Source: Alphaproteobacteria bacterium
GTDB taxonomy: Bacteria > Pseudomonadota > Alphaproteobacteria > UBA6615
DNA: 64,000 nucleotides
Reading direction: 5' to 3'
NCBI GenBank assembly: GCA_039980135.1
Contig: JBDXCV010000003.1
Coordinates: 806,001 to 870,000, forward strand
Shown here: piece by piece, positions 1-64,000 of the stretch
How positions within the stretch are numbered: position 1 is the stretch's first letter
Layout: each line of letters starts with the position of its first letter
Program-made: the position numbers and the translations under genes
Notes under the pieces: generated by a model
Told to the model about the DNA's origin: nothing
Database searches by the model: none
The model's input: only the letters and a program-made list of their open reading frames with translations

Positions 1-708
1 GCCCATGACCAGGACGAAAATCAGCAGCACAGGCCAGATTTCGAGCAGCGCGGACCATTTCTCGGCCCGGCTCGCCCTGGGGCCGGCGGGGCCGGCCTCC
101 GGGTTCACGCGCACGACGATGGCGATCACGGCGATGTAGCCGAGCGCGGCGAGAATCCCGGGGATGAAGGCAGCCTGGAACAGGGTGGCCACATTCGCTT
201 CGACCATCACGGCATAGATGATCAGCACGACCGAGGGCGGGATCAGGATGCCCAGCGTGCCGCCCGCGGCCAGCGACCCGGTGGCAAGCGCGCCGGAATA
301 GTTGAATCGCCGCAGCTCCGGCAGGGCGACCTGGCCCATGGTGGCCGAGGTGGCGAGGGACGAGCCGCTGATCGCGCCGAAACCCGCACAGCCGCCGACC
401 GCGGCCATGGCAACGCCACCGCGATACTGGCCGAGCCAGGTGTAGGCGGCTGCGAACAGCGCCTGGCTGAGCCCGGCCTTGGCTGCGAACTGGCCCATCA
501 GCAGGAACAGCGGGATCACCGACAGGCTTTCCGTCGTGAAGCGCCAGTAGGTCTCGGTCTTGAGATAGCTGAACAGCGCGACCTCGCCGGCGATCGTGAC
601 GTAGCCGACGATGCCGACGCCGAGCATGGCCACGCCGATGGGAATGCGCAGGCCGAGCAGGACGAACAGGACGGCGAAGCCGGCGATGCCGATCTCGAGG
701 CCCGTCAT
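1..708 (-). CDS. dctM: TRAP transporter large permease subunit (DctM), partial
   Basis: This is the 12-TM channel subunit of a TRAP transporter, a Na+- or H+-coupled importer of organic acids in the inner membrane. Only the first 236 residues are visible; the C-terminal part runs off the window start. Hydrophobic helices alternate with the family hallmarks: a GAISGSSLATSATMG-type segment and the GGTLGILIPPS motif. The ATG at 708 overlaps the stop of the dctQ gene in an ATGA arrangement, so the two are translationally coupled. It is the last gene seen of a dctP-dctQ-dctM operon read leftwards. The transported substrate cannot be read from the sequence. Confidence 0.93.
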   Translation of the reverse strand, partial: MTGLEIGIAGFAVLFVLLGLRIPIGVAMLGVGIVGYVTIAGEVALFSYLKTETYWRFTTESLSVIPLFLLMGQFAAKAGLSQALFAAAYTWLGQYRGGVAMAAVGGCAGFGAISGSSLATSATMGQVALPELRRFNYSGALATGSLAAGGTLGILIPPSVVLIIYAVMVEANVATLFQAAFIPGILAALGYIAVIAIVVRVNPEAGPAGPRASRAEKWSALLEIWPVLLIFVLVMG

Positions 709-1283
709 GACGCCGTACCGTCGTTGCCGCCGATATCCTCGGCGCCGTCTTGATTGAAATAGCGCCCGGCGCGCAGCTCGGCGACGCTGCGCCCGATCGT
801 GTAGGCGATCACGATCACCAGGAATGCCATCAGTCCGATGGACGGCGGAAAGGTCGTCCAGCGGGGGAAGTTAATGGTCATCGACAGTTCGTTGTAGTTG
901 TACATGTCGATGCCGCCGAAGATCATCCGCCAGGTCAGCAGGGCGGCGATGGCGAGATAAACGAGACCCCCAAGCACATCGGTGAAGATCTGCGCGCGCG
1001 GCGGCGCGGCCGCCATGAAGAAGTCGACGAGAACGTTGCCGCGCACCATCTGGCACCAGGGCAGGAACGCGAAGACCGCGAGGCCCGTGCCGATGGCCAC
1101 CAGTTCGAAATCACCGGAAATGGGATTGTTCAGCAGCGAGCGGCCGGTGACGCTCACCGTCGTCAGCACGGCCATGGCGCACAGGATGACGCCGCCGAAG
1201 ATGGCGAGCCATTTGGCGATGGCGTAAAGCAGCCGGCCCACCGGATCGGTGGGCCGGGCGTTGTCAGATGTTGTCTCGCTCAT
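705..1283 (-). CDS. dctQ: TRAP transporter small permease subunit (DctQ)
   Basis: A 192-residue membrane protein with four predicted TM helices, the usual size and layout of DctQ, which joins the large permease to form the TRAP membrane complex. The first helix follows a short N-terminal tail with YAIAKWLAIFGG. A segment with NNPISGDFELVAIGTG and a conserved WC near residue 77 resemble DctQ signatures. Its stop overlaps the dctM start, and the dctP gene lies 41 bases upstream, so the operon order is P-Q-M. Function is assigned from context plus topology. Confidence 0.9.
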   Translation of the reverse strand: MSETTSDNARPTDPVGRLLYAIAKWLAIFGGVILCAMAVLTTVSVTGRSLLNNPISGDFELVAIGTGLAVFAFLPWCQMVRGNVLVDFFMAAAPPRAQIFTDVLGGLVYLAIAALLTWRMIFGGIDMYNYNELSMTINFPRWTTFPPSIGLMAFLVIVIAYTIGRSVAELRAGRYFNQDGAEDIGGNDGTAS

Positions 1284-1295
1284 CGGCGAAAATCC

Positions 1296-1313
1296 GACCG
1301 TTCATGAACGGTC
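1296..1313 (-). other. Perfect 18-base palindrome between dctP and dctQ
   Basis: GACCGTTCATGAACGGTC is self-complementary over its whole length and fills the short gap between the dctP stop and the dctQ start. There is no T-run after it on the coding strand, so it is more likely an RNA-stabilising or attenuating hairpin than a full terminator. Such hairpins downstream of binding-protein genes usually let the periplasmic protein be made in excess over the permease. Confidence 0.5.
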
Positions 1314-1324
1314 CCGGGCGTCCC

Positions 1325-2377
1325 CTAGGAGTTGCCCGAATGCTTCTCGATCATGTCGATGGCGTCGATGACCATGGCCGGGCCATCGAGACCGCGTTTT
1401 CCGACTTCCTCGTACCAGCGGTCGAACACAGGCTGCGAGGCGGCCTTCATCTTGATGACCTCGTCTGCCGGGATCTCGTAGAACTTGTTCTTGGCCTTCG
1501 ACGCGACCGCGTTGCGGCCCGGGGTCTCGACATCGATCCAGTTCTGACCGGCCAGACGGGCGATGTTGCCGCCCGCATTGTCGTCGATCACCTTCTGCAG
1601 GTCCGGCGGCAGCTTGTCGTAGCTGGCCTTGTTCATCAGGAAGGTGAAGACGTTGGTGCCCAGGCGGGGCTGCGCGCCGGCGAGGCTCGAGAAGTGGCTG
1701 ACCAGATCAGGGGTCTTGACCGCCGGGGCGATCTCGAACGGCAATGTCACGCCGTCGATCACGCCCTTGGAAAGCGCCGCGGGAATCTGCGGCAGCGGCA
1801 GGCCGACGCCGACCGCGCCGAGGGATTCGAGCAGCCACACCCCGCCGCGCGAGGCGGCACGCAGCTTCATGCCCTTCAGATCCGCCATCTTCTGGACCGG
1901 TTCCTTGGTCTGGAAGAGGAAGCCCTGATGGCTGTGCAGCAGCAGCGGATGGTAGGCGCCGAGCGCCTTGTCGAGATACTTGGCCTGGAAGTCCTGAAGC
2001 GCCAGCGTGGTCGAAAGCGCGTCCTTGTGGACGAACGGCAGCTCGAAGGGCTCGACCTCGGGCATGCGGCCCGCCGAGAAGCCCGGCAGGGTCCAGACGA
2101 TGTCGACAACACCGTCGCGTGCCTGGTCGAGAAGCTGGGGCGCCTTGCCGCCGAGCTGCATGGCCCAGAAGGGTTGAACCTTCAGGCGGCCGCCCGAATC
2201 TTTCGCGATCTTCTCGGCCCAGGGGGTGAGGAATGTCTTGCCCGGGTTGGCGACCGGCGGAATGAAGGTGTGCATGCGCAGGGTCACGTCCTGCGCCATG
2301 GCGGGTGCGGCACTGATTGTCAGCGCGGCGATCGCGGCGCCCGTGAGGGCGGCGGATTTAAGGATGTTCGAACTCAT
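1325..2377 (-). CDS. dctP: TRAP transporter substrate-binding protein (DctP)
   Basis: A 350-residue periplasmic solute receptor. The start at 2377 is preferred because GGGAGAGAA precedes it and because it opens directly on a signal peptide (basic SSNILKS, hydrophobic alanine-rich core, AMA|QD cleavage near residue 25). The mature part begins with VTLRMHTFIPPVANPGK, typical of the DctP fold, and carries the helix with GMKLRAASRGG, which holds the conserved ligand-binding Arg. It is the first gene of the TRAP operon. A longer reading frame upstream has no ribosome site. The ligand is unknown; family members bind dicarboxylates, 2-oxo acids or aromatic acids. Confidence 0.93.
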   Translation of the reverse strand: MSSNILKSAALTGAAIAALTISAAPAMAQDVTLRMHTFIPPVANPGKTFLTPWAEKIAKDSGGRLKVQPFWAMQLGGKAPQLLDQARDGVVDIVWTLPGFSAGRMPEVEPFELPFVHKDALSTTLALQDFQAKYLDKALGAYHPLLLHSHQGFLFQTKEPVQKMADLKGMKLRAASRGGVWLLESLGAVGVGLPLPQIPAALSKGVIDGVTLPFEIAPAVKTPDLVSHFSSLAGAQPRLGTNVFTFLMNKASYDKLPPDLQKVIDDNAGGNIARLAGQNWIDVETPGRNAVASKAKNKFYEIPADEVIKMKAASQPVFDRWYEEVGKRGLDGPAMVIDAIDMIEKHSGNS

Positions 2378-2506
2378 GCTTTTCTCTCCCGGATTGGGAC
2401 GCCGGATGTTGCTTGACCGGCTGTCCATCGTGACATGGCGGCTGTTTTCATTTTTGTGCCGACAATTCGTTGGCGCGCAGTTTAGCGCATCCGGCCACAT
2501 CTGCAT

Positions 2507-2524
2507 CCGTCAAAAGTTTGACGG
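2507..2524. promoter_or_regulatory. Perfect inverted repeat upstream of the TRAP operon
   Basis: CCGTCAAA-AG-TTTGACGG is an 8-base perfect inverted repeat with a 2-base spacer. It sits 130 bases before the dctP start and 17 bases past the thioesterase stop. Its size and symmetry fit a dimeric repressor operator for the TRAP operon. A minor role as a terminator for the thioesterase is possible, but it lacks a T-run. Confidence 0.4.
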
Positions 2525-2540
2525 TTGGGCTGTTGCCCGC

Positions 2541-2996
2541 TCATCCGCCGCCGGCCTCGAACCGGGCGCGGAAATCGGCCGGGATATCCGCGGTGATCAG
2601 CTTGCCGGGCCTGTCGGTATCGGCCGATGCCCAGATCCGGATCTCTTCGCCGCGCACCGCCGGGGTTCCGGCGTTGGTGACCTCGTGGGTCACCACAATC
2701 GTGCGGCGGCGCCACTCGCTCACTTGGCTGGTGATCTCGAGAACGTCGCCGAACTGGCTGGGCGACATGAACTTCGCATGGGCGTCGACCAGCGGCAGGC
2801 CGACGATCTTGTATTCGTCGAGCATCACGTCGTAGCCGACCCCGACGCTGTCGAAGAGATGCCGGGTGCCGTGATCGAACCAGACGAAATAATTGGGATA
2901 GAAGACGATCTTCGCCGGGTCGCAATGGCCCCATTCGACCGGGATGCTGATCGTGTTGGTGTGCATGCCGCGCAATTCCTCGTCGGTGACCGTCAT
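2541..2996 (-). CDS. Acyl-CoA thioesterase, 4-hydroxybenzoyl-CoA thioesterase (4HBT) type
   Basis: A 151-residue single hot-dog-fold protein, the standard length for the family. The signature WGHCDPAKIVFYPNYFVWFD lies at residues 22-41; the Asp after C is the catalytic residue in the 4HBT family. The protein hydrolyses a thioester of a small aromatic or short-chain acyl-CoA in the cytoplasm. It lies upstream of dctP on the same strand, about 163 bases away, so it may be transcribed with the transporter or separately. The start at 2996 has only a weak GAAGG ribosome site; an internal Met at residue 11 is an alternative. The substrate is not determined. Confidence 0.85.
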   Translation of the reverse strand: MTVTDEELRGMHTNTISIPVEWGHCDPAKIVFYPNYFVWFDHGTRHLFDSVGVGYDVMLDEYKIVGLPLVDAHAKFMSPSQFGDVLEITSQVSEWRRRTIVVTHEVTNAGTPAVRGEEIRIWASADTDRPGKLITADIPADFRARFEAGGG

Positions 2997-3149
2997 TGGC
3001 CTTCAGGGGGACATGCCATCAGTTTCGGCGGTGCGCCGGGGCGGGTCAATGGCGGCGTTGCCGGAGCGGATCACGCCATCGCAACTGGACTTTGGTACCG
3101 CGCACCTAGATTTATAGCGGAACACCGAATCAAGCTAGGAGCTGCATGC

Positions 3150-5426
3150 ATGCGCCTCGCCAATCTGCTCGCCGGCACCGCCATGGCCACGATCCTTGCG
3201 GGCTGCGCCGTGCTCACACCGCTGCCCAAACCGGAGAGCATCGATACGCGGCTCGCCGCGATCCCGGTTGCGGGTGTGCCGATAGACTCGCCGGTGCGCA
3301 TTCACTGGAATAAATTCCAGGTGCCGTTCATCGAGGCCGAGAGCGATACGGACCTCGCCGTGGCGCTGGGGGTGGTGCATGCCCATCTGCGCTGGGGCCA
3401 GATGGAGGTGGCGCGGCGCCTCGTGCGCGGGCGGGTCGCCGAGATGGGCGGGCCGCTGGCGCGCGACATCGACAAGTCCCTGCGGATACTGAATTTCGGG
3501 CGCGGCGCGGAGGCGACCCTGAAAATGATGCCCGCCGACACGAGGGCCTGGCTCGATTCCTTCGTTGCCGGCGTCAATCACTACATCGCCAATGCCGACG
3601 AACTGCCCCACGAACACCGCGTGCTGGGACTCGAACGCGAACCCTGGACCGCTACCGATGTGATCGCCGTCGGGCGGCTCGCCTCGACCGATGTGAACTG
3701 GCTTATCTGGTTCGGCATGCTGTCCCTGCGCGATCGGGCCGACTGGCCGGAGATCTGGGCGCGGGCCACGGAAAAGGGCCTCGACTCCATCCCCAGCATC
3801 GGGCCGGGCGCGGCGGATCAGGCGTCGGTGTTCCACGAATTGCTGGCGGGCTTCTCCAAGGCCGGGTCGAACTCGGTGGCCGTTTCCGGCGCACGCACGG
3901 GCACGGGCGCGGCGCTGGTCGCCAACGACCCCCATCTGGGCGTGTTCCTGCCCAATCTCTGGCTGCTGGCCGGCTACAAGTCGCCGTCCTATCACGCGGT
4001 CGGCATGATGATCCCCGGCGTGCCATTCATCGCCCTGGGCCGCAACGACCGGATCGCCTGGGGCGGGACCAACATGCGCGCCCTGTCCACGGACATGGTC
4101 GATGTGACCGACTTGCCGGCGGATGAATTCGAGACCCGCACGGAAAATATTGGTGTGCGCTGGTGGTTCGACACGGAAGCCGAAGTCCGCGAGACCCGGT
4201 TCGGCCCGGTGATCACGGATTCGCCCCTGGTGAACTCCGCGCGTGAGGGCGAGACGATCGCGCTGCGCTGGATGGGTCATCGGCCAAGCGACGAGATCAC
4301 CGCCATGCTGCGGATGAGCCAGGCGCAGGATTTCGACGGGTTCCGTGCCGCGCTCGACGGATTCCACGTGCCGGGTCAGAACATGGTCTATGCGGACACC
4401 GACGGGCATATCGGCCAGGTGATGGCGGTGAAGCTGCCGGCGCGTTCACCGGTCCCGCCGCCGGATCTGCTGATCCCCGCCGCGGCGGCGGACGGGCGCG
4501 ACCCCTGGGCGAGGACCGTCACCGCCGGGACGTTGCCCGCGGCGTTCGATCCGCCAAGTGGATTTGTCGCGTCGGCGAACAACAAGCCGGTCGAGGGGAG
4601 CGAGGCCGGGGTTGCGGTCGGCTGGCACTTCTCCAACGACGACCGGATCGCGCGTTTGCGTGACTTGCTGTCCGGCGATCACAAGGTCTCGGTCGATGAC
4701 CTGCGGGCATTGCAACAGGACGTGTATATGGAATCCGCCGTCGCGCTGCGTGACCTGCTGCTGGGCAAGCTGGGTGCTGTCGCGCAGGCTTTGACGCCGG
4801 AACAGACAGACCTGCTCGCGACGATCCGGGCCTGGGACGGCCACTACGGTGCGGATTCTCCCGGCGCCGTCGCCTTCGAACTCACCATGTTCGCCTTTGC
4901 CGAAAAGTTCCTGAGCGAGGACGCGCGTACGCGAATCTCGGTCGGTGGGCGGTTCGACGAACAGCTCGGCGAGATGATCGGCGCGACCCCGGCAGCCGAA
5001 GTGGCGCCGGTCCTGGCGGCGGCGCTGAGCGATGCGGCGGCGCGGCACAAGGAGCTGCCGACCTGGGGTGACATGCACCGGCTGGGGCTGCGCCACCCGC
5101 TGAATTTCATCCCGCTCATCGGCGGCAAGTACCGGTTCAACGACGTGCCCATCGGCGGCAGCTCGACGACGGTGATGAAGACCGCCCATTCGGACACTGA
5201 CGAACGTCATTTTACGCGGTTCGGGTCCCAATCGCGGCATATCTCCGACATGTCCGACCCGGACGCGAACTGGTTTACCCTGCTGGGCGGCCAGGACGGC
5301 TGGATCAACAGCGCGAACTTCATCGACCAGTTCGACCTGTGGCTGGCCGGCGAATATGTGCACCTGCCATTGCGGGTCGAGACGGTCCGGCAGACCTTCG
5401 CGCGGAAAACCGAGTTGACCCCCTGA
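3150..5426 (+). CDS. Penicillin acylase family hydrolase, lipoprotein
   Basis: A 758-residue Ntn-hydrolase precursor. The start at 3150 follows AGGAG and gives a lipoprotein signal (MRLANLLAG then LAGC, lipidation at Cys20). Residues near 44-110 hold the alpha-chain features (RIHWNKFQVPFIEAESD, ALGVVHAHLRWGQMEVAR). The autoproteolysis site is G-SNS, making Ser240 the likely N-terminal nucleophile of the beta chain, followed by GAALVANDPHL as in penicillin and acyl-homoserine-lactone acylases. It hydrolyses an amide bond of an N-acyl compound outside the cytoplasm. A GH3-type gene follows 26 bases downstream, suggesting one transcript. The acyl substrate is unknown; quorum-signal acylase is possible but not shown. 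Confidence 0.9.
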   Translation: MRLANLLAGTAMATILAGCAVLTPLPKPESIDTRLAAIPVAGVPIDSPVRIHWNKFQVPFIEAESDTDLAVALGVVHAHLRWGQMEVARRLVRGRVAEMGGPLARDIDKSLRILNFGRGAEATLKMMPADTRAWLDSFVAGVNHYIANADELPHEHRVLGLEREPWTATDVIAVGRLASTDVNWLIWFGMLSLRDRADWPEIWARATEKGLDSIPSIGPGAADQASVFHELLAGFSKAGSNSVAVSGARTGTGAALVANDPHLGVFLPNLWLLAGYKSPSYHAVGMMIPGVPFIALGRNDRIAWGGTNMRALSTDMVDVTDLPADEFETRTENIGVRWWFDTEAEVRETRFGPVITDSPLVNSAREGETIALRWMGHRPSDEITAMLRMSQAQDFDGFRAALDGFHVPGQNMVYADTDGHIGQVMAVKLPARSPVPPPDLLIPAAAADGRDPWARTVTAGTLPAAFDPPSGFVASANNKPVEGSEAGVAVGWHFSNDDRIARLRDLLSGDHKVSVDDLRALQQDVYMESAVALRDLLLGKLGAVAQALTPEQTDLLATIRAWDGHYGADSPGAVAFELTMFAFAEKFLSEDARTRISVGGRFDEQLGEMIGATPAAEVAPVLAAALSDAAARHKELPTWGDMHRLGLRHPLNFIPLIGGKYRFNDVPIGGSSTTVMKTAHSDTDERHFTRFGSQSRHISDMSDPDANWFTLLGGQDGWINSANFIDQFDLWLAGEYVHLPLRVETVRQTFARKTELTP

Positions 5427-5452
5427 CGCTGTCCATGGCGTAAACTGGGGCC

Positions 5453-6985
5453 ATGCTGAACATCACCCCCCTCGTTCGCCTGTATGGCAGTCGGCGCCTG
5501 CGCAAGCTGGCGGCGATGGATGCCGTGGATGTCCAGCAGCGCCAGCTTCTCGGCCTCGTGGCACGGGCGACCCGGACGAAGTTCGGGCGCGACCATGACT
5601 TCAAATCGATCCGCAGCATCACCGAGTTTCAGGCACGGGTGCCTCTGCGCCGGTACGAAGACTTTCAGGAACGCTACTGGGGACCGGCCTTCCCGGATTT
5701 GAGGGGCGTGTCCTGGCCGTCGCGCATTCCCTACCTCGCGGTGACATCGGGCACCACGACCGGGCGCACGAAGTATATTCCCTGCACCAACGAGATCATC
5801 TCGTCCAACACGATGGCGGGGCTCGATCTGGTCTGCCACCATCTGGCGCGTCGGCCCGACAGCAAAGTTCTGGGCGGCAAGTCCTTCATGCTCGGCGGCA
5901 GCACCGAATTCACACAGGAGGCGCCGGGGATTCGCAGCGGCGATCTTTCGGGGATCATGACCGAAAGCCTGCCCTGGTGGTTCCAGGGCCGCAGCTTTCC
6001 GTCGCGCGACGACGCGCTGGTCAGCGACTGGGAATTGAAGGTCGACCGGATGGTGCGGGCGCTGGACCGGGAGGATATCCGGCTCATTGGCGGGACGCCG
6101 TCCTGGCTGCTGATCTTCTTCGATATGCTCGCCGCCTATCGCGGCGACAGCAGCCCCGATCTCGCGAAATATTTCCCCAACCTGGAATTGCTGATCCATG
6201 GCGGGGTCGATTTTCAGCCCTACCGCGCGCGGTTCGAGTCGTTGATCGCGGATACCCATGCCGAGTTGCGCGAGGTCTACCCTGCGAGCGAGGGGTTCAT
6301 CGGTGTTGCCGATCGGGGGCCGGATGACGGCCTGCGCCTGATGCTGGATACCGGACTTTTCTATGAGTTTGTGCCGGTCGACGAGCTGGAGTCGCGCCGG
6401 CCGACACGGCACTGGGCGGGCTCGGTGCAGCGGGGCATCAACTATGCGCTGGTGGTGTCGAGCTGTGCCGGGCTCTGGTCCTATGTGATTGGCGACACGG
6501 TCGAGCTGGTCAGCCGCGACCCGCTGCGGGTCAAGGTGACCGGGCGCACGAGCTATTCCATGTCGGCCTTCGGCGAACATCTGATCGCGGAGGAGATCGA
6601 GGCGGCGGTCCGCGACGGGGGCGTGGCCATCGGGAGCGATGTGCGCGACTGGTCGGTCGGCGCTGTGCACGCCAGCGACGACGACAGCCGGGGCGGGCAT
6701 CTCTATATCGTCGAGTTCGCCGGCGAGGTGCCGTCTGCGGCGCGGCTTGCGCATTTCGCGCGTATTCTCGACGCGGCACTGTGCGCGACCAACGAGGATT
6801 ACGAGGCCCACCGCGCAGACGGGTTCGGCATGAACGCGCCCGAGGTGGTCGCGCTGCCGCCCGGCGGTTTCCCGGAATGGATGAAGGCGCGGGGCCAGCT
6901 TGGCGGGCAGCACAAGGTGCCGCGGATCATCAACGATGCCGAACTGTTCGAAAGCCTCCGGCGTTTCGCGGCGGACCGCGCCTAG
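5453..6985 (+). CDS. GH3 auxin-responsive promoter family acyl-adenylating enzyme
   Basis: A 510-residue protein of the GH3 family, best known from plants, where members adenylate jasmonate or auxin and conjugate it to amino acids. Visible marks are the N-terminal FQARVPLRRYEDFQERYWG, the P-loop-like TSGTTTGRTKYIP (about residues 99-111), and the adenylate-binding SYVIGDTVELVS region. Full-length bacterial members exist, but their reactions are mostly untested. It follows the acylase closely and shares its direction, so the pair may make and break the same N-acyl conjugates; this is inference. The only ribosome site is weak. Confidence 0.85.
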   Translation: MLNITPLVRLYGSRRLRKLAAMDAVDVQQRQLLGLVARATRTKFGRDHDFKSIRSITEFQARVPLRRYEDFQERYWGPAFPDLRGVSWPSRIPYLAVTSGTTTGRTKYIPCTNEIISSNTMAGLDLVCHHLARRPDSKVLGGKSFMLGGSTEFTQEAPGIRSGDLSGIMTESLPWWFQGRSFPSRDDALVSDWELKVDRMVRALDREDIRLIGGTPSWLLIFFDMLAAYRGDSSPDLAKYFPNLELLIHGGVDFQPYRARFESLIADTHAELREVYPASEGFIGVADRGPDDGLRLMLDTGLFYEFVPVDELESRRPTRHWAGSVQRGINYALVVSSCAGLWSYVIGDTVELVSRDPLRVKVTGRTSYSMSAFGEHLIAEEIEAAVRDGGVAIGSDVRDWSVGAVHASDDDSRGGHLYIVEFAGEVPSAARLAHFARILDAALCATNEDYEAHRADGFGMNAPEVVALPPGGFPEWMKARGQLGGQHKVPRIINDAELFESLRRFAADRA

Positions 6986-6988
6986 CCG

Positions 6989-7849
6989 TTACGCCAGGAA
7001 CGCCTTCGACCATGCCGCGTAGTCATCGGCGCGCATGAACCGCTTCATGGTGTCGCCCGAAGCAACATTCTCCAGATCGTCGGGGTGGGTGCCGTCCGCG
7101 ATGGCCTGCTGGGTACGCAGGAATGCGTCCATGGCGGCGGCATGGACCTTGTGCCCCTGCAGGCAGATGCGCACGCCGATGGACGCCAGCCAGTCCCGGT
7201 CCATCATCTCGCGCGACGCGCTGCCGAGGATGATCGGCGTCGAGACTTTCGATGCGATGGCCGTCAGGTCCTCGCGGCTTTTGACACCCACCAGGAACAG
7301 CGCATCGACGCCGGCTTCTTCATAAGCGTTCACACGCCGGATCGCTTCGTCGACGCCCGCGATGCCCGGCGCGCTGGTGCGCCCGGCGATGACGAGGTCC
7401 GGGTCGGTGCGCGCGTCGAGCGCGGCCTTCATCTTGCCGACGCCTTCCTCGACACTGATCAGGCTGGCCTTGTCGCCGCTGCCAAACGCGTTCGGCAGGA
7501 CCGTGTCCTCGATCGAAAGCGCCGCCACGCCGGCCATCTCCAGCTCCTCGACCGTGCGGCGCACATTGAGCGCATTGCCGTAGCCATGGTCGGCGTCCAC
7601 CAGCAGCGGCAGGTCGCAAGCGCGGCCGATGCGTTTTGCCTGATCGGCGAATTCCGAAAGGGTGAGCACGATCAGGTCGGGCGCGGCGAGCACCGCCATC
7701 GACGCGACCGAGCCCGCGAAAATGCCGACCTGGAAGCCGACTTCCTGGGTGATGCGGGCGGTCATCGGGTCGGCCACCGAGCCGGGATGGACGCAGGCGT
7801 CCCCGTTGAGGATGGTGCGGAAGTTTTTGCGGCGTTCGGACCAGCGCAT
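6989..7849 (-). CDS. Isocitrate lyase/PEP mutase superfamily enzyme, oxaloacetate decarboxylase-like
   Basis: A 286-residue TIM-barrel protein. The start at 7849 gives RWSERRKNFRTILNGDACVHPGSV, the typical N-terminus of the PA4872-type oxaloacetate decarboxylase group. Metal-binding DADHGYGN lies near residue 83 and SIEDTVLP near 114. The superfamily catalytic Cys motif of isocitrate and methylisocitrate lyases (KKCGH) is absent, which argues for decarboxylase or a related activity rather than lyase. It is the last gene of a leftward run after the class III CoA-transferase, 28 bases away. The exact substrate (oxaloacetate or a substituted 2-oxo acid) is open. Confidence 0.82.
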   Translation of the reverse strand: MRWSERRKNFRTILNGDACVHPGSVADPMTARITQEVGFQVGIFAGSVASMAVLAAPDLIVLTLSEFADQAKRIGRACDLPLLVDADHGYGNALNVRRTVEELEMAGVAALSIEDTVLPNAFGSGDKASLISVEEGVGKMKAALDARTDPDLVIAGRTSAPGIAGVDEAIRRVNAYEEAGVDALFLVGVKSREDLTAIASKVSTPIILGSASREMMDRDWLASIGVRICLQGHKVHAAAMDAFLRTQQAIADGTHPDDLENVASGDTMKRFMRADDYAAWSKAFLA

Positions 7850-7877
7850 GGCGGTTCCTTCTCGTGAAGCAGGGTTT

Positions 7878-9092
7878 CTAGAGTTTCCGGCGTTCGGTGA
7901 CGAGCCCGCCGGATGCGGCCAGCGCCTCGATCTCGTCTTCGTCGAAGCCATGTTCGCCGAGGATCTCGCCGGCATGGGCGCCGAACGCCGGCGGGGTCGA
8001 ACGGATCTCGCCCGGGGTGCGCCCGAACTTGATCGGGATGCCGGTGCCCTCATACCAGTCGAGCCTGGCCGCCATGTTGCGATGCTTTGTGTGGGGGGCG
8101 TTCATCACCTGATCGGTGTTGAGCACCGGCCCGGCGGGGATGCCCGCCGCCAACAGCTTCAGGGAAAGTTCCTCGCCATCGACCGCGGCGAAGGCGTCGA
8201 TCAGTTCCTCGCGCAGCTCGTCGCGATGCTGAGTGCGGTCGGAATTGTTCGCGAAGCGCGGGTCCTCGGCGAGCTCGGGTCTGCCCAGTTCGTCGCACAG
8301 GCGCCGGAAGGCGCGATTGTTGCCCGCACCAATAAACACATCGACGGTCTTGGTCGGGAACTTGTCGTAGGGCGCGATATTGCTGTGCTGGTTGCCGGTG
8401 ATGCCCGGCACCTCGCCGCCCGACAGGTAATAGTTCGGGACGTGGGGGTGCATCAGCGAGACCGCGCAGTCATACAAGGTCATGTCGATGAACTGGCCCT
8501 TGCCCGAGGTCTGGCGTTCGAACAGCGCCATGAGGATCGCCACGCAGGAGTAAAGCCCCGTGCCCATATCGACGGCGGCGATGCCGACCCGTGTGGGTTC
8601 TTTCTCTGCACCGCCGTTGATCGAGAGCCAACCCGCCATCGACTGGACGATGGCATCATAGCCGGGAAATCCGCCGAGTGGGCCGTCGGCCCCGTAGCCG
8701 GAAATCCGGCAGTGGATCAGGGACGGGTATTTCTCGGCCAGGACATCGTCATAGCCGAGCCCCCATTTCTCCATGGTGCCGGTCTTGTAATTCTCGATCA
8801 GGATGTCGGCCTCGTCGAGCAGCCGGAACAGCACCTCGCGTCCCTCGGGCTTGGTCAGGTCGAGGCCGATCGAGCGCTTGTTGCGGTTGAGACCGACGAA
8901 ATAGGACGCGTCACCCTCGTGGAAGGGTGGCCCCCAGTCACGAACCTCGTCGCCCTGGGGCGGCTCGACCTTGATCACGTTGGCGCCGTGGTCGGCCAGA
9001 ATCTGGGTGCAGTAGGGGCCGCCGAGCACGCGGGCGAGGTCCACCACCTTGAGGCCGGCCAGCGCGCCGAAGGGTCCGGAATTATCGGTCAT
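7878..9092 (-). CDS. Class III CoA-transferase (CaiB/BaiF family)
   Basis: A 404-residue protein, the standard family length. The N-terminus reads GLKVVDLARVLGGPYCTQILADHGANVIKVEPPQGD, and the segment NRNKRSIGLDL follows. The Asp in AAVDMGTGLYS matches the acyl-carrying catalytic Asp of formyl-CoA transferase. The enzyme moves CoA between an acyl-CoA and a free acid. It sits between ctfB-like (21 bases upstream) and the PEP mutase-family gene, so this operon carries two unrelated kinds of CoA-transferase. Donor and acceptor cannot be read from the sequence. Confidence 0.92.
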   Translation of the reverse strand: MTDNSGPFGALAGLKVVDLARVLGGPYCTQILADHGANVIKVEPPQGDEVRDWGPPFHEGDASYFVGLNRNKRSIGLDLTKPEGREVLFRLLDEADILIENYKTGTMEKWGLGYDDVLAEKYPSLIHCRISGYGADGPLGGFPGYDAIVQSMAGWLSINGGAEKEPTRVGIAAVDMGTGLYSCVAILMALFERQTSGKGQFIDMTLYDCAVSLMHPHVPNYYLSGGEVPGITGNQHSNIAPYDKFPTKTVDVFIGAGNNRAFRRLCDELGRPELAEDPRFANNSDRTQHRDELREELIDAFAAVDGEELSLKLLAAGIPAGPVLNTDQVMNAPHTKHRNMAARLDWYEGTGIPIKFGRTPGEIRSTPPAFGAHAGEILGEHGFDEDEIEALAASGGLVTERRKL

Positions 9093-9113
9093 GGTTTCTA
9101 CCTTGAAGGAAAA

Positions 9114-9872
9114 TCAGGCGGCGGCGGTTGTGCTGCCGAAGACACGGGCGGCGAAGGCGGGATAGGTCTCGGCGACCTCCTCGGCGACCTGGCCGCGGAG
9201 CAAATCGAGGGTTGCCGCGTCGGGAGTTTTCGTCTCGGGCACGTCATCCGACACGTCGTAATCGAAGCCGGTGTGTTCGCGGATTTCGTCCGTGTCATGC
9301 CCGGGGTGTATGGAGGCCAGTCGGAAGCGACGCTTGTCGACATCGAAATCGAATACGCAGCGGCCCGTCACCAGCGCATGGGGGCCGCCGGTACGGTGGA
9401 CATCCTCATCGCTGACACCCGGCGCGCTGATGAAATCGACTTTCGGGACAAGGACGCGCGCGGTGTGTTCCTCGCGGAACAGAATCACCCGCGGCACCAG
9501 GAGATAGAGATAGGCCGAGCCGAACGAACCCGGGAAGCGGACTTTCGTGTTGGGGTAGTCGCCGATCCCGACGAGGTTGATATTCGCCTGCCCGTCGATC
9601 TGGCCGCCGCCGAGGAAGAAGGCGTCGATCCGGCCCTGGGCCGCGCAGTCGAACAATTCGCGTCCGCCGTCTGTAAACGGGCTGTGGGCCTCGCTACCGA
9701 GCATGGAGACGCGCAAGCTTCCGCCCGATTTTGCCCTTGCGAGAAGTGCGGCTGAGCCGGGGATCGGCGACTGGGCGCCGACGGCGACGTGGCGCAGGCC
9801 CGCGAGCATATCGGCGACGGTCGAGATCAGCAGTTCTTCGTCGGCAAGCGGGGCCGCGAGATCGGCGCTCAT
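9114..9872 (-). CDS. Class I CoA-transferase, subunit B
   Basis: A 252-residue beta-type subunit of a two-subunit CoA-transferase. The start at 9872 overlaps the stop of subunit A (ATGA), a coupling typical for these pairs. The protein has the family sequence flow: DEELLISTVADML at the start, the GSEAHSPFTDGGRELFD region carrying the candidate catalytic Glu, and GGGQIDGQANINLVGIGDYPN. It resembles glutaconate or 3-oxoacid CoA-transferase and ring-opening hydrolase (IpdB-like) relatives; these subgroups cannot be told apart by eye. Confidence 0.85.
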   Translation of the reverse strand: MSADLAAPLADEELLISTVADMLAGLRHVAVGAQSPIPGSAALLARAKSGGSLRVSMLGSEAHSPFTDGGRELFDCAAQGRIDAFFLGGGQIDGQANINLVGIGDYPNTKVRFPGSFGSAYLYLLVPRVILFREEHTARVLVPKVDFISAPGVSDEDVHRTGGPHALVTGRCVFDFDVDKRRFRLASIHPGHDTDEIREHTGFDYDVSDDVPETKTPDAATLDLLRGQVAEEVAETYPAFAARVFGSTTAAA

Positions 9873-10693
9873 TCGGCGGCTTTCGGGGCGTAGACGAACT
9901 CGTCGAGATAGCTCGCAAACCCTTCGTCGGTGCGCGCGCGTTGGAGATAGTCGCGCAGATGGGCGTCGTCGGGCCCGTAGCGGCCGAACAGGCCGACCGG
10001 CCACGCACCGTTGGCCGCCTCGGCGAGGCTGGACACATAAAGACCGGGTATCGTGCCGGGGGCCAGTTGTTCGTCGGCGAGCAGGTCGCCGTCGTAGATT
10101 TCTTCCGCCGTGACGAAGGTCTCGCGGGCGGCATGGGCCATCACCATCATCTCCCGGCGCACCCCGATCCAGACATTGCCGTTCCGGTCGGCGAGCGGCG
10201 CGTGGATCAGGGTCACGTCGGGCCGGATCGCCTTGACCAGCACGAGCGGCCCTTCCTGCTGGCCAAACGGGTCCGTGCCGGTGGTCCAGTCGTCGCGGTG
10301 GGCCAGCAGGTCGGAACCGACGATGCCGCGTACGGGCATGTAGGGTATGCCCTTCTCGGCGGCCTGCAGGCCCGCATGGATCGCCGGACAGGTGCCGTCG
10401 ATGATCTTGATGGACCCGGCCTTCGCCGCCGCCATGAAACGCGGCGCGGGGCCGTATTCATCGAGGGTCACGGCGGCAGTCTCCAGGGTCTCCACACAGC
10501 CCGCGCCGATCAGCATGTCGCCCTGGAAGCCGACCGACGGCACGCCAATCAAGTGCAGGTCTTTCGCGCGCCGGGCGATCAGCGCGCGCGCGGTCACCAT
10601 CGAACAGCCCGAATAGTCGGGCGCCAATGCGACCTTGGCCCCGTCGGGGATGCGGGCGGCCAGGTCCTCGACGGATGTGAAAAGCTCGCTCAT
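9869..10693 (-). CDS. Class I CoA-transferase, subunit A
   Basis: A 274-residue alpha-type subunit. The start at 10693 (MSELFTSVEDLAARIPDG) is chosen because AGGTGGA precedes it; an in-frame ATG 24 bases upstream lacks a site. The protein shows the IPDGAKVALAPDYSGCS glycine-rich N-terminal strand and RPDVTLIHAPLADRNGNVWIG, a classic alpha-subunit motif. It is the first gene of a four-gene leftward operon (A, B, class III transferase, PEP mutase family), divergent from the acyl-CoA dehydrogenase with a 74-base shared promoter region. Confidence 0.85.
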   Translation of the reverse strand: MSELFTSVEDLAARIPDGAKVALAPDYSGCSMVTARALIARRAKDLHLIGVPSVGFQGDMLIGAGCVETLETAAVTLDEYGPAPRFMAAAKAGSIKIIDGTCPAIHAGLQAAEKGIPYMPVRGIVGSDLLAHRDDWTTGTDPFGQQEGPLVLVKAIRPDVTLIHAPLADRNGNVWIGVRREMMVMAHAARETFVTAEEIYDGDLLADEQLAPGTIPGLYVSSLAEAANGAWPVGLFGRYGPDDAHLRDYLQRARTDEGFASYLDEFVYAPKAAE

Positions 10694-10767
10694 TTGCGCT
10701 TCCACCTTTCTTTTCACGATTGCCGCGATGTTAGATAGATTGACCGCAGGAATAAAGGAACGCGCGG

Positions 10768-11970
10768 ATGGATTTTACCCTGCCTGAAGAGATTGCCGCC
10801 TTCGCGGACAATGTCGCGCGGTTCGCCGAGACCGAGATTCTGCCCGTGATCGGCGACTATGAAGCGTCGGGCGAGTTTCCACGCGCGCTCGTCGAAAGAA
10901 TGGGCGCGGCGGGGTTTTTCGGCGCTGCGTTCCCGGAAGCCCTCGGTGGCAGCAATGCGGGGTTTTTGGCCGTGGCCGCGATTTCCGAGGCGATCTCGCG
11001 GGTCGCGCCGGAGTTCGGCTACTGCATGAACATGCAAGGCATGACCTGCCCCTTCACGATCTTCAACTGGGGTACCGACGACCAGATTTCCCGCTTCGTG
11101 CCCGAGCTGATCGCCGGCAAGCGCATCGGCATGTTCGCCCTGACCGAGCCGGGTGGGGGCTCGGACGCGGCGGGCGCCATGAAGACCACGGCCACGCGCG
11201 ACGGCGATATGTACCGCCTGAACGGCTCGAAACAATGGATCACGTTCGCCAACGCCGCCGATGTCGGTGTGCTGTTCGCCAAGACTGATGTTGAAGCGGG
11301 GCATCGCGGCATCACCGCCTTCATCGTCGAGCCGAAAGAATATAATGGCTTCACGGCCGACCCGATCCCGATGACCGGCCTGTCGAATGCGCTCGCCTCG
11401 AACGCCGTGTTCCTTGATGACTTTATCGTTCCGGTGGAAAACCGCCTGGGCGAAGAGGGCGAGGGCTTCAAGGTCGCGATGAACGCGCTGGAGTTCGGAA
11501 GGCTGACCGTGTCGGCCCGGGCGGTGGGGCTGGCCCAGGCTTGTCTCGACGAGGCGATCGGTTACGCAAACCAACGGGTCGTTCGTGGTCATCCGATCGG
11601 CGAGTACCAGATGGTCCAGCATGTGATCGCAGACATGGCCACCCATATCGATGCCGCGCGGCTGATGGTGCATCGCATGGCCTGGCTGATGGATGAGGGA
11701 CACCCCGCGACCCGGGCGGCGTCGCGGGCCAAGTATATTGCCGTCGAGGCGGCGAAAGAGGCCGCGGCGGGGGCGGCGGAAATCTTCGCCGGTTACGCAT
11801 TGGCGGACGAATATCCGATCAAGAAATACACGGCTTATGTGAACATGCTTGCGGTGGGCGAGGGGACCGCGAATGTCCAGCGAATCCTGATCGGCGAGGA
11901 TGCGCTGGGGATAAAGGATGCCGACCGGCACCCGGTGCGCAATCGCCTTCACAGCCCGGGTGTGGAATAA
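10768..11970 (+). CDS. Acyl-CoA dehydrogenase
   Basis: A 400-residue flavoenzyme that introduces a trans-2 double bond into an acyl-CoA and passes electrons to ETF. The three-domain layout is complete: a helical N-terminus, the FAD-binding segment FALTEPGGGSDAAG then GSKQWITFANAADVGV in the middle, and a helical C-terminus with RKYIA-like AKYIAVEAAKEA. The catalytic Glu is the one in VGEGTANVQR near the C-terminus, the position used by short- and medium-chain enzymes. It is divergently transcribed from the CoA-transferase operon, with which it probably shares a pathway. Confidence 0.94.
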   Translation: MDFTLPEEIAAFADNVARFAETEILPVIGDYEASGEFPRALVERMGAAGFFGAAFPEALGGSNAGFLAVAAISEAISRVAPEFGYCMNMQGMTCPFTIFNWGTDDQISRFVPELIAGKRIGMFALTEPGGGSDAAGAMKTTATRDGDMYRLNGSKQWITFANAADVGVLFAKTDVEAGHRGITAFIVEPKEYNGFTADPIPMTGLSNALASNAVFLDDFIVPVENRLGEEGEGFKVAMNALEFGRLTVSARAVGLAQACLDEAIGYANQRVVRGHPIGEYQMVQHVIADMATHIDAARLMVHRMAWLMDEGHPATRAASRAKYIAVEAAKEAAAGAAEIFAGYALADEYPIKKYTAYVNMLAVGEGTANVQRILIGEDALGIKDADRHPVRNRLHSPGVE

Positions 11971-12028
11971 TTCAGACCATGAATCCGCGCGTCAGACGCG
12001 GACCGAAATGCACGCGTGGAGAGAGACG

Positions 12029-14434
12029 ATGACCGACGAAGCCCTGACTGACGAAGCAGCCGGCCCGGATTCGAGCGTCCTGGGGCGCCCCAACAGTTAC
12101 ATCGGCAAGGTGGTGCCGCGCCCGAATGTGCGCAAGCTGGTGCGCGGCAAGGGCCAGTTCGTCGATGACCTGACCCTACCCCGCATGGTCCATGCGGTGT
12201 TCCTGCGTTCACCCCATGCCCATGCGAATATAACGTCGATCGACACCAGTGAGGCTGCCGGGATGCCCGGGGTCGTGCGGGTCGTGACCGGCGCCGAACT
12301 GGCCGATTATTGCGAGCCCTGGGTCGGGGTGCTGACCCATTTCAAGGGCCTCAAATCCGCCCCGCAACATGCGATCGCCGTGAACAAGGTCAGCTGGCAA
12401 GGCGAGGCCGTGGTGGCGGTGGTGGCGAACAGCCGGGCCGAGGCCGAGGACGCCGCAGCGGCGGTGATCGTCGAGTATGCGGAACTCCCCGCCGTCACGG
12501 ACGCGGAGACGGCGGGCGACCCGGACACCCCGGTGATTCATCCCGAACTGGGGGACAACATCGCGTTCGAGAACGGGGTCGAGGCCGGCGATGTGGATGC
12601 GGCCTTTGCCGCCGCGGACCTTGTCGTCGAGGAGACCTACAATTTCGACCGCCACACCGGCGTGACCCTGGAACCGCGCGTACTCCTCGCCGACTATAAC
12701 GAGGCCGATGATCAGCTGACCGTGCATATGTCGAACCAGGCCCCGCACATGATGCAGCATATCTTCGCCAAGCATGTCGGTGTGCCGGAAGGCCAGGTGC
12801 GGGTCGTCTGCAAGGATGTCGGCGGCTCGTTCGGCATCAAGGTGCATGTCTATGCCGACGAGATGGCGACCGTGGCGCTGTCGAAGATGCTGTGCCGCCC
12901 GGTCAAGTTCGCAGCCGACCGGCTCGAATCCTTTCTCACCGATATCCATGCCCGCGCGCACCGGGTGCATGCGAAGATGGGTTTTACCAAGGATGGCGAT
13001 ATCACCGCGATCGAGATCGACGATCTGACGGGTGTCGGGCCTTACTCCATGTATCCGCGCACCAGCGCGATGGAGGCCAACCAGGTGTTGAACTTCACGG
13101 GTGGGCCGTACAAGCATCAGAATTATCGCGCCAAGGCGCAGGTCGTGTTCCAGAACAAGAATGTCATGTGCCAGTACCGCGCGGTCGGTCATCCGATCGC
13201 CTTCGCCGTGACCGAGGCCATGGTGGACAAGGGCGCGCGGGCGCTCGGGATCGACCCGGTCGATATCCGCCGGCGCAATCTGATTGCCGATGACGCCTAC
13301 CCGACCAAGGGGGCGAGCGGCGTTGCGTTCGAGGGGCTGTCCCATCACCAGTCCCTCGACAAGCTGCTGGCCTCGATGGATTACGACGCGATGAAGGCGG
13401 AGCGCGACGCGCTGCGCGGCGAGGGCGTCTATCGCGGCATTGGCTTCGCAGCGATGATCGAGCTGACCAACCCGGGTGCGGCCATGTACGGCATCGGCGG
13501 GGCGCGGATTTCGTCCCAGGATGGCGCGCAGGTGCGGCTCGATTCGAGCGGCTCCATCGTCGTGCACACATCTGTCACCGAACAGGGACAGGGCACCGAC
13601 GGGGTAATGGCGCAGATCGCGGCCACCGCATTCGGCACCACGCCGGACCTGGTCAAGGTGATCACGGGCGACACGGACAACGTGCCGACCGGCGGCGGCA
13701 CATGGGGCTCGCGCGGGGCGGGCATTGGCGGCGAGGCCGTCCTGCGGGCGGCCAAGGCGCTGCGCTACAACATCAAGGATATCGCCGGCCAGTTGCTGCA
13801 GGCCGACCCGGCGATGCTCGATATCCGCGAGGGTGTGGTCGTCGACAACGACACGGGCAACGAGCGCATGGGCCTCGACGAGGTGGCGCGGATTTCCTAT
13901 TTCCGCTCGGACCTCATCCCCAAGGGGTTCCAGCCGGAGCTGATGGCGACGCGCCATTTCGTGCCGCGGGAATACAACATTGCCTTCACCAACGGCATCC
14001 AGGCCTGTTACGTCGAGGTCGATCCCGAAACGGGCTTCCTGAAGTTCCTGAATTACTGGGTGGTCGAGGATTGCGGCACGGTTCTCAACCCGCAGCTGGT
14101 CGACGAGCAGGTGCGCGGCGGCGTGATCCAGGGGCTCGGCGGGGCTCTGATGGAGGAGTGCCGCTACGACGCGGCGGGGAACCTCGTGAACGCCAACATG
14201 GCGGATTATCTGGTGCCCATGGCGGGCGAGATGCCGGACATTATGGTTGGGCATGTGGAGACGCCGACGGCGGATTCCGAGCTCGGCGCGAAGGGCGCGG
14301 GCGAGGCCGGCACGGCCGGTGCGCCGGGGGTGATCATGAACGCGATCAACGACGCGCTGTTGCCGTTCGATGTGCGGCTCGCCCACCAGCCGATCACGCC
14401 GGAGCGGATCCTGAAGGCGCTGGGGAAGTACTAG
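12029..14434 (+). CDS. Xanthine dehydrogenase-family molybdopterin-binding large subunit (copy 1)
   Basis: An 801-residue molybdenum hydroxylase catalytic subunit. The start at 12029 follows GGAGAGAG and gives MTDEALTDE. Landmarks are the N-terminal RGKGQFVDDLTLPRMVHAVFLRSPHAHA, molybdopterin contacts DVGGSFGIK and TEQGQGTDGV, and the C-terminal KGAGEAGTAGAPG with the catalytic Glu. At the position where form I CO dehydrogenase has AYRCSFR it reads CQYRAVGHP, so it is not a CO dehydrogenase. No FAD or 2Fe-2S subunit lies beside it. A close paralogue follows at 14980. The hydroxylated substrate is unknown. Confidence 0.92.
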   Translation: MTDEALTDEAAGPDSSVLGRPNSYIGKVVPRPNVRKLVRGKGQFVDDLTLPRMVHAVFLRSPHAHANITSIDTSEAAGMPGVVRVVTGAELADYCEPWVGVLTHFKGLKSAPQHAIAVNKVSWQGEAVVAVVANSRAEAEDAAAAVIVEYAELPAVTDAETAGDPDTPVIHPELGDNIAFENGVEAGDVDAAFAAADLVVEETYNFDRHTGVTLEPRVLLADYNEADDQLTVHMSNQAPHMMQHIFAKHVGVPEGQVRVVCKDVGGSFGIKVHVYADEMATVALSKMLCRPVKFAADRLESFLTDIHARAHRVHAKMGFTKDGDITAIEIDDLTGVGPYSMYPRTSAMEANQVLNFTGGPYKHQNYRAKAQVVFQNKNVMCQYRAVGHPIAFAVTEAMVDKGARALGIDPVDIRRRNLIADDAYPTKGASGVAFEGLSHHQSLDKLLASMDYDAMKAERDALRGEGVYRGIGFAAMIELTNPGAAMYGIGGARISSQDGAQVRLDSSGSIVVHTSVTEQGQGTDGVMAQIAATAFGTTPDLVKVITGDTDNVPTGGGTWGSRGAGIGGEAVLRAAKALRYNIKDIAGQLLQADPAMLDIREGVVVDNDTGNERMGLDEVARISYFRSDLIPKGFQPELMATRHFVPREYNIAFTNGIQACYVEVDPETGFLKFLNYWVVEDCGTVLNPQLVDEQVRGGVIQGLGGALMEECRYDAAGNLVNANMADYLVPMAGEMPDIMVGHVETPTADSELGAKGAGEAGTAGAPGVIMNAINDALLPFDVRLAHQPITPERILKALGKY

Positions 14435-14493
14435 AGGCTGTTATTCCGCCAACGTGCACAGCGCGAGGGCGGGCATGACGACTTCTATAAAGA

Positions 14494-14874
14494 CTACGAG
14501 CTGTTCGCCCGCAACGACCAGATCGCGGCCATGAAGCCCGCCTTGGCGAACGGCAGTATCACCAGCGACAGCCCGATGATGATCGGGATCAGGATCGCCG
14601 CCGAGACCCAGGGCTCGAAATACTGATGCCTGATCATGTGGATCATCACCGGCGCCATGAGGTGGCCGACGATCAGGATCGTCAGCCAGGGGGCGGCGTC
14701 GTCGGAGCGGACCTCCGACCATGCCTCGCCGCAGTCCGCGCAATTGTCGACCTGCTTGAGGTAGGCCCGGAACAACGGCGCGTCGCCGCAATTTGGGCAC
14801 CGGCCGCGCAGACTGCGCCGGATCGAAAGCCAGAGTTTCCTGTTCTCGCCCTGAATCATCCGTTCGCCACACAT
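14494..14874 (-). CDS. DUF983 family small membrane protein
   Basis: About 126 residues, with two zinc-ribbon-like pairs (CPNC and CADC) in the N-terminal half, then two or three TM helices (APWLTILIVGHLMAPVMIHM and AAILIPIIIGLSLVILPFA). This is the normal DUF983 layout; the family is common in Alphaproteobacteria and of unknown function. The start is uncertain: ATG at 14874 or, 15 bases further in, at 14859; neither has a clean ribosome site. It is inverted between two tandem molybdenum hydroxylase genes. Confidence 0.8.
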   Translation of the reverse strand: MCGERMIQGENRKLWLSIRRSLRGRCPNCGDAPLFRAYLKQVDNCADCGEAWSEVRSDDAAPWLTILIVGHLMAPVMIHMIRHQYFEPWVSAAILIPIIIGLSLVILPFAKAGFMAAIWSLRANSS

Positions 14875-14979
14875 TCCCGATTGTGATGAGCCTTCTCCTA
14901 TAGCGGGCTGGCCCCATCGTCTCCCGAGTTGTACCTTTTGACCCGATAAATTCCAAAGCGTGGAAAAGGGGCGGAAACC

Positions 14980-17370
14980 ATGAGTGTAGCCAATGAGACC
15001 GACGAGGGCAGCGTCCTCGACCGCGTAGACAATTACATTGGCGCATCCGTGCCGCGTGCCAATGTACGTCGGCTTGTTGCGGGCGACGGGCAGTATGTCG
15101 ATGACCTGACCCTGCCGCGCATGGTCCATGTCGTCTATTACCGCTCGCCTTATGCCCATGCGCGGATTGTCTCGATCGATGATACGGCGGCCCTGGCCTG
15201 CCCGGGTGTCCTGCGGGTGATCACCGGCAAGGAGGTCGCCGAGGTGTGTACGCCGTGGGTCGGCACCCTGGCGCATTTCAAGGGGATGAAATCCGCACCA
15301 CAGCATGCGCTCGCTGTCGATCGCGCCTGCTGGCAGGGCGAACCGATTGCCGCGGTGGTCGCTGCCAGCCGCGCGGAGGCCGAGGATGCCGTCCAGATTC
15401 TCGAGGTCGAGTTCGAGGAACTGCCGGTTCTCGCGGACCCTGAAGTGGCGATGGACGATGCCACGCCGGTCATGCATCCCGACCTGGGCGACAATCTTCT
15501 GTTCGAGATGAATCACGACATCGGCGACACGGCCACGGCCTTCGCGAACGCCGACAAAATCGTCGAGCGGACCCTGGATTTCGGCCGCCACACCGGCGTG
15601 TGCATGGAAACCCGTTCGATCATCGCCGACTACTCGGCGTCCGAGCATCGGTTGACCGCCTATCATTCCCACCAGGCCCCGCACATGATGCAGGATCTGT
15701 TCGCGCGTCATCTGGGCATCGAGAACCAGAATGTACGCATCGTGTGCGGCGATGTGGGCGGCGCCTTCGGCGTCAAGGGCCACACCTATCCCGACGAGAT
15801 GGCCACGGCGGCGATCTCGATGATCCTGAAGCGGCCGGTGAAGTTCATCGCCGACCGGCTGGAATCCTTCCTCACCGATCTGCATGCCCGCGATCACCGG
15901 GCGACGGTGCGCGCGGCCTTCGCCGCCGACGGCGAGCTGCTGGGCTTCGAGATGGACGATCTGACGGGGGTCGGCGCCTACTCGATGTATCCGCGCACCA
16001 GTGCGCTGGAAGCCCTGCAGGTCATCAACTATGTGGGCGCGCCCTACACCCACAAGAATTACAAGGCGCGCGCGCGGGTCGTGTTCCAGAACAAGACCCC
16101 GATGAGCCAGTATCGCGCGGTCGGCCATCCGGTGGCCGTGGCGATCACGGAGACCCTGATGGACGAGGGGGCGCGTGCGCTGGGCATGGACCCGGTGGAT
16201 ATCCGCCGGCGCAACCTGATGCCGGACGACGGGTATCCGTGCGAGTTCATCACCGGGCTCAAGATGGAGGGGCTTTCTCACGAGGCCTCGCTCGACAAGC
16301 TGCTGTCGATGTTCGACTACAAAGGCTTCCGGGCCGAACAGGCGGAGCTGCGCGAAAAAGGCATCTATCGCGGTATCGGATTCGCGACCCTGGTCGAGAT
16401 GACCAATCCCGGCCCGCACACCTATGGCCTCGGCGGCGCGCGGATTTCGTCCCAGGACGGGGCGGCGGCACGGATGGATGCGACCGGCGCGGTGATCGTC
16501 CAGACCTCCATCACGGAACAGGGCCAGGGCAGCGAGGCCGTGGTTCAGCAGGTTACGGCGACCGCGTTCGGCACCACGCCCGACAAGGTGAAGGTGATCT
16601 CCGGCGACACGGATAATGTGCCGGTCGGCTGGGGCGCGGGCGGCTCGGGCGGGGCCGGCATCGCGGGTGAGGCCGCCCTGCAGGCGGCCAAGGCGCTCCG
16701 CCATAACGTGCTCGATGTGGCGGCGATCCTGCTCCAGACCGAGCGCGAGACACTGGATATCAGCGCCGGGGTTGTGGTGGACCGGGTGAGCCGGGAAGAA
16801 CGCATGCCGCTCGAAGAAGTGGCGCGGGTGGCATATTTCCGGCCGGATACGTTGCCGCAGAATTTCCAGTCGGAGATGATGGCGACGCGCCATTACATCC
16901 CCAAGAAATACCCGGTCGCGATGACCAACAGCTTCCAGGCGGTGATCGCCGAGGTCGACCCGGAGACCGGGACGGTGGAACTGCTCAAATACTGGTGCGT
17001 CGAGGATTGCGGCAAGGTCATCAACCCGCTGCTGGTCGACGAGCAGGTGCGCGGCTCAATTGTCCAGGGGATCGGCGGTGTGCTGTATGAGGAGTGCCGC
17101 TATGACAGCGAAGGCAACTTCCTCAACGCCAACATGGCCGACTATCTGGTGCCCATGGCCGGCGAGATGCCGGACATCGAGATCGGCCATATCGAGACCC
17201 TGACCCGGGAATCCGAGCTCGGCGCCAAGGGCGCGGGCGAGGCGGGCACGGCCGGTGCGCCCGGCGCGATCCTGAACGCGATCAACGATGCGCTCAGTCC
17301 CTTCAACGCCTCCGTCTGGGCCCAGCCGGTGACGCCGGAACGGGTGCTCAAGGCACTGGGCAAGTACTAG
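14980..17370 (+). CDS. Xanthine dehydrogenase-family molybdopterin-binding large subunit (copy 2)
   Basis: A 796-residue close paralogue of the 12029-14434 gene; most segments align without gaps. It keeps DVGGAFGVK, TEQGQGSEAV and KGAGEAGTAGAPG with the catalytic Glu, and has SQYRAVGHP at the CO-dehydrogenase diagnostic site. The start at 14980 follows AAAGGGGCGG. Differences are spread along the whole protein, so this is an old duplication rather than a recent one. As with copy 1, small and medium partner subunits are not in the window. The two copies may act on different substrates or form a heteromer. Confidence 0.92.
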   Translation: MSVANETDEGSVLDRVDNYIGASVPRANVRRLVAGDGQYVDDLTLPRMVHVVYYRSPYAHARIVSIDDTAALACPGVLRVITGKEVAEVCTPWVGTLAHFKGMKSAPQHALAVDRACWQGEPIAAVVAASRAEAEDAVQILEVEFEELPVLADPEVAMDDATPVMHPDLGDNLLFEMNHDIGDTATAFANADKIVERTLDFGRHTGVCMETRSIIADYSASEHRLTAYHSHQAPHMMQDLFARHLGIENQNVRIVCGDVGGAFGVKGHTYPDEMATAAISMILKRPVKFIADRLESFLTDLHARDHRATVRAAFAADGELLGFEMDDLTGVGAYSMYPRTSALEALQVINYVGAPYTHKNYKARARVVFQNKTPMSQYRAVGHPVAVAITETLMDEGARALGMDPVDIRRRNLMPDDGYPCEFITGLKMEGLSHEASLDKLLSMFDYKGFRAEQAELREKGIYRGIGFATLVEMTNPGPHTYGLGGARISSQDGAAARMDATGAVIVQTSITEQGQGSEAVVQQVTATAFGTTPDKVKVISGDTDNVPVGWGAGGSGGAGIAGEAALQAAKALRHNVLDVAAILLQTERETLDISAGVVVDRVSREERMPLEEVARVAYFRPDTLPQNFQSEMMATRHYIPKKYPVAMTNSFQAVIAEVDPETGTVELLKYWCVEDCGKVINPLLVDEQVRGSIVQGIGGVLYEECRYDSEGNFLNANMADYLVPMAGEMPDIEIGHIETLTRESELGAKGAGEAGTAGAPGAILNAINDALSPFNASVWAQPVTPERVLKALGKY

Positions 17371-17572
17371 GGAATGACAGTGTGAACCCACGGCTTACAA
17401 ATGCGCGCGATGCCGGCTGAATCCAGGCATGTGATTTGCCTGTACGAATAATGACTGTTGGCTCTTGTCCGACATTGTCTTCAGTAAGTCTCGTTCACCT
17501 TGGTGGGAATTACGGGTAAAATATGCGTGGGTACTGGTTCACCCAGAGGCTCAGTGTTGAGGTTGGTCAATC
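17371..17572. other. Intergenic region without recognised features
   Basis: These 202 bases after the second molybdenum hydroxylase gene are less GC-rich than their surroundings. They probably hold the promoter for the DUF2652 gene, but no convincing -35/-10 pair or hairpin was found. A GAGGTTGGTCAATC stretch precedes the next start. Confidence 0.4.
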
Positions 17573-18685
17573 ATGACGGCACAAAACGGCTTTCTTGTTC
17601 TGGCGGATATAGCTGGCTACACGAGTTTCCTGGCGAATACTCCCACGGATATTGGCGGACAAATCACTGCCGGCCTACTCGACGAACTTGTCGCGACAGT
17701 CAATCCGCCGTTCAAGGTGGGAAATGTCGTCGGGGACGCAATTTTTATCTACGCGCCGGATGACGGGAATGCCAGCGGCCAAACGGTGCTGGAGGCGGTT
17801 GATTCGCTTTACTGTGCGTTCGCGGATCGGGTCGCGGCGTTGCGATACGGCGCCAATTGCCCCAGTGACCCAGCGCAACTGGCGGGCGCACTGGATCTGA
17901 AACTGGTCGTTCATTACGGGGAATATGCCTGTAATCGCATCGGCGATCGCGACGAGCTTTCCGGGTCTGCCGTTGTCGCCCTGCACCGCCTGGCTAAGAA
18001 TACGGTCACCCAGGACACCGGACATTCCGGCTACGCCATGCTGACGTCCATCGCCGTGGATCACATGAAGCTGAGTTCGTTTTTCGAAGAGCTGGAGATC
18101 CGGACGGAGGAAATTGAGCATCTCGGTGAGATAAACGCATATGTCTATCCGCTGGTGCCCGTCTGGGAGCGTCTGCGGCGCGGGATTCGTCGTTTCGTGG
18201 AAAAATCCGAATCGTTGCTGATCGACGAACTGAACATCGATCTGCCTGTGCCGCCGTGCCGTGCCTGGGAGTTGTGCACGGAGCCGCAATATCGAACGCA
18301 ATGGATCACGGGTGTCGAGGCCATCTCGTTGGAAGGGACGGATCACGGCCGAATCGGGATCGACACGGTTCAGTATTGTGACCATGGGAACAACATGATT
18401 GTTCCGGTCACGGTGTCGGATTGGCGCCCGTTCGACTACATCAGCTACCAGATCGAGACCCCGCTTGGCTTCAGTGTCGAGCAGACAATAGAAATGCAAC
18501 CGATTGGAAGTGGCACCCGTTTGACAATACGTTGTGCAAAGCCAAGCGTTGACGGGATTTTTGCGCGGATGAAATCCCGTGGCAAAATCGACGCACTCCG
18601 CGACATTTTCACGGGGCTGTACGGCAACGCCAATGAGACCCTGAACAAGCTTGCGCGTTTGGAAACGAGCGCCGAGAACGCTTAG
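17573..18685 (+). CDS. DUF2652 domain and SRPBCC domain protein
   Basis: A 370-residue two-domain protein. The N-terminal half (about 1-200) starts with GFLVLADIAGYTSFL and has VGDAIFIYAP near residue 54, the pattern of DUF2652, a relative of class III nucleotide cyclases. The second half (about 210-360) is an SRPBCC/START-like ligand pocket: LPVPPCRAWELCTEPQYRTQWITG, then DWRPFDYISYQIETPLGFSVEQTIEM. A soluble cytoplasmic ligand-sensing or lipid-binding role is plausible. The metal-binding Asp of cyclases may be conserved in LADIAGYT, but activity should not be assumed. It lies 89 bases before a GST gene in the same direction. Confidence 0.8.
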   Translation: MTAQNGFLVLADIAGYTSFLANTPTDIGGQITAGLLDELVATVNPPFKVGNVVGDAIFIYAPDDGNASGQTVLEAVDSLYCAFADRVAALRYGANCPSDPAQLAGALDLKLVVHYGEYACNRIGDRDELSGSAVVALHRLAKNTVTQDTGHSGYAMLTSIAVDHMKLSSFFEELEIRTEEIEHLGEINAYVYPLVPVWERLRRGIRRFVEKSESLLIDELNIDLPVPPCRAWELCTEPQYRTQWITGVEAISLEGTDHGRIGIDTVQYCDHGNNMIVPVTVSDWRPFDYISYQIETPLGFSVEQTIEMQPIGSGTRLTIRCAKPSVDGIFARMKSRGKIDALRDIFTGLYGNANETLNKLARLETSAENA

Positions 18686-18774
18686 ACGTGTTTCGCGGGG
18701 TCCTGGCGCAGTTGCAGCGGCGGGTGCTCAAGCCGCCGGGTAAATATTAACAAGACCGAATACGGAGACGTTAC

Positions 18775-19467
18775 ATGGCCAAAGTCGAAATCATCAGTTC
18801 TTCGAGTTGTCCGTTCGCGCAGCGCACCCGCATGGCGCTGATCGAGAAGGAAATCGACCACGAGCTCACGGCGGTCGATCTCAACGACAAGCCCGACTGG
18901 TTCCTGGAAATCTCGCCCTATGGCAAGGTCCCGGTGCTGCGCCATAACGGCGCGGTGATCTTCGAATCCGCCGTGATCAACGAGTATCTCGAAGAGGTAT
19001 TCCCCGAACGGCCGCTGCTGCCGGCCGATCCGGTGCGCCGTGCCCAGGCGCGCATCTGGATCGACTTCGCCAATGTCCGCTTCACGCCCCATGTCTACAA
19101 GCTGATGTTGGCGCAGGACGCCGACGCGCAGGCGTTTCAGGCGGAGCGCCTGACCAACGCCATGCTGATGATGGAGCATGAGGGGCTCGGCAAGCTGGGC
19201 GACGGCTCCTACTGGATGGGAGACGATATCAGCCTCGTCGACCTGACCTTCCTGCCGCATATGCAGCGGGTCGGCGTGCTGAGCCACTACCGTGGCTTCC
19301 AGATCCCCGACGAATGCGTTTTGCTGAAGGGCTGGCTGCAACTCATGAGCCAGCGCCCGTCGGTTACCGTAGGGTCGGCGGCGCCCGACGTGCTCATCGA
19401 GAACTGGCGCAAATACGCCGAGAACACCTCGACCGGCACGACCGCAGCGGACATGCGCGCGGCCTGA
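18775..19467 (+). CDS. Glutathione S-transferase family protein
   Basis: A 230-residue protein with an N-terminal thioredoxin-fold GST domain: SSSCPFAQRTRMALIEKE with Cys12 at the catalytic site, then YGKVPVLRHNGAVIFESAVINEYLEE, where VPVL and ES bind glutathione. The helical C-terminal domain runs from about residue 85 and contains WMGDDISLVDLTFLPHMQR. The CPFA start places it near omega-class or SspA-like members, which tend to be thiol transferases or reductases. It lies 107 bases upstream of the GrdB-like selenoprotein in the same direction, a context that suggests a shared redox role. Confidence 0.88.
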   Translation: MAKVEIISSSSCPFAQRTRMALIEKEIDHELTAVDLNDKPDWFLEISPYGKVPVLRHNGAVIFESAVINEYLEEVFPERPLLPADPVRRAQARIWIDFANVRFTPHVYKLMLAQDADAQAFQAERLTNAMLMMEHEGLGKLGDGSYWMGDDISLVDLTFLPHMQRVGVLSHYRGFQIPDECVLLKGWLQLMSQRPSVTVGSAAPDVLIENWRKYAENTSTGTTAADMRAA

Positions 19468-19517
19468 CGGTTTCCGAGCAATGCGTCGGGAGCAAAGGTG
19501 CTGTTCAGGCAGTGTCG

Positions 19518-19546
19518 TTGTTGCGCGCCAGCCGTGCTGATAGAGT
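19518..19546 (+). promoter_or_regulatory. Candidate promoter of the GrdB-like selenoprotein gene
   Basis: TTGTTG is followed after 17 bases by TAGAGT, a fair match to a sigma-70 promoter, 29 bases before the start codon of the selenoprotein gene. The strong GAGGAG ribosome site comes next. Confidence 0.35.
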
Positions 19547-19574
19547 TCCCGAAATTTCGATCTGAGGAGAATTT

Positions 19575-20810
19575 ATGGTCCATTTGCGCGAAATGCCTGA
19601 TCATCTGCGCGATGCGCTGATCAATCAGGAACTGCCCGAATATGGCGACACGCCATGGGTCACGCCCAAGCCGCTGAACGAATGCCGGGTTGCGCTGATT
19701 TCGACCGCCGGCCTGCATCGCCGCGAGGACGATCCGTTCACGCCGGGTGCGGGCGATTACCGGATCATCCCGGACGATTACGACATGGACGATTTGGTGA
19801 TGAGCCATGTGTCGACCAATTTCGATCGCAGCGGTTTCTACCAGGACGTCAACACATCCTTTCCTTTCGATCGTCTGAAAGAGCTGGCCGATGAGGATGT
19901 GATAGGTTCGGTCGCGAGCCGGCACTTTTCCTTCATGGGGGCGACGCCGCCGACGGTGATGGAGCCGATCGCGCGCGACCTCGCGAAGGTTCTCAAGGCG
20001 GACAATGTCGACGCTGTCGCACTGGTCCCCGTCTGACCCCAATGCACGCGCGCCGTGGGCGGGCTTGCACATTATCTCGAAGAAGAAGGCATTCCGACGA
20101 CGCAGATCGCGCTGATCCGCAAGCATGCCGAGGAAATCAAACCGCCGCGTGCACTCGCGGTACCCTTCGAACTCGGCCGCCCCCTGGGCGGGCCGAACGA
20201 GCCGGACTTCCAGCGCCGCGTGCTGCGTGAATGCCTGGAGCTACTGGAACGTGAATCGGGCCCGGTGCTCGAGGACTTCCCCGACGACCCACCGGGAGCC
20301 GATGTGGAACAGCCGGAAGGCTGGGCCTGCCCGGTCAACTTCGCCGCGCCGATCGAGGATGTCAGCGATCAGGAGCTTCTGGAGCAGACCCTGCTGCAGG
20401 AAGTCGCCCTGCTGAAGCCCTGGTATGAAGAGTCCAAACAGAGCCGTGGCGGCCGGACGAATTACGGGATATCGGGCAAGGCACCCGAGGAAATTCCGGC
20501 TTTTCTGGCCAGTCTCGTGGTGAACCGCGAAGACACAGCATCACCGATCGAGGGCAAGCCGGCGGCGTTGGCCTTCAAGCATATGGCCGACGATATCCGC
20601 TACTACTACATGGAGGCGGCGATTGCGCGGCCCGATGGCCGGGTCACCGATCTCGATATCGGCAACTGGCTGTGGGGCGAGACGACCCTGGGCAAGGTGC
20701 TCGTCGAGATCCGCAACTGGGCGATGGAGAGTGAAGATAAGGGCTTCAAGGCTCTGTCGGTAACGGCCATTGTTCCCACCCATCAGCGCCACCGCACGGC
20801 CCACGGCTGA
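19575..20810 (+). CDS. GrdB-like selenoprotein (glycine/sarcosine/betaine reductase B family), in-frame UGA
   Basis: A 411-residue protein read through UGA at 20034-20036 as selenocysteine 154. Codons before and after the UGA are in one frame, and both halves belong to one family. The redox motif is V-U-P-Q-C-T-R-A-V-G-G, a UxxC pair (Sec154, Cys157), placed after VDAVALVPV as in GrdB/PrdB proteins. A hairpin begins 7 bases after the UGA. The gene faces selD and tRNA-Sec. In clostridia GrdB reduces glycine or betaine with partner subunits GrdA and GrdC/D; none are seen here, so the reaction is unknown. Start ATG follows GAGGAG. Conventional annotation would split it at 20036. Confidence 0.93.
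20043..20069 (+). promoter_or_regulatory. Candidate SECIS hairpin of the GrdB-like gene
   Basis: TGCA pairs with TGCA at the base; then come a C/T mismatch, two GC pairs, a G/G mismatch and CGCC/GGCG closing a GTG loop. The loop starts 19 bases after the UGA, within the spacing SelB needs. It was found by hand-folding, not computed. Confidence 0.6.
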
Positions 20811-20832
20811 CGCGGCGTTTCTTTCGTTATTG

Positions 20833-20862
20833 AAAAGGCCCTCCCCGTCGGGAGGGCCTTTT
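20833..20862. terminator. Bidirectional rho-independent terminator
   Basis: AAAAGGCCCTCCC, a CGTC-containing loop, then GGGAGGGCCTTTTTT: a 13-base stem flanked by A-run and T-run, so it works on both strands. It separates the converging GrdB-like and selD genes. Confidence 0.92.
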
Positions 20863-20899
20863 TTATTCACGCGATAGCGCCGAGGTTCGAACTGGAAAC

Positions 20900-23122
20900 T
20901 CAGGCCGGGTCCGTGAAACTGACCACGCCGACGGTTCCCCGCCGCGGGGTCACCCGCCCGATGATGGCGGCATCCGGCGCGGGACCGGCGCGCAATTCCG
21001 CGAGGCAGGCCTCGGCCCGGTCGGCGGGCAGGCCAAACAGCAAACCACCTGCGGTCTGCGGATCGAACAGCAACGGAAAACTCGGATGCGCGGCCAACGG
21101 CACGGCGTTGCCGACGGATTCCTCGTTGCCCGGCCGAAGGGTGCTCTCATGGCCCAGCGCCACCAGTTTCACGACCCCCGGCAGGATCGGCAGCGCGTCG
21201 AGCATCATTTCCGCATCGACGCCCGAGGCGTTGAGCATCTCCAGCAGATGGCCCGCGAGCCCGAATCCGGTGACGTCCGTGCCCGCCGACGCGCCGTATT
21301 TGCGGATCACGGGAATACAGGGCGCGATGGAGCGCTGCATGGATTCGAACGCGGTTGTCACGTCATCGCCATTGGCCTTGGCCCGCATGTCGGCGGCGAA
21401 CAACACGCCGGTGCCGAGCGGCTTGGTCAGGATCAGCGTGTCGCCGACCGCAAGGCCGGACTTGCGCAGGATCGCGTCGCGGTCGGCATAACCGTTGATG
21501 GTCAGGCCGAAGGCCATCTCGGCACCTTCGCCCGTGTGGCCGCCGGCCAGTACGGCCCCGGCCTCGGCCAGGGTCTCGGTGGCGCCGGCCAGCAGTTGGT
21601 ATAGATCGTCGGATGTCTTGTCGTCCTCGCCATGGGGCAGCATGACGGCGGCGAGCGCGGAATGGGCCTCCGCGCCCATCGCGAAGATGTCACCGAGGCA
21701 ATGGTTTGCGGCGATCCGGCCGAACAGATACGGGTCGTCGATGAAGGCGCGGAACTGATCGACCGTCTGGATCAGCGCTTTGCCCGGCGGTGGTGTGAGC
21801 ACCGCGGCGTCGTCGGGTGAATCCAGCCCCTGGTCGAGACCGTCCTTGTGCTGGGGCGGCAGGCGGTCCAGCGCGCGACGCAGGACCGGGGCGGGGACTT
21901 TCGCACCACAGCCGCCGCAGCGCATGGCCTCGAGCGCGTCGTCACCGTCGGCGCCGTCCGCGTCCATCTCGGGCAGTTCCTGATACTTGGCCATCCAGCG
22001 CCGGTCGATCCAGTCTTTCCAGCGCCACACCCAGGCGCCTTCCAACGCGAACGGGCCGCGCGCGGCGATGGCATAGCGGTCGCCGGTCGTGATCAGGGCG
22101 AGGGTCTGGCCCTGGGGGCGATAGGCCTTGAGCGGTCTGCCACGCGCGGCGCGGCGGAGGTTGTCGGCCAGATACGGACCCTGGCGCACGGCATACACGC
22201 CCGCCTTGGGCAGCCGGTGACCATCCATCGACGCGGCGTCGCCTGCGGCGAAGAGCCGGGGGTGGGAGGGCGAGCGGAGCCGGTCGTCGACCCGGACGAA
22301 GCCGCGATCGTCACGGGCCAGATCGGTATCGGCAAGCCAGAGGGGTGGCCCGGCGGATGTCACCAGAATCGTCTTGTCGCTGGGCAGGCTTTGCCCGTTC
22401 GAGATGTGCACCGCATCGGGCGTGACCCGTTCGACCTTCACACCCGTATGCACGGCGATGCCCCGGTCGGACAGCGCGCGGGTGAGCTTGCGCCGCGCGG
22501 CGGGGTTGTAGCCGGGCAGGAGCGTGTCCTCGGCCTCGACGATCGCAAAGTGAAAATCCGATGGTGCCTTGCCCAAACCGATCGCGGCGGCCCGCAACCG
22601 GTGACTGAGGGCCAGGGTGAGCTCGACCCCCCCGCCGCCGCCGCCGGCGATCGCGATATGGAACGGGCCGTCATGGCCGCGAATCTCCCCGGTCAGCCGG
22701 TGATAGGCCTCGAGGAATCGATCGATGGGTTTGACCGGCAGCGCGTGTTCCGCACCGTCGATATGGGTCGTCGCGGGGGTCGAGCCCGTGTCGATGGAGA
22801 CAAAATCGAATGCCACGGGGGGACGCCCCGCGACCTGGACGTAATTGTTTGCAAGGTCGAGCCCCGTCGCGGCGGCGTGGATGACGCGCGCGTTGGCGAA
22901 GGCGGCCAGCGGCCGCAGGTCGATATGCGCTTCGGCCTCGCTGTAATGGTCGGCGATGTAACCCGGGATCATGCCCGAATAAGGGGTCAGCAGGTCGCGG
23001 GTGATCAGGGTGAGACGCACCCCCGGTTCGGGCTTCATGCCGAACCGTTTGAGGACCGCCACATGGCTGTGGCCGCCGCCGACCAGCACGATGTCGGAAG
23101 TGATGGGAACCGTCGGTGTCAT
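20900..23122 (-). CDS. selD: Bifunctional FAD-dependent NADH dehydrogenase-like / selenide, water dikinase (SelD)
   Basis: A 740-residue fusion. Residues 1-385 form a pyridine nucleotide-disulfide type flavoprotein: IVLVGGGHSH for FAD, IAIAGGGGGGVEL for NAD(P), and FAAGDAASM near residue 293. Residues about 395-740 are SelD: RCGGCGAK holds the catalytic Cys405 and Lys408, followed by DDAAVL and GGHTGEGAEMAFG. SelD turns selenide and ATP into selenophosphate, the selenium donor for Sec-tRNA and selenouridine. The flavoprotein part may supply reduced selenium; this fusion is known from several proteobacteria. The active-site residue is Cys, not Sec. It starts 63 bases after tRNA-Sec on the same strand. 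Confidence 0.96.
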   Translation of the reverse strand: MTPTVPITSDIVLVGGGHSHVAVLKRFGMKPEPGVRLTLITRDLLTPYSGMIPGYIADHYSEAEAHIDLRPLAAFANARVIHAAATGLDLANNYVQVAGRPPVAFDFVSIDTGSTPATTHIDGAEHALPVKPIDRFLEAYHRLTGEIRGHDGPFHIAIAGGGGGGVELTLALSHRLRAAAIGLGKAPSDFHFAIVEAEDTLLPGYNPAARRKLTRALSDRGIAVHTGVKVERVTPDAVHISNGQSLPSDKTILVTSAGPPLWLADTDLARDDRGFVRVDDRLRSPSHPRLFAAGDAASMDGHRLPKAGVYAVRQGPYLADNLRRAARGRPLKAYRPQGQTLALITTGDRYAIAARGPFALEGAWVWRWKDWIDRRWMAKYQELPEMDADGADGDDALEAMRCGGCGAKVPAPVLRRALDRLPPQHKDGLDQGLDSPDDAAVLTPPPGKALIQTVDQFRAFIDDPYLFGRIAANHCLGDIFAMGAEAHSALAAVMLPHGEDDKTSDDLYQLLAGATETLAEAGAVLAGGHTGEGAEMAFGLTINGYADRDAILRKSGLAVGDTLILTKPLGTGVLFAADMRAKANGDDVTTAFESMQRSIAPCIPVIRKYGASAGTDVTGFGLAGHLLEMLNASGVDAEMMLDALPILPGVVKLVALGHESTLRPGNEESVGNAVPLAAHPSFPLLFDPQTAGGLLFGLPADRAEACLAELRAGPAPDAAIIGRVTPRRGTVGVVSFTDPA

Positions 23123-23185
23123 GGCGTGAGCATAAACACCGCGCGCGCAAACCTCATCTCCGGATCACGCATGGGTGTCGTGAAT

Positions 23186-23281
23186 TGGCGGAAGAGGGTG
23201 GGAGTCGAACCCACCAGGCACGTCTAACGCCCCTCACCGGTTTTGAAGACCGGGCGCCCCACCGGGGAACGGTCCTCCTCC
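23186..23281 (-). tRNA. selC: tRNA-Sec (anticodon UCA)
   Basis: 96 bases including the encoded CCA end. The acceptor stem has the extra-long 8 base pairs of selenocysteine tRNAs (GGAGGAGG with CCTCTTCC, one G-U pair), then the discriminator G. The anticodon loop is CTTCAAA with TCA at 23244-23246, closed by CCGGT/ACCGG. A long variable arm (about GGGGCGTT to ACGTGCC) and a T-arm GTGGG-TTCGACT-CCCAC follow. Together these exclude tRNA-Ser or a nonsense suppressor. It decodes UGA with SelB and lies directly upstream of selD. Confidence 0.97.
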
Positions 23282-23287
23282 ACCTTT

Positions 23288-23316
23288 ATAATCAGTGAGT
23301 CAGCACTTGCTGACAA
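23288..23316 (-). promoter_or_regulatory. Candidate promoter of tRNA-Sec and selD
   Basis: On the minus strand TTGTCA (23311-23316) is followed after 17 bases by GATTAT (23288-23293). The expected start of transcription falls within a base or two of the tRNA 5' end at 23281. A perfect inverted repeat overlaps the -35 box. Confidence 0.5.
23299..23314. promoter_or_regulatory. Perfect inverted repeat over the tRNA-Sec promoter
   Basis: GTCAGCA-CT-TGCTGAC is a 7-base perfect inverted repeat covering part of the -35 box and the spacer of the tRNA-Sec promoter. Its position fits a repressor operator. No similar repeat was noticed at the other sel genes. Confidence 0.5.
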
Positions 23317-23420
23317 GAGGTATGCCGGGAAATTAACACCCCGCAGGAATCTATAAATATCTGCCCATGCGGCGAGCGTTCGGCGGCTTCAACTCTGTCT
23401 GCCTGTGCCGGGCACCTGGA

Positions 23421-24044
23421 CTAACGGGATACCCCGATCAACCGGTCGCGCGTGACGAGGGATTCCAATTCGGATGCAGTGCGCGAGCATGGGTCTTCGG
23501 GTGGTTCGGGGAGAACGAGGTAGCGCATGTCTGCGTTGCTGTCGTGGACGATCAGTTCCACGGTTTCGGGAAGATCGGTGCCGAACTCGGCGAGCACGTT
23601 GCGCGGTTCACGCACGGCGCGGGCGCGATAGGCCTTGGAGATATACCAGGAGGGAGGCTGACCGAGGATCGACCGGGGGTAGCAGGAGCACAGGGTGCAC
23701 GTAATCAGATTGTGCGTGTCCGCCGTGTTCTCGACCACGACGATCTGTGCCTCGCCAACACTGATTCCGATCTCGCCGATCGCCTGTTTACCGTTCTCCA
23801 GCAACCGTGCCTTGTATTCTGGCTCGGCCCAGGCCTTGGCAACGATCTTTGCGCCCAAATGCAGACCGGGTGATTCGAGCTTTTCAATTTCCTTTACCAC
23901 TTCCGGCGCTGTGAGGAGCCCGCGCGCGATCAGGACGGCCTGCAGCGCATCGACGATGATCTGGCCCTCTAGATTGCCCGCCTCGTCCTCGACGACGAGT
24001 GCTTCGTGATCGTCATGCTGATGATCATGGTCATGGTCGGTCAT
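23421..24044 (-). CDS. scnC: Thiocyanate hydrolase gamma subunit-like / nitrile hydratase alpha family
   Basis: A 207-residue metal-binding catalytic subunit. The claw motif C116-T-L-C119-S-C121 is the cobalt form (iron enzymes have CSLCSC). It is followed by Y-P-R124: thiocyanate hydrolase of Thiobacillus has Arg at this site, while nitrile hydratases usually have Trp. The KAYRARAVREPRNVLAEFG segment supplies the Arg pair that contacts the modified cysteines' partner subunit. A His/Asp-rich N-terminus (DHDHDHQHDDHE) may bind metal. It is the last gene of a six-gene operon with an ABC importer. Expected reaction: thiocyanate plus water to carbonyl sulfide and ammonia; a nitrile hydratase role is the alternative. 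Confidence 0.83.
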   Translation of the reverse strand: MTDHDHDHQHDDHEALVVEDEAGNLEGQIIVDALQAVLIARGLLTAPEVVKEIEKLESPGLHLGAKIVAKAWAEPEYKARLLENGKQAIGEIGISVGEAQIVVVENTADTHNLITCTLCSCYPRSILGQPPSWYISKAYRARAVREPRNVLAEFGTDLPETVELIVHDSNADMRYLVLPEPPEDPCSRTASELESLVTRDRLIGVSR

Positions 24045-24060
24045 TAACCGGGTCCTCCAT

Positions 24061-24369
24061 TCATGTCTGCGGTGCGAGCCAATGATCGTAGATCTCGATT
24101 ACCAGCCGGTCGTGTTGCGTGTGGGTGTCGTCGCTGGGCCAGAGATCCTGCTGGCGAAAGGCGACGCGATAAAGGTCGATGGCGGGACCGCTGGTCAGAC
24201 CGACCGCGAGTTCCTCGGGGTTGAGATAGGTGCCGCAATAACTCACCACTTCGCCGGCCTGGCCCCGGACGTAGAACGGGATTCGGACATGGCCCGACTT
24301 GCCCAGGTCGAGCACCGTGACCCTGTCGCCGGACTGAAACCGGTGCCCATGGTGCGTGGTCATGGTCAT
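24061..24369 (-). CDS. scnA: Thiocyanate hydrolase alpha subunit-like (nitrile hydratase beta, C-terminal half)
   Basis: A 102-residue protein matching the SH3-like C-terminal half of nitrile hydratase beta: FQSGDRVTVLDLGKSGHVRIPFYVRGQAGEV, then LYRVAFRQQDLWP and IEIYDHWL. A beta chain split in two, together with the gamma subunit next door, is the arrangement of thiocyanate hydrolase (and of the toyocamycin nitrile hydratase). The ATG at 24369 overlaps the previous stop as ATGA, so it is preferred over the ATG six bases later. It forms the cobalt-site cavity with the gamma subunit. Confidence 0.8.
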   Translation of the reverse strand: MTMTTHHGHRFQSGDRVTVLDLGKSGHVRIPFYVRGQAGEVVSYCGTYLNPEELAVGLTSGPAIDLYRVAFRQQDLWPSDDTHTQHDRLVIEIYDHWLAPQT

Positions 24370-24725
24370 GAGTTTTCGCTGGAATCGGCGGCCTTCTCCC
24401 ATGTTTCGCGCTTGTCCGCGGTCGCGGCGTCCAGCTCATCGCGGTTGATGACGTTCTTCTCGATCAACACGTCGATCATGGCGTCGAGCCGACGCCTGTA
24501 GAACGACAGGGTCTTGTATTTGTCCGCACCGAAACTCTCGAATCCGCGTCGCATCTCGTCCAGGGAAATGATCCGGCGCGTCCCGTCTCCAAGCAGGTTT
24601 CGGATCGCTTCGGTTTGTTTCTCCCAGTGCAACCAGGGAAGCTCGGTCTTCGGAATTCTGCTGGCGGGATCGCCGCCGATGTCATGGTATCCGCGCGGAC
24701 TGGTGGGATCGGGTGTATGGGGCAT
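24366..24725 (-). CDS. scnB: Thiocyanate hydrolase beta subunit-like (nitrile hydratase beta, N-terminal half)
   Basis: A 119-residue helical protein corresponding to the N-terminal half of nitrile hydratase beta. GYHDIGGDPASRIPKTELPWLHWEKQTEAI is the family's opening (Y-H-D-x-GG), followed by DEMRRGFESFGADKYKTLSFYRRRLDAM, as in ER-x(5)-Y-x-x-x-Y-Y-type segments. The gene order beta-alpha-gamma equals scnB-scnA-scnC of Thiobacillus. The start at 24725 is chosen over a longer frame that overlaps the ATPase gene. It is 20 bases from the ABC ATPase stop. Confidence 0.8.
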   Translation of the reverse strand: MPHTPDPTSPRGYHDIGGDPASRIPKTELPWLHWEKQTEAIRNLLGDGTRRIISLDEMRRGFESFGADKYKTLSFYRRRLDAMIDVLIEKNVINRDELDAATADKRETWEKAADSSENS

Positions 24726-24745
24726 TGGCTTGGTCTTTGTATGGT

Positions 24746-25612
24746 TCAGCGGGCCAGCTCGTCGACGCGCGCCTCGCGTTGGAAAATGTCGAGGCACCGG
24801 CTCCGCAACTCGACGAACTCCGGTTCGGTGAGCGTGTTGGCGTTGCGCGGACGCGGCAATGTGTTGTCGACCAGCGCGGCGACCCTTGACGGTCGCCGGG
24901 TGAGCAACAAGACCCTGTCGGCCATCTGAACGGCTTCCTCGAGATCGTGGGACACGAGTATCATTGTGGTACCAGACTTTTCGAACACCGACTGCAATTT
25001 TTCGCGCATCAGAAGCGTCATCTCGTAATCGAGCGCCGAGAAGGGCTCGTCGAGAAACAGCACGTCGGGTTCGGGGGCCAGCGCGCGCAGGATCGAGACA
25101 GCCTGCTGCTGCCCGCCGGACAGCGCATAGGGGTAGGCGTTCAGGTCAATCCGGATGCCGAAATCCTCGACCAGTTGTTCGACCCGTTCGTCGCGCTGTT
25201 TCTTCGGAAAACCCTTGCGTTTCAGCGGGTAGTGAATGTTGTCGATCGCGCGCAGCCATGGGAACAGCGCCTCGCGATAATTCTGGAACACGTAGGAGAT
25301 GTTGGTCTCCTCGATGGTCCGGCCGTCATACAGCACCTTTCCGCCGTCGCGGGGCATCAGGCCCGAAATCATGTTGATCAGCGTGCTCTTGCCACAGCCA
25401 TTCGGGCCGAAGACGCTGGTCAACGTGCCGAGCTCAAGCTCCAGATCGAAGCCGTCATAGACAACGGTTTTCCCGAATGCCTTGCGCAGTCCCTCGATCA
25501 CGAGGCGGCCCCGGCGAGCCGGGCGCCCCGAGGGGGCGTCCGCGCTTGCCTGCGGCATAGCGACCGTAGTCTGATCCATTGCGCCCTCACTGACGGATGT
25601 TAAGTAGTTCAT
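24746..25612 (-). CDS. ABC transporter ATP-binding protein (SsuB/TauB/NrtD type)
   Basis: A 288-residue ATPase. Walker A GPNGCGKST lies at residues 69-77, the Q-loop is FQNYREALFPWL, the signature is LSGGQQQA, Walker B is VLFLDEP and the switch His is in VSHDLEEAV. The FPWL after the Q-loop marks the nitrate/sulfonate/taurine importer family. It powers the importer made with the permease at 26768 and the binding protein at 25708. The start is taken at 25612; a Met at residue 12 is an alternative. Context predicts import of the substrate of the hydrolase encoded next. Confidence 0.92.
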   Translation of the reverse strand: MNYLTSVSEGAMDQTTVAMPQASADAPSGRPARRGRLVIEGLRKAFGKTVVYDGFDLELELGTLTSVFGPNGCGKSTLINMISGLMPRDGGKVLYDGRTIEETNISYVFQNYREALFPWLRAIDNIHYPLKRKGFPKKQRDERVEQLVEDFGIRIDLNAYPYALSGGQQQAVSILRALAPEPDVLFLDEPFSALDYEMTLLMREKLQSVFEKSGTTMILVSHDLEEAVQMADRVLLLTRRPSRVAALVDNTLPRPRNANTLTEPEFVELRSRCLDIFQREARVDELAR

Positions 25613-25707
25613 GTTTGGTTGCTCACTTCACGAACCGGCTTCGGCCGGCATGATCGGAAGGGCCAGGGAACGCACGACCGGTGGCGCTCCCTGGTCCTGA
25701 CTCAAGA

Positions 25708-26715
25708 TCAACTGCTGCCAAAGTCGCTCGTCTGGAGGATCTTTTCCCGCACATCCATCTTCTTCTTCATCACACCTTCGGAGAAGAAGACGTCGACGAA
25801 TGCCTGATAGGAGTTGAGGTCGGTCTCGTTCAGTTCCGTGAAGCTGCGCAGGTACGGTTTCGCAAGCAGGTCGAGCTGACTTTCCCGAATGGCGGTATAA
25901 TTCGGGATGATGGCCTTGTACTTATCGAAGTCTGCCATCGCCAACGCTGTTGCCTCGTCGATGATTTGTACGATCTTCCATGCGACCTCGGGCCGCTCCT
26001 TGATGAACTTCATGGTCAGCACCGCAGCGCCGGAATAGAACGGATCGGCGATCACCTGCGCGACGGGGTTGATCACCGCGCGATCGACACCGTCCGTGGC
26101 CGCCGCAATCGAGCCGACCGGCTCAAGCGACAGGGTCGCGTCGACACTGCCGCCCAGGACCGCGGGAACCTGCTGCGGTACCGCGAGATCGACCAGCTTC
26201 ACGTCCTTATCGGGATCGAGACCCGCTGCACGCACAAGGTGGCGCGTGATCGTGCGCCACTGTATGCCGGGAACATGCCCGATTGTGTGGCCCTTGAGGT
26301 CGGCGAAACTCTTGATGTCGGACCCTGACTTCACGATCAGGCCGTCGTTGATCAGATTGACCCCGATCCCGCCGCCCTGAAGTCCGAATACCTTGAAGGT
26401 GCCGGGGAATTTCTCTTCGGCCAGCATCGCGATGCCCGCGGCCGCGCCCGGAGGTCCAAAATCTGCCCGCCCTGAGACAAGGGCATCGATGATGTGGTTG
26501 GGTGACTGCATCTTGTTCGAGTTGACCTTGATGCAGGCCTTCTCGAACAGCCCTTCTTCGTGGGCCACGTAGTAGGCCGTGGTCTGCATGATGGGTAGCC
26601 ATGCCGACGTCACCTCTTCGTAGGAGTCACAAGCATGTGCGGGTCCGGCACCGATTGCCGCACCGGCGCCGATAACCGTGGCGAGCCCGGTTGCGGCAAG
26701 GAGTTTCTTGAGCAT
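25708..26715 (-). CDS. ABC transporter substrate-binding protein (TauA/SsuA/NMT1-like)
   Basis: A 335-residue periplasmic protein. The signal peptide is MLKKLLAATGLATV with an A-H-A|C cleavage near residue 28; the following Cys could allow lipidation but the lipobox is poor. The mature start SAWLPIMQTTAYYVAHEEGLFEKACI is the NMT1/TauA pattern, and ADFGPPGAAAGI and VPGIQWRTITRHLV line the expected ligand site. It lies between permease and ATPase genes of one operon. The ligand is inferred from neighbours to be thiocyanate, a cyanate-like anion or a nitrile; the sequence alone does not decide. Confidence 0.88.
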   Translation of the reverse strand: MLKKLLAATGLATVIGAGAAIGAGPAHACDSYEEVTSAWLPIMQTTAYYVAHEEGLFEKACIKVNSNKMQSPNHIIDALVSGRADFGPPGAAAGIAMLAEEKFPGTFKVFGLQGGGIGVNLINDGLIVKSGSDIKSFADLKGHTIGHVPGIQWRTITRHLVRAAGLDPDKDVKLVDLAVPQQVPAVLGGSVDATLSLEPVGSIAAATDGVDRAVINPVAQVIADPFYSGAAVLTMKFIKERPEVAWKIVQIIDEATALAMADFDKYKAIIPNYTAIRESQLDLLAKPYLRSFTELNETDLNSYQAFVDVFFSEGVMKKKMDVREKILQTSDFGSS

Positions 26716-26767
26716 TGTTGTTGTCCTTATCTTGGGGATGGAGGAAATGCGTTGCGATTGGCCTGGG

Positions 26768-27595
26768 CTATTTGCCAGACCAGTGCACGAGATACTTTTC
26801 GATGGCGAGGGACAGCACGTTGAGGCCGTAGCCCATGGCGCCGGTCACCAGAATCGAGCCGTACATGTCGGTGAGGTTGTAGGAAATCTGCGCGTCGATG
26901 ATCCTGTGGCCGAGACCGTCGGTGGCACCGATGAACATCTCCGCCACGATGATCACCACGAGCGCTATGGAGATGCCCGTCCGGATGCCTACGAAGGTTT
27001 GTGGAAGGGTTTCGAAGAACACCACGTCGAAGAAGATGCGCAGCCGTGAGGAGCCCATGGACTTGGCCGCCAGCATCCTCGTCCGCCGTGCGTTCATGAC
27101 ACCATAGGCAACGTTGAACACCACGATCAGCCAGCCCGCAAACGCGGCCACGGCGATCTTGGAGAAATCTCCGAGGCCGAAAAGCAGCAGAAACAGCGGG
27201 AACATCGCTGTCGCCGGCGTCGAACGGAAAAAATCGATCATGAACTCGACCGATCGATAGACCTTCTCGTTCACGCCGAGCACGATCCCGACCGGGACAC
27301 CGAAGACCGTGGCGAAGGCGAAGGCATAGGCCACACGAACGAATGTGTACCAGAAGTCTTCGAGCATGTTGCCCGAGACGATGTTGACCCAGGTGTCGGC
27401 GAGAGTCGCGAACGGCGAAGGCAGAAGGTTTGCATCGACGAGCTGAAACTCGAACGCGATCCACCACACGCCGATCAGGATCAGTGGGCTTGCGACCAGA
27501 ACAGCCGTGGCGGAGATTGCCGGGAGGAACGATTCAATATTTCGGAACAGCCCGGTTTCATGCGGGCTGGAGTTGCTGGTATCGAATGCGCTCAT
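26768..27595 (-). CDS. ABC transporter permease (SsuC/TauC type)
   Basis: A 275-residue inner-membrane protein with six predicted TM helices. The EAA loop that docks the ATPase reads AAKSMGSSRLRIFFDVVFFETLPQTFVGIRTG (G-S-S-x-x-x-I-F-x-V pattern). LLPSPFATLADTW near residue 58 is the standard periplasmic segment of this family. The start at 27595 follows GGAGCG; the reading frame extends upstream without a ribosome site. It is the first gene of the six-gene importer-hydrolase operon and diverges from a LysR regulator. Confidence 0.92.
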   Translation of the reverse strand: MSAFDTSNSSPHETGLFRNIESFLPAISATAVLVASPLILIGVWWIAFEFQLVDANLLPSPFATLADTWVNIVSGNMLEDFWYTFVRVAYAFAFATVFGVPVGIVLGVNEKVYRSVEFMIDFFRSTPATAMFPLFLLLFGLGDFSKIAVAAFAGWLIVVFNVAYGVMNARRTRMLAAKSMGSSRLRIFFDVVFFETLPQTFVGIRTGISIALVVIIVAEMFIGATDGLGHRIIDAQISYNLTDMYGSILVTGAMGYGLNVLSLAIEKYLVHWSGK

Positions 27596-27648
27596 CGCAA
27601 CGCTCCTTGCGGGTACATCGAACCTCGTCTGTCGGTCCGTGACGCGAA

Positions 27649-27669
27649 AATCCTCAATAACGTAGGATT
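27649..27669. promoter_or_regulatory. Inverted repeat in the LysR-permease intergenic region
   Basis: AATCCT, 9 bases, AGGATT. It sits 54 bases upstream of the permease start and could be the activation site of the divergent LysR protein. Confidence 0.35.
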
Positions 27670-27710
27670 GGCGAGTGTTGCGGTCTGCTGTTAGTTTAGT
27701 CCTGTTGTGG

Positions 27711-27723
27711 TGCAAAATATGCA
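27711..27723. promoter_or_regulatory. Candidate LysR-type (T-N11-A) operator
   Basis: TGCAAAATATGCA is a 13-base T-N11-A box with TGCA half-sites, 44 bases before the LysR start in the divergent promoter region. This is the usual place for the recognition site through which such regulators control themselves and the opposite operon. Confidence 0.5.
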
Positions 27724-27766
27724 ACGGTTGGAAGCGTCGGTAAGTCGATGAAAAGCGAGCAGGACC

Positions 27767-28675
27767 ATGCGTGCATTTGTGAACTTGACCTATATCGACG
27801 TGATTGCCCGCGCTGGCTCGATCCGGCAGGCCGCCGAGGTTTTATCGATAACGCCATCGGCGCTGAACCGGCGATTGCTGGCTGTTGAGGACGAGCTTGA
27901 GGTTCAAATATTCGAGCGCCTGCCCCGCGGGGTCAGGCTCAACGCGGCCGGCGAAATCCTGATCCATCACATACGCTCGCAAATTTCCGACTTCGAGCGG
28001 GTGAAATCGCAGATTGCCGACCTGTCGGGCGTACGTCGCGGCCATGTGACGATTGCCTGCAGCCAGGCGCTCCTGACGGCTTTCCTGCCGGCGCAGATCG
28101 CGCTCTACCGGGGCGAACATCCGGCGGTTACGTTCCGCGTCTTTCCGCGCGACAGAATGCAGGCGGAGGGGGCCCTCTCCGATTTTACGGCCGAACTTGC
28201 ACTCGTGTTCGAACCCGTCCGCATGGTCGATTTTCAAACCCTCATTATCGTGCGTCAGGTGGTCCACGCCGTCATGGACCGCAACCACCCCCTGGCCGGA
28301 CAGCCGGTTCTGCGGCTTCGCGATTGCCTGCTTCATCCGCTCGCGTTGCCGACGGCGACCTATGGCGTACGAACGCTGCTGGACCGGGCCGCGGCCCGGA
28401 TCAACCAGGATGCCGTGCCGACACTGGAATCCGATAGTTTTGATTTTCTTTGCTATGCGACAAGGGGGTCGGACCTCATCGCGTTTCAGATCGATATCGG
28501 TTTGCCCCCGGATGATGAAAGCGGGGCGCTGGTCAGCCGACCCATCGACCCGCGTGATATTGCCGACGGAATGCTGCACTTGGGACAATTGCGCAGTCGG
28601 GTGTTGTCGGTGGCGACCGAACGGTTCGCGAGCCAGCTTTCTGTTTCTCTTGCTGACAGATACAAAGTCGTCTGA
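27767..28675 (+). CDS. LysR-type transcriptional regulator
   Basis: A 302-residue regulator. The winged helix-turn-helix is at residues 5-65: YIDVIARAGSIRQAAEVLSITPSALNRRLLAVEDELEVQIFERLPRGVRLNAAGE. The effector-binding domain covers about 90-295. Divergence from the importer-hydrolase operon and T-N11-A symmetry in the shared promoter region make it the likely regulator of that operon, with the imported compound or a product as inducer. The helix-turn-helix lacks the usual SQ in SQPALS-type motifs (it reads TPSALNRR), a variant common in LysR proteins of ABC-catabolic loci. Confidence 0.93.
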   Translation: MRAFVNLTYIDVIARAGSIRQAAEVLSITPSALNRRLLAVEDELEVQIFERLPRGVRLNAAGEILIHHIRSQISDFERVKSQIADLSGVRRGHVTIACSQALLTAFLPAQIALYRGEHPAVTFRVFPRDRMQAEGALSDFTAELALVFEPVRMVDFQTLIIVRQVVHAVMDRNHPLAGQPVLRLRDCLLHPLALPTATYGVRTLLDRAAARINQDAVPTLESDSFDFLCYATRGSDLIAFQIDIGLPPDDESGALVSRPIDPRDIADGMLHLGQLRSRVLSVATERFASQLSVSLADRYKVV

Positions 28676-28763
28676 CTTCTTGTGCAGGGGTACGGTGCGT
28701 CGTCAGAAGACCCGTGAATGCGCGTCTTAAATACGCCTGGTCCTGGCCAGCAGCTTCGCGTGA

Positions 28764-29669
28764 TCAGGGGTCCAGAACAAGGACGTAGCCGAATTCCATG
28801 CGATCGCCTTGGGCCATGTCGATCTGGCTGAACCCGTTGCGCTCATAGTCGGCACTGCACTGGGTGTCGACGATTTCGAAAGCGTCCTCCAGCGTGCAGA
28901 AGAAGTAGTCGCCGCTATACTCACCGTCGTCGGCCTCGGCATAGACGTAATAGTAGCGGTTCTCGAACGGGCCTTCCCAGACATCGATGCACTCGTCATG
29001 CTCGATGTTCAGCCAGCCCTCGGACCGGAACAGGGTCTCGCCGGCGCTGTTTGTGCCGCCGGAGGCGGTGGCATATGCGATCGAGACGCCGTCGCCGCTG
29101 TCGTTGCAAACCTCGATGGTCGACGTCGAACTTGCAATGGCCGCGCCGTCGGTCCGGGCCGCCGCGCCGCCGGAATTGCTGTTCCAGCCGATATGATCCT
29201 CGAACTCGGCGAGGGATACGCCCCACTGGCGCACGATTTGGCGGAGATTGGCCGAGGTCAGGCCGCCGGCGGCGAGGATCGTGAAGTCCAGATTGGGGTC
29301 GTCCTCGTCGTCCAGATAGGCCTGGCCGTGAAGATTGTTGCTGTTCCAGTCGCGCATGTCCTCGACCGTGACCGAATTGCTTACATAGGCGGTGGTAAAC
29401 ATGATGGTGTCACACACATCGCCGTCGCAATCGAAGAACAGGACTTCGAACAATGTGTCGCCGGCCGCGCTTTCGATATCCGGATCGCCGAAGGCATCTT
29501 CGCCGAGATCGACCGGGTATCCCTCCCGCGCGAGTGCGGCCACCACATCGTCGGCGTCGACGCCGTCGGCCACGGCCGTGCCGCTGTAGCCCAGTGAGAA
29601 AACCGTGCAAAGCGCGGCACCGGCCAGAAGGCGGCTCAACCCAGAATATGCACCGTTGCGGATATTCAT
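28764..29669 (-). CDS. Secreted YbjN-domain / DUF1036-domain protein
   Basis: A 301-residue exported protein. A signal peptide (hydrophobic LLAGAALCTVFSLGY, cleavage near TAVA|DG) is followed by a YbjN-like half: DDVVAALAREGYPVDLGEDA, then DMRDWNSNNLHGQAYLDDEDD. A DUF1036 half follows: VCNDSGDGVSIAYATASGG, SEGWLNIEHDECIDVW, YYVYAEA. Six cysteines, mostly in the C-terminal half, suggest disulfides. DUF1036 often occurs alone in alphaproteobacterial periplasmic proteins; the function is unknown. The gene converges with the LysR gene. Confidence 0.8.
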   Translation of the reverse strand: MNIRNGAYSGLSRLLAGAALCTVFSLGYSGTAVADGVDADDVVAALAREGYPVDLGEDAFGDPDIESAAGDTLFEVLFFDCDGDVCDTIMFTTAYVSNSVTVEDMRDWNSNNLHGQAYLDDEDDPNLDFTILAAGGLTSANLRQIVRQWGVSLAEFEDHIGWNSNSGGAAARTDGAAIASSTSTIEVCNDSGDGVSIAYATASGGTNSAGETLFRSEGWLNIEHDECIDVWEGPFENRYYYVYAEADDGEYSGDYFFCTLEDAFEIVDTQCSADYERNGFSQIDMAQGDRMEFGYVLVLDP

Positions 29670-29711
29670 GGTTCGTCCCTCCGTTATGTCGGCGGCAACC
29701 CGCCGTCGATC

Positions 29712-30104
29712 CTAGTCCGGATAGTAGGCGCGATCGTCGTCGCTGCGCGCAAAGTCAGCGTTGGTCGGCCAGTCCTTGATGCGGGTCGAGAAGTCGCCGC
29801 CGTAACGCACGCGAAACAGCAGCGAGCGCTGGGGGCCGTTCTCATATTCGTGGAGCTCGCCCGGCGGGTGGACGATGAACGCGCCGGGGGTGACCGGGAT
29901 AGTCTGGTTACCGGCGCGCATGGTGCCGCCGCCCTCGAAACAGAAATAGATTTCGGTCGCGTTGGGGTGGCAATGGTTCGGGCTCACCTGCCCGGGCTCC
30001 CAGCAGGCGACCGTGACATCGCCATCCTCGACCGTATCGAGGATTTTCTCGACATGGCGCTGCGGGTTCCATTCCTGCTCGATATTCAGGTCGTATGCGA
30101 TCAT
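29712..30104 (-). CDS. Single-domain cupin protein
   Basis: A 130-residue cupin. The metal-binding motif 1 is NHCHPNATEIYFCFEG (two His, one Glu) and motif 2 is HPPGELHEYENG, with a His in the usual place. Metal-dependent oxygenase, isomerase or simple binding roles are all possible. The start at 30104 is supported by GGAGGAG eight bases upstream; the frame extends further without support. It lies 41 bases from the secreted YbjN protein and is not clearly in an operon with the peroxiredoxin because a strong terminator separates them. Confidence 0.85.
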   Translation of the reverse strand: MIAYDLNIEQEWNPQRHVEKILDTVEDGDVTVACWEPGQVSPNHCHPNATEIYFCFEGGGTMRAGNQTIPVTPGAFIVHPPGELHEYENGPQRSLLFRVRYGGDFSTRIKDWPTNADFARSDDDRAYYPD

Positions 30105-30182
30105 CTTTGCGTCTCCTCCGGGCAAATCCAGACGCGAGTTTAACGCTGCTTTTGGTTTTGGGTAAATATTGTGCAATGAAAA

Positions 30183-30210
30183 GCGCCGCACCGGAGGCCC
30201 GGTGCGGCGC
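30183..30210 (-). terminator. Rho-independent terminator after the peroxiredoxin gene
   Basis: A 12-base perfect stem, GCGCCGCACCGG with CCGGTGCGGCGC, and a 4-base loop. On the minus strand it is followed by CTTTTCATT, so it terminates the selenoprotein peroxiredoxin transcript. Confidence 0.88.
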
Positions 30211-30241
30211 GATCATCATCACGTGAACAGGTCGTGAGCGG

Positions 30242-30712
30242 TTATTTTCGGGAATCGTAGAAATTTACCATCTTGACCACGTCGCCCGCATCGATCCGGC
30301 CCAGCGGGCCGTCGCTATAGGAGCATGCGACGACGTTGCCGTCGGCACCGACGATGAATTCCGAGGGCTGGATGATCTGACGGCGGTCTTCCCAATAGGC
30401 ACCAAGCGTGTCGGCGATGTCACGCGACACGCCGAATCCGACCGGGAAATTCACCTCGTCCGCGACTTCCTGGGCCTTGTCGATGGGATCGACGCTGGCC
30501 GCGACAACCGACACACCCAGTTTGTCAAATTCGTCCTTAAGTTCTGCAAAGCCGACCAACTGACGGCGACAATAGGGTCACCAGTGGCCGCGATAGAACA
30601 GGATGACCCGATAACGCGTATCGAGGCCATCGGGCAGGCTGAGCGTTCCGCCGCCGACGAGGTCGATCGTCAACTTTGGGAAGGCCGAACCGATGCCGAG
30701 TTTCTCTGACAT
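30242..30712 (-). CDS. Peroxiredoxin-like selenoprotein (AhpC/TSA fold), in-frame UGA
   Basis: A 156-residue protein read through UGA at 30578-30580 as selenocysteine 45. The motif is Y-R-G-H-W-U-P-Y-C-R-R-Q-L: the Sec takes the peroxidatic position, and Cys48 makes a UxxC pair. Both flanks are in one frame and both are peroxiredoxin sequence (VILFYRGHW before; LVGFAELKDEFDKLGVSVVAASVD after). It should reduce peroxides with thioredoxin or a similar reductant. The start at 30712 is supported by GAAGGAAACGG; translation stopping at the UGA would leave only 44 residues. It is a single-gene unit with a leader hairpin and its own terminator. Confidence 0.94.
30551..30567 (-). promoter_or_regulatory. 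Candidate SECIS hairpin of the peroxiredoxin gene
   Basis: GCCG/CGGC, a T/T mismatch, one C-G pair and a 5-base AGTTG loop that starts 17 bases after the UGA. The stem is short and the call rests mainly on position; it is the weakest of the three hairpins. Confidence 0.4.
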
Positions 30713-30734
30713 TCCGTTTCCTTCACTAGAAAAT

Positions 30735-30750
30735 GCGCCGAATCCGGCGC
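30735..30750 (-). promoter_or_regulatory. Leader hairpin of the peroxiredoxin gene
   Basis: GCGCCG and CGGCGC form a perfect 6-base stem with a 4-base loop, 22 bases before the start codon. It may limit translation initiation or mark the end of the promoter region. No known riboswitch class is recognised. Confidence 0.35.
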
Positions 30751-30894
30751 GGATCACATGAATATCGTGCACAAAAGCGGGCTGCGCCGCAATCGACACA
30801 TCGCGCTTGGCCTTGTCACCCCTGCCTGATGCATTGTAAGTCTTATGCAAGCGTTTTCGTAAAACCGCGACCGAATACGGGCAGGGGAGCCATC

Positions 30895-31242
30895 ATGGAA
30901 GTTGTTGCCAATTTTTTCGCCAATACCGGAAATCTGATCCTGTTCGTTTTGCCGCTTGTGGTCATGACGATTGCGACCCTGGCGTTGAAGCCGGTCCTCC
31001 CGACCGAGAGCGTTGCCAACAAGACGGGCCGGCTCGCCGCATATAGCGATTTGCATCGCGAGGCCTACATCGCTGCGATCATCGCCGCCGTCGTTACCGT
31101 CGTGGCGTTCGAACTGCGTGGCGGCGAGGAGCCCTTCGTTCTGATCTGGCTGCCGCTCCTGTCGACTATCATGATCCTGCCGTTCGGCTATGGGCTTGCG
31201 CTCGCCATCGCCAGCGTGCTGGGCATGACTCGCCGGGCATAG
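30895..31242 (+). CDS. Small integral membrane protein of unknown function
   Basis: 115 residues with three or four predicted TM helices: NLILFVLPLVVMTIATLAL, YIAAIIAAVVTVVAFEL and WLPLLSTIMILPFGYGLALAI. The start at 30895 follows AGGGGAG. The family is not recognised. It diverges from the peroxiredoxin selenoprotein, and a TGCAT-N10-ATGCA inverted repeat (30830-30849) lies between them, so the two may share a regulator. Confidence 0.7.
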   Translation: MEVVANFFANTGNLILFVLPLVVMTIATLALKPVLPTESVANKTGRLAAYSDLHREAYIAAIIAAVVTVVAFELRGGEEPFVLIWLPLLSTIMILPFGYGLALAIASVLGMTRRA

Positions 31243-31263
31243 ACCGGGCTCAGACCCGCAGCC

Positions 31264-31282
31264 CCGGGGCGACGCGCCCCGG
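31264..31282. terminator. Hairpin between converging genes
   Basis: CCGGGGCG-ACG-CGCCCCGG is an 8-base perfect stem between the small membrane protein and the bicupin gene. There is no T-run, so termination would be weak or Rho-assisted. Confidence 0.5.
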
Positions 31283-31299
31283 TATCCCCCGACGAAAGA

Positions 31300-32091
31300 C
31301 TAGGCGGCGGCTGAGAGACTGCCCGCGCCTGTCAGCACGACATAGAGTTCAAGCGCCGTGTCGCCTGTGTTGTGAATGGCGTGGCGCTCTCCGCGCGGTA
31401 CGAAGACGAAGCTGTCCTCCGTGATGTCGGACGCGCCGTCGGCATCGGACGCCGTGCCGGTACCCGCCGCCACATAGTAGATGGCTTCGGCGTTGGCCAG
31501 CGCGTGGTCTTCCAACGCATTGCCGGGGGCCAAGGATACATGCAGCAACGAGTTTTCGCTGCCATTATGGGTGCCGATCGGCGCCTTCACCTCGGCGGCG
31601 GACCATGCATCGGGTAGCGATCCTTCTGACGTGGTGTCTTGCAGTCGCACCAGGATGCCTTCGTTCAGGCGGCCGCGTTCGCGGGTGAGGTCATCCGGAG
31701 TCACCGTCGCGCAGAACTGGTAACCGGTGCCCGCCACGCTCGGTGCATTCATGTAGAAGCCGATGACCTTGGCGTCCTCGTCGGTCGTCTCGTTGTAGAA
31801 GAAATGCTCCGAGCCCTTCGGCATCAGGCGGCAATGTCCGGCCGAGACCACCGCGCGGCTCTCGCCCTGGCCGACGACGCCGTAGCCCGACAGATAGACG
31901 GCGATCTCGTCGCTGACCTCGTGGAGATGCTTGGCGTGGGTGGATCCGGGTCGAAAAATCGAATGGAACACCGTCGTGGCGCTGCCTGTCTCGCCGGTGA
32001 TGGGCAGGCGAAATTCGGAGATCGCCCATCCGTCGCGCTCTTCCATGCGTTCGGGGGCCACGTCCATGGTTTGAATGATCGAAATGCTCAT
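31300..32091 (-). CDS. Two-domain cupin (bicupin) protein
   Basis: 263 residues with two cupin domains. The first has HAKHLHEVSDEIAVYLSGYGVV then MPKGSEHFFYN. The second has LEDHALANAEAIYYVAAGTG then VPRGERHAIHNTG. The first keeps a full His/Glu metal set; in the second only some ligands are clear (DHALANAEAIYY), so it may be structural. The start at 32091 follows GGAAAG. It lies 14 bases after the MBL-fold gene in the same direction and is probably co-transcribed. Bicupins act as dioxygenases, decarboxylases or isomerases; the substrate is unknown. Confidence 0.85.
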   Translation of the reverse strand: MSISIIQTMDVAPERMEERDGWAISEFRLPITGETGSATTVFHSIFRPGSTHAKHLHEVSDEIAVYLSGYGVVGQGESRAVVSAGHCRLMPKGSEHFFYNETTDEDAKVIGFYMNAPSVAGTGYQFCATVTPDDLTRERGRLNEGILVRLQDTTSEGSLPDAWSAAEVKAPIGTHNGSENSLLHVSLAPGNALEDHALANAEAIYYVAAGTGTASDADGASDITEDSFVFVPRGERHAIHNTGDTALELYVVLTGAGSLSAAA

Positions 32092-32105
32092 GTTTTTCTT
32101 TCCGT

Positions 32106-32987
32106 TCAGCTGGGGTCGTCGAGGAATGTGAATTTTTGCGCGTCGCCATAGCGGGTGATGCGGCCGGCGGTGGTGCCGGCGAAATGTACCGGCACCACGA
32201 GGGTGCCGGCATCCGTATGGGTATCGACGAATGCGGTGCGGCTGGCGGCTGACATCTCCATGTCCCAGCAGAAGCAGGTGCTCCATTCGGGATGTGGGAC
32301 CTGGACGGGATGGTGCATCAGATCGCCGATGAAGGCGCCGCGCTCGCCGTTGGATTCGACGTTCACGATGACATGTCCCGGCGAATGGCCCGGGGTGGGT
32401 TCGAGCCAGATGCCATCCTCGATCTGATGGTCATGATCTACCAGCACGGCCTGGCCGGCCTCCATCACCGGCAATACGCTGTCGATGAAGGTCAGGCCGA
32501 CCCGTTCCGAGCCCTGGGCGCTTTCTGCTTCCCAGTGGGCGTATTCATCGCGCGCGAAGACGTACTTCGCGTTCGGAAAGGTCGGTACCCAGCGACCGTC
32601 GCGCAGCTGGGTGTTCCAGCCAACATGGTCGGGATGCAGATGGGTGCACATGACGATGTCGATGTCCGCCGGGGTCAGCCCAAGGGCCTTGAGGTTGTCC
32701 ATCCAGGGCCATTTTTTCATGTGGAAATCCGGATTCGCCCGTTCCTTGTCCTCGCCGACGCAGGTGTCGATCAGGATGTTGTGGCGGGGTGTCTGCAGGA
32801 TGAAGCTCTGGAAGGTCAGTTTCAGCTTGCCGCTGATGATGTCGAAATAGGTTGGTGCCATCCAGTCCAGATGCGCGGCCACCGCCTCGGGCGCCGCCGT
32901 GGGGAACATATCGGCGGGCGTGATGTAGGCGCCGGTATTCTCGTGCACGGATTTGACGGAATATTCGCCGATTGTAAGAGGTTGCAT
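32106..32987 (-). CDS. MBL-fold metallohydrolase (lactonase-like)
   Basis: A 293-residue metallo-beta-lactamase-fold enzyme. The metal motif THLHPDHVGWN lies at residues 115-125; further ligands are in PTPGHSPGHV and FIGDLMHHPVQ, and a C-terminal VPVHFAG carries the last His. This set is typical of AiiA-like lactonases and related esterases. The start at 32987 is an ATG 9 bases after AAGAGGTT-type sequence; the frame runs further back but over the divergent gene. It heads a two-gene unit with the bicupin. Confidence 0.88.
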   Translation of the reverse strand: MQPLTIGEYSVKSVHENTGAYITPADMFPTAAPEAVAAHLDWMAPTYFDIISGKLKLTFQSFILQTPRHNILIDTCVGEDKERANPDFHMKKWPWMDNLKALGLTPADIDIVMCTHLHPDHVGWNTQLRDGRWVPTFPNAKYVFARDEYAHWEAESAQGSERVGLTFIDSVLPVMEAGQAVLVDHDHQIEDGIWLEPTPGHSPGHVIVNVESNGERGAFIGDLMHHPVQVPHPEWSTCFCWDMEMSAASRTAFVDTHTDAGTLVVPVHFAGTTAGRITRYGDAQKFTFLDDPS

Positions 32988-33089
32988 CGCGCGGGTCCGG
33001 ATCGGTTGATGAGCAAACAGAGTGTCTGATGTTAGGGTTGGCGGCGCAAGCTTGCGGCGGTGCCAGGTGTTGACCGGAGGACGGACGAT

Positions 33090-33893
33090 TTGAGCGGGCC
33101 AACTGAAATACCCCGGGTCAAGGCGCCGGGCGGGGGGGGCATCCCCGACATGCTGCATGAGGAAATTGTGCGTCGATTCGCCGAAGCGGGCGTGATGATC
33201 TTCGAGGATGTGTTGCCTGCGGCACTGGTGACCGAGCTGCATGCCGCCTACAGCACGGCCTATGTGAATTATCACCATGATCGCGAATTCGCCGACGCCC
33301 TCGCGGTCGGTGACAAGCGCACGATGATCACGATCGCCGTCGACGGGCCCTTCAATGACCCGATGCTCTATGCCAATCCCACCGTGTTTCCGGTGATCGG
33401 GAAACTGCTCGGCGACGATGTGATCCTCGGCAGTTTCGTCTCGGTCACGTCGCTGCCGGGGTCGCAGGACCAGAAGCCGCATCTCGATATGCCGCTGTTG
33501 TTCGAGGCCGAGCGGGTCAGCCCCGAGCTGCCGAGTTACAGCCTCACCCTGGTGATTCCGCTGGTGGACATGAACGGGACAAACGGTACGACGGCGTTTT
33601 TCCCGGGCAGCCACAAGGTCATCGCGGATGCGCCGCCGGCGGCGCGCGCCGTCGCCCCGGATGTACCAGTCGGCGCCGCCCTGTTGTTCGATGCGCGCGT
33701 CTGGCACGGGGGCACGCCCAACCGGTCCGCCGCGCCGCGCCCGGTGCTCTACAACACCTATCAGCGGTCATGGTTCAGGGACACGGTGAATTTCCTGTCC
33801 CAGTCGCCCCTGGTGATGGATGCCGCGGAATGGGCGAAAATCCCCGAACGGCACCGGTCGCTGTTCGATTGGGTGCGGCCGCCGCAGGTCTGA
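33090..33893 (+). CDS. Phytanoyl-CoA dioxygenase (PhyH) family protein
   Basis: A 267-residue Fe(II)/2-oxoglutarate oxygenase. The facial triad is H-x-D in QKPHLDMPLLF and a distal His in RVWHGGTPNRS, followed by the 2-oxoglutarate-binding Arg region SAAPRPVLYNTYQRSW. The TTG at 33090 is preferred as start because GGAGG lies nine bases before it; a GTG at 33060 would add ten residues without a ribosome site. It diverges from the MBL-bicupin pair. PhyH members hydroxylate acyl-CoAs, amino acids or natural products; the substrate is unknown. Confidence 0.87.
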   Translation: MSGPTEIPRVKAPGGGGIPDMLHEEIVRRFAEAGVMIFEDVLPAALVTELHAAYSTAYVNYHHDREFADALAVGDKRTMITIAVDGPFNDPMLYANPTVFPVIGKLLGDDVILGSFVSVTSLPGSQDQKPHLDMPLLFEAERVSPELPSYSLTLVIPLVDMNGTNGTTAFFPGSHKVIADAPPAARAVAPDVPVGAALLFDARVWHGGTPNRSAAPRPVLYNTYQRSWFRDTVNFLSQSPLVMDAAEWAKIPERHRSLFDWVRPPQV

Positions 33894-34120
33894 ACGAGGC
33901 GCGGCGCGAATTTCCGCCATCTGAGCCAGAAATCACCCCATCACGGCCACATTCGCGCGCTACATAGACAATCGGCGGCGGCGACAGGACTTGTTTGGGC
34001 TGCGCGCCGCGTGCCGGGGCGTTGACGCGTTGTCGGGGCACGCGCTACGGCAGGGGTTTGCGGGGGTCGATTGTTCGTACCCGCGCTTGGGCCAGAACGC
34101 TGAATTCGAGGAGAGAAAAA
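33894..34120. other. Intergenic region, the longest in the window
   Basis: 227 bases between the PhyH and BON genes. No RNA, repeat or hairpin of note was seen. A TTGACG at about 34023 could be a -35 box, but no matching -10 box is convincing. Confidence 0.4.
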
Positions 34121-34771
34121 ATGATGGGCAGATCGGGGAAACGACCCAAAGGAATGCTCATGCGGTTTCAAAAAGCCACGGCCGCGGCACTTCTGGCCGC
34201 GCCCTTCGTCGCCCTGTCATGGGAGCCCGCGGGCGCCCAGCTGGGAGACATTCTGAAAGCGCCGAAAACGCTGATCGATCGCGCGATTGAGGCGCGCAGC
34301 ACGGCGGACATCACCAAGGACAACCGGATCGTCATCGACGTCAACGCGATCATGGCCGACCTGGGTACGATCAAGGCTTCGACGGAAATCTACGAGCAGA
34401 AGCTCCTGATCACCGGGATTTTCTCCGACCAGAAGACCCATGATGATTTTCTCGCGCAGGTTAAGCAGGTCGACGGCGTGAAGGACCTTTTCTGGCATGC
34501 CCAGGTGCTGACCGACGCGGATCGGGAGCGCCGGAAAGACGAACTCCTGGGCTGGGATGATGTCCTGGTGCTCGAGACCAAGGTGGGCGTGGAGATGGTC
34601 GCGACGCGCGGTGTGGCGGATGTGAATTTCCGTACGGCCGCCGACTCGTTCGGCACGATCTATCTGATGGGGCGCGCGCGCTCGCAGGAAGAACTTACCA
34701 AGGCGATCGCGACGGTCCGAAACACGGACAATGTTCGTCAGGTGGTCAGCTACGCCTTTGTCCGGCCCTGA
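34121..34771 (+). CDS. BON-domain periplasmic protein
   Basis: 216 residues. After a basic N-terminus and hydrophobic segment (AAALLAAPFVALSW, cleavage near AGA|QL), two BON-like repeats follow: TKDNRIVIDVNAIMADLGTIKASTEIYEQKLLITGIF and a second with VRNTDNVRQVVSYAFV at the end. BON domains bind phospholipid or peptidoglycan-linked structures and occur in osmoprotective envelope proteins such as OsmY. The start at 34121 has GGAGAG at good spacing. It converges with selB. Role beyond envelope maintenance is not inferable. Confidence 0.82.
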   Translation: MMGRSGKRPKGMLMRFQKATAAALLAAPFVALSWEPAGAQLGDILKAPKTLIDRAIEARSTADITKDNRIVIDVNAIMADLGTIKASTEIYEQKLLITGIFSDQKTHDDFLAQVKQVDGVKDLFWHAQVLTDADRERRKDELLGWDDVLVLETKVGVEMVATRGVADVNFRTAADSFGTIYLMGRARSQEELTKAIATVRNTDNVRQVVSYAFVRP

Positions 34772-34780
34772 TTTCGTATG

Positions 34781-34805
34781 GGCCGGGTCTCGGTTCGACC
34801 CGGCC
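34781..34805. terminator. Hairpin between the BON gene and selB
   Basis: GGCCGGGTC, 7 bases, GACCCGGCC: a 9-base perfect stem between converging genes, touching the selB stop codon. No T-run follows on either strand. Confidence 0.55.
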
Positions 34806-36715
34806 TAGGCGCCGAAGACTTCGGCCACGGGGCGTACCTGGTGGCGCGCATTCCCGTCGCGCCGCGACAGTCCGACACGATCGAAATATTCCAACACCTC
34901 GACAGCGAGATTCCGGCCGATGCCGGCCTGCTGGCGGAACGGGGAGACGCCCACGGTCCCGTCCGCCGCGATCATCGCCTCGAATGTCTGCGCGTGGACA
35001 CGCAGCGCAGCCGGGGTGAAAAACCTGTTCTCCGCGATTTGCACGGCGAGGCCCATGCGCACGGCCTGGCGCAGGGTCTTGCCGACCCCGTTGACCGGAA
35101 GGCCGGAGGCCTGGGCGAGATCATGCACGACCGGCGGGCTATCGGGGGTCTCGTTCAGTAGGGGCAGAATGATGTCCCAGCGCTTGGCATCGTCGCCGGT
35201 CAGGCCCGGCTGATGGTCCGGGCGATGCAGCAGCATGCCGTCGCTCGACAGGGTCTTGTCCGCCACGAGCCGCGCGGTGATGGCGTCGAACAGGGGTTCG
35301 GGGATGTAGCGGCCCAGGCTCTTGCGCAGCTGGGCTGCCGCGGGCCCGAGCCGGTCGGGGTAGCGCGTGTGGAACTGGTCGAGCGCCGCCAGCAACTCGT
35401 CCTGGCGGGCCGCCCAGATGTCCGGCGAAAGGGCCAGGGCTGAAGCGTCGTCGCCCGTGACGACCGCGGCGGTGGATTCCAGTGCCGCCGCCATTTCGGC
35501 GTTGGTCAGGTTGCGGGCCGCAGAAAAATCCGCGACCGATATGCCCGTGGGTGAACGCACAAGCGCGGCGGCGAGCGCCGCGATCGGATCCGCCGTGTCG
35601 AGTGCGGTGAGCAGATCCAGGCGTTCGGGCTTGGCGCGGCCCCGGCGCGGCGGATGCAGGTCCACCACATGGCCGCCGCCCAGGGTGATCTGCGCCGACT
35701 GGTCACGGATGACGAAACGGTCGTAGACGCAGGCCCCGACGGGCGCATCGAGCACCAGCTGGGCCAGCACCGAACTCCCCGGCGCGGCGCTGTCGGCCCC
35801 GAGAACGGCCACGCGGCCGGTGACGTTGCGGGCACCCAGATGGACATGCACCGGCGTCCAGTGACGCAGCGGACGTTTTGCGTCGGCGACCACATGCAGG
35901 CGCACATCGAGCTTGCGGTGCAGGCCGAGTGCGGGATCGGCGACGAGCCAGTCGCCGCGCACGATATCGTCCTTGTCCAGCCCCGCGAGATTGAGGGCGA
36001 GCCGGTCGCCGGCCTGTCCCGTCTCGCTGTCGGCGTTGTTGGCGTGAATGCCCCGGACCCGGACCTGGGTGTCGTGTCCGGCGATCCACAGCCGGTCTTC
36101 TTTCGTCACGGTGCCGGCGAACGCGGTGCCTGTGACGACGAGCCCGGCCCCGGCGACGGTGAAGACGCGATCCACGGCCAGGCGGAAATGGCCGTTGCCC
36201 GCGCGGGCCTCGGTCTCCGCGGCCATGTCGGCCACGCGTTCTTGCAAGTCGGCGATTCCATCACCGGTGATCGCCGAGACGGGAAAGACCGGCGCGCCGG
36301 CGAGCGAGGTCTCGCCGATAAGCAGTTCGATCTCGGCCTGCACCTCCTCGGCGCGTGCCGGGTCGACGCGGTCGATCTTGGTCAGCGCGACCATCCCGCG
36401 GGAAATGCCGAGGATATTGAGGATCGCCAGATGTTCCAGTGTCTGGGGCATCGGCCCGTCATCGGCGGCTACGACCAGCAGCGCACAGTCGATGCCGGTG
36501 ACCCCGGCGAGCATGTTGTGGACCAGGCGCTCATGGCCGGGCACGTCGATGAAGCCGAGGCGGGCGCCATTATCGAGGTCGGCATAGGCGAAGCCGAGAT
36601 CCAGCGTCATGCCGCGCTTTTTCTCTTCCGGCAGCCGGTCGGCATCGACGCCTGTCAGCGCCTTCACCAGCAATGTCTTGCCGTGATCGATATGGCCCGC
36701 GGTCGCGACAATCAT
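34805..36715 (-). CDS. selB: Selenocysteine-specific translation elongation factor SelB
   Basis: A 636-residue GTPase that brings Sec-tRNA to the ribosome at UGA codons followed by a SECIS hairpin. The G-domain shows GHIDHGKT (residues 7-14), [13 protein letters not shown], and TKIDRVD. EF-Tu-like beta-barrel domains follow to about residue 340, then a C-terminal winged-helix array ([26 protein letters not shown] onward) that binds the hairpin. The length is normal. The ATG overlaps the selA stop (ATGA), so selA and selB are translated together. Its presence supports reading the three in-frame UGAs in this window as Sec. Confidence 0.97.
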
Positions 36716-38118
36716 GGCGTTGGCAGTTCCTTGAGTTGGGCGCGGAATTCATCCGCGTTGTCGAGACAGCGCAGGTCGAGCCAGAGCGCATCGTCATGGA
36801 CCCTGCCGATGACGGGAACCGCGAGCGCGCGCAGGCTCGCCGCGAGCCGCTTGAGCCGTGCGCCCTGGCCGCGCGGGGCGACTGGCCGGATCACCAGGGC
36901 GGCGCTGGCCAGGTTTTCGACCGGCAGGGCGCCGGAGCCGATCTGGCCGGCGCAGTCCGCCACCGACACCGTCCAGGCATCGCCCACGGTGTCGCGCATC
37001 GCCTCGATAAGCCCGTCAGCCTGCGCGCGGATGTCGGTCGGGGTTCGCGACAGCAGGCGCAGGGTCGGCAGGCTTTCGGCCAGCCGGTCGGGGTCGCGAT
37101 AGAGACCGAGCGTTGCAGCGAGGGCCGCGAGTGTGGCCTTGTCGCAACGCAGCGCGCGTTTGAGCGGGTTTTTCTTGAGTTTCGCGATCAGGTCGCCCCG
37201 GCCGACGATCAACCCCGCCTGGGGGCCGCCCAGCAGCTTGTCCCCGGAGAAGGTGATGATGTCGGCTCCCGCCGCCAGCGTCTCGCGCGGGGTCGGCTCG
37301 TGGGGCAGGCCCCAGCGCTCCAGATCGACCAGTGCGCCGGCGCCCAGATCGACGGCGAAGGGAATGTCGCGGGCATGGGCGATCGCCGCCAGCTGGTCTT
37401 CCGCCACATCGGCGGTGAAGCCCTGCACGACGTAGTTCGACGTGTGGACTTTCATCACACAGGCGGTCCGCTCGCCGATGGCGGCCTCGAAATCCTTCGC
37501 GTGGGTGCGGTTCGTGGTCCCGACCTCGACCAGCTTCGCCCCGGCGCGCGCCATGATGTCGGGAATCCGGAACGCGCCGCCGATCTCCACCAGCTCGCCG
37601 CGCGAGACGGGTACTTCCTTGCGCAGAGCCAGCGCGTTGAGCAGCAGCAGCACCGCGCCCGCGTTGTTGTTCACCACGGTCGCGGCCTCGGCGCCGGTCA
37701 GCTCACACAACAACGCCTCGACATGGACGTCGCGATCGCCGCGTTTGCCGCTATCGAGATCATATTCGAGATTGCTCGCGCCGCGCGCAGCTTCGGCCAT
37801 TGCCGTGATTGCCGCCTCGGCCAGAGGGGCCCGCCCGAGGTTGGTGTGCAGCACCGTGCCGGTCAGGTTAAAGACCCGGCGCAGCCCCGGCGTCGCGTCA
37901 CGTTCGAGCCGCGCCGCGGCGGTCCGGGCGAATGTCTCTTCGGACAGATCGACCCCGTCGCCGGCCGCCAGCGCCGCGCGCGCCGTGTCGAGCGCCGTGC
38001 GCAATGCCGCGACGGTCGCGCTGCGGCCATGGGATTCGGCGAGTGCAATCACCGCCGGCGCCTGCAAAAGGCGGTCGAGCGACGGGATGTCGGAGAAGTC
38101 GGGTCTCTGTTCGGCCAT
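36712..38118 (-). CDS. selA: L-seryl-tRNA(Sec) selenium transferase SelA
   Basis: A 468-residue PLP enzyme that converts Ser-tRNA(Sec) to Sec-tRNA(Sec) with selenophosphate. The N-terminal tRNA-binding region begins [13 protein letters not shown], followed by [16 protein letters not shown] and [12 protein letters not shown]. The PLP lysine is Lys294 in [15 protein letters not shown], matching Lys295 of the E. coli enzyme. It is the first gene of the selA-selB operon. selC and selD lie about 12 kb away in the same orientation rather than in this operon. Confidence 0.97.
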
Positions 38119-38310
38119 GGGGGGTGATTGTTTCGTTCGCGGCGGCGTTGATCAAGGCCGATATACGCCAGCCACGGACCAACAGCTGTGATTTTCTGCC
38201 ATGCCCATTGTTTCGGCGGCACCCTCACGCTACGAATTCCAGCTGTTCGGGGACATCCTGTCCGACCGAAATTGTTCATCGCAGCGCCCGACCGGCAACA
38301 GGCAATACAT

Positions 38311-39213
38311 ATGAATGACTGGGGAGGAATAGGCGCGGGCCTCGGTACCGTCGTCTGTGTCGTGGCCATGCTGATAGCGGGCCGGCTCGGCGCGACCACG
38401 GACGCGCTGACGATCTACGACCTGGCGGGTCTGCGCATGGGCGTCGCGGTGATCCTGGCGATCCCGTTGCTGGTGCGCTACTTCCCCTGGCGGGTGCGGC
38501 TGCGCGACCACATGATCGTCGCATTCTTCGGCGGTGCACCGTTTATCCTGATGCTGTTCGGCGGCATGACCTACGCGCCGGTGGGGCATGCATCGGTGGT
38601 CATGTATGGCGCGCTGCCCATCTTTGCGGCCCTCGTCGCCTGGGCCTGGATTGGCGACCGGCCGGGCCGCTGGCAGTGGGCCGGGATCGGTGCGATCGTC
38701 GCCGGCGTGGTCGCGGTCGGATGGGAGGCGTTCGCCGGTGGCGGCGTGGCCGGCCAGTGGCGTGGCCATCTGTTGTTTCTCGGCGCGGCGATGTCGGTGG
38801 CGATCTGGTACGGCGGCATGCGCGCCGGGCGGCTGCAAGTGATGCAGTCGCTCGCGGCCCTGCTGATCGGAAACGCGCTTGTCTATGTGCCGATCTGGCT
38901 CCTGTTCCTGCCATCGACCCTGTTCTCCGCGCCGTTCGGCGACATCGTGATGCAGTCGGTGGTGCATGGCGTGTTCGGGGCGTTCCTGTGCATCTTCGGC
39001 CATGCCTATGCGGTCAAGACCATCGGCCCGACCCGCCAGGCGGCGGTCGGTTCCCTGGTCCCGCCGCTGGCACTGGTCGCGGCGATTCCGTTCCTTGGCG
39101 AAATTCCGACTCCCGTGAACATCGCCGGCGCCGTAGTGGTCACGATCGGCATTCTGGCGACGGTGTTTCTGAAACCGCGGCCCGACCCGAGCATCGCGCG
39201 CGGGCGAACATGA
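38311..39213 (+). CDS. EamA/DMT family transporter
   Basis: A 300-residue membrane protein with ten predicted TM helices in two EamA repeats. The repeat hallmarks are visible: GMTYAPVGHASVVMYGALPIFAALVAWAWIGDRPG at the end of the first and KTIGPTRQAAVGSLVPPLALVAAIPFLGEIPT at the end of the second. Such transporters export or import small metabolites such as amino acids; the substrate is unknown. The start at 38311 is preferred, as the upstream extension overlaps the selA promoter region and lacks a ribosome site. Confidence 0.9.
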   Translation: MNDWGGIGAGLGTVVCVVAMLIAGRLGATTDALTIYDLAGLRMGVAVILAIPLLVRYFPWRVRLRDHMIVAFFGGAPFILMLFGGMTYAPVGHASVVMYGALPIFAALVAWAWIGDRPGRWQWAGIGAIVAGVVAVGWEAFAGGGVAGQWRGHLLFLGAAMSVAIWYGGMRAGRLQVMQSLAALLIGNALVYVPIWLLFLPSTLFSAPFGDIVMQSVVHGVFGAFLCIFGHAYAVKTIGPTRQAAVGSLVPPLALVAAIPFLGEIPTPVNIAGAVVVTIGILATVFLKPRPDPSIARGRT

Positions 39214-39245
39214 GGCGCCGGGCCTGACATGCTGGAGATACTCCC

Positions 39246-40265
39246 ATGGTGAAACTCTCCGTTCTCGACCAGTCGCCTGTGCGCCAGGACGGCGATGCCC
39301 GCCAGGCGCTCGAGGAAAGCATCGCGCTGGCGCAGGCGACGGAGCGGCTGGGCTACACCCGCTACTGGCTGGCTGAACATCATGGCACGGAGGGTTTTGC
39401 GGGATCGTCACCGGAGATCATGGTCACCCGGGTCGCCGCCGCCACCAGTCAGATACGCGTCGGCTCGGGCGGGGTGATGCTGAGCCATTATTCGCCGCTC
39501 AAGGTGGCCGAAAATTTCAAGCTGCTGGAGAATCTGTATCCCGGCCGTATCGACCTGGGTATCGGGCGCGCGCCGGGCAGTGACGGGCTGACCGCCGCCG
39601 CACTCGCCTATGGCAGCGAAGTCGGGATCGAATATTTTCCGACCAAGATCGCCGACATGGTCGCGTTCCTGGCCGATGCGCCGCCGGCCACGGAACCCTT
39701 CAAGGATGTGCGGGCCACGCCGAAGGTCGCGGATGTCCCCGAGGTCTGGCTGCTCGGCTCCAGCGATCAGAGCGCCGCCTATGCGGCGCATTTCGGACTG
39801 GCCTATTCGTTTGCGCATTTCATCGCGCCCCAGGTTACCGCACCGGTGCTCAAATATTATCGCGACAATTTCAAGCCATCGGGCAGCCTGGCGGCACCGC
39901 GGGCGAACGCCGCGGTGTTCGTGATCTGCGCCGAAACCCAGGAAGAGGCGGATTATCTGGCGACCAGCCGTGATCTGTGGCGCCTGCGGCTGAACCAGGG
40001 CCAGCACCTGCCCTATGCCCATCCGGATGAGGCGCTGGCCTATGATTATTCGGCGCAGGAGCGCCGGGTCGTGGAGGCGAACAAGGCCAACCGGATTGCC
40101 GGGACGCCCGAAAGCCTGCGCGATCAACTTTCGGCGTTCGCGGAAGAAAACGGGCTGGATGAGCTTGTAATTCTGACCATCACATACGATTTCGAGAACA
40201 GGCGGCGGTCCTATGAACTGCTGGCCGAAGCATTCGGGCTCAGCCGACGGGGCGAAGCGGTATAG
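39246..40265 (+). CDS. LLM class flavin-dependent oxidoreductase (luciferase-like)
   Basis: A 339-residue TIM-barrel enzyme of the bacterial luciferase family, using FMNH2 or F420. Typical features are LAQATERLGYTRYWLAEHHGTEGFAGSSPEIM near residue 30, RVGSGGVMLSHYSPLKVAENF, and LYPGRIDLGIGRAPGSD. The AEHH motif with YSPLKVAE marks the MsnO8/YhbW-like subgroup, often annotated as alkanal or alkane monooxygenase-like. It lies 32 bases after the EamA transporter in the same direction. Substrate unknown; it needs a separate flavin reductase, which is not seen here. Confidence 0.9.
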   Translation: MVKLSVLDQSPVRQDGDARQALEESIALAQATERLGYTRYWLAEHHGTEGFAGSSPEIMVTRVAAATSQIRVGSGGVMLSHYSPLKVAENFKLLENLYPGRIDLGIGRAPGSDGLTAAALAYGSEVGIEYFPTKIADMVAFLADAPPATEPFKDVRATPKVADVPEVWLLGSSDQSAAYAAHFGLAYSFAHFIAPQVTAPVLKYYRDNFKPSGSLAAPRANAAVFVICAETQEEADYLATSRDLWRLRLNQGQHLPYAHPDEALAYDYSAQERRVVEANKANRIAGTPESLRDQLSAFAEENGLDELVILTITYDFENRRRSYELLAEAFGLSRRGEAV

Positions 40266-40323
40266 GAATCACATCCCGGGCAGTCGATGCGACGATCGCG
40301 ACACAGGGACGGGAGAGTTATTC

Positions 40324-41118
40324 ATGAACGAACTGAATTTGACGGGGCGGGGCGCCGTCGTGACCGGCTCGACGAGCGGCATCGGGCTCGACATTGTACG
40401 CACACTCGCCGCCGCGGGCGCGAACGTGATGCTGAACGGGTTCGGGGACCGTGATGAAATCGAGGCGATCCGCCACGCTCTCGAGGCGGACCACGGCATC
40501 ACGGCGGGATATTCGGGTGCGGATTTGTCGGACGGCGCCGCCGCGTCCGGGCTGATCGTGGCCGCCGAAGAGGCCATCGGCACGGTCGATATTCTGGTGA
40601 ACAATGCCGGGATTCAGCATGTCGCACCGGTCGATGAATTCCCCCCGGCCAAATGGGAGGCGATCATCGCGATCAATCTCTCGTCGGCCTTCTACACGAC
40701 GGCGGCGGCGCTTCCCGGCATGAAGGCGCGGAATTTCGGCCGGATCGTGAACATAGCGTCGGCCCACGGACTGGTCGCATCGCCCTACAAGGCAGCCTAT
40801 GTGGCCGCCAAACATGGCGTGGTCGGGCTGACCAAGACCGTGGCGCTAGAGGTCGCGCAGACCGAAATCACCTGTAACGCCATCTGCCCGGGCTTCGTCC
40901 AGACGCCGCTGGTCGACGGCCAGATCGACGATCAGGCCAAGGCGAACGGGCTGCCGCGCGAAGATGTGATCCGGGACATCATTCTCGAATCCCAGCCGAG
41001 CAAGCGTTTCGTCGAATCCGCCCATATCAGCGAGCTCGCCCTTTTCCTGTGCGGGCCGGCGGGCGGGTCGATGACCGGCGCGGCGCTGTCGATCGACGGG
41101 GGCTGGACGGCACGATGA
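40324..41118 (+). CDS. bdhA: 3-hydroxybutyrate dehydrogenase
   Basis: A 264-residue short-chain dehydrogenase. The NAD site is GAVVTGSTSGIGLDI, the NNAG motif is at VNNAGIQHVAPVDEFP, and the active site is S-x12-Y-AAK in IVNIASAHGLVASPYKAAYVAAKHGVVGLTK. The NNAGIQHVAPVEEF-type stretch and CPGFVQTPLVDGQI are specific to the D-3-hydroxybutyrate dehydrogenase subgroup. It oxidises 3-hydroxybutyrate to acetoacetate, usually in polyhydroxybutyrate turnover. Its stop overlaps the start of the patatin gene (ATGA). Confidence 0.9.
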   Translation: MNELNLTGRGAVVTGSTSGIGLDIVRTLAAAGANVMLNGFGDRDEIEAIRHALEADHGITAGYSGADLSDGAAASGLIVAAEEAIGTVDILVNNAGIQHVAPVDEFPPAKWEAIIAINLSSAFYTTAAALPGMKARNFGRIVNIASAHGLVASPYKAAYVAAKHGVVGLTKTVALEVAQTEITCNAICPGFVQTPLVDGQIDDQAKANGLPREDVIRDIILESQPSKRFVESAHISELALFLCGPAGGSMTGAALSIDGGWTAR

Positions 41119-42152
41119 ACGATAGCGACCGTGCGGCTGGCCCTGCGAAACGCATCAATCTGGCGTTGCAGGGGGGTGGTGCGCATGGGGCCTACACCTG
41201 GGGTGTCCTCGACCGGCTGCTCGAGGAACCGCGCATCGAGATCGATGCGATCAGCGGTACCAGCGCCGGCGCCATGAACGCCGCGGTCCTCGCGGCGGGA
41301 ATGTCTGCTGACGGTTCGGCCGGTGCGCGCGACCTGCTCGATAAATTCTGGCAGGACGTGGCCGACCTCGACAGGTTCAGCCCTGTCCAGCGCACCTTGT
41401 GGGACTGGTTTGGCGGCGCCTACAAGCTGGACAACTCGCCAGGCCTGGCTTTCGTCGAGACCGTGACGCGGACCTTCTCGCCCTATCAGGTCAACCTCCT
41501 GAACTTCAATCCGCTGCACGGCATTATCGAAAACCTTGTCGATTTTGACCTGATCCGCCACGCCAGCCGGGTGAAACTTTTTATCCCGGCGACCAATGTC
41601 CAGACCGGCCGGGCGCGGGTTTTCGAGAATCGGGAGCTCAGCGTCGACGTCCTGCTGGCGTCCGCCTGCCTGCCGCAATTGTTCCAGGCCGTCGAGATCG
41701 ACGGCGAGTATTACTGGGACGGTGGCTATATGGGAAACCCGTCGATCTTCCCGCTGATCTACGGGTCCGAGACGCGCGACATTGTCCTCGTCCAGATCAA
41801 TCCCCTGGAGCGGTCGGGCGTGCCGAAAACGGCCCGTGAAATCCAGGACCGGGTGAACGAGATCAGCTTCAACAGCAGCCTCATCCATGAAATGCGGGCC
41901 ATTCATTTCGTCAGCCGGTTGCTCCATTCGGGGGCGCTCGACGGCGACCTGTACAAGCTCATGCTGGTCCACATGATCGAGTCGGAGGAGGCGTTGGAGG
42001 CGTTCGGCGCGTCATCGAAGCTCAACGCGGATTGGGATTTTCTCTGTGCGCTGAAGGATATCGGCCGCAGTGCCGCGGACCGCTGGCTCGATGCGAATTT
42101 CGACAAGATCGGGGTCGAGTCCTCGCTCGACGTGCGCAATACTTTTCTCTAG
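41115..42152 (+). CDS. Patatin-like phospholipase/esterase
   Basis: A 345-residue serine hydrolase with the patatin catalytic dyad. The oxyanion loop is NLALQGGGAHGAYTWG, the nucleophile Ser is in GTSAGAMNA, and the Asp is in DGGYMGNPSIF. The gene is translationally coupled to 3-hydroxybutyrate dehydrogenase, which suggests it acts on a polyhydroxybutyrate-related ester, for example as a depolymerase-like or oligomer hydrolase; this is inferred only from the pairing. Phospholipase activity is the alternative. Confidence 0.88.
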   Translation: MNDSDRAAGPAKRINLALQGGGAHGAYTWGVLDRLLEEPRIEIDAISGTSAGAMNAAVLAAGMSADGSAGARDLLDKFWQDVADLDRFSPVQRTLWDWFGGAYKLDNSPGLAFVETVTRTFSPYQVNLLNFNPLHGIIENLVDFDLIRHASRVKLFIPATNVQTGRARVFENRELSVDVLLASACLPQLFQAVEIDGEYYWDGGYMGNPSIFPLIYGSETRDIVLVQINPLERSGVPKTAREIQDRVNEISFNSSLIHEMRAIHFVSRLLHSGALDGDLYKLMLVHMIESEEALEAFGASSKLNADWDFLCALKDIGRSAADRWLDANFDKIGVESSLDVRNTFL

Positions 42153-42155
42153 CTG

Positions 42156-42725
42156 TCAGTCGGCGCCGACGTTGAACTTCATCGAGGTGTGGGCCTCGAT
42201 CGCATCGCGCACGTCGTCGCCATATTTTCTGGCCACCTGGTCGCCCACGGTTTTGGCGTAGCCGATGTCGTTCTGGTTGCCGCCGAGGATGATCACGAGT
42301 AGCAGCGCGGTATCGTCGCCCACATTGCGAAACGCGCGTGTGACACCCAGCGGCACATCGACCATGTCGAACGTTTCGAGCACGTCGCTATGCTCGCCCG
42401 TGTCGCCCCAGCTGATCTCGAAGCGTCCCCGGAGACAGAAGAAGATCTCGTGGGTCTCCATGTGGGCGTGCAGCATGGGGCCGTCGCCCGGCGGACATTC
42501 GGCGATGGACAGGGACAGGCCGTCGGGACCCTTCGCCGAGGTGAACTGATGGGACCCCGCCGCGCTTGCGGGGGCAAGCAGGGTGTAGAGGGTCTTCGCC
42601 GTCAGCATCTCATAGGCTTCGGTGGGAATGCCCAGGGATGCGTAGTTTCCCTGCTTGGGCTGCAATTCGTTGAACCGCACGATGTGCTCGGCCATGCCGT
42701 CGGGGCCAATGTCGATGGTTTTCAT
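42156..42725 (-). CDS. Cupin domain protein
   Basis: A 189-residue single cupin. Motif 1 is LHAHMETHEIFFCLRGRFEI, with His, His and Glu metal ligands. Motif 2 is DVPLGVTRAFRNVG, where the usual His is replaced, so the metal site has at most three protein ligands. The N-terminal part (HIVRFNELQPKQGNYASLGI) is conserved in some alphaproteobacterial cupins of unknown role. It converges with the patatin gene, the stops being three bases apart, and diverges from the binding protein at 42915. Confidence 0.82.
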   Translation of the reverse strand: MKTIDIGPDGMAEHIVRFNELQPKQGNYASLGIPTEAYEMLTAKTLYTLLAPASAAGSHQFTSAKGPDGLSLSIAECPPGDGPMLHAHMETHEIFFCLRGRFEISWGDTGEHSDVLETFDMVDVPLGVTRAFRNVGDDTALLLVIILGGNQNDIGYAKTVGDQVARKYGDDVRDAIEAHTSMKFNVGAD

Positions 42726-42914
42726 GATGTTTTCCTCCCGGACACTATCTCATCACGGAAATCCGGGCTTTTTCAACATGTCAGGCGGACCAGGACCGGC
42801 TGTTGCCGTATGCGCTTGCTTAACCTTTTGTCCGCACAATAGCCGATGCACAGCGCAGACATGCGCCCGGAGATCGGGCGTATGGGCCGGATCCAGGAAG
42901 GAACGAGGCGCCAG

Positions 42915-44042
42915 ATGAACACCAAACCCCTTTTCGCGGGCGCGATCATGTCCGCGCTATTCCTGTCCCCGGTGGCGACGGCGGAACCGTTGCGCCTGTC
43001 CGTGACGAGCGGATTGGCGGCCATACACGCCGCGCCCGAAATCGTCCGGGCGCATTTTCAAACGGAAGTCAGCCGCCGGGTGACCGAAGCGGGGGCAGGT
43101 GAAATCGTCTGGGAAGAGATGCATGGCGGAACCCTGGCCCGCATGGGCGGCGTTCTGGAGGCCCTGGAAGACGAACTCGCGCTGATCGGCATCGTGGCGG
43201 TCAATCATGAAACACGCCGCCTGCCGCTGCAGAATCTGACATTCCAGATGCCGTTTACCACCGAAGATTGCGTGATCGTGGGGGCCGCCTATCAGGCGGT
43301 GCACAGCGACCTCGACGGCATGACCGATGCGTTGTCGGCGGCGCGTCAGACCTTCCTGTCGGGCATTGCCAGCGACGGATACAATTTCATCTCGGTGCAG
43401 GCGATCCGCAACGCCGCCGAGGTGCGTGGCCTGAAGGTCGCCATGGTCGACCGGATCGAGGACTGGATCGCGGGCGTGCAGGGGATTCCCCTGCGCCTGC
43501 CCGACGACACGATGGGCGCCCGCATGGAAGCGGGTGTGCTCGGGGCCGCCGTCCTGCCGACCACCGAGATCGGACGGCTGGGCCTGAAACGCGATGCCGA
43601 TCACTACACGCGGACCGGATTTGGCGCCCAGGTGCCTTTTGTCCTGACCGTGAATACCCAAGCGCTGGCGGCGCTGCCCGAGGCGGTGCGCACCGCCATC
43701 GACGAGACGCGGGCGGCGTTTACCCAACAGGCGGCGCAGGCCTATTGTCAGGCTGGCGACAAGGCGCTCGCCGACCTCAAGGCGCAGGGTGTGCGCACGA
43801 CCAAATTGCTCAAGACGCGCCGGTTTCAATGGGCCGACAGCCTGCCGCCGCTGGCCCGGCGATGGGCCGCCAGGAATGATGCGGAAGGCCGACCCGGGCG
43901 TGGGGCGGTCGATATGTTCGTCGCCGAGTTGCGCGCGGCCGGGGTGACGCTGACCCGCGACTGGTCACGCGCGGCACCGCCCAGCACACTGGATGCGGCG
44001 GTCACCGCGGCTCGGGAGTTGTCGCAAGGCCCCGCCAAATAG
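42915..44042 (+). CDS. TRAP-type (DctP-like) substrate-binding protein, orphan
   Basis: A 375-residue exported binding protein. The signal peptide is followed by an A-T-A|EP cleavage near residue 23. The DctP features are weaker than in the two full TRAP systems but present: VWEEMHGGTLARMGGVLEALEDELALIGIVAV, then AAEVRGLKVAMVDRIEDWIAGVQGIPLRL, the usual ligand region. No permease gene is beside it. The start at 42915 has GAGG six bases upstream. It may serve a distant TRAP permease or act as a sensor or chaperone protein. Confidence 0.75.
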   Translation: MNTKPLFAGAIMSALFLSPVATAEPLRLSVTSGLAAIHAAPEIVRAHFQTEVSRRVTEAGAGEIVWEEMHGGTLARMGGVLEALEDELALIGIVAVNHETRRLPLQNLTFQMPFTTEDCVIVGAAYQAVHSDLDGMTDALSAARQTFLSGIASDGYNFISVQAIRNAAEVRGLKVAMVDRIEDWIAGVQGIPLRLPDDTMGARMEAGVLGAAVLPTTEIGRLGLKRDADHYTRTGFGAQVPFVLTVNTQALAALPEAVRTAIDETRAAFTQQAAQAYCQAGDKALADLKAQGVRTTKLLKTRRFQWADSLPPLARRWAARNDAEGRPGRGAVDMFVAELRAAGVTLTRDWSRAAPPSTLDAAVTAARELSQGPAK

Positions 44043-44119
44043 CCGGTTTTCCGCCGGTATTCGCCAAAGCATATCGGCCATAACCGGCCCGGTGCATATC
44101 AGTTGTGACCGCGGCGCGT

Positions 44120-44148
44120 TTGTCGTCGGGCCCGAAATTCGCTATATA
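44120..44148 (+). promoter_or_regulatory. Candidate promoter of the thioredoxin-AhpD selenoprotein operon
   Basis: TTGTCG, 17 bases, TATATA: a good sigma-70 promoter 36 bases before the thioredoxin start, followed by a TAGGAG ribosome site. Confidence 0.55.
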
Positions 44149-44183
44149 TTTGATCAACAATTCGCCAAAATAGGAGTGCGATC

Positions 44184-44513
44184 ATGGCACTGGAAGACCT
44201 TTCGATTTTTGACGATTCCAATTTTGACAACGAGGTTCTCGGCCGCGATGGCCTGACCGTCGTTGATTTCTGGTCGAAGACCTGCGTGCCCTGCAAGCAG
44301 CTCAAGAAGATTCTGGGTCAGGTCCATGAGGAACTGCCCGAGAATGTCGTGATCGGCACCGTCGATGGTGACGAGAATCTCGACCTTCTGGCGCGCTACG
44401 GTGTGCGTGGTTTCCCGACCCTGATGTTCTTCAAGGACGGCGAGGTCGTCGAGACCCGGACCGGCGTTGACCGCCGGCAGGTGATCAAGAAAGCCATCGA
44501 AGAACACGCCTGA
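44184..44513 (+). CDS. Thioredoxin
   Basis: A 109-residue thioredoxin. The active site is W-S-K-T-C34-V-P-C37-K and the cis-Pro is in GVRGFPTLMFFKDGEVV. The CVPC pair differs from the common CGPC; a Val beside the first Cys usually shifts the redox potential and partner range. It is the first gene of a three-gene operon with the AhpD-like selenoprotein and its paralogue, so it probably reduces the CxxU site of that selenoprotein. Length and fold are otherwise normal. Confidence 0.94.
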   Translation: MALEDLSIFDDSNFDNEVLGRDGLTVVDFWSKTCVPCKQLKKILGQVHEELPENVVIGTVDGDENLDLLARYGVRGFPTLMFFKDGEVVETRTGVDRRQVIKKAIEEHA

Positions 44514-44556
44514 TTTTTGCTAACGTGCATTTGCACCACATGATTGAGAGAGCGAT

Positions 44557-45177
44557 ATGCCGAATATCACCCTGCTTGATGTCGAAGAGCTGAAGAAAAC
44601 CAAGCTCAAACCGTATATCGAGAAATGCCTTGAGTTGCGTGCGCCGGACCCCGGCTTCCACGCCGTCATGGGCCACAACATCGACCTTGCCGAGAAGGCC
44701 TACCTTTTCTGGACCAAGGTTTTCAACGAGGGCAACCTCGACCACAAACTCAAAGAGGTTATTCGGGTGATGCTGTCGCGCATGGCCCATTGCAGTTATT
44801 GAGGCAATGTTCGATCTGCTTCGGCGAAGCGGGATGGACTTGACGAAACACTCCTCGATGACGGCATCAACAACCATGCGGATAGCACCGTCTTCACCGA
44901 TAAGGAGAAGGCGATCATGCGCTATGTCGAAATCGTGGCCACGGATTCGGATTCCTTCGGCGATGCGGAATGGGAGGACCTCCGGGCCCACCTGTCCGAA
45001 GACGAAATCGCCGAACTGGGGCTGTTCCTGGTCGGTAATCTGGGCTTCCACACCTTCTTCGGATCGCTTAAATTCTATCCGATGTTCTCGCCAGACGGCG
45101 AACTGGTGACTCAGGAAGAATCTGCGGCAATCTACGGCGCGACGCCGGGATCCCTGCAGAGCGAGGCGGCGGAATAA
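44557..45177 (+). CDS. AhpD-like (carboxymuconolactone decarboxylase fold) selenoprotein, in-frame UGA
   Basis: 206 residues with UGA at 44800-44802 read as selenocysteine 82. The redox motif is H-C79-S-Y-U82, CxxU in place of the CxxC of AhpD and other CMD-fold peroxidases or disulfide reductases. Codons on both sides of the UGA share one frame, and the region after it (NVRSASAKRDGLDET, IVATDSDSFGDAEWEDL) aligns without gaps with the paralogue that follows. A strong hairpin starts 13 bases after the UGA. It follows thioredoxin by 43 bases and overlaps the next start by one base (TAATG). A conventional caller would stop at 44802 after 81 residues. Confidence 0.94.
44815..44833 (+). promoter_or_regulatory. 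Candidate SECIS hairpin of the AhpD-like gene
   Basis: TCTGCTTC-GGC-GAAGCGGG: eight base pairs including two G-T pairs, loop GGC starting 21 bases after the UGA. This is the clearest of the three candidate SECIS elements. Confidence 0.68.
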
Positions 45178-45713
45178 TGTCGCGTCTTGCCCCCCTGGAA
45201 CTCGATCAGATCGAGGATCCCGAACTTCGTGACCTGACGGCGCAATGCGTCGAACTGGGTGTGCCCGATGAGCTGTTTCCGCGCATCGTCGCGCGCTCAC
45301 CCGGGCAGGCGAAGACGCTGCTGAGTGTGATGCTTGAATTGCATATACGCGGCAATGTCGATCACCAGCTCAAGGAAATCATCCGGATTCAGCTGGCGCG
45401 CTTCGTGGAAGATCCGTATTTTTCGGCCCTGCGCTCCAAGCAGGCGATGGATGCGGGACTGACCGAGGAACGCATCGATGCCGGTTGCGATGACTATGAG
45501 GATTCGGAGTTGTTCACCGAGACCGAGCGGATGGCGTTGCGCTATACCGAACAGTTGGCCATCGACCCGGAGAAGGTGGACGCGGCCTTCTACGAGCAGA
45601 TGCACGCGCATTTTACCGAAGCGCAGATCATCGAGCTCGGCACGTTCTTCGCGATCTATCATGCTGCTCATCTGTTTATGAAAACCCTGAACGCGCGGCC
45701 GCTCGCCGCCTAG
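45177..45713 (+). CDS. CMD-fold paralogue of the AhpD-like selenoprotein, lacking the redox pair
   Basis: 178 residues. It aligns with the selenoprotein upstream, without gaps over the first 82 residues (EGNLDHKLKEVIRVMLSR against RGNVDHQLKEIIRIQLAR). Cys79 is replaced by Asp79 and Sec82 by Phe82, so it cannot do the same chemistry. The start overlaps the selenoprotein stop (TAATG), giving tight coupling and probably equal amounts. AhpD-type proteins form oligomers, so this is likely a structural or regulatory partner. The operon ends at a strong terminator. Confidence 0.9.
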   Translation: MSRLAPLELDQIEDPELRDLTAQCVELGVPDELFPRIVARSPGQAKTLLSVMLELHIRGNVDHQLKEIIRIQLARFVEDPYFSALRSKQAMDAGLTEERIDAGCDDYEDSELFTETERMALRYTEQLAIDPEKVDAAFYEQMHAHFTEAQIIELGTFFAIYHAAHLFMKTLNARPLAA

Positions 45714-45739
45714 GTTCATGTACCGGTATCAGAATTGAA

Positions 45740-45764
45740 AAGGGCGGGTCTCGGACCCGCCCTT
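45740..45764 (+). terminator. Rho-independent terminator of the thioredoxin-AhpD operon
   Basis: AAGGGCGGGTC-TCG-GACCCGCCCTT is an 11-base perfect stem with a short loop, followed by a weak T-rich tail (CTTCG). Confidence 0.8.
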
Positions 45765-45782
45765 CTTCGTCTCAAAGAACGC

Positions 45783-45875
45783 CCTCATGCTGAGGAGGCG
45801 CGACGCGCCGTCTCGAAGCATCACAGCGGGACCTCCATCCTTCGTGACGGGTCTTCGACCCTCCTCGGGATGAGG
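45783..45875. repeat. Alphaproteobacterial dispersed palindromic repeat
   Basis: About 93 bases with inverted ends CCTCATGCTGAGGAGG and CCTCCTCGGGATGAGG, and an internal GTCTCGAAG. This pattern is widespread in intergenic DNA of Alphaproteobacteria. It fills the space between the selenoprotein operon and the third molybdenum hydroxylase gene. Confidence 0.7.
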
Positions 45876-45886
45876 TATTCATAAAA

Positions 45887-48211
45887 CTAGTTCCCGTTCA
45901 GCGCCGCCCAGACCCGCGGCGGGGTCGCCGGCATGTCCAGTTCGGTGATGCCGCGTGCCGCCATCGCGTCGACGATGGCGTTCATACCCGCCGCCAGCGC
46001 GCCGGTGGTGCCGGCCTCGCCAGCGCCCTTCGCGCCCACCGGGTTGGTGGTGCAGGGGACCGAGTGGAAACCGAGCTTCATGTCCGGCATGTCGGTCGCG
46101 CGTGGCATCATGTAATCCATGAAGGAACCGGCAAGGAGCTGGCCGCCATCGTCGTAGATGGCATGCTCGCCGAGCACCTGGCCGAGCCCCTGGGCGACGC
46201 CGCCATGGACCTGGCCGTGGACGATCATCGGGTTGATCACGGTGCCGCAGTCATCGACCGCGATATAGTTCAGTACCTCAATGACGCCCGTCTCGGGATC
46301 GATCTCGACCTCGCAGATGTGGCAACCGTTGGGATAAGTCTGTTCGGGCGAGGCGAAGTCCTCCTCGGAATCGAGGCTGTCGGGCGCGCCCTCCGGCAAG
46401 TCGCCCGATCCGGCCTTCGCGGCGAGTTCGAAGATGTCGATCGCCCGGTCCGTGCCGGTGACGCGGAACTCGCCATCGGCGTATTCGATGTCGGCCTCTG
46501 CGGCTTCCAGCACGTGGCCCGCGAGCACCATACCCTTGGCGATCACGGCATCGGCGGTGACCGAGATCGCACCGCTGGCCAGCGCCATGGAGCGCGAGGC
46601 GACGGACGCGAAGCCTGTGCCCGGGGTCTCGAAGCTGTCGCCCTCGACGATGCGGACCTTCTCATAAGGCACCTGCAGCAGGTCGGACACGACCTGTGCG
46701 AAGGAGGTGACGTGGCCCTGGCCGTTCGACTGAACCGCGAGCCGGGCCTCGACGACGCCGTCCTCGGCGAACACGAGCTTGGCGCCTTCCTCCAGCATCC
46801 CGCCGGCGGTCTCGACGAAGCAGGACATGCCGATGCCCCGCAGCTTGCCGTTGGCCTCGGATGCGGCACGCCGCGCCGGGAAGTCGTCCCATTCCGCCAA
46901 CGCCAGCGCCTTGTCCATTTCGGCCTCGAACTCACCGGAATCGTAAACCTGATTGAGCGATGTGGTGTAGGGCATCTGGGCCGGTTTGACGAAGTTGCGC
47001 CGGCGCAGCTCGATCCGGTCGATGCCGAGCTCGCGCGCTGCGTGATCCATCATCCGTTCGAGGATGTACGCCGCTTCCGGCCGGCCGGCACCGCGATAGG
47101 GGCCGATGGGGACGTTGTTGGTCATGTAGCAGCGCACTCCGAATTCGAGCGCTGGATTGTCGTAGCAGCCGGTCAGGCAGTTGCAGACGTTGCGGGTTGC
47201 CGCCGCCGGGCCGTGGGACGATAGATACCCGCCCATCGCCGCGATCATGTCGACCCGGAAGCCCTGGATCCTGCCGTCGGCATCGAACGCCATGGTGCCG
47301 TTCATCACGCCGTCGCGGGCCTGGTTGTCGGCCAGAAACGCCTCGGACCGGCTGCCCTGCCATTTGACCGGCCGGCCGGTGGCCTTCGCCGCAAAAAGGA
47401 TTGCGACATATTCGGGATAGGCTTGCGTCTTCATGCCGAAGCCACCGCCAACATCGTTTGTCCGCACATGCATCTGTTCGTGGGGCACCTGGAAGATCGC
47501 GTCTGCGAGCATGTTGCGCATGGCGTTCACGCCCTGGGAGCCTGTGATCAGTTCATAGCGGCTGTCGGCGGCGTCGAAACGCGCGATCGCGCTGCGCGGC
47601 TCCATCGCCGCGGCCATCAGGCGGTTGGTGGACAGGGACAGCTTCACCACATGGGCGGCGTTGTCGATGGCCGCCTGTGCCTTGCCCGCATCACCGATCT
47701 GGAAATCGAGGCACATGTTGCCGGGGATATCGTCCCAGATTTCCATGGCGCCCTCGGCGGCGGCATCCCGGATATCGACGACCGCGGGCAGCATGTCCAC
47801 ATCCAGGTCGATCAGGTCGACGGCGTCCTGGGCCAGCGCGGTGCTCTCGGCGACCACAACGGCGATGATCTCGCCGACATGACGGACCCGCCCCACGGCG
47901 ACGGCCGGACGCTGGGTCTTGAGCATGGGCGAGCCGTCCCGGTTCATGAATGGCGTGACGTTGGGGATCGGGCCGATGCCCGAGGCCTTCAGGTCCTCGC
48001 CCACATACACGCCGATGACGCCGGGTGCGGCGGCAGCGGCCGAGACGTCGATGCTCTTGATATCCGCGTGGCCGACCGGGGATCTCAGGAAGGCGGTATA
48101 GGCCTGGCCGTCGAGGCTGCTGTCGTCGGCATAGTTGCCGCCGCCTGTAACGAGCCGCGCATCCTCGCGCCGCGTGACATGCTGGGATATCCCGAATTGA
48201 CCGGATGCCAT
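45887..48211 (-). CDS. Xanthine dehydrogenase-family molybdopterin-binding large subunit (copy 3)
   Basis: A 774-residue catalytic subunit, clearly different from the tandem pair at 12-17 kb. It has YRGAGRPEAAYILER at the diagnostic site, as in form II CO dehydrogenase-like proteins, DVGGGFGMK for the pterin, QSNGQGHVTSF and KGAGEAGTTG with the catalytic Glu. It is not a true CO dehydrogenase because the AYRCSFR loop is missing. Again no 2Fe-2S or FAD subunit is adjacent. It diverges from two amidohydrolase genes. Confidence 0.92.
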   Translation of the reverse strand: MASGQFGISQHVTRREDARLVTGGGNYADDSSLDGQAYTAFLRSPVGHADIKSIDVSAAAAAPGVIGVYVGEDLKASGIGPIPNVTPFMNRDGSPMLKTQRPAVAVGRVRHVGEIIAVVVAESTALAQDAVDLIDLDVDMLPAVVDIRDAAAEGAMEIWDDIPGNMCLDFQIGDAGKAQAAIDNAAHVVKLSLSTNRLMAAAMEPRSAIARFDAADSRYELITGSQGVNAMRNMLADAIFQVPHEQMHVRTNDVGGGFGMKTQAYPEYVAILFAAKATGRPVKWQGSRSEAFLADNQARDGVMNGTMAFDADGRIQGFRVDMIAAMGGYLSSHGPAAATRNVCNCLTGCYDNPALEFGVRCYMTNNVPIGPYRGAGRPEAAYILERMMDHAARELGIDRIELRRRNFVKPAQMPYTTSLNQVYDSGEFEAEMDKALALAEWDDFPARRAASEANGKLRGIGMSCFVETAGGMLEEGAKLVFAEDGVVEARLAVQSNGQGHVTSFAQVVSDLLQVPYEKVRIVEGDSFETPGTGFASVASRSMALASGAISVTADAVIAKGMVLAGHVLEAAEADIEYADGEFRVTGTDRAIDIFELAAKAGSGDLPEGAPDSLDSEEDFASPEQTYPNGCHICEVEIDPETGVIEVLNYIAVDDCGTVINPMIVHGQVHGGVAQGLGQVLGEHAIYDDGGQLLAGSFMDYMMPRATDMPDMKLGFHSVPCTTNPVGAKGAGEAGTTGALAAGMNAIVDAMAARGITELDMPATPPRVWAALNGN

Positions 48212-48434
48212 GGCTTCTGCTCCCCCTAGAGGCTCGAGTTTTGCTGGTGTGAGACCTCTTTTCCTATTCTCAAATAGATAGCATCAGGGGCAGTGGAGAT
48301 GAAGTGCCGCGACCCGTTTCCTGCGGCTTCCCGTGTGATTTTCCTTCTGTATAATTGCGCGCGCCGCCGACCGGGAGTTTCCCGGAACGGCGCCGAATAC
48401 AAAAACAAGCCCGCGACGCCGGGAAGGAAACAAC
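48212..48434. promoter_or_regulatory. Divergent promoter region with a consensus -10 box
   Basis: 223 bases between the third molybdenum hydroxylase gene and the first amidohydrolase. A perfect TATAAT at 48350-48355 faces the amidohydrolase; no good -35 box is 16-18 bases upstream, so an activator may be needed. Nothing else was recognised. Confidence 0.4.
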
Positions 48435-49532
48435 ATGCTTTTCAAATGCGGTCACCCACACGGTCACGACCATTCCCCTGCGAACCACGCCCCCGCGAGC
48501 GATGCGGGTGCGCATACCGTCAAGATCGAAAAACTCGGCGTGCGCACGGTCGATATCCATTGCCATCTGCATGTACCGGAGGCCGACGACCTGGTCGCGG
48601 ACGTGTTCAAGCTCGAGAACGAGCCGCTGTTGTGGTTCGCCAACGACGAGACCCGCAAGTTCCAGATGGCCCACGGCCAGGACATCATGCCGAAGATCAC
48701 GGACTCCTCGCTGCGCCTCGCGGAGATGGATGCGACCGGCGTGGATGTGCAGGCGATCTCGACCGCGCCGAACCATTATTGCTATTGGGCGGCGCCGGAA
48801 CTTGGCCGCGACGTGGCGCAGCTGGTGAACAACAAGCTGGCCGACGTGGTCGGCGAGCATCCCGACCGTTTCGTCGGCCTGTGCACCGTGCCCTTGCAGA
48901 ACCCGGAGATGGCGGTCGCCGAGCTCGAGCGCGCAGTCAAGGACCTCGGCATGCGCGGCGTAGAGATCAACGCCGACGTGGCCGGAGACGAATTGTCCAA
49001 GTCCGGTCTCGATCCGTTCTTTGCCAAGTGCGAGGAGCTGGACGTGGTCATCTTCATCCACCCCTCAGGCTTCGCCAAGGGTGACCGGCTGGCCGATCAT
49101 TACTTCTCCAACATTATCGGCAACCCGCTGGCGACCACGGTCGCGGTCCACTACCTGATCTTCGACGGGGTGATGGACCGGCATCCGGGCCTCAAGGTCG
49201 TGCTCGCCCATGGCGGCGGCTTCCTCGGTTCCTATCCGGGGCGCATCGATCACGCCCATCCGCTGCGCGCCGACATGCAGCGCGAGCTGGGTGCGGACAA
49301 GGTGCCGGGTGACAGTCTCAACCGCTTCTATTTCGACACGGTGGTCTTCACCAACGATCAGCTGGAGTTTCTCGCCAACCATTACGGCGCGGAACATGTG
49401 ATCATGGGCACGGACTATCCCTATGACATGGCCGAGACCGACCCGGTGGGGCATATCATGGGGTCGAACCTGACCGACGCCCAGAAACGCGCCATCCTCG
49501 GCGAGAACGCGGCGAAGCTGCTGAAGCTGTAG
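48435..49532 (+). CDS. Amidohydrolase (ACMSD-like), first of a tandem pair
   Basis: A 365-residue TIM-barrel metal-dependent hydrolase or decarboxylase of the ACMSD/amidohydrolase-2 family. The metal-binding HxH is in VDIHCHLHVPEAD, further ligands are in FIHPSG and VLAHGGGFLGSYPGR, and the Asp is in MGTDYPYDMAETDP. Family members decarboxylate carboxymuconate-semialdehyde or hydroxybenzoates. A Cys/His-rich N-terminus (LFKCGHPHGHDHSPANH) precedes the barrel and may carry metal. The next gene is a paralogue with the same organisation. Confidence 0.88.
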   Translation: MLFKCGHPHGHDHSPANHAPASDAGAHTVKIEKLGVRTVDIHCHLHVPEADDLVADVFKLENEPLLWFANDETRKFQMAHGQDIMPKITDSSLRLAEMDATGVDVQAISTAPNHYCYWAAPELGRDVAQLVNNKLADVVGEHPDRFVGLCTVPLQNPEMAVAELERAVKDLGMRGVEINADVAGDELSKSGLDPFFAKCEELDVVIFIHPSGFAKGDRLADHYFSNIIGNPLATTVAVHYLIFDGVMDRHPGLKVVLAHGGGFLGSYPGRIDHAHPLRADMQRELGADKVPGDSLNRFYFDTVVFTNDQLEFLANHYGAEHVIMGTDYPYDMAETDPVGHIMGSNLTDAQKRAILGENAAKLLKL

Positions 49533-49544
49533 AAGCTCTTCGAA

Positions 49545-49574
49545 TCGTCATGCCCGCCTTCGCGGGAACGACGA
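49545..49574. repeat. Short palindromic repeat between the amidohydrolase genes
   Basis: TCGTC-ATG-CCCGC-CTTC-GCGGG-AAC-GACGA forms two stacked stems. It resembles the GTCATGCCCGCGAAGGCGGG-type intergenic repeat seen in many proteobacteria and could also slow transcription between the two genes. Confidence 0.55.
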
Positions 49575-49664
49575 ATGTGCGGTTTGGATCGTGCATTTGC
49601 CCGCGCTTTCGCTTGCGCTACAACGAGACCTACCGAACGACGAACACTTTCCTGGGGGACTCCA

Positions 49665-50759
49665 ATGCTCTTTACCTGTTCCAACCCGAACCACAAGCAC
49701 ACCCATGCGCCGGCGGCCGATCACGGCCAGACCGTCAGCAACGGCAAGAAGCATTTCACCGTGGATATTCACTGCCATGTGCATGTGCCCGAAGCCGACG
49801 AGATGCTGAAGGGCGCCGAGGCGGCGGATCAGAAGAATCTCTATGTGGACACCAACGAAGTCACGGCCGAGATCAACCGCAAGCAGCATCAGGACATCCT
49901 CGACAAGCTGACCGAGCCGGAAGTGCGCATCGCCGACATGGATGCCTCGGGCATCGACGTGCAGGCGATCTCGCCCGCGCCGTTCCACTATAATTATTCC
50001 TATGAGGCGGGCTTCGCGCGGGACACAGCCCATGTGGTCAATGACCGGATCGCCGAGATCTGCGGCCAGCATCCCGATCGGTTCGTGGGCATGTGTACCG
50101 TGCCGCTGCAGGATGCCGACATCGCGGTCGCAGAGCTCGACCGATGCGTCAACGATCTGGGCATGCGCGGTGTCGAGATCTCGACCAATGTGAATGGCAA
50201 CGACCTGACCCGTGCGGGTCTGGAGAAGTTCTTCGCCCGGGTCGAGGAGTTGGGGGTCGTGATCTTCATGCATCCCATCGGCACCTCCTTCAAGGAGCGC
50301 ATGACTGACCATTATTTCCGCAACACCATTGGCCACCCGCTCGAATCCGCGCTCGCGGTCGGGCATCTGGTGTTCGACGGCTATCTGGAGACCTATCCGG
50401 GCCTGAAAATCTGCATCGCCCATGGCGGCGGTTACGTGCCGGCCTATTCGGGCCGCTTCGATCACCCGTATCACCTGCGCGACGATTGCCGTGCGGTGAT
50501 CTCCAAGCCGCCGTCCGAGTATGTGAAGAAGCTCTATTTCGACACGGTGGTCTTCACCGAGCACCAGCTGCGTTACCTGATCGAGACATGGGGCGCGGAC
50601 CATATCGTCATGGGCACCGACTATCCCTATGACATGGCGGAAACCGATCCGGTCGGCCATGTGGATTCGGTGAAGGACCTGTCCGATGCCGACAAGGCGC
50701 TTGTGATGGGCTCGAACGCTGCGGCGCTGCTCGGGATCGAGGTTCCGGCGGTATCCTGA
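49665..50759 (+). CDS. Amidohydrolase (ACMSD-like), second of a tandem pair
   Basis: A 364-residue paralogue of the 48435 gene, with the same signature set: VDIHCHVHVPEAD, FMHPIGTSF, IAHGGGYVPAYSGRF and MGTDYPYDMAETDP. Its N-terminus, LFTCSNPNHKHTHAPAADH, again is Cys/His-rich. The start at 49665 follows GGGGGAC; the frame extends upstream into the repeat without support. The two genes may encode a heteromer or sequential enzymes of one pathway. Confidence 0.88.
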   Translation: MLFTCSNPNHKHTHAPAADHGQTVSNGKKHFTVDIHCHVHVPEADEMLKGAEAADQKNLYVDTNEVTAEINRKQHQDILDKLTEPEVRIADMDASGIDVQAISPAPFHYNYSYEAGFARDTAHVVNDRIAEICGQHPDRFVGMCTVPLQDADIAVAELDRCVNDLGMRGVEISTNVNGNDLTRAGLEKFFARVEELGVVIFMHPIGTSFKERMTDHYFRNTIGHPLESALAVGHLVFDGYLETYPGLKICIAHGGGYVPAYSGRFDHPYHLRDDCRAVISKPPSEYVKKLYFDTVVFTEHQLRYLIETWGADHIVMGTDYPYDMAETDPVGHVDSVKDLSDADKALVMGSNAAALLGIEVPAVS

Positions 50760-50790
50760 TCAGGGTATGGACCATCGGTGAGGTTCGGTC

Positions 50791-50857
50791 GGGTGGGTTT
50801 GAAACCCACCCCTACGGATTTGCTCTGTCCGTGTAGGGGCGGGTTTCAAACCCGCCC
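50791..50857. repeat. Paired palindromic repeat, copy 1
   Basis: GGGTGGGTTT-GAAACCCACCC-CTAC, about 17 bases, then GTAGGGGCGGG-TTTCAAACCCGCCC. Each half is itself a palindrome, and CTAC/GTAG allows the whole element to fold. A second copy with the same order lies at 61441-61516. It sits between converging genes and probably also terminates transcription. Confidence 0.75.
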
Positions 50858-50880
50858 GTCACTTTTCCGGTCGTCGGGCG

Positions 50881-52254
50881 CTATTTCGTGATGATTTCCG
50901 GTCCCATCAGGCTGGTCGGCAGGAAGGTCGACAGGATCGGCACATAGGTCACCAGGATCAGGAAGATAAACATGATACCGACCCAGGGCAGGGCGGCGCG
51001 AACGACGTTCATGACCGACATCTGGGCCACGCCTGCGGTGACGAACAGGTTCAGCCCCACCGGCGGGGTGATCATGCCGATCTCCATGTTCACCACCATG
51101 ATGATGCCCAGATGGATCGGGTCGATCCCGAGTTCGACCGCGATGGGGAAAACCAGCGGGGCGACGATAACGATCAAACCTGACGGCTCCATGAACTGAC
51201 CGCCGATCAGCAGGATCAGGTTCACCATCACCAGGAACATGATCGGCCCGAAGCCGGCCGACAGAAGCGCCTCGGTGATGAGCTGGGGAATGCGTTCCTC
51301 GGTCAGGACGTGCTTCAGGATCAGCGCGTTGGCGATGATGAACATCAGCATGATGGTCAGCTTGCCGGCCTCGAGCAGGGTGCGCTTGGTGTCGGGATGG
51401 ACCCAAGCTGTCAGCAGGGCGCTGGGCTTTTTGAGCAGTGAAATGGGGGTGTCACCGTCGCCCTTCAGCGGGCCCATGTCGCGGTAGATAAAATTGGCGA
51501 TCAGGAAGGCGTAGACCGCGGCAACGGCGGCCGCTTCGGTCGGTGTAAAGATGCCTCCATAGATGCCGCCCAGGATGATCACAATCAAGAACAGGCCGAA
51601 ACCGGCGTTCCATCCGGCGCTCAGAAATTCCCGCCAACTTGCTTTGGGTTGAGAAGGGAGGCCGCGGAACTTCGCGACGATGTAAATCGCGATCATGAGC
51701 ATCAGCCCGGCCACGATTCCCGGGATGACCCCGGCGAGGAACATGCGGCCGACGGAAACATCGACCGAGGCCGCGTAGACCACCATCACGATCGACGGCG
51801 GGATCAGGATTCCGAGCGTGCCTGCGTTCGAGATCACCCCGGCCGCGAATTCCTTGGTGTAGCCGACCTCGCGCATGCCGGCGATGACGATCGAGCCGAT
51901 GGCGACAACGGTGGCCGGCGAGGAACCGGAAAGCGCGGCGAACAACATGCAGGCGAACACGCCCGCGATGGCCAGGCCGCCGGGGAAATGTCCGACGCTG
52001 GCGATCGCGAAACGGATAATTCGCCGCGCGACGCCGCCGGTCGACATGAAGGCAGATGCCAGAATGAAGAACGGGATCGCCAGCAATGTGAAGTGACCGG
52101 CGAATGCGTTGAACAGGGTTTGCGCGATCGATGCCAGGGATGCGTCGGAATAGACCAGCAGAAACAGGATCGACGACAGGCCGAGACCGACCGCGATCGG
52201 TACACCGATCAGCAGCAGCACGATCACCATTGCGAAGAGGAGGACGGGTTCCAT
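50881..52254 (-). CDS. dctM: TRAP transporter large permease subunit (DctM), second system
   Basis: A 457-residue protein with about 12 TM helices. It shows AALSGSSPATVVAIGSIVIAGM and AGTLGILIPPSIVMVVYAASVDVSVGRMF, the two DctM hallmarks, and the C-terminal PPVGLNLFVTAG. The length is normal. It is the last gene of a dctP-dctQ-dctM operon; its start lies three bases after the dctQ stop. It moves the substrate delivered by the binding protein at 52993. Confidence 0.95.
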   Translation of the reverse strand: MEPVLLFAMVIVLLLIGVPIAVGLGLSSILFLLVYSDASLASIAQTLFNAFAGHFTLLAIPFFILASAFMSTGGVARRIIRFAIASVGHFPGGLAIAGVFACMLFAALSGSSPATVVAIGSIVIAGMREVGYTKEFAAGVISNAGTLGILIPPSIVMVVYAASVDVSVGRMFLAGVIPGIVAGLMLMIAIYIVAKFRGLPSQPKASWREFLSAGWNAGFGLFLIVIILGGIYGGIFTPTEAAAVAAVYAFLIANFIYRDMGPLKGDGDTPISLLKKPSALLTAWVHPDTKRTLLEAGKLTIMLMFIIANALILKHVLTEERIPQLITEALLSAGFGPIMFLVMVNLILLIGGQFMEPSGLIVIVAPLVFPIAVELGIDPIHLGIIMVVNMEIGMITPPVGLNLFVTAGVAQMSVMNVVRAALPWVGIMFIFLILVTYVPILSTFLPTSLMGPEIITK

Positions 52255-52257
52255 GGG

Positions 52258-52878
52258 TCAGACGGGGTCGCGCTTCGTCGAGACGTTCCCGAGCAGCATG
52301 TCTTCGGCTTCGTGACTAGCGATGACCAGAACCTGCCGGCCGGTGAATATGCGCCAGCCGGCCTGGATGAAGCGGAAGGTCAGAAGCGCGATTCCCAGCG
52401 GCAGGCTGAAATAGGGGATGAAGCGCGGCATCTTGTCATAGCGTTCACCCTCGTTCAGCCAGTCGGCGAGGAACTGCAGAAACTCCGGCATCACGATGTC
52501 ATCGACCTGGTACCAGGCGCGTTTGCCGACGAAGGGTTCCCAATACTGCCAGGACCCGATGAGGAGCAGGACGCTGAATGCGATGCAGGCGGATACGGCG
52601 ATGAGCGCCATGATGCGCCGCGGGGTCGGGGACAGGGCATTGATGATCAGGTCGACCCCGAGATGGGCCGTGGTCTTGACGCAGTAGGATGCGCCGATCA
52701 GGACCAGCCAGGCAAACAGGAAGACGGTGACTTCGAGTGCCCAGAGAATATTGTCGTTGAAGACGTAGCGGGCGATCACGTTGGCGAAGGTAACAAGCGT
52801 CATCAGTCCGAGGATGACCGCGATAAAGGTCTCCTCGATCTCGTTGACCCAGCGTCCCAGTGCCCCCGGACGTTCCAT
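52258..52878 (-). CDS. dctQ: TRAP transporter small permease subunit (DctQ), second system
   Basis: A 206-residue, four-helix membrane protein. ANVIARYVFNDNILWALEVTVFLFAWLVLIGASYC is the standard DctQ signature (N-V-x-x-R-Y-x-F-N-x-x-x-x-W-x-x-E). The start at 52878 follows GGGGGAGG; a Met 23 residues earlier lacks a ribosome site. The loop with KRAWYQVDDIVMPEF is longer than in many DctQ proteins. Confidence 0.93.
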   Translation of the reverse strand: MERPGALGRWVNEIEETFIAVILGLMTLVTFANVIARYVFNDNILWALEVTVFLFAWLVLIGASYCVKTTAHLGVDLIINALSPTPRRIMALIAVSACIAFSVLLLIGSWQYWEPFVGKRAWYQVDDIVMPEFLQFLADWLNEGERYDKMPRFIPYFSLPLGIALLTFRFIQAGWRIFTGRQVLVIASHEAEDMLLGNVSTKRDPV

Positions 52879-52910
52879 CGTCGCCGAACCTCCCCCTTCA
52901 ACGCCGTGCG

Positions 52911-52940
52911 CCGCCGGGCGGAATAATTCCCGCCCGGCGG
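52911..52940 (-). other. Hairpin between dctP and dctQ of the second TRAP operon
   Basis: CCGCCGGGCGG, 8 bases, CCGCCCGGCGG: an 11-base perfect stem in the dctP-dctQ gap. As in the first TRAP operon there is no T-run, so an mRNA-stabilising or attenuating role is likely. Confidence 0.6.
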
Positions 52941-52992
52941 TTTTCACGGTTGCAGACCGGCGGTGTGAACGCGCCGGTCCGGCCAGCAGAAA

Positions 52993-54003
52993 CTAGCTGC
53001 TCTTGTTGTAGGACACCGCCGACTCGATCGTGTCGATGCCGATTTCGCCCTGGAACTTCTCCCAGACCGGCTTCATGGCGTTGATCCAGTCCTGACGCTG
53101 TTGCGGCGTCAGCTTGCGGACCTCGCCGCCGGCGTCGATGACGAGCTGCTTGGCGCGTTCGTTCACCGCGGTGGCTTCCTTGTTCCGGGTGGCCGTGACC
53201 TCTTGCATGATCGTCGCAAGCTGGTCGCGGACGTCATCCGGTAGGCCTTCCCACCAATCCGTCGACGTCACGACGAGATAGTCGATGATGCCGTGGTTGG
53301 TCTCGGTGGTCCCGTCCTGCACTTCGAAGAACTTCTTGCCGTAGATATTCGACCAGGTGTTCTCCTGCCCGTCGACAACCTTGGTCTGCAAACCGCCATA
53401 GACTTCGCTGAAGGCCATCTTCTGCGGATTGGCCCCGAGCGCTTCGAACTGCGCGACCAGCACGTCGGACGGCTGCACCCGGAACTTGAGCCCCGCAGCA
53501 TCCTTTGGCGAGATGAGCGGCTTGTTGGCCGACATCTGTTTCATGCCGTTGTGCCAGAAGGCCAGGCCCAGCAATCCCTTACGCTCCATCGAGCGGAGAA
53601 GCTTCTGCCCGTCGGGCGAGTTCTGGTAGCGGTCCACCGCGTTGATATCCTCGAACACGAAGGGCAGATCGAAGAGGCGGAACTTCTTGGTGAATGTCTC
53701 GAACTTCGAAAGCGACGGCGCCGCCATCTGGACATCGCCCTGGAGCATGGCTTCCAGGACCTTGTTGTCGTCATACAGGCTCGAGTTCGGGAACACCTCC
53801 ATGCAGGCCTTGCCGTTCATCTCCTCGTTGACGCGCTTTTCGAGAAGCGTCGCCGCGATGCCCTTGGGGTGCTTGTCGGTGTTGGTCACATGAGCGAACT
53901 TGATCTGGATTTCGCCAGCATCACAGTTTGCCTGGGCCGGGGCACTGGCCAGCGACACGGCCAGTGCCGCGCCGGCAACCGTGCCGATCATCAATGCTTT
54001 CAT
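52993..54003 (-). CDS. dctP: TRAP transporter substrate-binding protein (DctP), second system
   Basis: A 336-residue periplasmic receptor. The signal peptide is MKALMIGTVAGAALAVSLASAPAQA-type with cleavage near residue 25, followed by CDAGEIQIKFAHVTNTDKHPKGIAA, the C4-dicarboxylate-receptor opening. GLKFRVQPSDVLVAQFEALGANPQKMAFSEVYGGLQTKVVDGQENTWSN is the canonical DctP ligand region, with Arg for the substrate carboxylate. This close match to classic DctP suggests a C4-dicarboxylate or similar acid. ATG follows GGGAGA. Confidence 0.94.
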   Translation of the reverse strand: MKALMIGTVAGAALAVSLASAPAQANCDAGEIQIKFAHVTNTDKHPKGIAATLLEKRVNEEMNGKACMEVFPNSSLYDDNKVLEAMLQGDVQMAAPSLSKFETFTKKFRLFDLPFVFEDINAVDRYQNSPDGQKLLRSMERKGLLGLAFWHNGMKQMSANKPLISPKDAAGLKFRVQPSDVLVAQFEALGANPQKMAFSEVYGGLQTKVVDGQENTWSNIYGKKFFEVQDGTTETNHGIIDYLVVTSTDWWEGLPDDVRDQLATIMQEVTATRNKEATAVNERAKQLVIDAGGEVRKLTPQQRQDWINAMKPVWEKFQGEIGIDTIESAVSYNKSS

Positions 54004-54147
54004 CGTTTTCTCTCCCGTGTAGTACTGGTTGTCCTGGTCCGGTTGTCCGGACTTTTCTCAAAACCTGAGAGCGAGTATGGACCCCCATCAGCACGGTGGG
54101 TAGCGGTCCGGTATCAGCATTTGGTCGGAGACGGCGCCGCCAGGCCG

Positions 54148-55212
54148 CTATAGCGTCGCCGGCATGCCAATGCCCAGCGCGTCGGCTTCGGCCTTCAGCC
54201 GGTCCCAGGTGCCCGATGGCAGCGGGATGCCGTTTTTCGTCCGTTCGGCCAGGATCGCATCGCCGCGTTCCCCCGGCGCATAGATTTCGTCCACCCCGTC
54301 CGCCTTGGGCAGCGCTTTGAGCCCTTTCGCCAGCTGATCGATCTCGTCCCGGTAGGTGTCGAGGTCGGTGAAGGCGGAAATATCGATCGCCGCGGCCAGC
54401 CCGTTCTGGCGATAGCCCGTGGGGTCGGCGCCGGGCCGGATGTTGGGTTCGACCAGCGGGTTGCCGGCGAACAGGCTGACCATGCACTCGATCATCATCG
54501 ACAGGCCGGAGCCCTTGGCGCCGCCGAGCGGCATGAGCGTCTTCACCGCGTTGGCGTCGTTGGTGTTGTGGCCCTCGGCGTCCAGGCCCCAGCCGTCGGG
54601 GATCGGGGTGCCGCTGTCCTGGGCCGACAGGATCTTGCCCATGGAAACGGTGGACGTGGACATGTCGAGGACCAGTGGCGGATGCTCGCCGCCGGGCACG
54701 GCGATGGCCAGCGGGTTGGTCGAGGCGCCGGCCACCCGGGAGCCGTGATAGGCCATCATCGGCCGCGAGGCGGTGATCACGATGCCCGCGAAGCCCGCGC
54801 GTGCGGCTTGCAGCGCGTAGTAGCCGATCGCGCCGCCATGGGTGATGTTGCGCACGATGCACCAGCCGACATGACATTCCCGTGCCCGGCCGATCGCCTC
54901 GTCCATCGCCATGGTCATGGCCACGGGGCCGGGGGCCCAGTCGGAATCCAGGATGGCGATGGCCCCCGCGCGCTTCTCGACATTGATGTCGGGCCGGGCG
55001 TGGATATTGCCGTTCTTCATGTAGGCGATGTAGCGGGGCACCCGCAGCACGCCGTGGGAATCCATCCCGCGCGCATTCGCCCAGACAAGGATGTCGGCCC
55101 AGGTCTCGGCATGATCATCGGCCACGTCGGAGGCCCGGAAAATCTCCTTCACGAAGGTTTTGAGCGCCGTTGTGGAAACAATATGGTGGCTGGGGTTCTG
55201 GCCGGCGCTCAT
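54148..55212 (-). CDS. Malate/L-lactate/ureidoglycolate dehydrogenase family oxidoreductase (Ldh2 type)
   Basis: A 354-residue NAD(P)-dependent dehydrogenase of the Ldh2/MDH2 fold. Visible motifs are ANARGMDSHGVLRVPRYI near residue 50, ITHGGAIGYYALQAARAG with the catalytic His, NPLAIAVPGGEHPPLVLDMSTSTVSMGKI, and GGAKGSGLSMMIE. The family oxidises malate, L-lactate, ureidoglycolate or sulfolactate. Its start overlaps the stop of the alpha/beta hydrolase (ATGA), with GAGGAG before it. Position downstream of a hydrolase and upstream of a TRAP operon suggests work on a 2-hydroxy acid taken up by the transporter. Confidence 0.9.
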   Translation of the reverse strand: MSAGQNPSHHIVSTTALKTFVKEIFRASDVADDHAETWADILVWANARGMDSHGVLRVPRYIAYMKNGNIHARPDINVEKRAGAIAILDSDWAPGPVAMTMAMDEAIGRARECHVGWCIVRNITHGGAIGYYALQAARAGFAGIVITASRPMMAYHGSRVAGASTNPLAIAVPGGEHPPLVLDMSTSTVSMGKILSAQDSGTPIPDGWGLDAEGHNTNDANAVKTLMPLGGAKGSGLSMMIECMVSLFAGNPLVEPNIRPGADPTGYRQNGLAAAIDISAFTDLDTYRDEIDQLAKGLKALPKADGVDEIYAPGERGDAILAERTKNGIPLPSGTWDRLKAEADALGIGMPATL

Positions 55213-56099
55213 GCGCTCTCCTCGGGGGTATAGACGTTTGCAGATGTGGATCCGGCCGGCCGGGTCGGCCATTGGCCGGCGGCGATTGCCGCGTGGAACT
55301 CGTCGACGGCGCGGTTGAACACCACGGGATCCTCGACATTCACAAGATGCCCGCTCTTCGGCAGCATCAGCAGCCCGGCATGGGGCATGATGCGTTTCAG
55401 AAATACATTCGTGTCGATGACGAGTTCGTCCTCGTCGCCGATCATCAAAAGCGTTGGCACGGCGAGTGCCGAAAGCGCATCCTCGAAATCATACAGCGAG
55501 GGCCGCTCGCACTGGACCTGGCGCAGCGTGTTGCCCGCGCCGATGGGGGAGAAGCCGGTGAAGTAATCCGCGCCTTCCTGCCAGATGTCCGGGCGCTTGG
55601 CCTTGAGCTGGATACGCGTCGGCCCGTCGAACATCCCCGATCCGGCGAGGGTCTCGCTGGCCAGGTACATCTCGGCGACCATGCGGGATTCTCGCAGGAA
55701 TTGTTCGCGGGTGGGTGGGTAGGAACCCGACCCGCCGCTGGCCGCGGTCAGGGACAGGACCCGTGCGGGATGGTCGAGGGCGAAGCGCAGGATGTTGTAC
55801 GCGCCCATGGAGAGGCCGATGAGATGGGCCTTGTCGACCTCCTGCGAGTCGAGCACGCCCAATAGATCATCGAGCGCGATCTGCTGGCCGTAGGAGTCCG
55901 CGTCGTCCGGCACGTCGGAGGGCGGATAGCCGCGCGCGTTGTAGGTGATGCAGCGGTAGCGGCCGCGGAAATGATCGACCTGCTCGCGCCATACGCGATG
56001 ATCGCCACCGAACTCATGCACGAACAACAGCGGTGGAAGGTCTGTTGAGCCCTCGTCCTCGACCCAGAGGCGCACACCGTTGATGTCGAAATGCGCCAT
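55209..56099 (-). CDS. Alpha/beta hydrolase
   Basis: A 296-residue alpha/beta-fold hydrolase. The oxyanion region is FVHEFGGDHRVW, the nucleophile elbow is GLSMGAYNI, the acid is in MIGDEDELV and the base His is in PKSGHLVNVEDP. This is the 3-oxoadipate enol-lactonase/haloperoxidase-like subgroup. It is translationally coupled with the Ldh2 gene downstream and starts four bases after the MetE-like gene stop, so the three form one operon. Ester or lactone hydrolysis giving a hydroxy acid for the dehydrogenase is plausible. Confidence 0.9.
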   Translation of the reverse strand: MAHFDINGVRLWVEDEGSTDLPPLLFVHEFGGDHRVWREQVDHFRGRYRCITYNARGYPPSDVPDDADSYGQQIALDDLLGVLDSQEVDKAHLIGLSMGAYNILRFALDHPARVLSLTAASGGSGSYPPTREQFLRESRMVAEMYLASETLAGSGMFDGPTRIQLKAKRPDIWQEGADYFTGFSPIGAGNTLRQVQCERPSLYDFEDALSALAVPTLLMIGDEDELVIDTNVFLKRIMPHAGLLMLPKSGHLVNVEDPVVFNRAVDEFHAAIAAGQWPTRPAGSTSANVYTPEESA

Positions 56100-56103
56100 C
56101 GGG

Positions 56104-57126
56104 TCAGATTTCCGCGCGAACCAGTGCCGCGCCCGCGCCGAGCGCCTTGAGCTTGCCCTGCGAGACCTCGCGGGGCAGGGGGACCATGCCGCAATTGGTG
56201 CAGGGGAAGATGCGTTCGGGCGAGGTGAACTCCATCGCGTGGCGGATTACGGCGGCGACCTCCTCGGGGGATTCTGCCGTCAATGTGGTCACGTCGATGG
56301 CGCCGACGAGCACGTCCTTCTTGCCGTCGAGCAGCTTGATGACTTCCATCGGCACCCGCGAGCCCGCGAACTCAAGCGAGACCTGGTCGATGTCGCTGCC
56401 GGCAAGTGCGGGCAGGATCGCCTCATACTGGTCCCAGACATCGCCGAGCGTGGCCTTCCATTGCAGGTTCGCCTCGATCCCATAGCCGTAGCAGATGTGC
56501 ACGGCGGTCGTGCAGTCGAGCCCTTCGACGGCGCGGTTGAGCGCCTCGACACCCCAGGTCGGCACCGCGTCGAGATAGACATTGAAGGCTGGCTCGTCGA
56601 ACTGCAGGGCATTCACCCCGGCGGTGACGAGTTCCCTGGCTTCCGCGTTGAGGATCTCCGCGAACGCCATCGCCATCTTTGGCCGGTCGCCGTAATGCTC
56701 GTCGGCCAGGGTGTCGACGATGGTCATCGGCCCGGGCATGGTGAATTTAAGGTCGTGATCGGTCTGGGCGCGGGCGAATGTCACCTCGTCGCCGTGAATG
56801 GAGCCTGAGCGTTTCAGTTCGGAAACGACGGTCGGGCAGTCGGCGTCATAGCGGTCGTCGCGGATGCCGATCCGGGTCTTCTTGTCGAAATCGATGCCCT
56901 CGATCTTCTCGAGGATGCCGTGGACGAAATGCTGCCGGGACTGCTCGCCGTCCGTCACGATATCGATGCTGGCCTGTTCCTGGTCGCGGATCGCGAGGCG
57001 GACGGCGTCATGCTTGGCTTCCAGGAGCTGGGCCGGATCTTCCGCGGCCCATGGGGCCCAGAGTTTTTCGGGCTGAGCCAGCCATGACGGCTTGGGCAGG
57101 CTCCCGGTAATTGTGGTCTTGAGCAT
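56104..57126 (-). CDS. Cobalamin-independent methionine synthase-like (MetE C-terminal domain) protein
   Basis: A 340-residue protein that matches only the catalytic C-terminal half of MetE (full MetE is about 750 residues). TTITGSLPKPSWL is the N-terminal strand, IVTDGEQSRQHFVHGI binds substrate, and the zinc ligands are His in AVHICYGYG and Cys in FPCTNCGMVPLP. Short MetE-like proteins transfer methyl groups from other donors or have unknown roles. It heads the operon with the hydrolase and Ldh2 genes. True methionine synthase is unlikely without the N-terminal half. Confidence 0.87.
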   Translation of the reverse strand: MLKTTITGSLPKPSWLAQPEKLWAPWAAEDPAQLLEAKHDAVRLAIRDQEQASIDIVTDGEQSRQHFVHGILEKIEGIDFDKKTRIGIRDDRYDADCPTVVSELKRSGSIHGDEVTFARAQTDHDLKFTMPGPMTIVDTLADEHYGDRPKMAMAFAEILNAEARELVTAGVNALQFDEPAFNVYLDAVPTWGVEALNRAVEGLDCTTAVHICYGYGIEANLQWKATLGDVWDQYEAILPALAGSDIDQVSLEFAGSRVPMEVIKLLDGKKDVLVGAIDVTTLTAESPEEVAAVIRHAMEFTSPERIFPCTNCGMVPLPREVSQGKLKALGAGAALVRAEI

Positions 57127-57291
57127 TGCGTCGGTCCCTGTCGGAAAATTATGTCTTCCACCGGCAATCGCGGCGGTTTTAAGTGCGTCCTTGCGGTATC
57201 ATCATGCATATCATCACAGGGCAGCGCGCCCATCGCAAGAATGGCTGCCCAAGAAACACAGGCCGAGAACACGAACATCAGGGGGTAACTC

Positions 57292-58128
57292 ATGTCCAAT
57301 CAAGAACCGCCGAAGGGCTGGCCCGAAGGCAAGGCGCTCGCCGTCTCCGTCAACATCATGTGCGAGGCGTGGACCGATGACGCATCGCCCGGCATCGGCC
57401 CCATGGGCAACCCCCTGAAGGCGGGGCATCTGGACACGCAATCACGCTCCTGGGGCGAGTACGGCATGACCCATGGCGCACCGCGCCTGCTCGATATCGT
57501 CGGCGAGCTGGGCGTGCCCTGCGGCACCTATGCCAGCGGTATCATCGCCGAGAAGTGGCCCGAGCTGTTGCGCCGGATCGACGGCGACGGGCACTTCATC
57601 GGCGCCCATGCCTGGATGCAGAATAATCTGCCGGTCTATCAGGAGCGCGCCGAGGAAGAGGCCGAGCTGAAAAAGGGTGCCGCGCTGTTCGCAGACGTGG
57701 TCGGCAAGGCGCCCAAGGGGTTCGCGAGCCCGCGCGGCACGCCGAGCCCGAACACGGCCGAGCTGCTGGTCGAAAACGGCTTTGCCTGGCACATCGACTA
57801 TTTCAACACCGACCTGCCGTATCGGATCGATACCAAGGCCGGGCCGCTGGCCGCGATCCCGTTCACCATGGAGATCAACGACCTGCCGCTCTACATGCGC
57901 TACGGCAACCCGCCCCAGGCCTATTCCGATGTGCTGAAGCGCATCGTCGAGAAGTACGACACGATCGGCCGCCCGCCTGCCGTGATCGACATCACCGCCC
58001 ACGCCCATGTCTTCGGCCGGCCCTATGGCGCGATCGAGTTCAGGGCCGCGATCGAGGCGGTGATGAATGTGGACTGGGTTTGGATGACGACCCATAAAGA
58101 GCTCGCGGGCGTCGTCCACGCAGGATAG
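57292..58128 (+). CDS. Polysaccharide deacetylase family hydrolase
   Basis: A 278-residue NodB-fold protein. Features are GAPRLLDIVGELGVPCGTYASGIIAEKWPELLRRI, HFIGAHAWMQNNL with metal His residues, and FASPRGTPSPNTAELLVENGFAW. The PuuE-like allantoinases and peptidoglycan deacetylases share these motifs, and the D-x-x-x-x-NDLPLYMRYGNPP segment resembles the PuuE group. Amide hydrolysis of a small molecule is likely; chitin is less so, since no export signal is seen. Confidence 0.85.
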   Translation: MSNQEPPKGWPEGKALAVSVNIMCEAWTDDASPGIGPMGNPLKAGHLDTQSRSWGEYGMTHGAPRLLDIVGELGVPCGTYASGIIAEKWPELLRRIDGDGHFIGAHAWMQNNLPVYQERAEEEAELKKGAALFADVVGKAPKGFASPRGTPSPNTAELLVENGFAWHIDYFNTDLPYRIDTKAGPLAAIPFTMEINDLPLYMRYGNPPQAYSDVLKRIVEKYDTIGRPPAVIDITAHAHVFGRPYGAIEFRAAIEAVMNVDWVWMTTHKELAGVVHAG

Positions 58129-58132
58129 GCGT

Positions 58133-58657
58133 ATGCAGTTGCGATATATCCTGGCTGCGCTGTCGGCGCTGCTGATCATGGCCGGCGGCTGGGCGCATGC
58201 CCAGACGCCGCGCGATGTCTATACGCTCGATATGGCAGCTGTCGAATGCTTTGACGTGATCGGCAAGGCACCCGAGCACCGCGAGGTCATGCAGCGCCGG
58301 AACGGTGCCGATCCGGGGCCCGCGCAGGCGTTCCTCGTTAAGATTCGTGACACGACCGTGGCGGACATCCGTGCCACGCTGCGGGATATCGAGCCGAGCC
58401 CCCATCCCGGCTTCGAGCATTTCCGGTCGAGCGCCATTCGCCTGGATATCGGCGACGATGATGCCGGCTCGATGACCCAGGTCCTGCCGCGCGACCGTTT
58501 CGTGATGTTCACCATGGCCGAGAGCGTGGTTGCGGAGATCGAAAGACAGCGCCCGCGCTGTGGCGCCCGCCTGCGCTTCGACCGCAAACCCTTCGAGGCG
58601 ATGCACCGCCGGGTGCGCGATACCCTGCGCCAGATGCTCGATCAGGGCCCGGCTTAG
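58133..58657 (+). CDS. Secreted hypothetical protein
   Basis: A 174-residue protein with an N-terminal signal peptide (LRYILAALSALLIMAGGWAHAQ, cleavage after HA|QT). The rest has no recognised motif; charged, helix-rich sequence with two Cys (about 41 and 143 of the precursor) that could form a disulfide. It starts four bases after the deacetylase stop, so the two are co-transcribed. A GTG-free, ordinary codon pattern supports a real gene. Confidence 0.7.
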   Translation: MQLRYILAALSALLIMAGGWAHAQTPRDVYTLDMAAVECFDVIGKAPEHREVMQRRNGADPGPAQAFLVKIRDTTVADIRATLRDIEPSPHPGFEHFRSSAIRLDIGDDDAGSMTQVLPRDRFVMFTMAESVVAEIERQRPRCGARLRFDRKPFEAMHRRVRDTLRQMLDQGPA

Positions 58658-58666
58658 CCGACCGCT

Positions 58667-59422
58667 CTAGATACATCGCCCGCCGTCGACTTCGAGACAA
58701 ACACCGGTGATCAGTTCGGCCTCGTCGGAGGCGAGGAACAACACCGCATTCGCTACGTCTTCCGGCGTGGAGAGGCGGCCCAGCGGTACGGTCTGGCGAA
58801 ACGCATCGCGGTTCTCCGGCGTGTCCTCGCCCAGGAACGTCGCCAGCAGGGGCGTGTCGCCCGCCACCGGGTTCACCGCATTCACCCGGATCTTGTCGTC
58901 GGCGAGTTCGACGGCCATCGACTTGGTGAGGGTCGTCACCGCGCCCTTGGTCGCGTTGTACCAGGTGAGGCCTGGGCGCGGGCGCACCGCGCCCGTCGAG
59001 GCGATGTTGATGATCGCGCCGCTGCCATTCTTGCGCATCGCGGGGATTGCGGCGTTGGCCGTGTGGAACAACCCCTTCAGGTTGACCGCGAGGATGCGGT
59101 CGAGCTCGTCTTCGGTGACGTCGAGCATGGGCTTGCGCTTGTGAGAAACGCCGGCGTTGTTGACCAGGATATCCAGCCCGCCGAAGGCCTCGACTGCCTG
59201 ATCGACCATGGCCTGTACCGCGCCCGCACCGGTCACATCGGCGTGACTAAAAACCGCGCGGCCGCCCGCGTCAGTGATCTCCGCGACCACCCGGTTTCCC
59301 CCGTCTTTGTTGACGTCATTGACGATCACTGCGGTGCCCTCGCGGGCCAGAGTCCTGGCAATGCCTTCGCCGAAGCCCGAGCCCGAACCGGTCACGATCG
59401 CTGATTTTCCTTCGAGCCGCAT
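58667..59422 (-). CDS. Short-chain dehydrogenase/reductase
   Basis: A 251-residue classical SDR. The cofactor site is AIVTGSGSGFGEGIA, NNAG is at LVNNAGVSHKRKPMLDV, and the active site is IASTGAVRPRPGLTWYNATKGAVTTLTK (Ser, Tyr, Lys). The C-terminus ITGVCLEVDGGRCI is typical of FabG-like and glucose/3-oxoacyl reductases. The start at 59422 follows GGGAG; the frame extends a little upstream. It converges with the secreted hypothetical gene. The specific substrate is not inferable. Confidence 0.92.
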   Translation of the reverse strand: MRLEGKSAIVTGSGSGFGEGIARTLAREGTAVIVNDVNKDGGNRVVAEITDAGGRAVFSHADVTGAGAVQAMVDQAVEAFGGLDILVNNAGVSHKRKPMLDVTEDELDRILAVNLKGLFHTANAAIPAMRKNGSGAIINIASTGAVRPRPGLTWYNATKGAVTTLTKSMAVELADDKIRVNAVNPVAGDTPLLATFLGEDTPENRDAFRQTVPLGRLSTPEDVANAVLFLASDEAELITGVCLEVDGGRCI

Positions 59423-59541
59423 GCGCGCGCTCCCTGTATCTGTTGGGATGTCTGTTGCCCGCACTCTACTGGGGTGGGATGGTGCAGGCATCACCGAAAA
59501 TGCCGGCCGCGAAGCCGGCGATTGCAGCAGAGCCTGAGCGG

Positions 59542-60510
59542 ATGAACGACAAGCCGAAAATTCTTGTAACCCGGCGCCACTTCGCAGCGACAGAGGACCG
59601 GCTCGCCGCCGACTATGATGCGGTGATCAATGAAGACGACCACATCATGGACGCCGACGAACTGGTTGCGGGTGCTGTTGGGATGGACGCGCTGCTGATC
59701 TGCGTGACCGAGCCGATGGACGCCGCGACCATTGACCGGCTGCCCGACAGCGTGCGGGCGATTCTTACCCTGTCCGTCGGTCTCGATCATGTGGACACGG
59801 ACGCGGCCAAGGCGCGGGGTGTCGCGGTGCTGAATACGCCCGACGCGGTGACAAACCCGACGGCGGAGATCGGCATGCTGTTGCTTCTGGGTGCCGCACG
59901 GCGTGCGACGGAGGGCGCCGCGATGATGCGGGCCGGCGAATGGACCAGCTGGTCGCCCCGCCAGATGATCGGCAAGGAGATCACCGGCTCGGCGTTGGGA
60001 GTCCTCGGCATGGGCCGGATCGGCCGGACGGTCGCGGACCGGGCGCGGGCCTTCGACATGACGATCCGCTATCACAACCGCACCCGGTTGCCCTTCGAAC
60101 AGGAGAAGAGCGCGAGTTATTTCACCAGCATCGAGGGTTTGCTGCCCGAGAGTCCGTTCTTCATGATCTGCGCGCCCTCGACCCCCGAGACGAGAGGTTT
60201 TCTCAACGCCGAGCGGATCGCGCTGTTGCCGGATGGCGCGATCGTCGTGAATATCGCCCGCGGTGAACTGGTCGACGATGACGCGCTGGTCGATGCCCTG
60301 CGATCCGGCAAGGTCGCGGCGGCGGGGCTGGATGTCTTCAATGGCGAACCGAACGGCATCCATCCGGCCTATCTCGAATTGCCCAACGTGTTCATGACGC
60401 CGCATATCGGCAGCGGTGCCGAGCGCTCGCGCGCGGCGATGGGCGATATGCTGCTTGACGGGCTCGACTTTCTTCTCGCGGGCGAAATGGTCCCCAACCG
60501 GGTTGTCTGA
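59542..60510 (+). CDS. D-2-hydroxyacid dehydrogenase (glyoxylate/hydroxypyruvate reductase type)
   Basis: A 322-residue NAD(P)-dependent dehydrogenase. The nucleotide fold is SALGVLGMGRIGRTVADRARAFDM, catalytic Arg is in VNIARGELVDDDALVDAL, Glu is in FNGEPNGIHPAYLELPNV and His is in MTPHIGSGAERSR. This set is shared by D-glycerate dehydrogenase and glyoxylate reductase. The start at 59542 (MNDKPKILVTRR) is preferred over upstream Mets because it begins the domain directly. Its last codons overlap the following transporter gene. Confidence 0.92.
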   Translation: MNDKPKILVTRRHFAATEDRLAADYDAVINEDDHIMDADELVAGAVGMDALLICVTEPMDAATIDRLPDSVRAILTLSVGLDHVDTDAAKARGVAVLNTPDAVTNPTAEIGMLLLLGAARRATEGAAMMRAGEWTSWSPRQMIGKEITGSALGVLGMGRIGRTVADRARAFDMTIRYHNRTRLPFEQEKSASYFTSIEGLLPESPFFMICAPSTPETRGFLNAERIALLPDGAIVVNIARGELVDDDALVDALRSGKVAAAGLDVFNGEPNGIHPAYLELPNVFMTPHIGSGAERSRAAMGDMLLDGLDFLLAGEMVPNRVV

Positions 60511-61390
60511 CGCCTTCGCCAAACTGCCCGCACCGATACGCGGTGCGATCTGGATGCTGGGCGCATCGTTGTTTTTTGGCACCCATGGTGTGTGGGTTCG
60601 CTTCGCCGTGGATGCGGGCGCCGACCCGTTGATCATTTCTTTCTGGCGTTCGCTGGTGCTGCTCGGGCTGATCCTGCCTTGGATCATTGTCCACCGGCGC
60701 ACCGCGCTGCGTTCGGCGCACCCGACCGGCCAGCTGCTACGCGTTGCCTTCTCCATGACGGGGCTCATTCTGCTGGTCACCGCCCAGGCCAATCTGCCCC
60801 TTGCCGAGGTCTCGGCGCTGACATTTGCTGCACCCCTGTTCGGGATGATGGGCGCCGCGCTTTTTCTCGGCGAGGTGGTGCGGGCCCGGCGCTGGATCGC
60901 GACACTGGTGGGTTTCGCCGGGGTCTGGATCGTGTTGCGCCCGGGCGTGTCAGACGTCAATCCGCTGTTTGCGCTGCCGCTGATCTCGGCGGTGTTCATC
61001 GCCGGATCGAACCTGTTGATTCGATACCTGTCCAAGGATGACGCGCCGACAACGACCGTCGCCTGGCTGGCGATCGGATCGGTGCCATTCACCCTGGTGC
61101 CGGCGCTGTTTGCCTGGGCGTGGCCGACGCCGATGGCCCTGTTCTGGATGGCGATGCTGGGCGCGGTGGGGCTGGGTGCGCATATCTGCCTCGTGCGCGC
61201 CTTCACGGCGGCGGAGGCGTCGGCGGTGCTGTCCTATGATTATTCCCGACTGATTTTTACATCGTCGCTGGGGTTTCTGATCTTTGCCGAGGTGCCGACT
61301 ATCTGGACCTGGGTCGGCGGGGCCGTGATCGTCGGCGCGGTAGTCTACATCGCCCGGCAGGAGCGCAAAGCCGCCGACCGCGATTCATAG
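60503..61390 (+). CDS. EamA/DMT family transporter
   Basis: About 295 residues with ten predicted TM helices. ANLPLAEVSALTFAAPLFGMMGAALFLGEVVRARRWIATLVGFAGVW is the first EamA repeat end, and RAFTAAEASAVLSYDYSRLIFTSSLGFLIFAEVPTIWTWVGGAVIVG the second. The start is uncertain: a TTG at 60503 overlapping the previous stop fits coupling, while ATG at 60554 (MLGASLFFG) would drop part of helix 1. It is likely in one transcript with the hydroxyacid dehydrogenase and may export or import the related acid. Confidence 0.85.
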   Translation: MSDAFAKLPAPIRGAIWMLGASLFFGTHGVWVRFAVDAGADPLIISFWRSLVLLGLILPWIIVHRRTALRSAHPTGQLLRVAFSMTGLILLVTAQANLPLAEVSALTFAAPLFGMMGAALFLGEVVRARRWIATLVGFAGVWIVLRPGVSDVNPLFALPLISAVFIAGSNLLIRYLSKDDAPTTTVAWLAIGSVPFTLVPALFAWAWPTPMALFWMAMLGAVGLGAHICLVRAFTAAEASAVLSYDYSRLIFTSSLGFLIFAEVPTIWTWVGGAVIVGAVVYIARQERKAADRDS

Positions 61391-61440
61391 CAACTAGCCC
61401 GCACTTTTATCCGGGTTTCTCTTCGCGCTGCGCGTTGGCG

Positions 61441-61516
61441 GGCGGGTCAGAGACCCACCCCTACAGCCAATGCTGATGTTTCGGTCCAGTGTAGGGGCGG
61501 GTTTTAAACCCGCCCG
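61441..61516. repeat. Paired palindromic repeat, copy 2
   Basis: GGCGGGTCAGAGACCCACCC-CTAC, about 25 bases, then GTAGGGGCGGGTTTTAAACCCGCCCGG. It has the same two-palindrome order as the element at 50791-50857, again between converging genes. Confidence 0.75.
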
Positions 61517-61519
61517 GCC

Positions 61520-63910
61520 CTATTCGGCGGCCATGTGCTGCACGTCGCCACGCTTGCGCATGCGCTTGGTGATAACCGCCGCCGCGCCGTCGAGGATGGC
61601 GTCGGCGTCGATCCCGTGGGTCCGGTAGAGGTCGGCCAGGTTGCCGGATTGGCCGAAGCTTTCGACCCCCAGCGCTGCGACGTCATGGCTGGCGACCCCG
61701 CCCAGCCAGGCCAGGGTCGCGGGATGCCCGTCGAGCACGGTTACGATACCGGCGTCCGGGGCGAGCCGGCCCAGCAGGTTGTCGATATGGGACGGCGCGA
61801 CGTCTGGTCCGCGTGCATGGGCGTGGGTCGCCGCCTGCCAATTCGCGTAGAGCCGGTCGGCCGATGTGACCGCCAGCAGCCCGGCGCCGGGGATATCCTC
61901 CAGCAACGCGTCATGGGCGGCGATCACTTCCGGTGCGACGACGCCGGTGTAGGCGATCGCGAGTTCCGCGTCGGGTGCGGGTTCGCGCAGCCAATAGGCG
62001 CCGGCGAGAACGTCGTCGGCGACGGGTGCGAAGTCGCGCGTGGGCTGGTCGATGGCCAGGGTCGAAAGCCGTAGATAGACAGAACCACCGTCGTCGGCCT
62101 GCATATGTCCGAAGCCCCACTGCATGATGTGGGCAAGTTCGTCGGCATAGGCGGGTTCGAACGATGTGAGGCCCGGCTGGGAAAGGCCGATCAGGGGCGA
62201 GTTGATCGACTGGTGGGCGCCGCCTTCCGGCGCGAGCGTGATCCCCGATGGGGTCGCGACGACCATGAAACGGGCGTCCTGGTAACAGGCGTAGTTCAGG
62301 GAATCGAGGCCGCGCGCGATGAACGGGTCATACAGCGCGCCCACCGGCAGCAGCCGGGCGCCGAACAGCTTGTCCGAGAGGCCTGCCGCGGCGAGCAACA
62401 GGAACAGGTTGTTCTCCGCGATGCCGAGCTCGATATGCTGGCCCTCGGGGCTCATCGACCATTTGAACGCCGAGGGCACCTTCTCGTCACGGAATACGTC
62501 TGCGGTGTCTTCGTGGTGGAACAGCCCGCGCTGGTTGACCCACCCGGCCATATTGGTCGTGACCGTGACGTCGGGGGTGGTGGTGACGATCCGGCTCGCC
62601 AGTTCGCTGTCGCCCCGGCCAAGATCGTTGAGGATCTGCCCGAACGCCTCTTGGGTCGACATGCGCTTGTCGCTGGGGGCGGGCAGCGCCGCGACGGGAA
62701 TCTTCGGGCTGGGATCGGGATGGGGCCGCTGGGCGAACGGCACGTCGGACAGGAAAGCGCGGATGGCGTCCTCGGACAGGTCGAGCCCCTCGGCGAGGTC
62801 CCATTCATGGCCGTCGCGGATGGCGTGGCTCGTCTTGAAGGCCGCCATCTGGTCCGGGTTCATCAGGCCGGAGTGATTGTCCTTGTGGCCGGCCAGCGGG
62901 GTGTTGAAACCCTTGATCGTATACGCGACGAAGCATTGCGGCGTGTCGTCGTCGCCGACATCCGCGAAGGCCTCGAGGGTGGCGGCCATGTCGTGGCCGC
63001 CGAGATTGGTCATCAGGCGCTGCAGGGCGTCGTCGTCATGGTCGTCGAGCAGCGCCTTGACGCCTTTCACCCGTCCGATGTCTGTTTTCAGATGGGTCCG
63101 CCAGGCATCGGCACCCTGATACGTCAGCGCGGCGTAAAGCTGGTTCGGACATTCGTCGATCCAATTACGCAGCGCATCGCCGCCGGGCAATTGGAACGCG
63201 GCCTCCTGCAGCTTGCCGTATTTCAGTTCGACCACGTTCCAGCCGACGGTGCCGAAGAAGTCCTTGATGCGCTGGAACAGATAATCGTGCACGACCCCGT
63301 CGAGGCTCTGGCGGTTGTAGTCGATCACCCACCACAGATTGCGTACGTCGTGCTTCCAGCCTTCGAGCAGCGCTTCGAAGACGTTGCCTTCGTCCAGCTC
63401 CGCGTCGCCCATGAGCGCGACCAGCCGGCCGTTCGGGCGGCCCTCGGCCATGCCGTGATGATGCACATAGTCGCGCACCATCGCCCCGAAAAGCGTGGCG
63501 CCGACCCCGAGACCGACGGAGCCGGTGGAGAAGTCCACGTCGTCGGTGTCCTTGGTCCGCGACGGGTAGGACTGGGCGCCGCCGAGCGCGCGGAAATCCT
63601 GAAGCTTGGCCAGGTCCTGGCGGCCCAGCAGATACTGGATCGCGTGAAATACCGGCGAGGCGTGGGGCTTCACCGCGACCCGGTCTTCGGCGCGCAGACT
63701 ATGGAGATAGAGTGCCGTCAGGAGCGTCGCCGCGGAGGCGCAGGACGATTGATGGCCGCCGACCTTCAGCCCGTCATGGTTCTCACGCAGATGGTTGGCG
63801 TTGTGGATCATCCATGACGAGAGCCAGAGGATTTTGCGCTCGAGGGCCTCGAGGGTCGGGATGTCCACATTCGAGAGGATCGTCCTGGGGTCGGCTTTGC
63901 GGCGGGGCAT
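61520..63910 (-). CDS. Transketolase/pyruvate dehydrogenase E1 (AceE)-like thiamine diphosphate enzyme
   Basis: A 796-residue ThDP-dependent enzyme. The N-terminal GGHQSSCASAATLLTALYLHSLR and ALMGDAELDEGNVFEALLEGWKHDVRNLWWVIDYNRQSLDG form the ThDP-Mg motif (G-D-x28-N) of homodimeric E1 proteins. The central pyrimidine domain has HIELGIAENNLFLLLAAAGLS with the catalytic Glu, and the C-terminal domain ends SFGQSGNLADLYRTHGIDADAIL. E. coli AceE is longer (about 887 residues). It fits a 2-oxoacid dehydrogenase E1-like or transketolase-like subfamily; no E2 or E3 gene is adjacent. The start at 63910 is the first Met of conserved sequence. Confidence 0.88.
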   Translation of the reverse strand: MPRRKADPRTILSNVDIPTLEALERKILWLSSWMIHNANHLRENHDGLKVGGHQSSCASAATLLTALYLHSLRAEDRVAVKPHASPVFHAIQYLLGRQDLAKLQDFRALGGAQSYPSRTKDTDDVDFSTGSVGLGVGATLFGAMVRDYVHHHGMAEGRPNGRLVALMGDAELDEGNVFEALLEGWKHDVRNLWWVIDYNRQSLDGVVHDYLFQRIKDFFGTVGWNVVELKYGKLQEAAFQLPGGDALRNWIDECPNQLYAALTYQGADAWRTHLKTDIGRVKGVKALLDDHDDDALQRLMTNLGGHDMAATLEAFADVGDDDTPQCFVAYTIKGFNTPLAGHKDNHSGLMNPDQMAAFKTSHAIRDGHEWDLAEGLDLSEDAIRAFLSDVPFAQRPHPDPSPKIPVAALPAPSDKRMSTQEAFGQILNDLGRGDSELASRIVTTTPDVTVTTNMAGWVNQRGLFHHEDTADVFRDEKVPSAFKWSMSPEGQHIELGIAENNLFLLLAAAGLSDKLFGARLLPVGALYDPFIARGLDSLNYACYQDARFMVVATPSGITLAPEGGAHQSINSPLIGLSQPGLTSFEPAYADELAHIMQWGFGHMQADDGGSVYLRLSTLAIDQPTRDFAPVADDVLAGAYWLREPAPDAELAIAYTGVVAPEVIAAHDALLEDIPGAGLLAVTSADRLYANWQAATHAHARGPDVAPSHIDNLLGRLAPDAGIVTVLDGHPATLAWLGGVASHDVAALGVESFGQSGNLADLYRTHGIDADAILDGAAAVITKRMRKRGDVQHMAAE

Positions 63911-64000
63911 CGGCTTTTCCGGAGTCGGCTGAGAAGACCCTGATCGTAACAGTTCGGCCGACCTCGAGAGTTGCGAACATGGCTCGAATATCGTCAATTC
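63911..64000. other. Window end, upstream of the AceE-like gene
   Basis: Ninety bases that should hold the promoter and ribosome site of the leftward AceE-like gene. The reading frame stays open to 63997 on the minus strand, but the extension has no family sequence. Confidence 0.4.

Follow-up and report, generated by a model that had tools for sequence, protein, structure and literature searches.

In the window, that is, the whole 64,000-nucleotide stretch of contig JBDXCV010000003.1 analysed here (assembly GCA_039980135.1, Alphaproteobacteria, UBA6615), three adjacent genes form a cassette: a thioredoxin gene, a gene with an in-frame TGA for a protein of the carboxymuconolactone decarboxylase (CMD)/AhpD-like type, which we call Sec1, and a CMD-fold paralogue, P2 (Table 1). 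Translation through the TGA at 44800-44802 gives a Sec1 protein of 206 residues, 124 of them behind the UGA; the frame ends with the TAA at 45175-45177, which the start of P2 overlaps by one base (TAATG, 45175-45179). A preliminary description of this DNA had pointed out the C79-S-Y-U82 site in a CMD-fold protein and the 124-residue frame after the UGA, and both coordinates and frame proved to be as claimed; it was silent on the two flanking genes, for the thioredoxin and P2. Against PF02627 (CMD), the Sec protein scores 29.2 bits, above the gathering cut-off of 23.

The genes selA, selB, selC and selD all lie within the window. Together with three probable selenoprotein genes they make up a selenium island of about 26 kb (19575-45713). 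Besides Sec1, the second of these genes (19575-20810, forward strand) is PrdB-like, with an in-frame TGA in VPV-U-P-Q-C; it scores 120.7 bits against TIGR04483, below the cut-off of 300, and 27.8 bits against GRDB, above the cut-off of 22. The third (30242-30850, reverse strand) is Prx-like (AhpC-TSA, 76.2 bits) and carries HW-U-P-Y-C; it has matches in 16 of 24 genomes of the window's own family, each with at least one internal TGA. A nitrile hydratase alpha chain is encoded beside tRNA-Sec (23421-24044, reverse strand).

Table 1. Coordinates of the cassette, its selenocysteine site and the selenium machinery within the window.
Feature	Coordinates	Strand	Evidence
SelD as Ndh-SelD fusion	20900..23122	-	Pyr_redox_2, AIRS, AIRS_C; TIGR00476 284 bits, cut-off 125
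tRNA-Sec (selC), anticodon TCA	23186..23281	-	tRNA prediction
SelB	34805..36715	-	TIGR00475 467.5 bits, cut-off 242.25
SelA	36712..38118	-	TIGR00474 583.4 bits, cut-off 267.9
Thioredoxin of the cassette, active site C34-V-P-C37	44184..44513	+	PF00085 82.4 bits
Sec1, CMD/AhpD-like gene, 206 aa, C79-S-Y-U82	44557..45177	+	Profile, alignments
Cys79 codon, first residue of CxxU	44791..44793	+	C79 invariant in 30/30 aligned
UGA codon, almost certainly selenocysteine 82	44800..44802	+	TGA in 34/34 orthologous copies/fragments; Cys in 12/12 fetched distant relatives
SECIS-type hairpin, 7 pairs, apical loop GGC 44823-44825	44816..44832	+	Pair conservation, codon spelling, consensus fold
P2, CMD-fold paralogue without redox Cys/Sec (C79 to Asp, U82 to Phe/Ser)	45177..45713	+	Alignment, model

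The UGA codon and the hairpin behind it

The UGA of Sec1 is retained wherever the gene was found. Within the family, 20 Sec1-type sequences occur in 18 of the 24 genomes, all 20 with one internal TGA, and the 14 metagenome-assembled genomes (MAGs) found beyond the family, mostly betaproteobacterial, all have Sec1 with one TGA. Counting loci that show one gene twice only once, TGA stands at codon 82 in each of these 34 orthologous copies or fragments (identity about 51-92%). For the Sec1 alignment, 30 copies were kept; one gene in two separate pieces (L060, genome G776) and three at contig ends (L061, L025 and L027) are left out of it and are counted for the UGA and the hairpin. TGA is the sole codon at position 82 in the aligned copies and is found in every copy that covers the site, and the residues directly behind it, G83-S87, are invariant. 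In five pairs of sequences, pN/pS is 0.15-0.48 behind the UGA and 0.05-0.29, hence somewhat stricter, in front of it. Purifying selection thus acts on the Sec1 frame behind the UGA.

The preliminary description had asked for an alignment of homologues with attention to a Cys at position 82. Such a Cys is present in all 12 distant relatives that were fetched (L038 and L081-L091), a group with the site CE[FY]CGNQRS of which one member, L038, shares 31% identity with the Sec1 protein. All 12 come from genomes that carry Sec1 too. These paralogues resemble Sec1 in the GN-x-RS behind the site and in the Arg at the relay position discussed below, but differ in having Cys at 82 and form a clade of their own (12 sequences, support 97). 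The phylum sample's three top matches outside the window's genome (L067-L069) likewise show CxxC, and UGA stands at exactly column 82 in eight further CMD genes, one of them (L096) in the window's own genome. Among the 34 copies or fragments of the Sec1 subfamily itself, no Cys form was found.

On these comparisons, UGA82 is almost certainly decoded as selenocysteine, making Sec1 a genuine selenoprotein gene. A reading of UGA as Trp or a changed genetic code is ruled out, because relatives have Cys at 82 and SelA, SelB, SelC and SelD are present. A chance open frame or a pseudogene is ruled out as well, since all 34 copies or fragments retain both frame and UGA and pN/pS behind the UGA stays below 0.5 in all five pairs. 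The same evidence leads us to reject a true stop, which would yield an 81-residue protein and a separate downstream reading frame from the ATG at 44917: both frames exist mechanically, but the invariant residues begin right after the UGA and the hairpin is under constraint, so that the chance of this reading is next to nil.

This hairpin, of the form C[CT][GA]CTTC-GGC-GAAG[CT][GA][GA], begins 13 nt after the UGA and places the first G of its loop 21 nt behind it. Across the 34 Sec1 copies, 236 of 238 stem pairs are formed, in six versions of the stem, and an RNAalifold consensus of 24 sequences recovers the hairpin, including one pair in which both partners are exchanged. Codon spelling gives a further line of evidence: among 94 conserved degenerate columns in the 30 sequences, A88-S89-A90-K91 are the only ones written with a single codon (counting sequences with the majority residue; L023 has Thr at 88), the mean same-codon fraction over the conserved degenerate columns being 0.52, and codons 88-91 make up the upper hairpin. 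The fold of 44800-44845, which is longer than the core hairpin as its pairs extend outward, reaches -15.5 kcal/mol (z -2.24), and 4 of 200 shuffled sequences fold as well. The strong hairpin of the preliminary description is accordingly real, but we judge it so by its conservation, that is, by the formed pairs and the single spelling of codons 88-91, and not by folding energy, which taken alone is only moderately better than that of the shuffles. A comparison with Rfam gave nothing above threshold and, below it, only a match to a snoRNA on the other strand. In our best explanation, the hairpin would help to decode UGA82 as selenocysteine.

SelB scores above cut-off in 20 of the 24 family genomes, and all 18 genomes with Sec1 have SelB (in G023 as two pieces). 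The four family genomes without SelB above cut-off (G010, G012, G014 and G020; 74-93% complete) all lack Sec1, and two further genomes, G005 and G013, have SelB and no Sec1. If the genomes are taken as independent and complete, the probability of this co-occurrence is 0.0014. Among the 14 other MAGs, SelB is above cut-off in 12; the remaining two (G764 and G766) gave no SelB above it, perhaps owing to their incompleteness. In two genomes, selB and the Sec cassette are no more than about 2 kb apart (G763, contig C11; G009, contig C45).

Fold, relatives and earlier descriptions

An AlphaFold model of the Sec protein built with 30 sequences (pLDDT 85.1, pTM 0.78) is almost wholly helical and places C79-S-Y-U82 at what is predicted to be the start of a helix. 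The best PDB matches of this model in Foldseek are Atu0492, 2prr, PA0269, Bmp8 and an alkyl hydroperoxide reductase of Deinococcus radiodurans (E about 1e-5), while Mycobacterium tuberculosis AhpD (1gu9) is a poor structural match (E 0.5). Among the sequences of solved structures, Bmp8 (6ohi) matches best (7.6e-12), with Atu0492 nearly equal (1.8e-11). AhpD-like proteins are often hexamers and PA0269 is a weak H2O2 reductase (PMC3141380). The D. radiodurans structure 6k40 is probably that of the protein whose mutant is sensitive to H2O2, and in D. peraridilitoris three ahpD genes have additional trxR and trx genes beside them or close by (PMC8945050).

In the NCBIfam models of the named groups closest to it, the Sec protein stays below the curated cut-off. 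For TIGR00778 (ahpD_dom) the score is 19.7 bits against a cut-off of 27.8. Both the Sec protein and P2 match best, among the NCBIfam models, to TIGR01926, peroxidase-related enzyme (41.7 and 25.3 bits, cut-off 81.8), and NF053654, YciW-related (seleno)protein (38.3 and 55.9 bits, cut-off 310), all below the curated cut-offs. NF053654 nonetheless matches all 30 members of the Sec1 alignment at E 0.001 or better, with 6.3e-20 as the best value.

The relay described for AhpD consists of Glu118-Cys130-His132-Cys133-His137 in M. tuberculosis and of Glu36-Cys48-Tyr50-Cys51-His55 in PA0269 (PMC3141380). The Sec protein shares with both the helical CMD fold and the places of Glu, CxxC and Tyr/His, which correspond to E67, C79, Y81 and U82, but differs in having Sec for the second Cys and Arg86 for the relay His, so that the strict pattern Glu-Cys-(His/Tyr)-Cys-His is broken at its last member. 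The label AhpD-like given in the preliminary description consequently holds for the fold and four of the five relay residues and fails for the His. Arg86 is invariant in all 30 Sec1 sequences; since the 12 Cys paralogues have Arg too, it marks a wider group and not selenocysteine. With Arg86 at the place of the relay His, the mechanism published for AhpD would need some change to apply here. Selenocysteine does stand at the second Cys of CxxC, as had been noted; the available text did not confirm that this is the place of the peroxidatic Cys, and PMC3141380 names both cysteines as catalytic.

Selenoproteins of this general sort have been described for two decades. From the Sargasso Sea, 27 sequences of CxxU AhpD-like selenoproteins and 4 called 'CMD domain-containing' were reported in 2005 (PMC1088965). 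In 2008, the GOS survey counted 299 and 70 AhpD-like selenoprotein genes, which places them among its larger selenoprotein families, and listed 902 Cys homologues for AhpD-like 1 (PMC2398784). The proteins appear in reviews of 2022 and 2026 (PMC9312934, PMC13188914). In their available text, these accounts assign no tested function to the AhpD-like proteins, and the review of 2026 describes the pair of Prx-like and AhpD-like proteins as being of unknown function. The preliminary description had marine metagenomes as their main source, but they are not confined to the sea: the titles of our MAGs include groundwater and Lake Baikal, and AhpD-like 2 is said to be commoner in non-marine samples (PMC2398784).

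The Sargasso Sea and GOS proteins AhpD-like and AhpD-like 1 (COG2128) are, like the Sec protein, of AhpD type, with CxxU in which Sec replaces the second Cys and a SECIS-like element behind the UGA. Compared by motif alone, the Sec protein has the CxxU of GOS AhpD-like 1. Compared by description, the two differ in that Cys homologues exist for GOS AhpD-like 1, whereas none was found in the Sec1 subfamily. In their available text, the GOS and Sargasso Sea accounts of AhpD-like proteins and the two reviews mention neither a thioredoxin nor a redox-dead partner. Likewise, the accessible literature on AhpD-like, CMD and YciW selenoproteins, a search with most subscription papers outside its range, yielded no description of a cassette of thioredoxin, Sec-CMD and redox-dead CMD. 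We therefore call the Sec protein one of a long-known sort, the CxxU AhpD-like proteins, and take the subfamily with its two partners as a new form of that sort.

Partner genes and their distribution

Neither redox residue of the site survives in P2, though it does contain cysteines at other positions. In the alignment of 28 P2 proteins (two at contig ends, L053 and L061, are left out, and L019 lacks the gene), K66, E67, R70, D79, R86 and S87 are invariant, with either Phe or Ser at position 82. At 18.5 bits against PF02627, P2 misses the cut-off of 23, but its model (pLDDT 94.9) has CMD/AhpD-like folds as best PDB matches. In a quick tree, Sec1 (30 sequences) and P2 (28 sequences) each fall on one side of a branch, with support of 98 and 99; as long branches meet among the outgroups, we use this tree only for the clades of Sec1, P2 and the Cys paralogues. 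Across the 398 genomes of the phylum sample, P2 scores 301 bits at its own locus and 62.6 bits at the highest-scoring place of all other genomes, with up to eight candidates scored per genome.

Gene order was compared in 31 genomes, 17 of the family and the 14 others, with one locus per genome; G015 is left out of this count as both its Sec1 copies lie at contig ends. P2 stands behind Sec1, meaning that it follows next and at most about 150 bases away, in 28 of the 31, the misses being the two contig ends (L053 and L061) and G017. A thioredoxin, defined by a tblastn match to that of the window at E 1e-8 in a flank of 0.7-3 kb (window: 5 kb), stands in front of Sec1 in 21 of the 31 (16 of 17 in the family and 5 of 14 elsewhere). 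The cassette is thus found in both the alphaproteobacterial family and the betaproteobacterial MAGs. Since thioredoxin lies within the searched flank in only 5 of the 14 latter genomes, this partnership is not fixed, and since G017 keeps the Sec gene without P2, P2 is not indispensable. Comparison with its sister genome G016 suggests that G017 (L019), with one Sec1 and no P2, arose by a deletion between two Sec1 copies. In G016 itself (L021/L026), two Sec1 copies flank P2 in the order Sec1-P2-Sec1', and their second halves are nearly identical, which raises the question of gene conversion.

The active-site residues C34, P36 and C37 of the thioredoxin are invariant in all 20 aligned sequences. 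Against TIGR01068 the protein scores 81.2 bits, short of the cut-off of 96.8, while two other places in the same genome pass it (125.3 and 107.6 bits). For this reason the cassette thioredoxin, divergent in sequence, looks private to the cassette.

Sec1 occurs in 5 of the 385 genomes of the class sample, all from the window's own family, and in 1 of the 398 of the phylum sample, the window's own; plasmids gave no match at E 1e-8. The 14 other MAGs (L047-L060) came from a contig scan with exact 8-residue patterns of the Sec protein, which reaches near relatives only. All these searches cover other phyla thinly. Eleven of them are titled Burkholderiales or Betaproteobacteria. The other three (L055, L057 and L059) are titled Klebsiella pneumoniae, Devosia equisanguinis and Bordetella parapertussis and are probably mislabelled MAGs; we take these titles as unreliable because the tree places their Sec1 and P2 together with the sequences of the 11 titled as Burkholderiales or Betaproteobacteria.

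Proposed function and further UGA-bearing genes

The features above lead us to propose that the cassette encodes a selenoenzyme which is fed by thioredoxin, probably reduces peroxides and has a sister subunit that is redox-dead; as a whole, selenocysteine decoding included, we consider this reading more likely than not. We infer the substrate, the electron donor and the hetero-oligomer. With help from E67, Y81 and Arg86, the U82 selenolate would attack a hydroperoxide or another electrophilic substrate. C79 would then resolve the selenenic acid to a selenenylsulfide, which the cassette thioredoxin would reduce. P2 would join the Sec protein in a mixed ring or dimer and supply structure or part of the substrate pocket. 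A selenolate would need no His for its deprotonation, and the Arg could hold it. Such a recurrent operon points to a probable electron donor and a probable partner in a complex, and the function thereby becomes testable. In addition, the subfamily provides a natural example of Sec with no Cys counterpart, and of a selenoenzyme that has a pseudo-enzyme as its companion.

A more specific version can be put forward tentatively, as a possibility that we hold for somewhat less than an even chance. Here the cassette would encode a heteromeric selenoenzyme in which an AhpD-fold Sec subunit without any Cys form, a redox-dead sister (Asp79, Phe/Ser82) that always accompanies it and a private thioredoxin work together, one cassette being common to an alphaproteobacterial family and uncultured Betaproteobacteria. 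Its substrate would be one that the Cys enzymes of the fold handle poorly, such as an organic hydroperoxide or a halogenated aromatic compound. No neighbouring gene names a substrate. The TRAP (DctP), cupin and molybdenum hydroxylase genes, along with amidohydrolases, were weighed as clues and dropped; these neighbours are common only to near relatives, and we therefore infer no substrate from them.

The Sec protein could instead be an AhpD-type adaptor that passes thioredoxin electrons to a peroxiredoxin, perhaps the Prx-like Sec protein of the selenium island, without touching peroxide itself. Electrons flow in this manner in M. tuberculosis, from NADH through Lpd, DlaT and AhpD to AhpC (PMC12028322), and the Prx-like gene is about 14 kb away, with matches in two thirds of the family genomes (16 of 24). 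This gene lies outside the cassette, however, and the two do not keep company strictly: G002, G003 and G009 have Sec1 without a Prx-like match at E 1e-20, and G013 has the Prx-like gene without Sec1. We consider an adaptor unlikely.

Still less probable, in our estimate, is a reductive dehalogenase like Bmp8, with Sec acting as it does in iodothyronine deiodinases, which use this residue (PMC7144113). Bmp8 is proposed to remove bromine by oxidising its cysteines to a disulfide (PMC5577590). This debrominase (6ohi, 6ohj), the best match among the solved sequences, shares with the Sec protein the fold, the place of CxxC and a similar MG-x-N-x-D-L-A stretch. In Bmp8, the Cys that attacks the substrate stands first in the CxxC; in the Sec protein, Sec takes the second place, where Bmp8 has Cys. 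Moreover, Atu0492 scores about as well in sequence, Foldseek puts Atu0492, 2prr and PA0269 ahead of Bmp8, and the annotated neighbours include no halogen or bromopyrrole-pathway gene. We keep the dehalogenase as a competing reading only.

Other CMD genes with in-frame TGA codons accompany Sec1. In the 14 other MAGs, 27 TGA-bearing CMD sequences were counted besides Sec1; of the eight that were fetched, seven have UGA at the second Cys (including L092-L095, L098 and L099), and the eighth, L097, is a P2 gene with its TGAs at other places, it seems because the match extends beyond the stop of the gene itself. Several of these further genes are followed by sequence that folds into hairpins. In the window's genome, outside the window, L096 (G000:C3:588900-591000, gene at about C3 589905-590303) is a CMD gene with the site CNHU.
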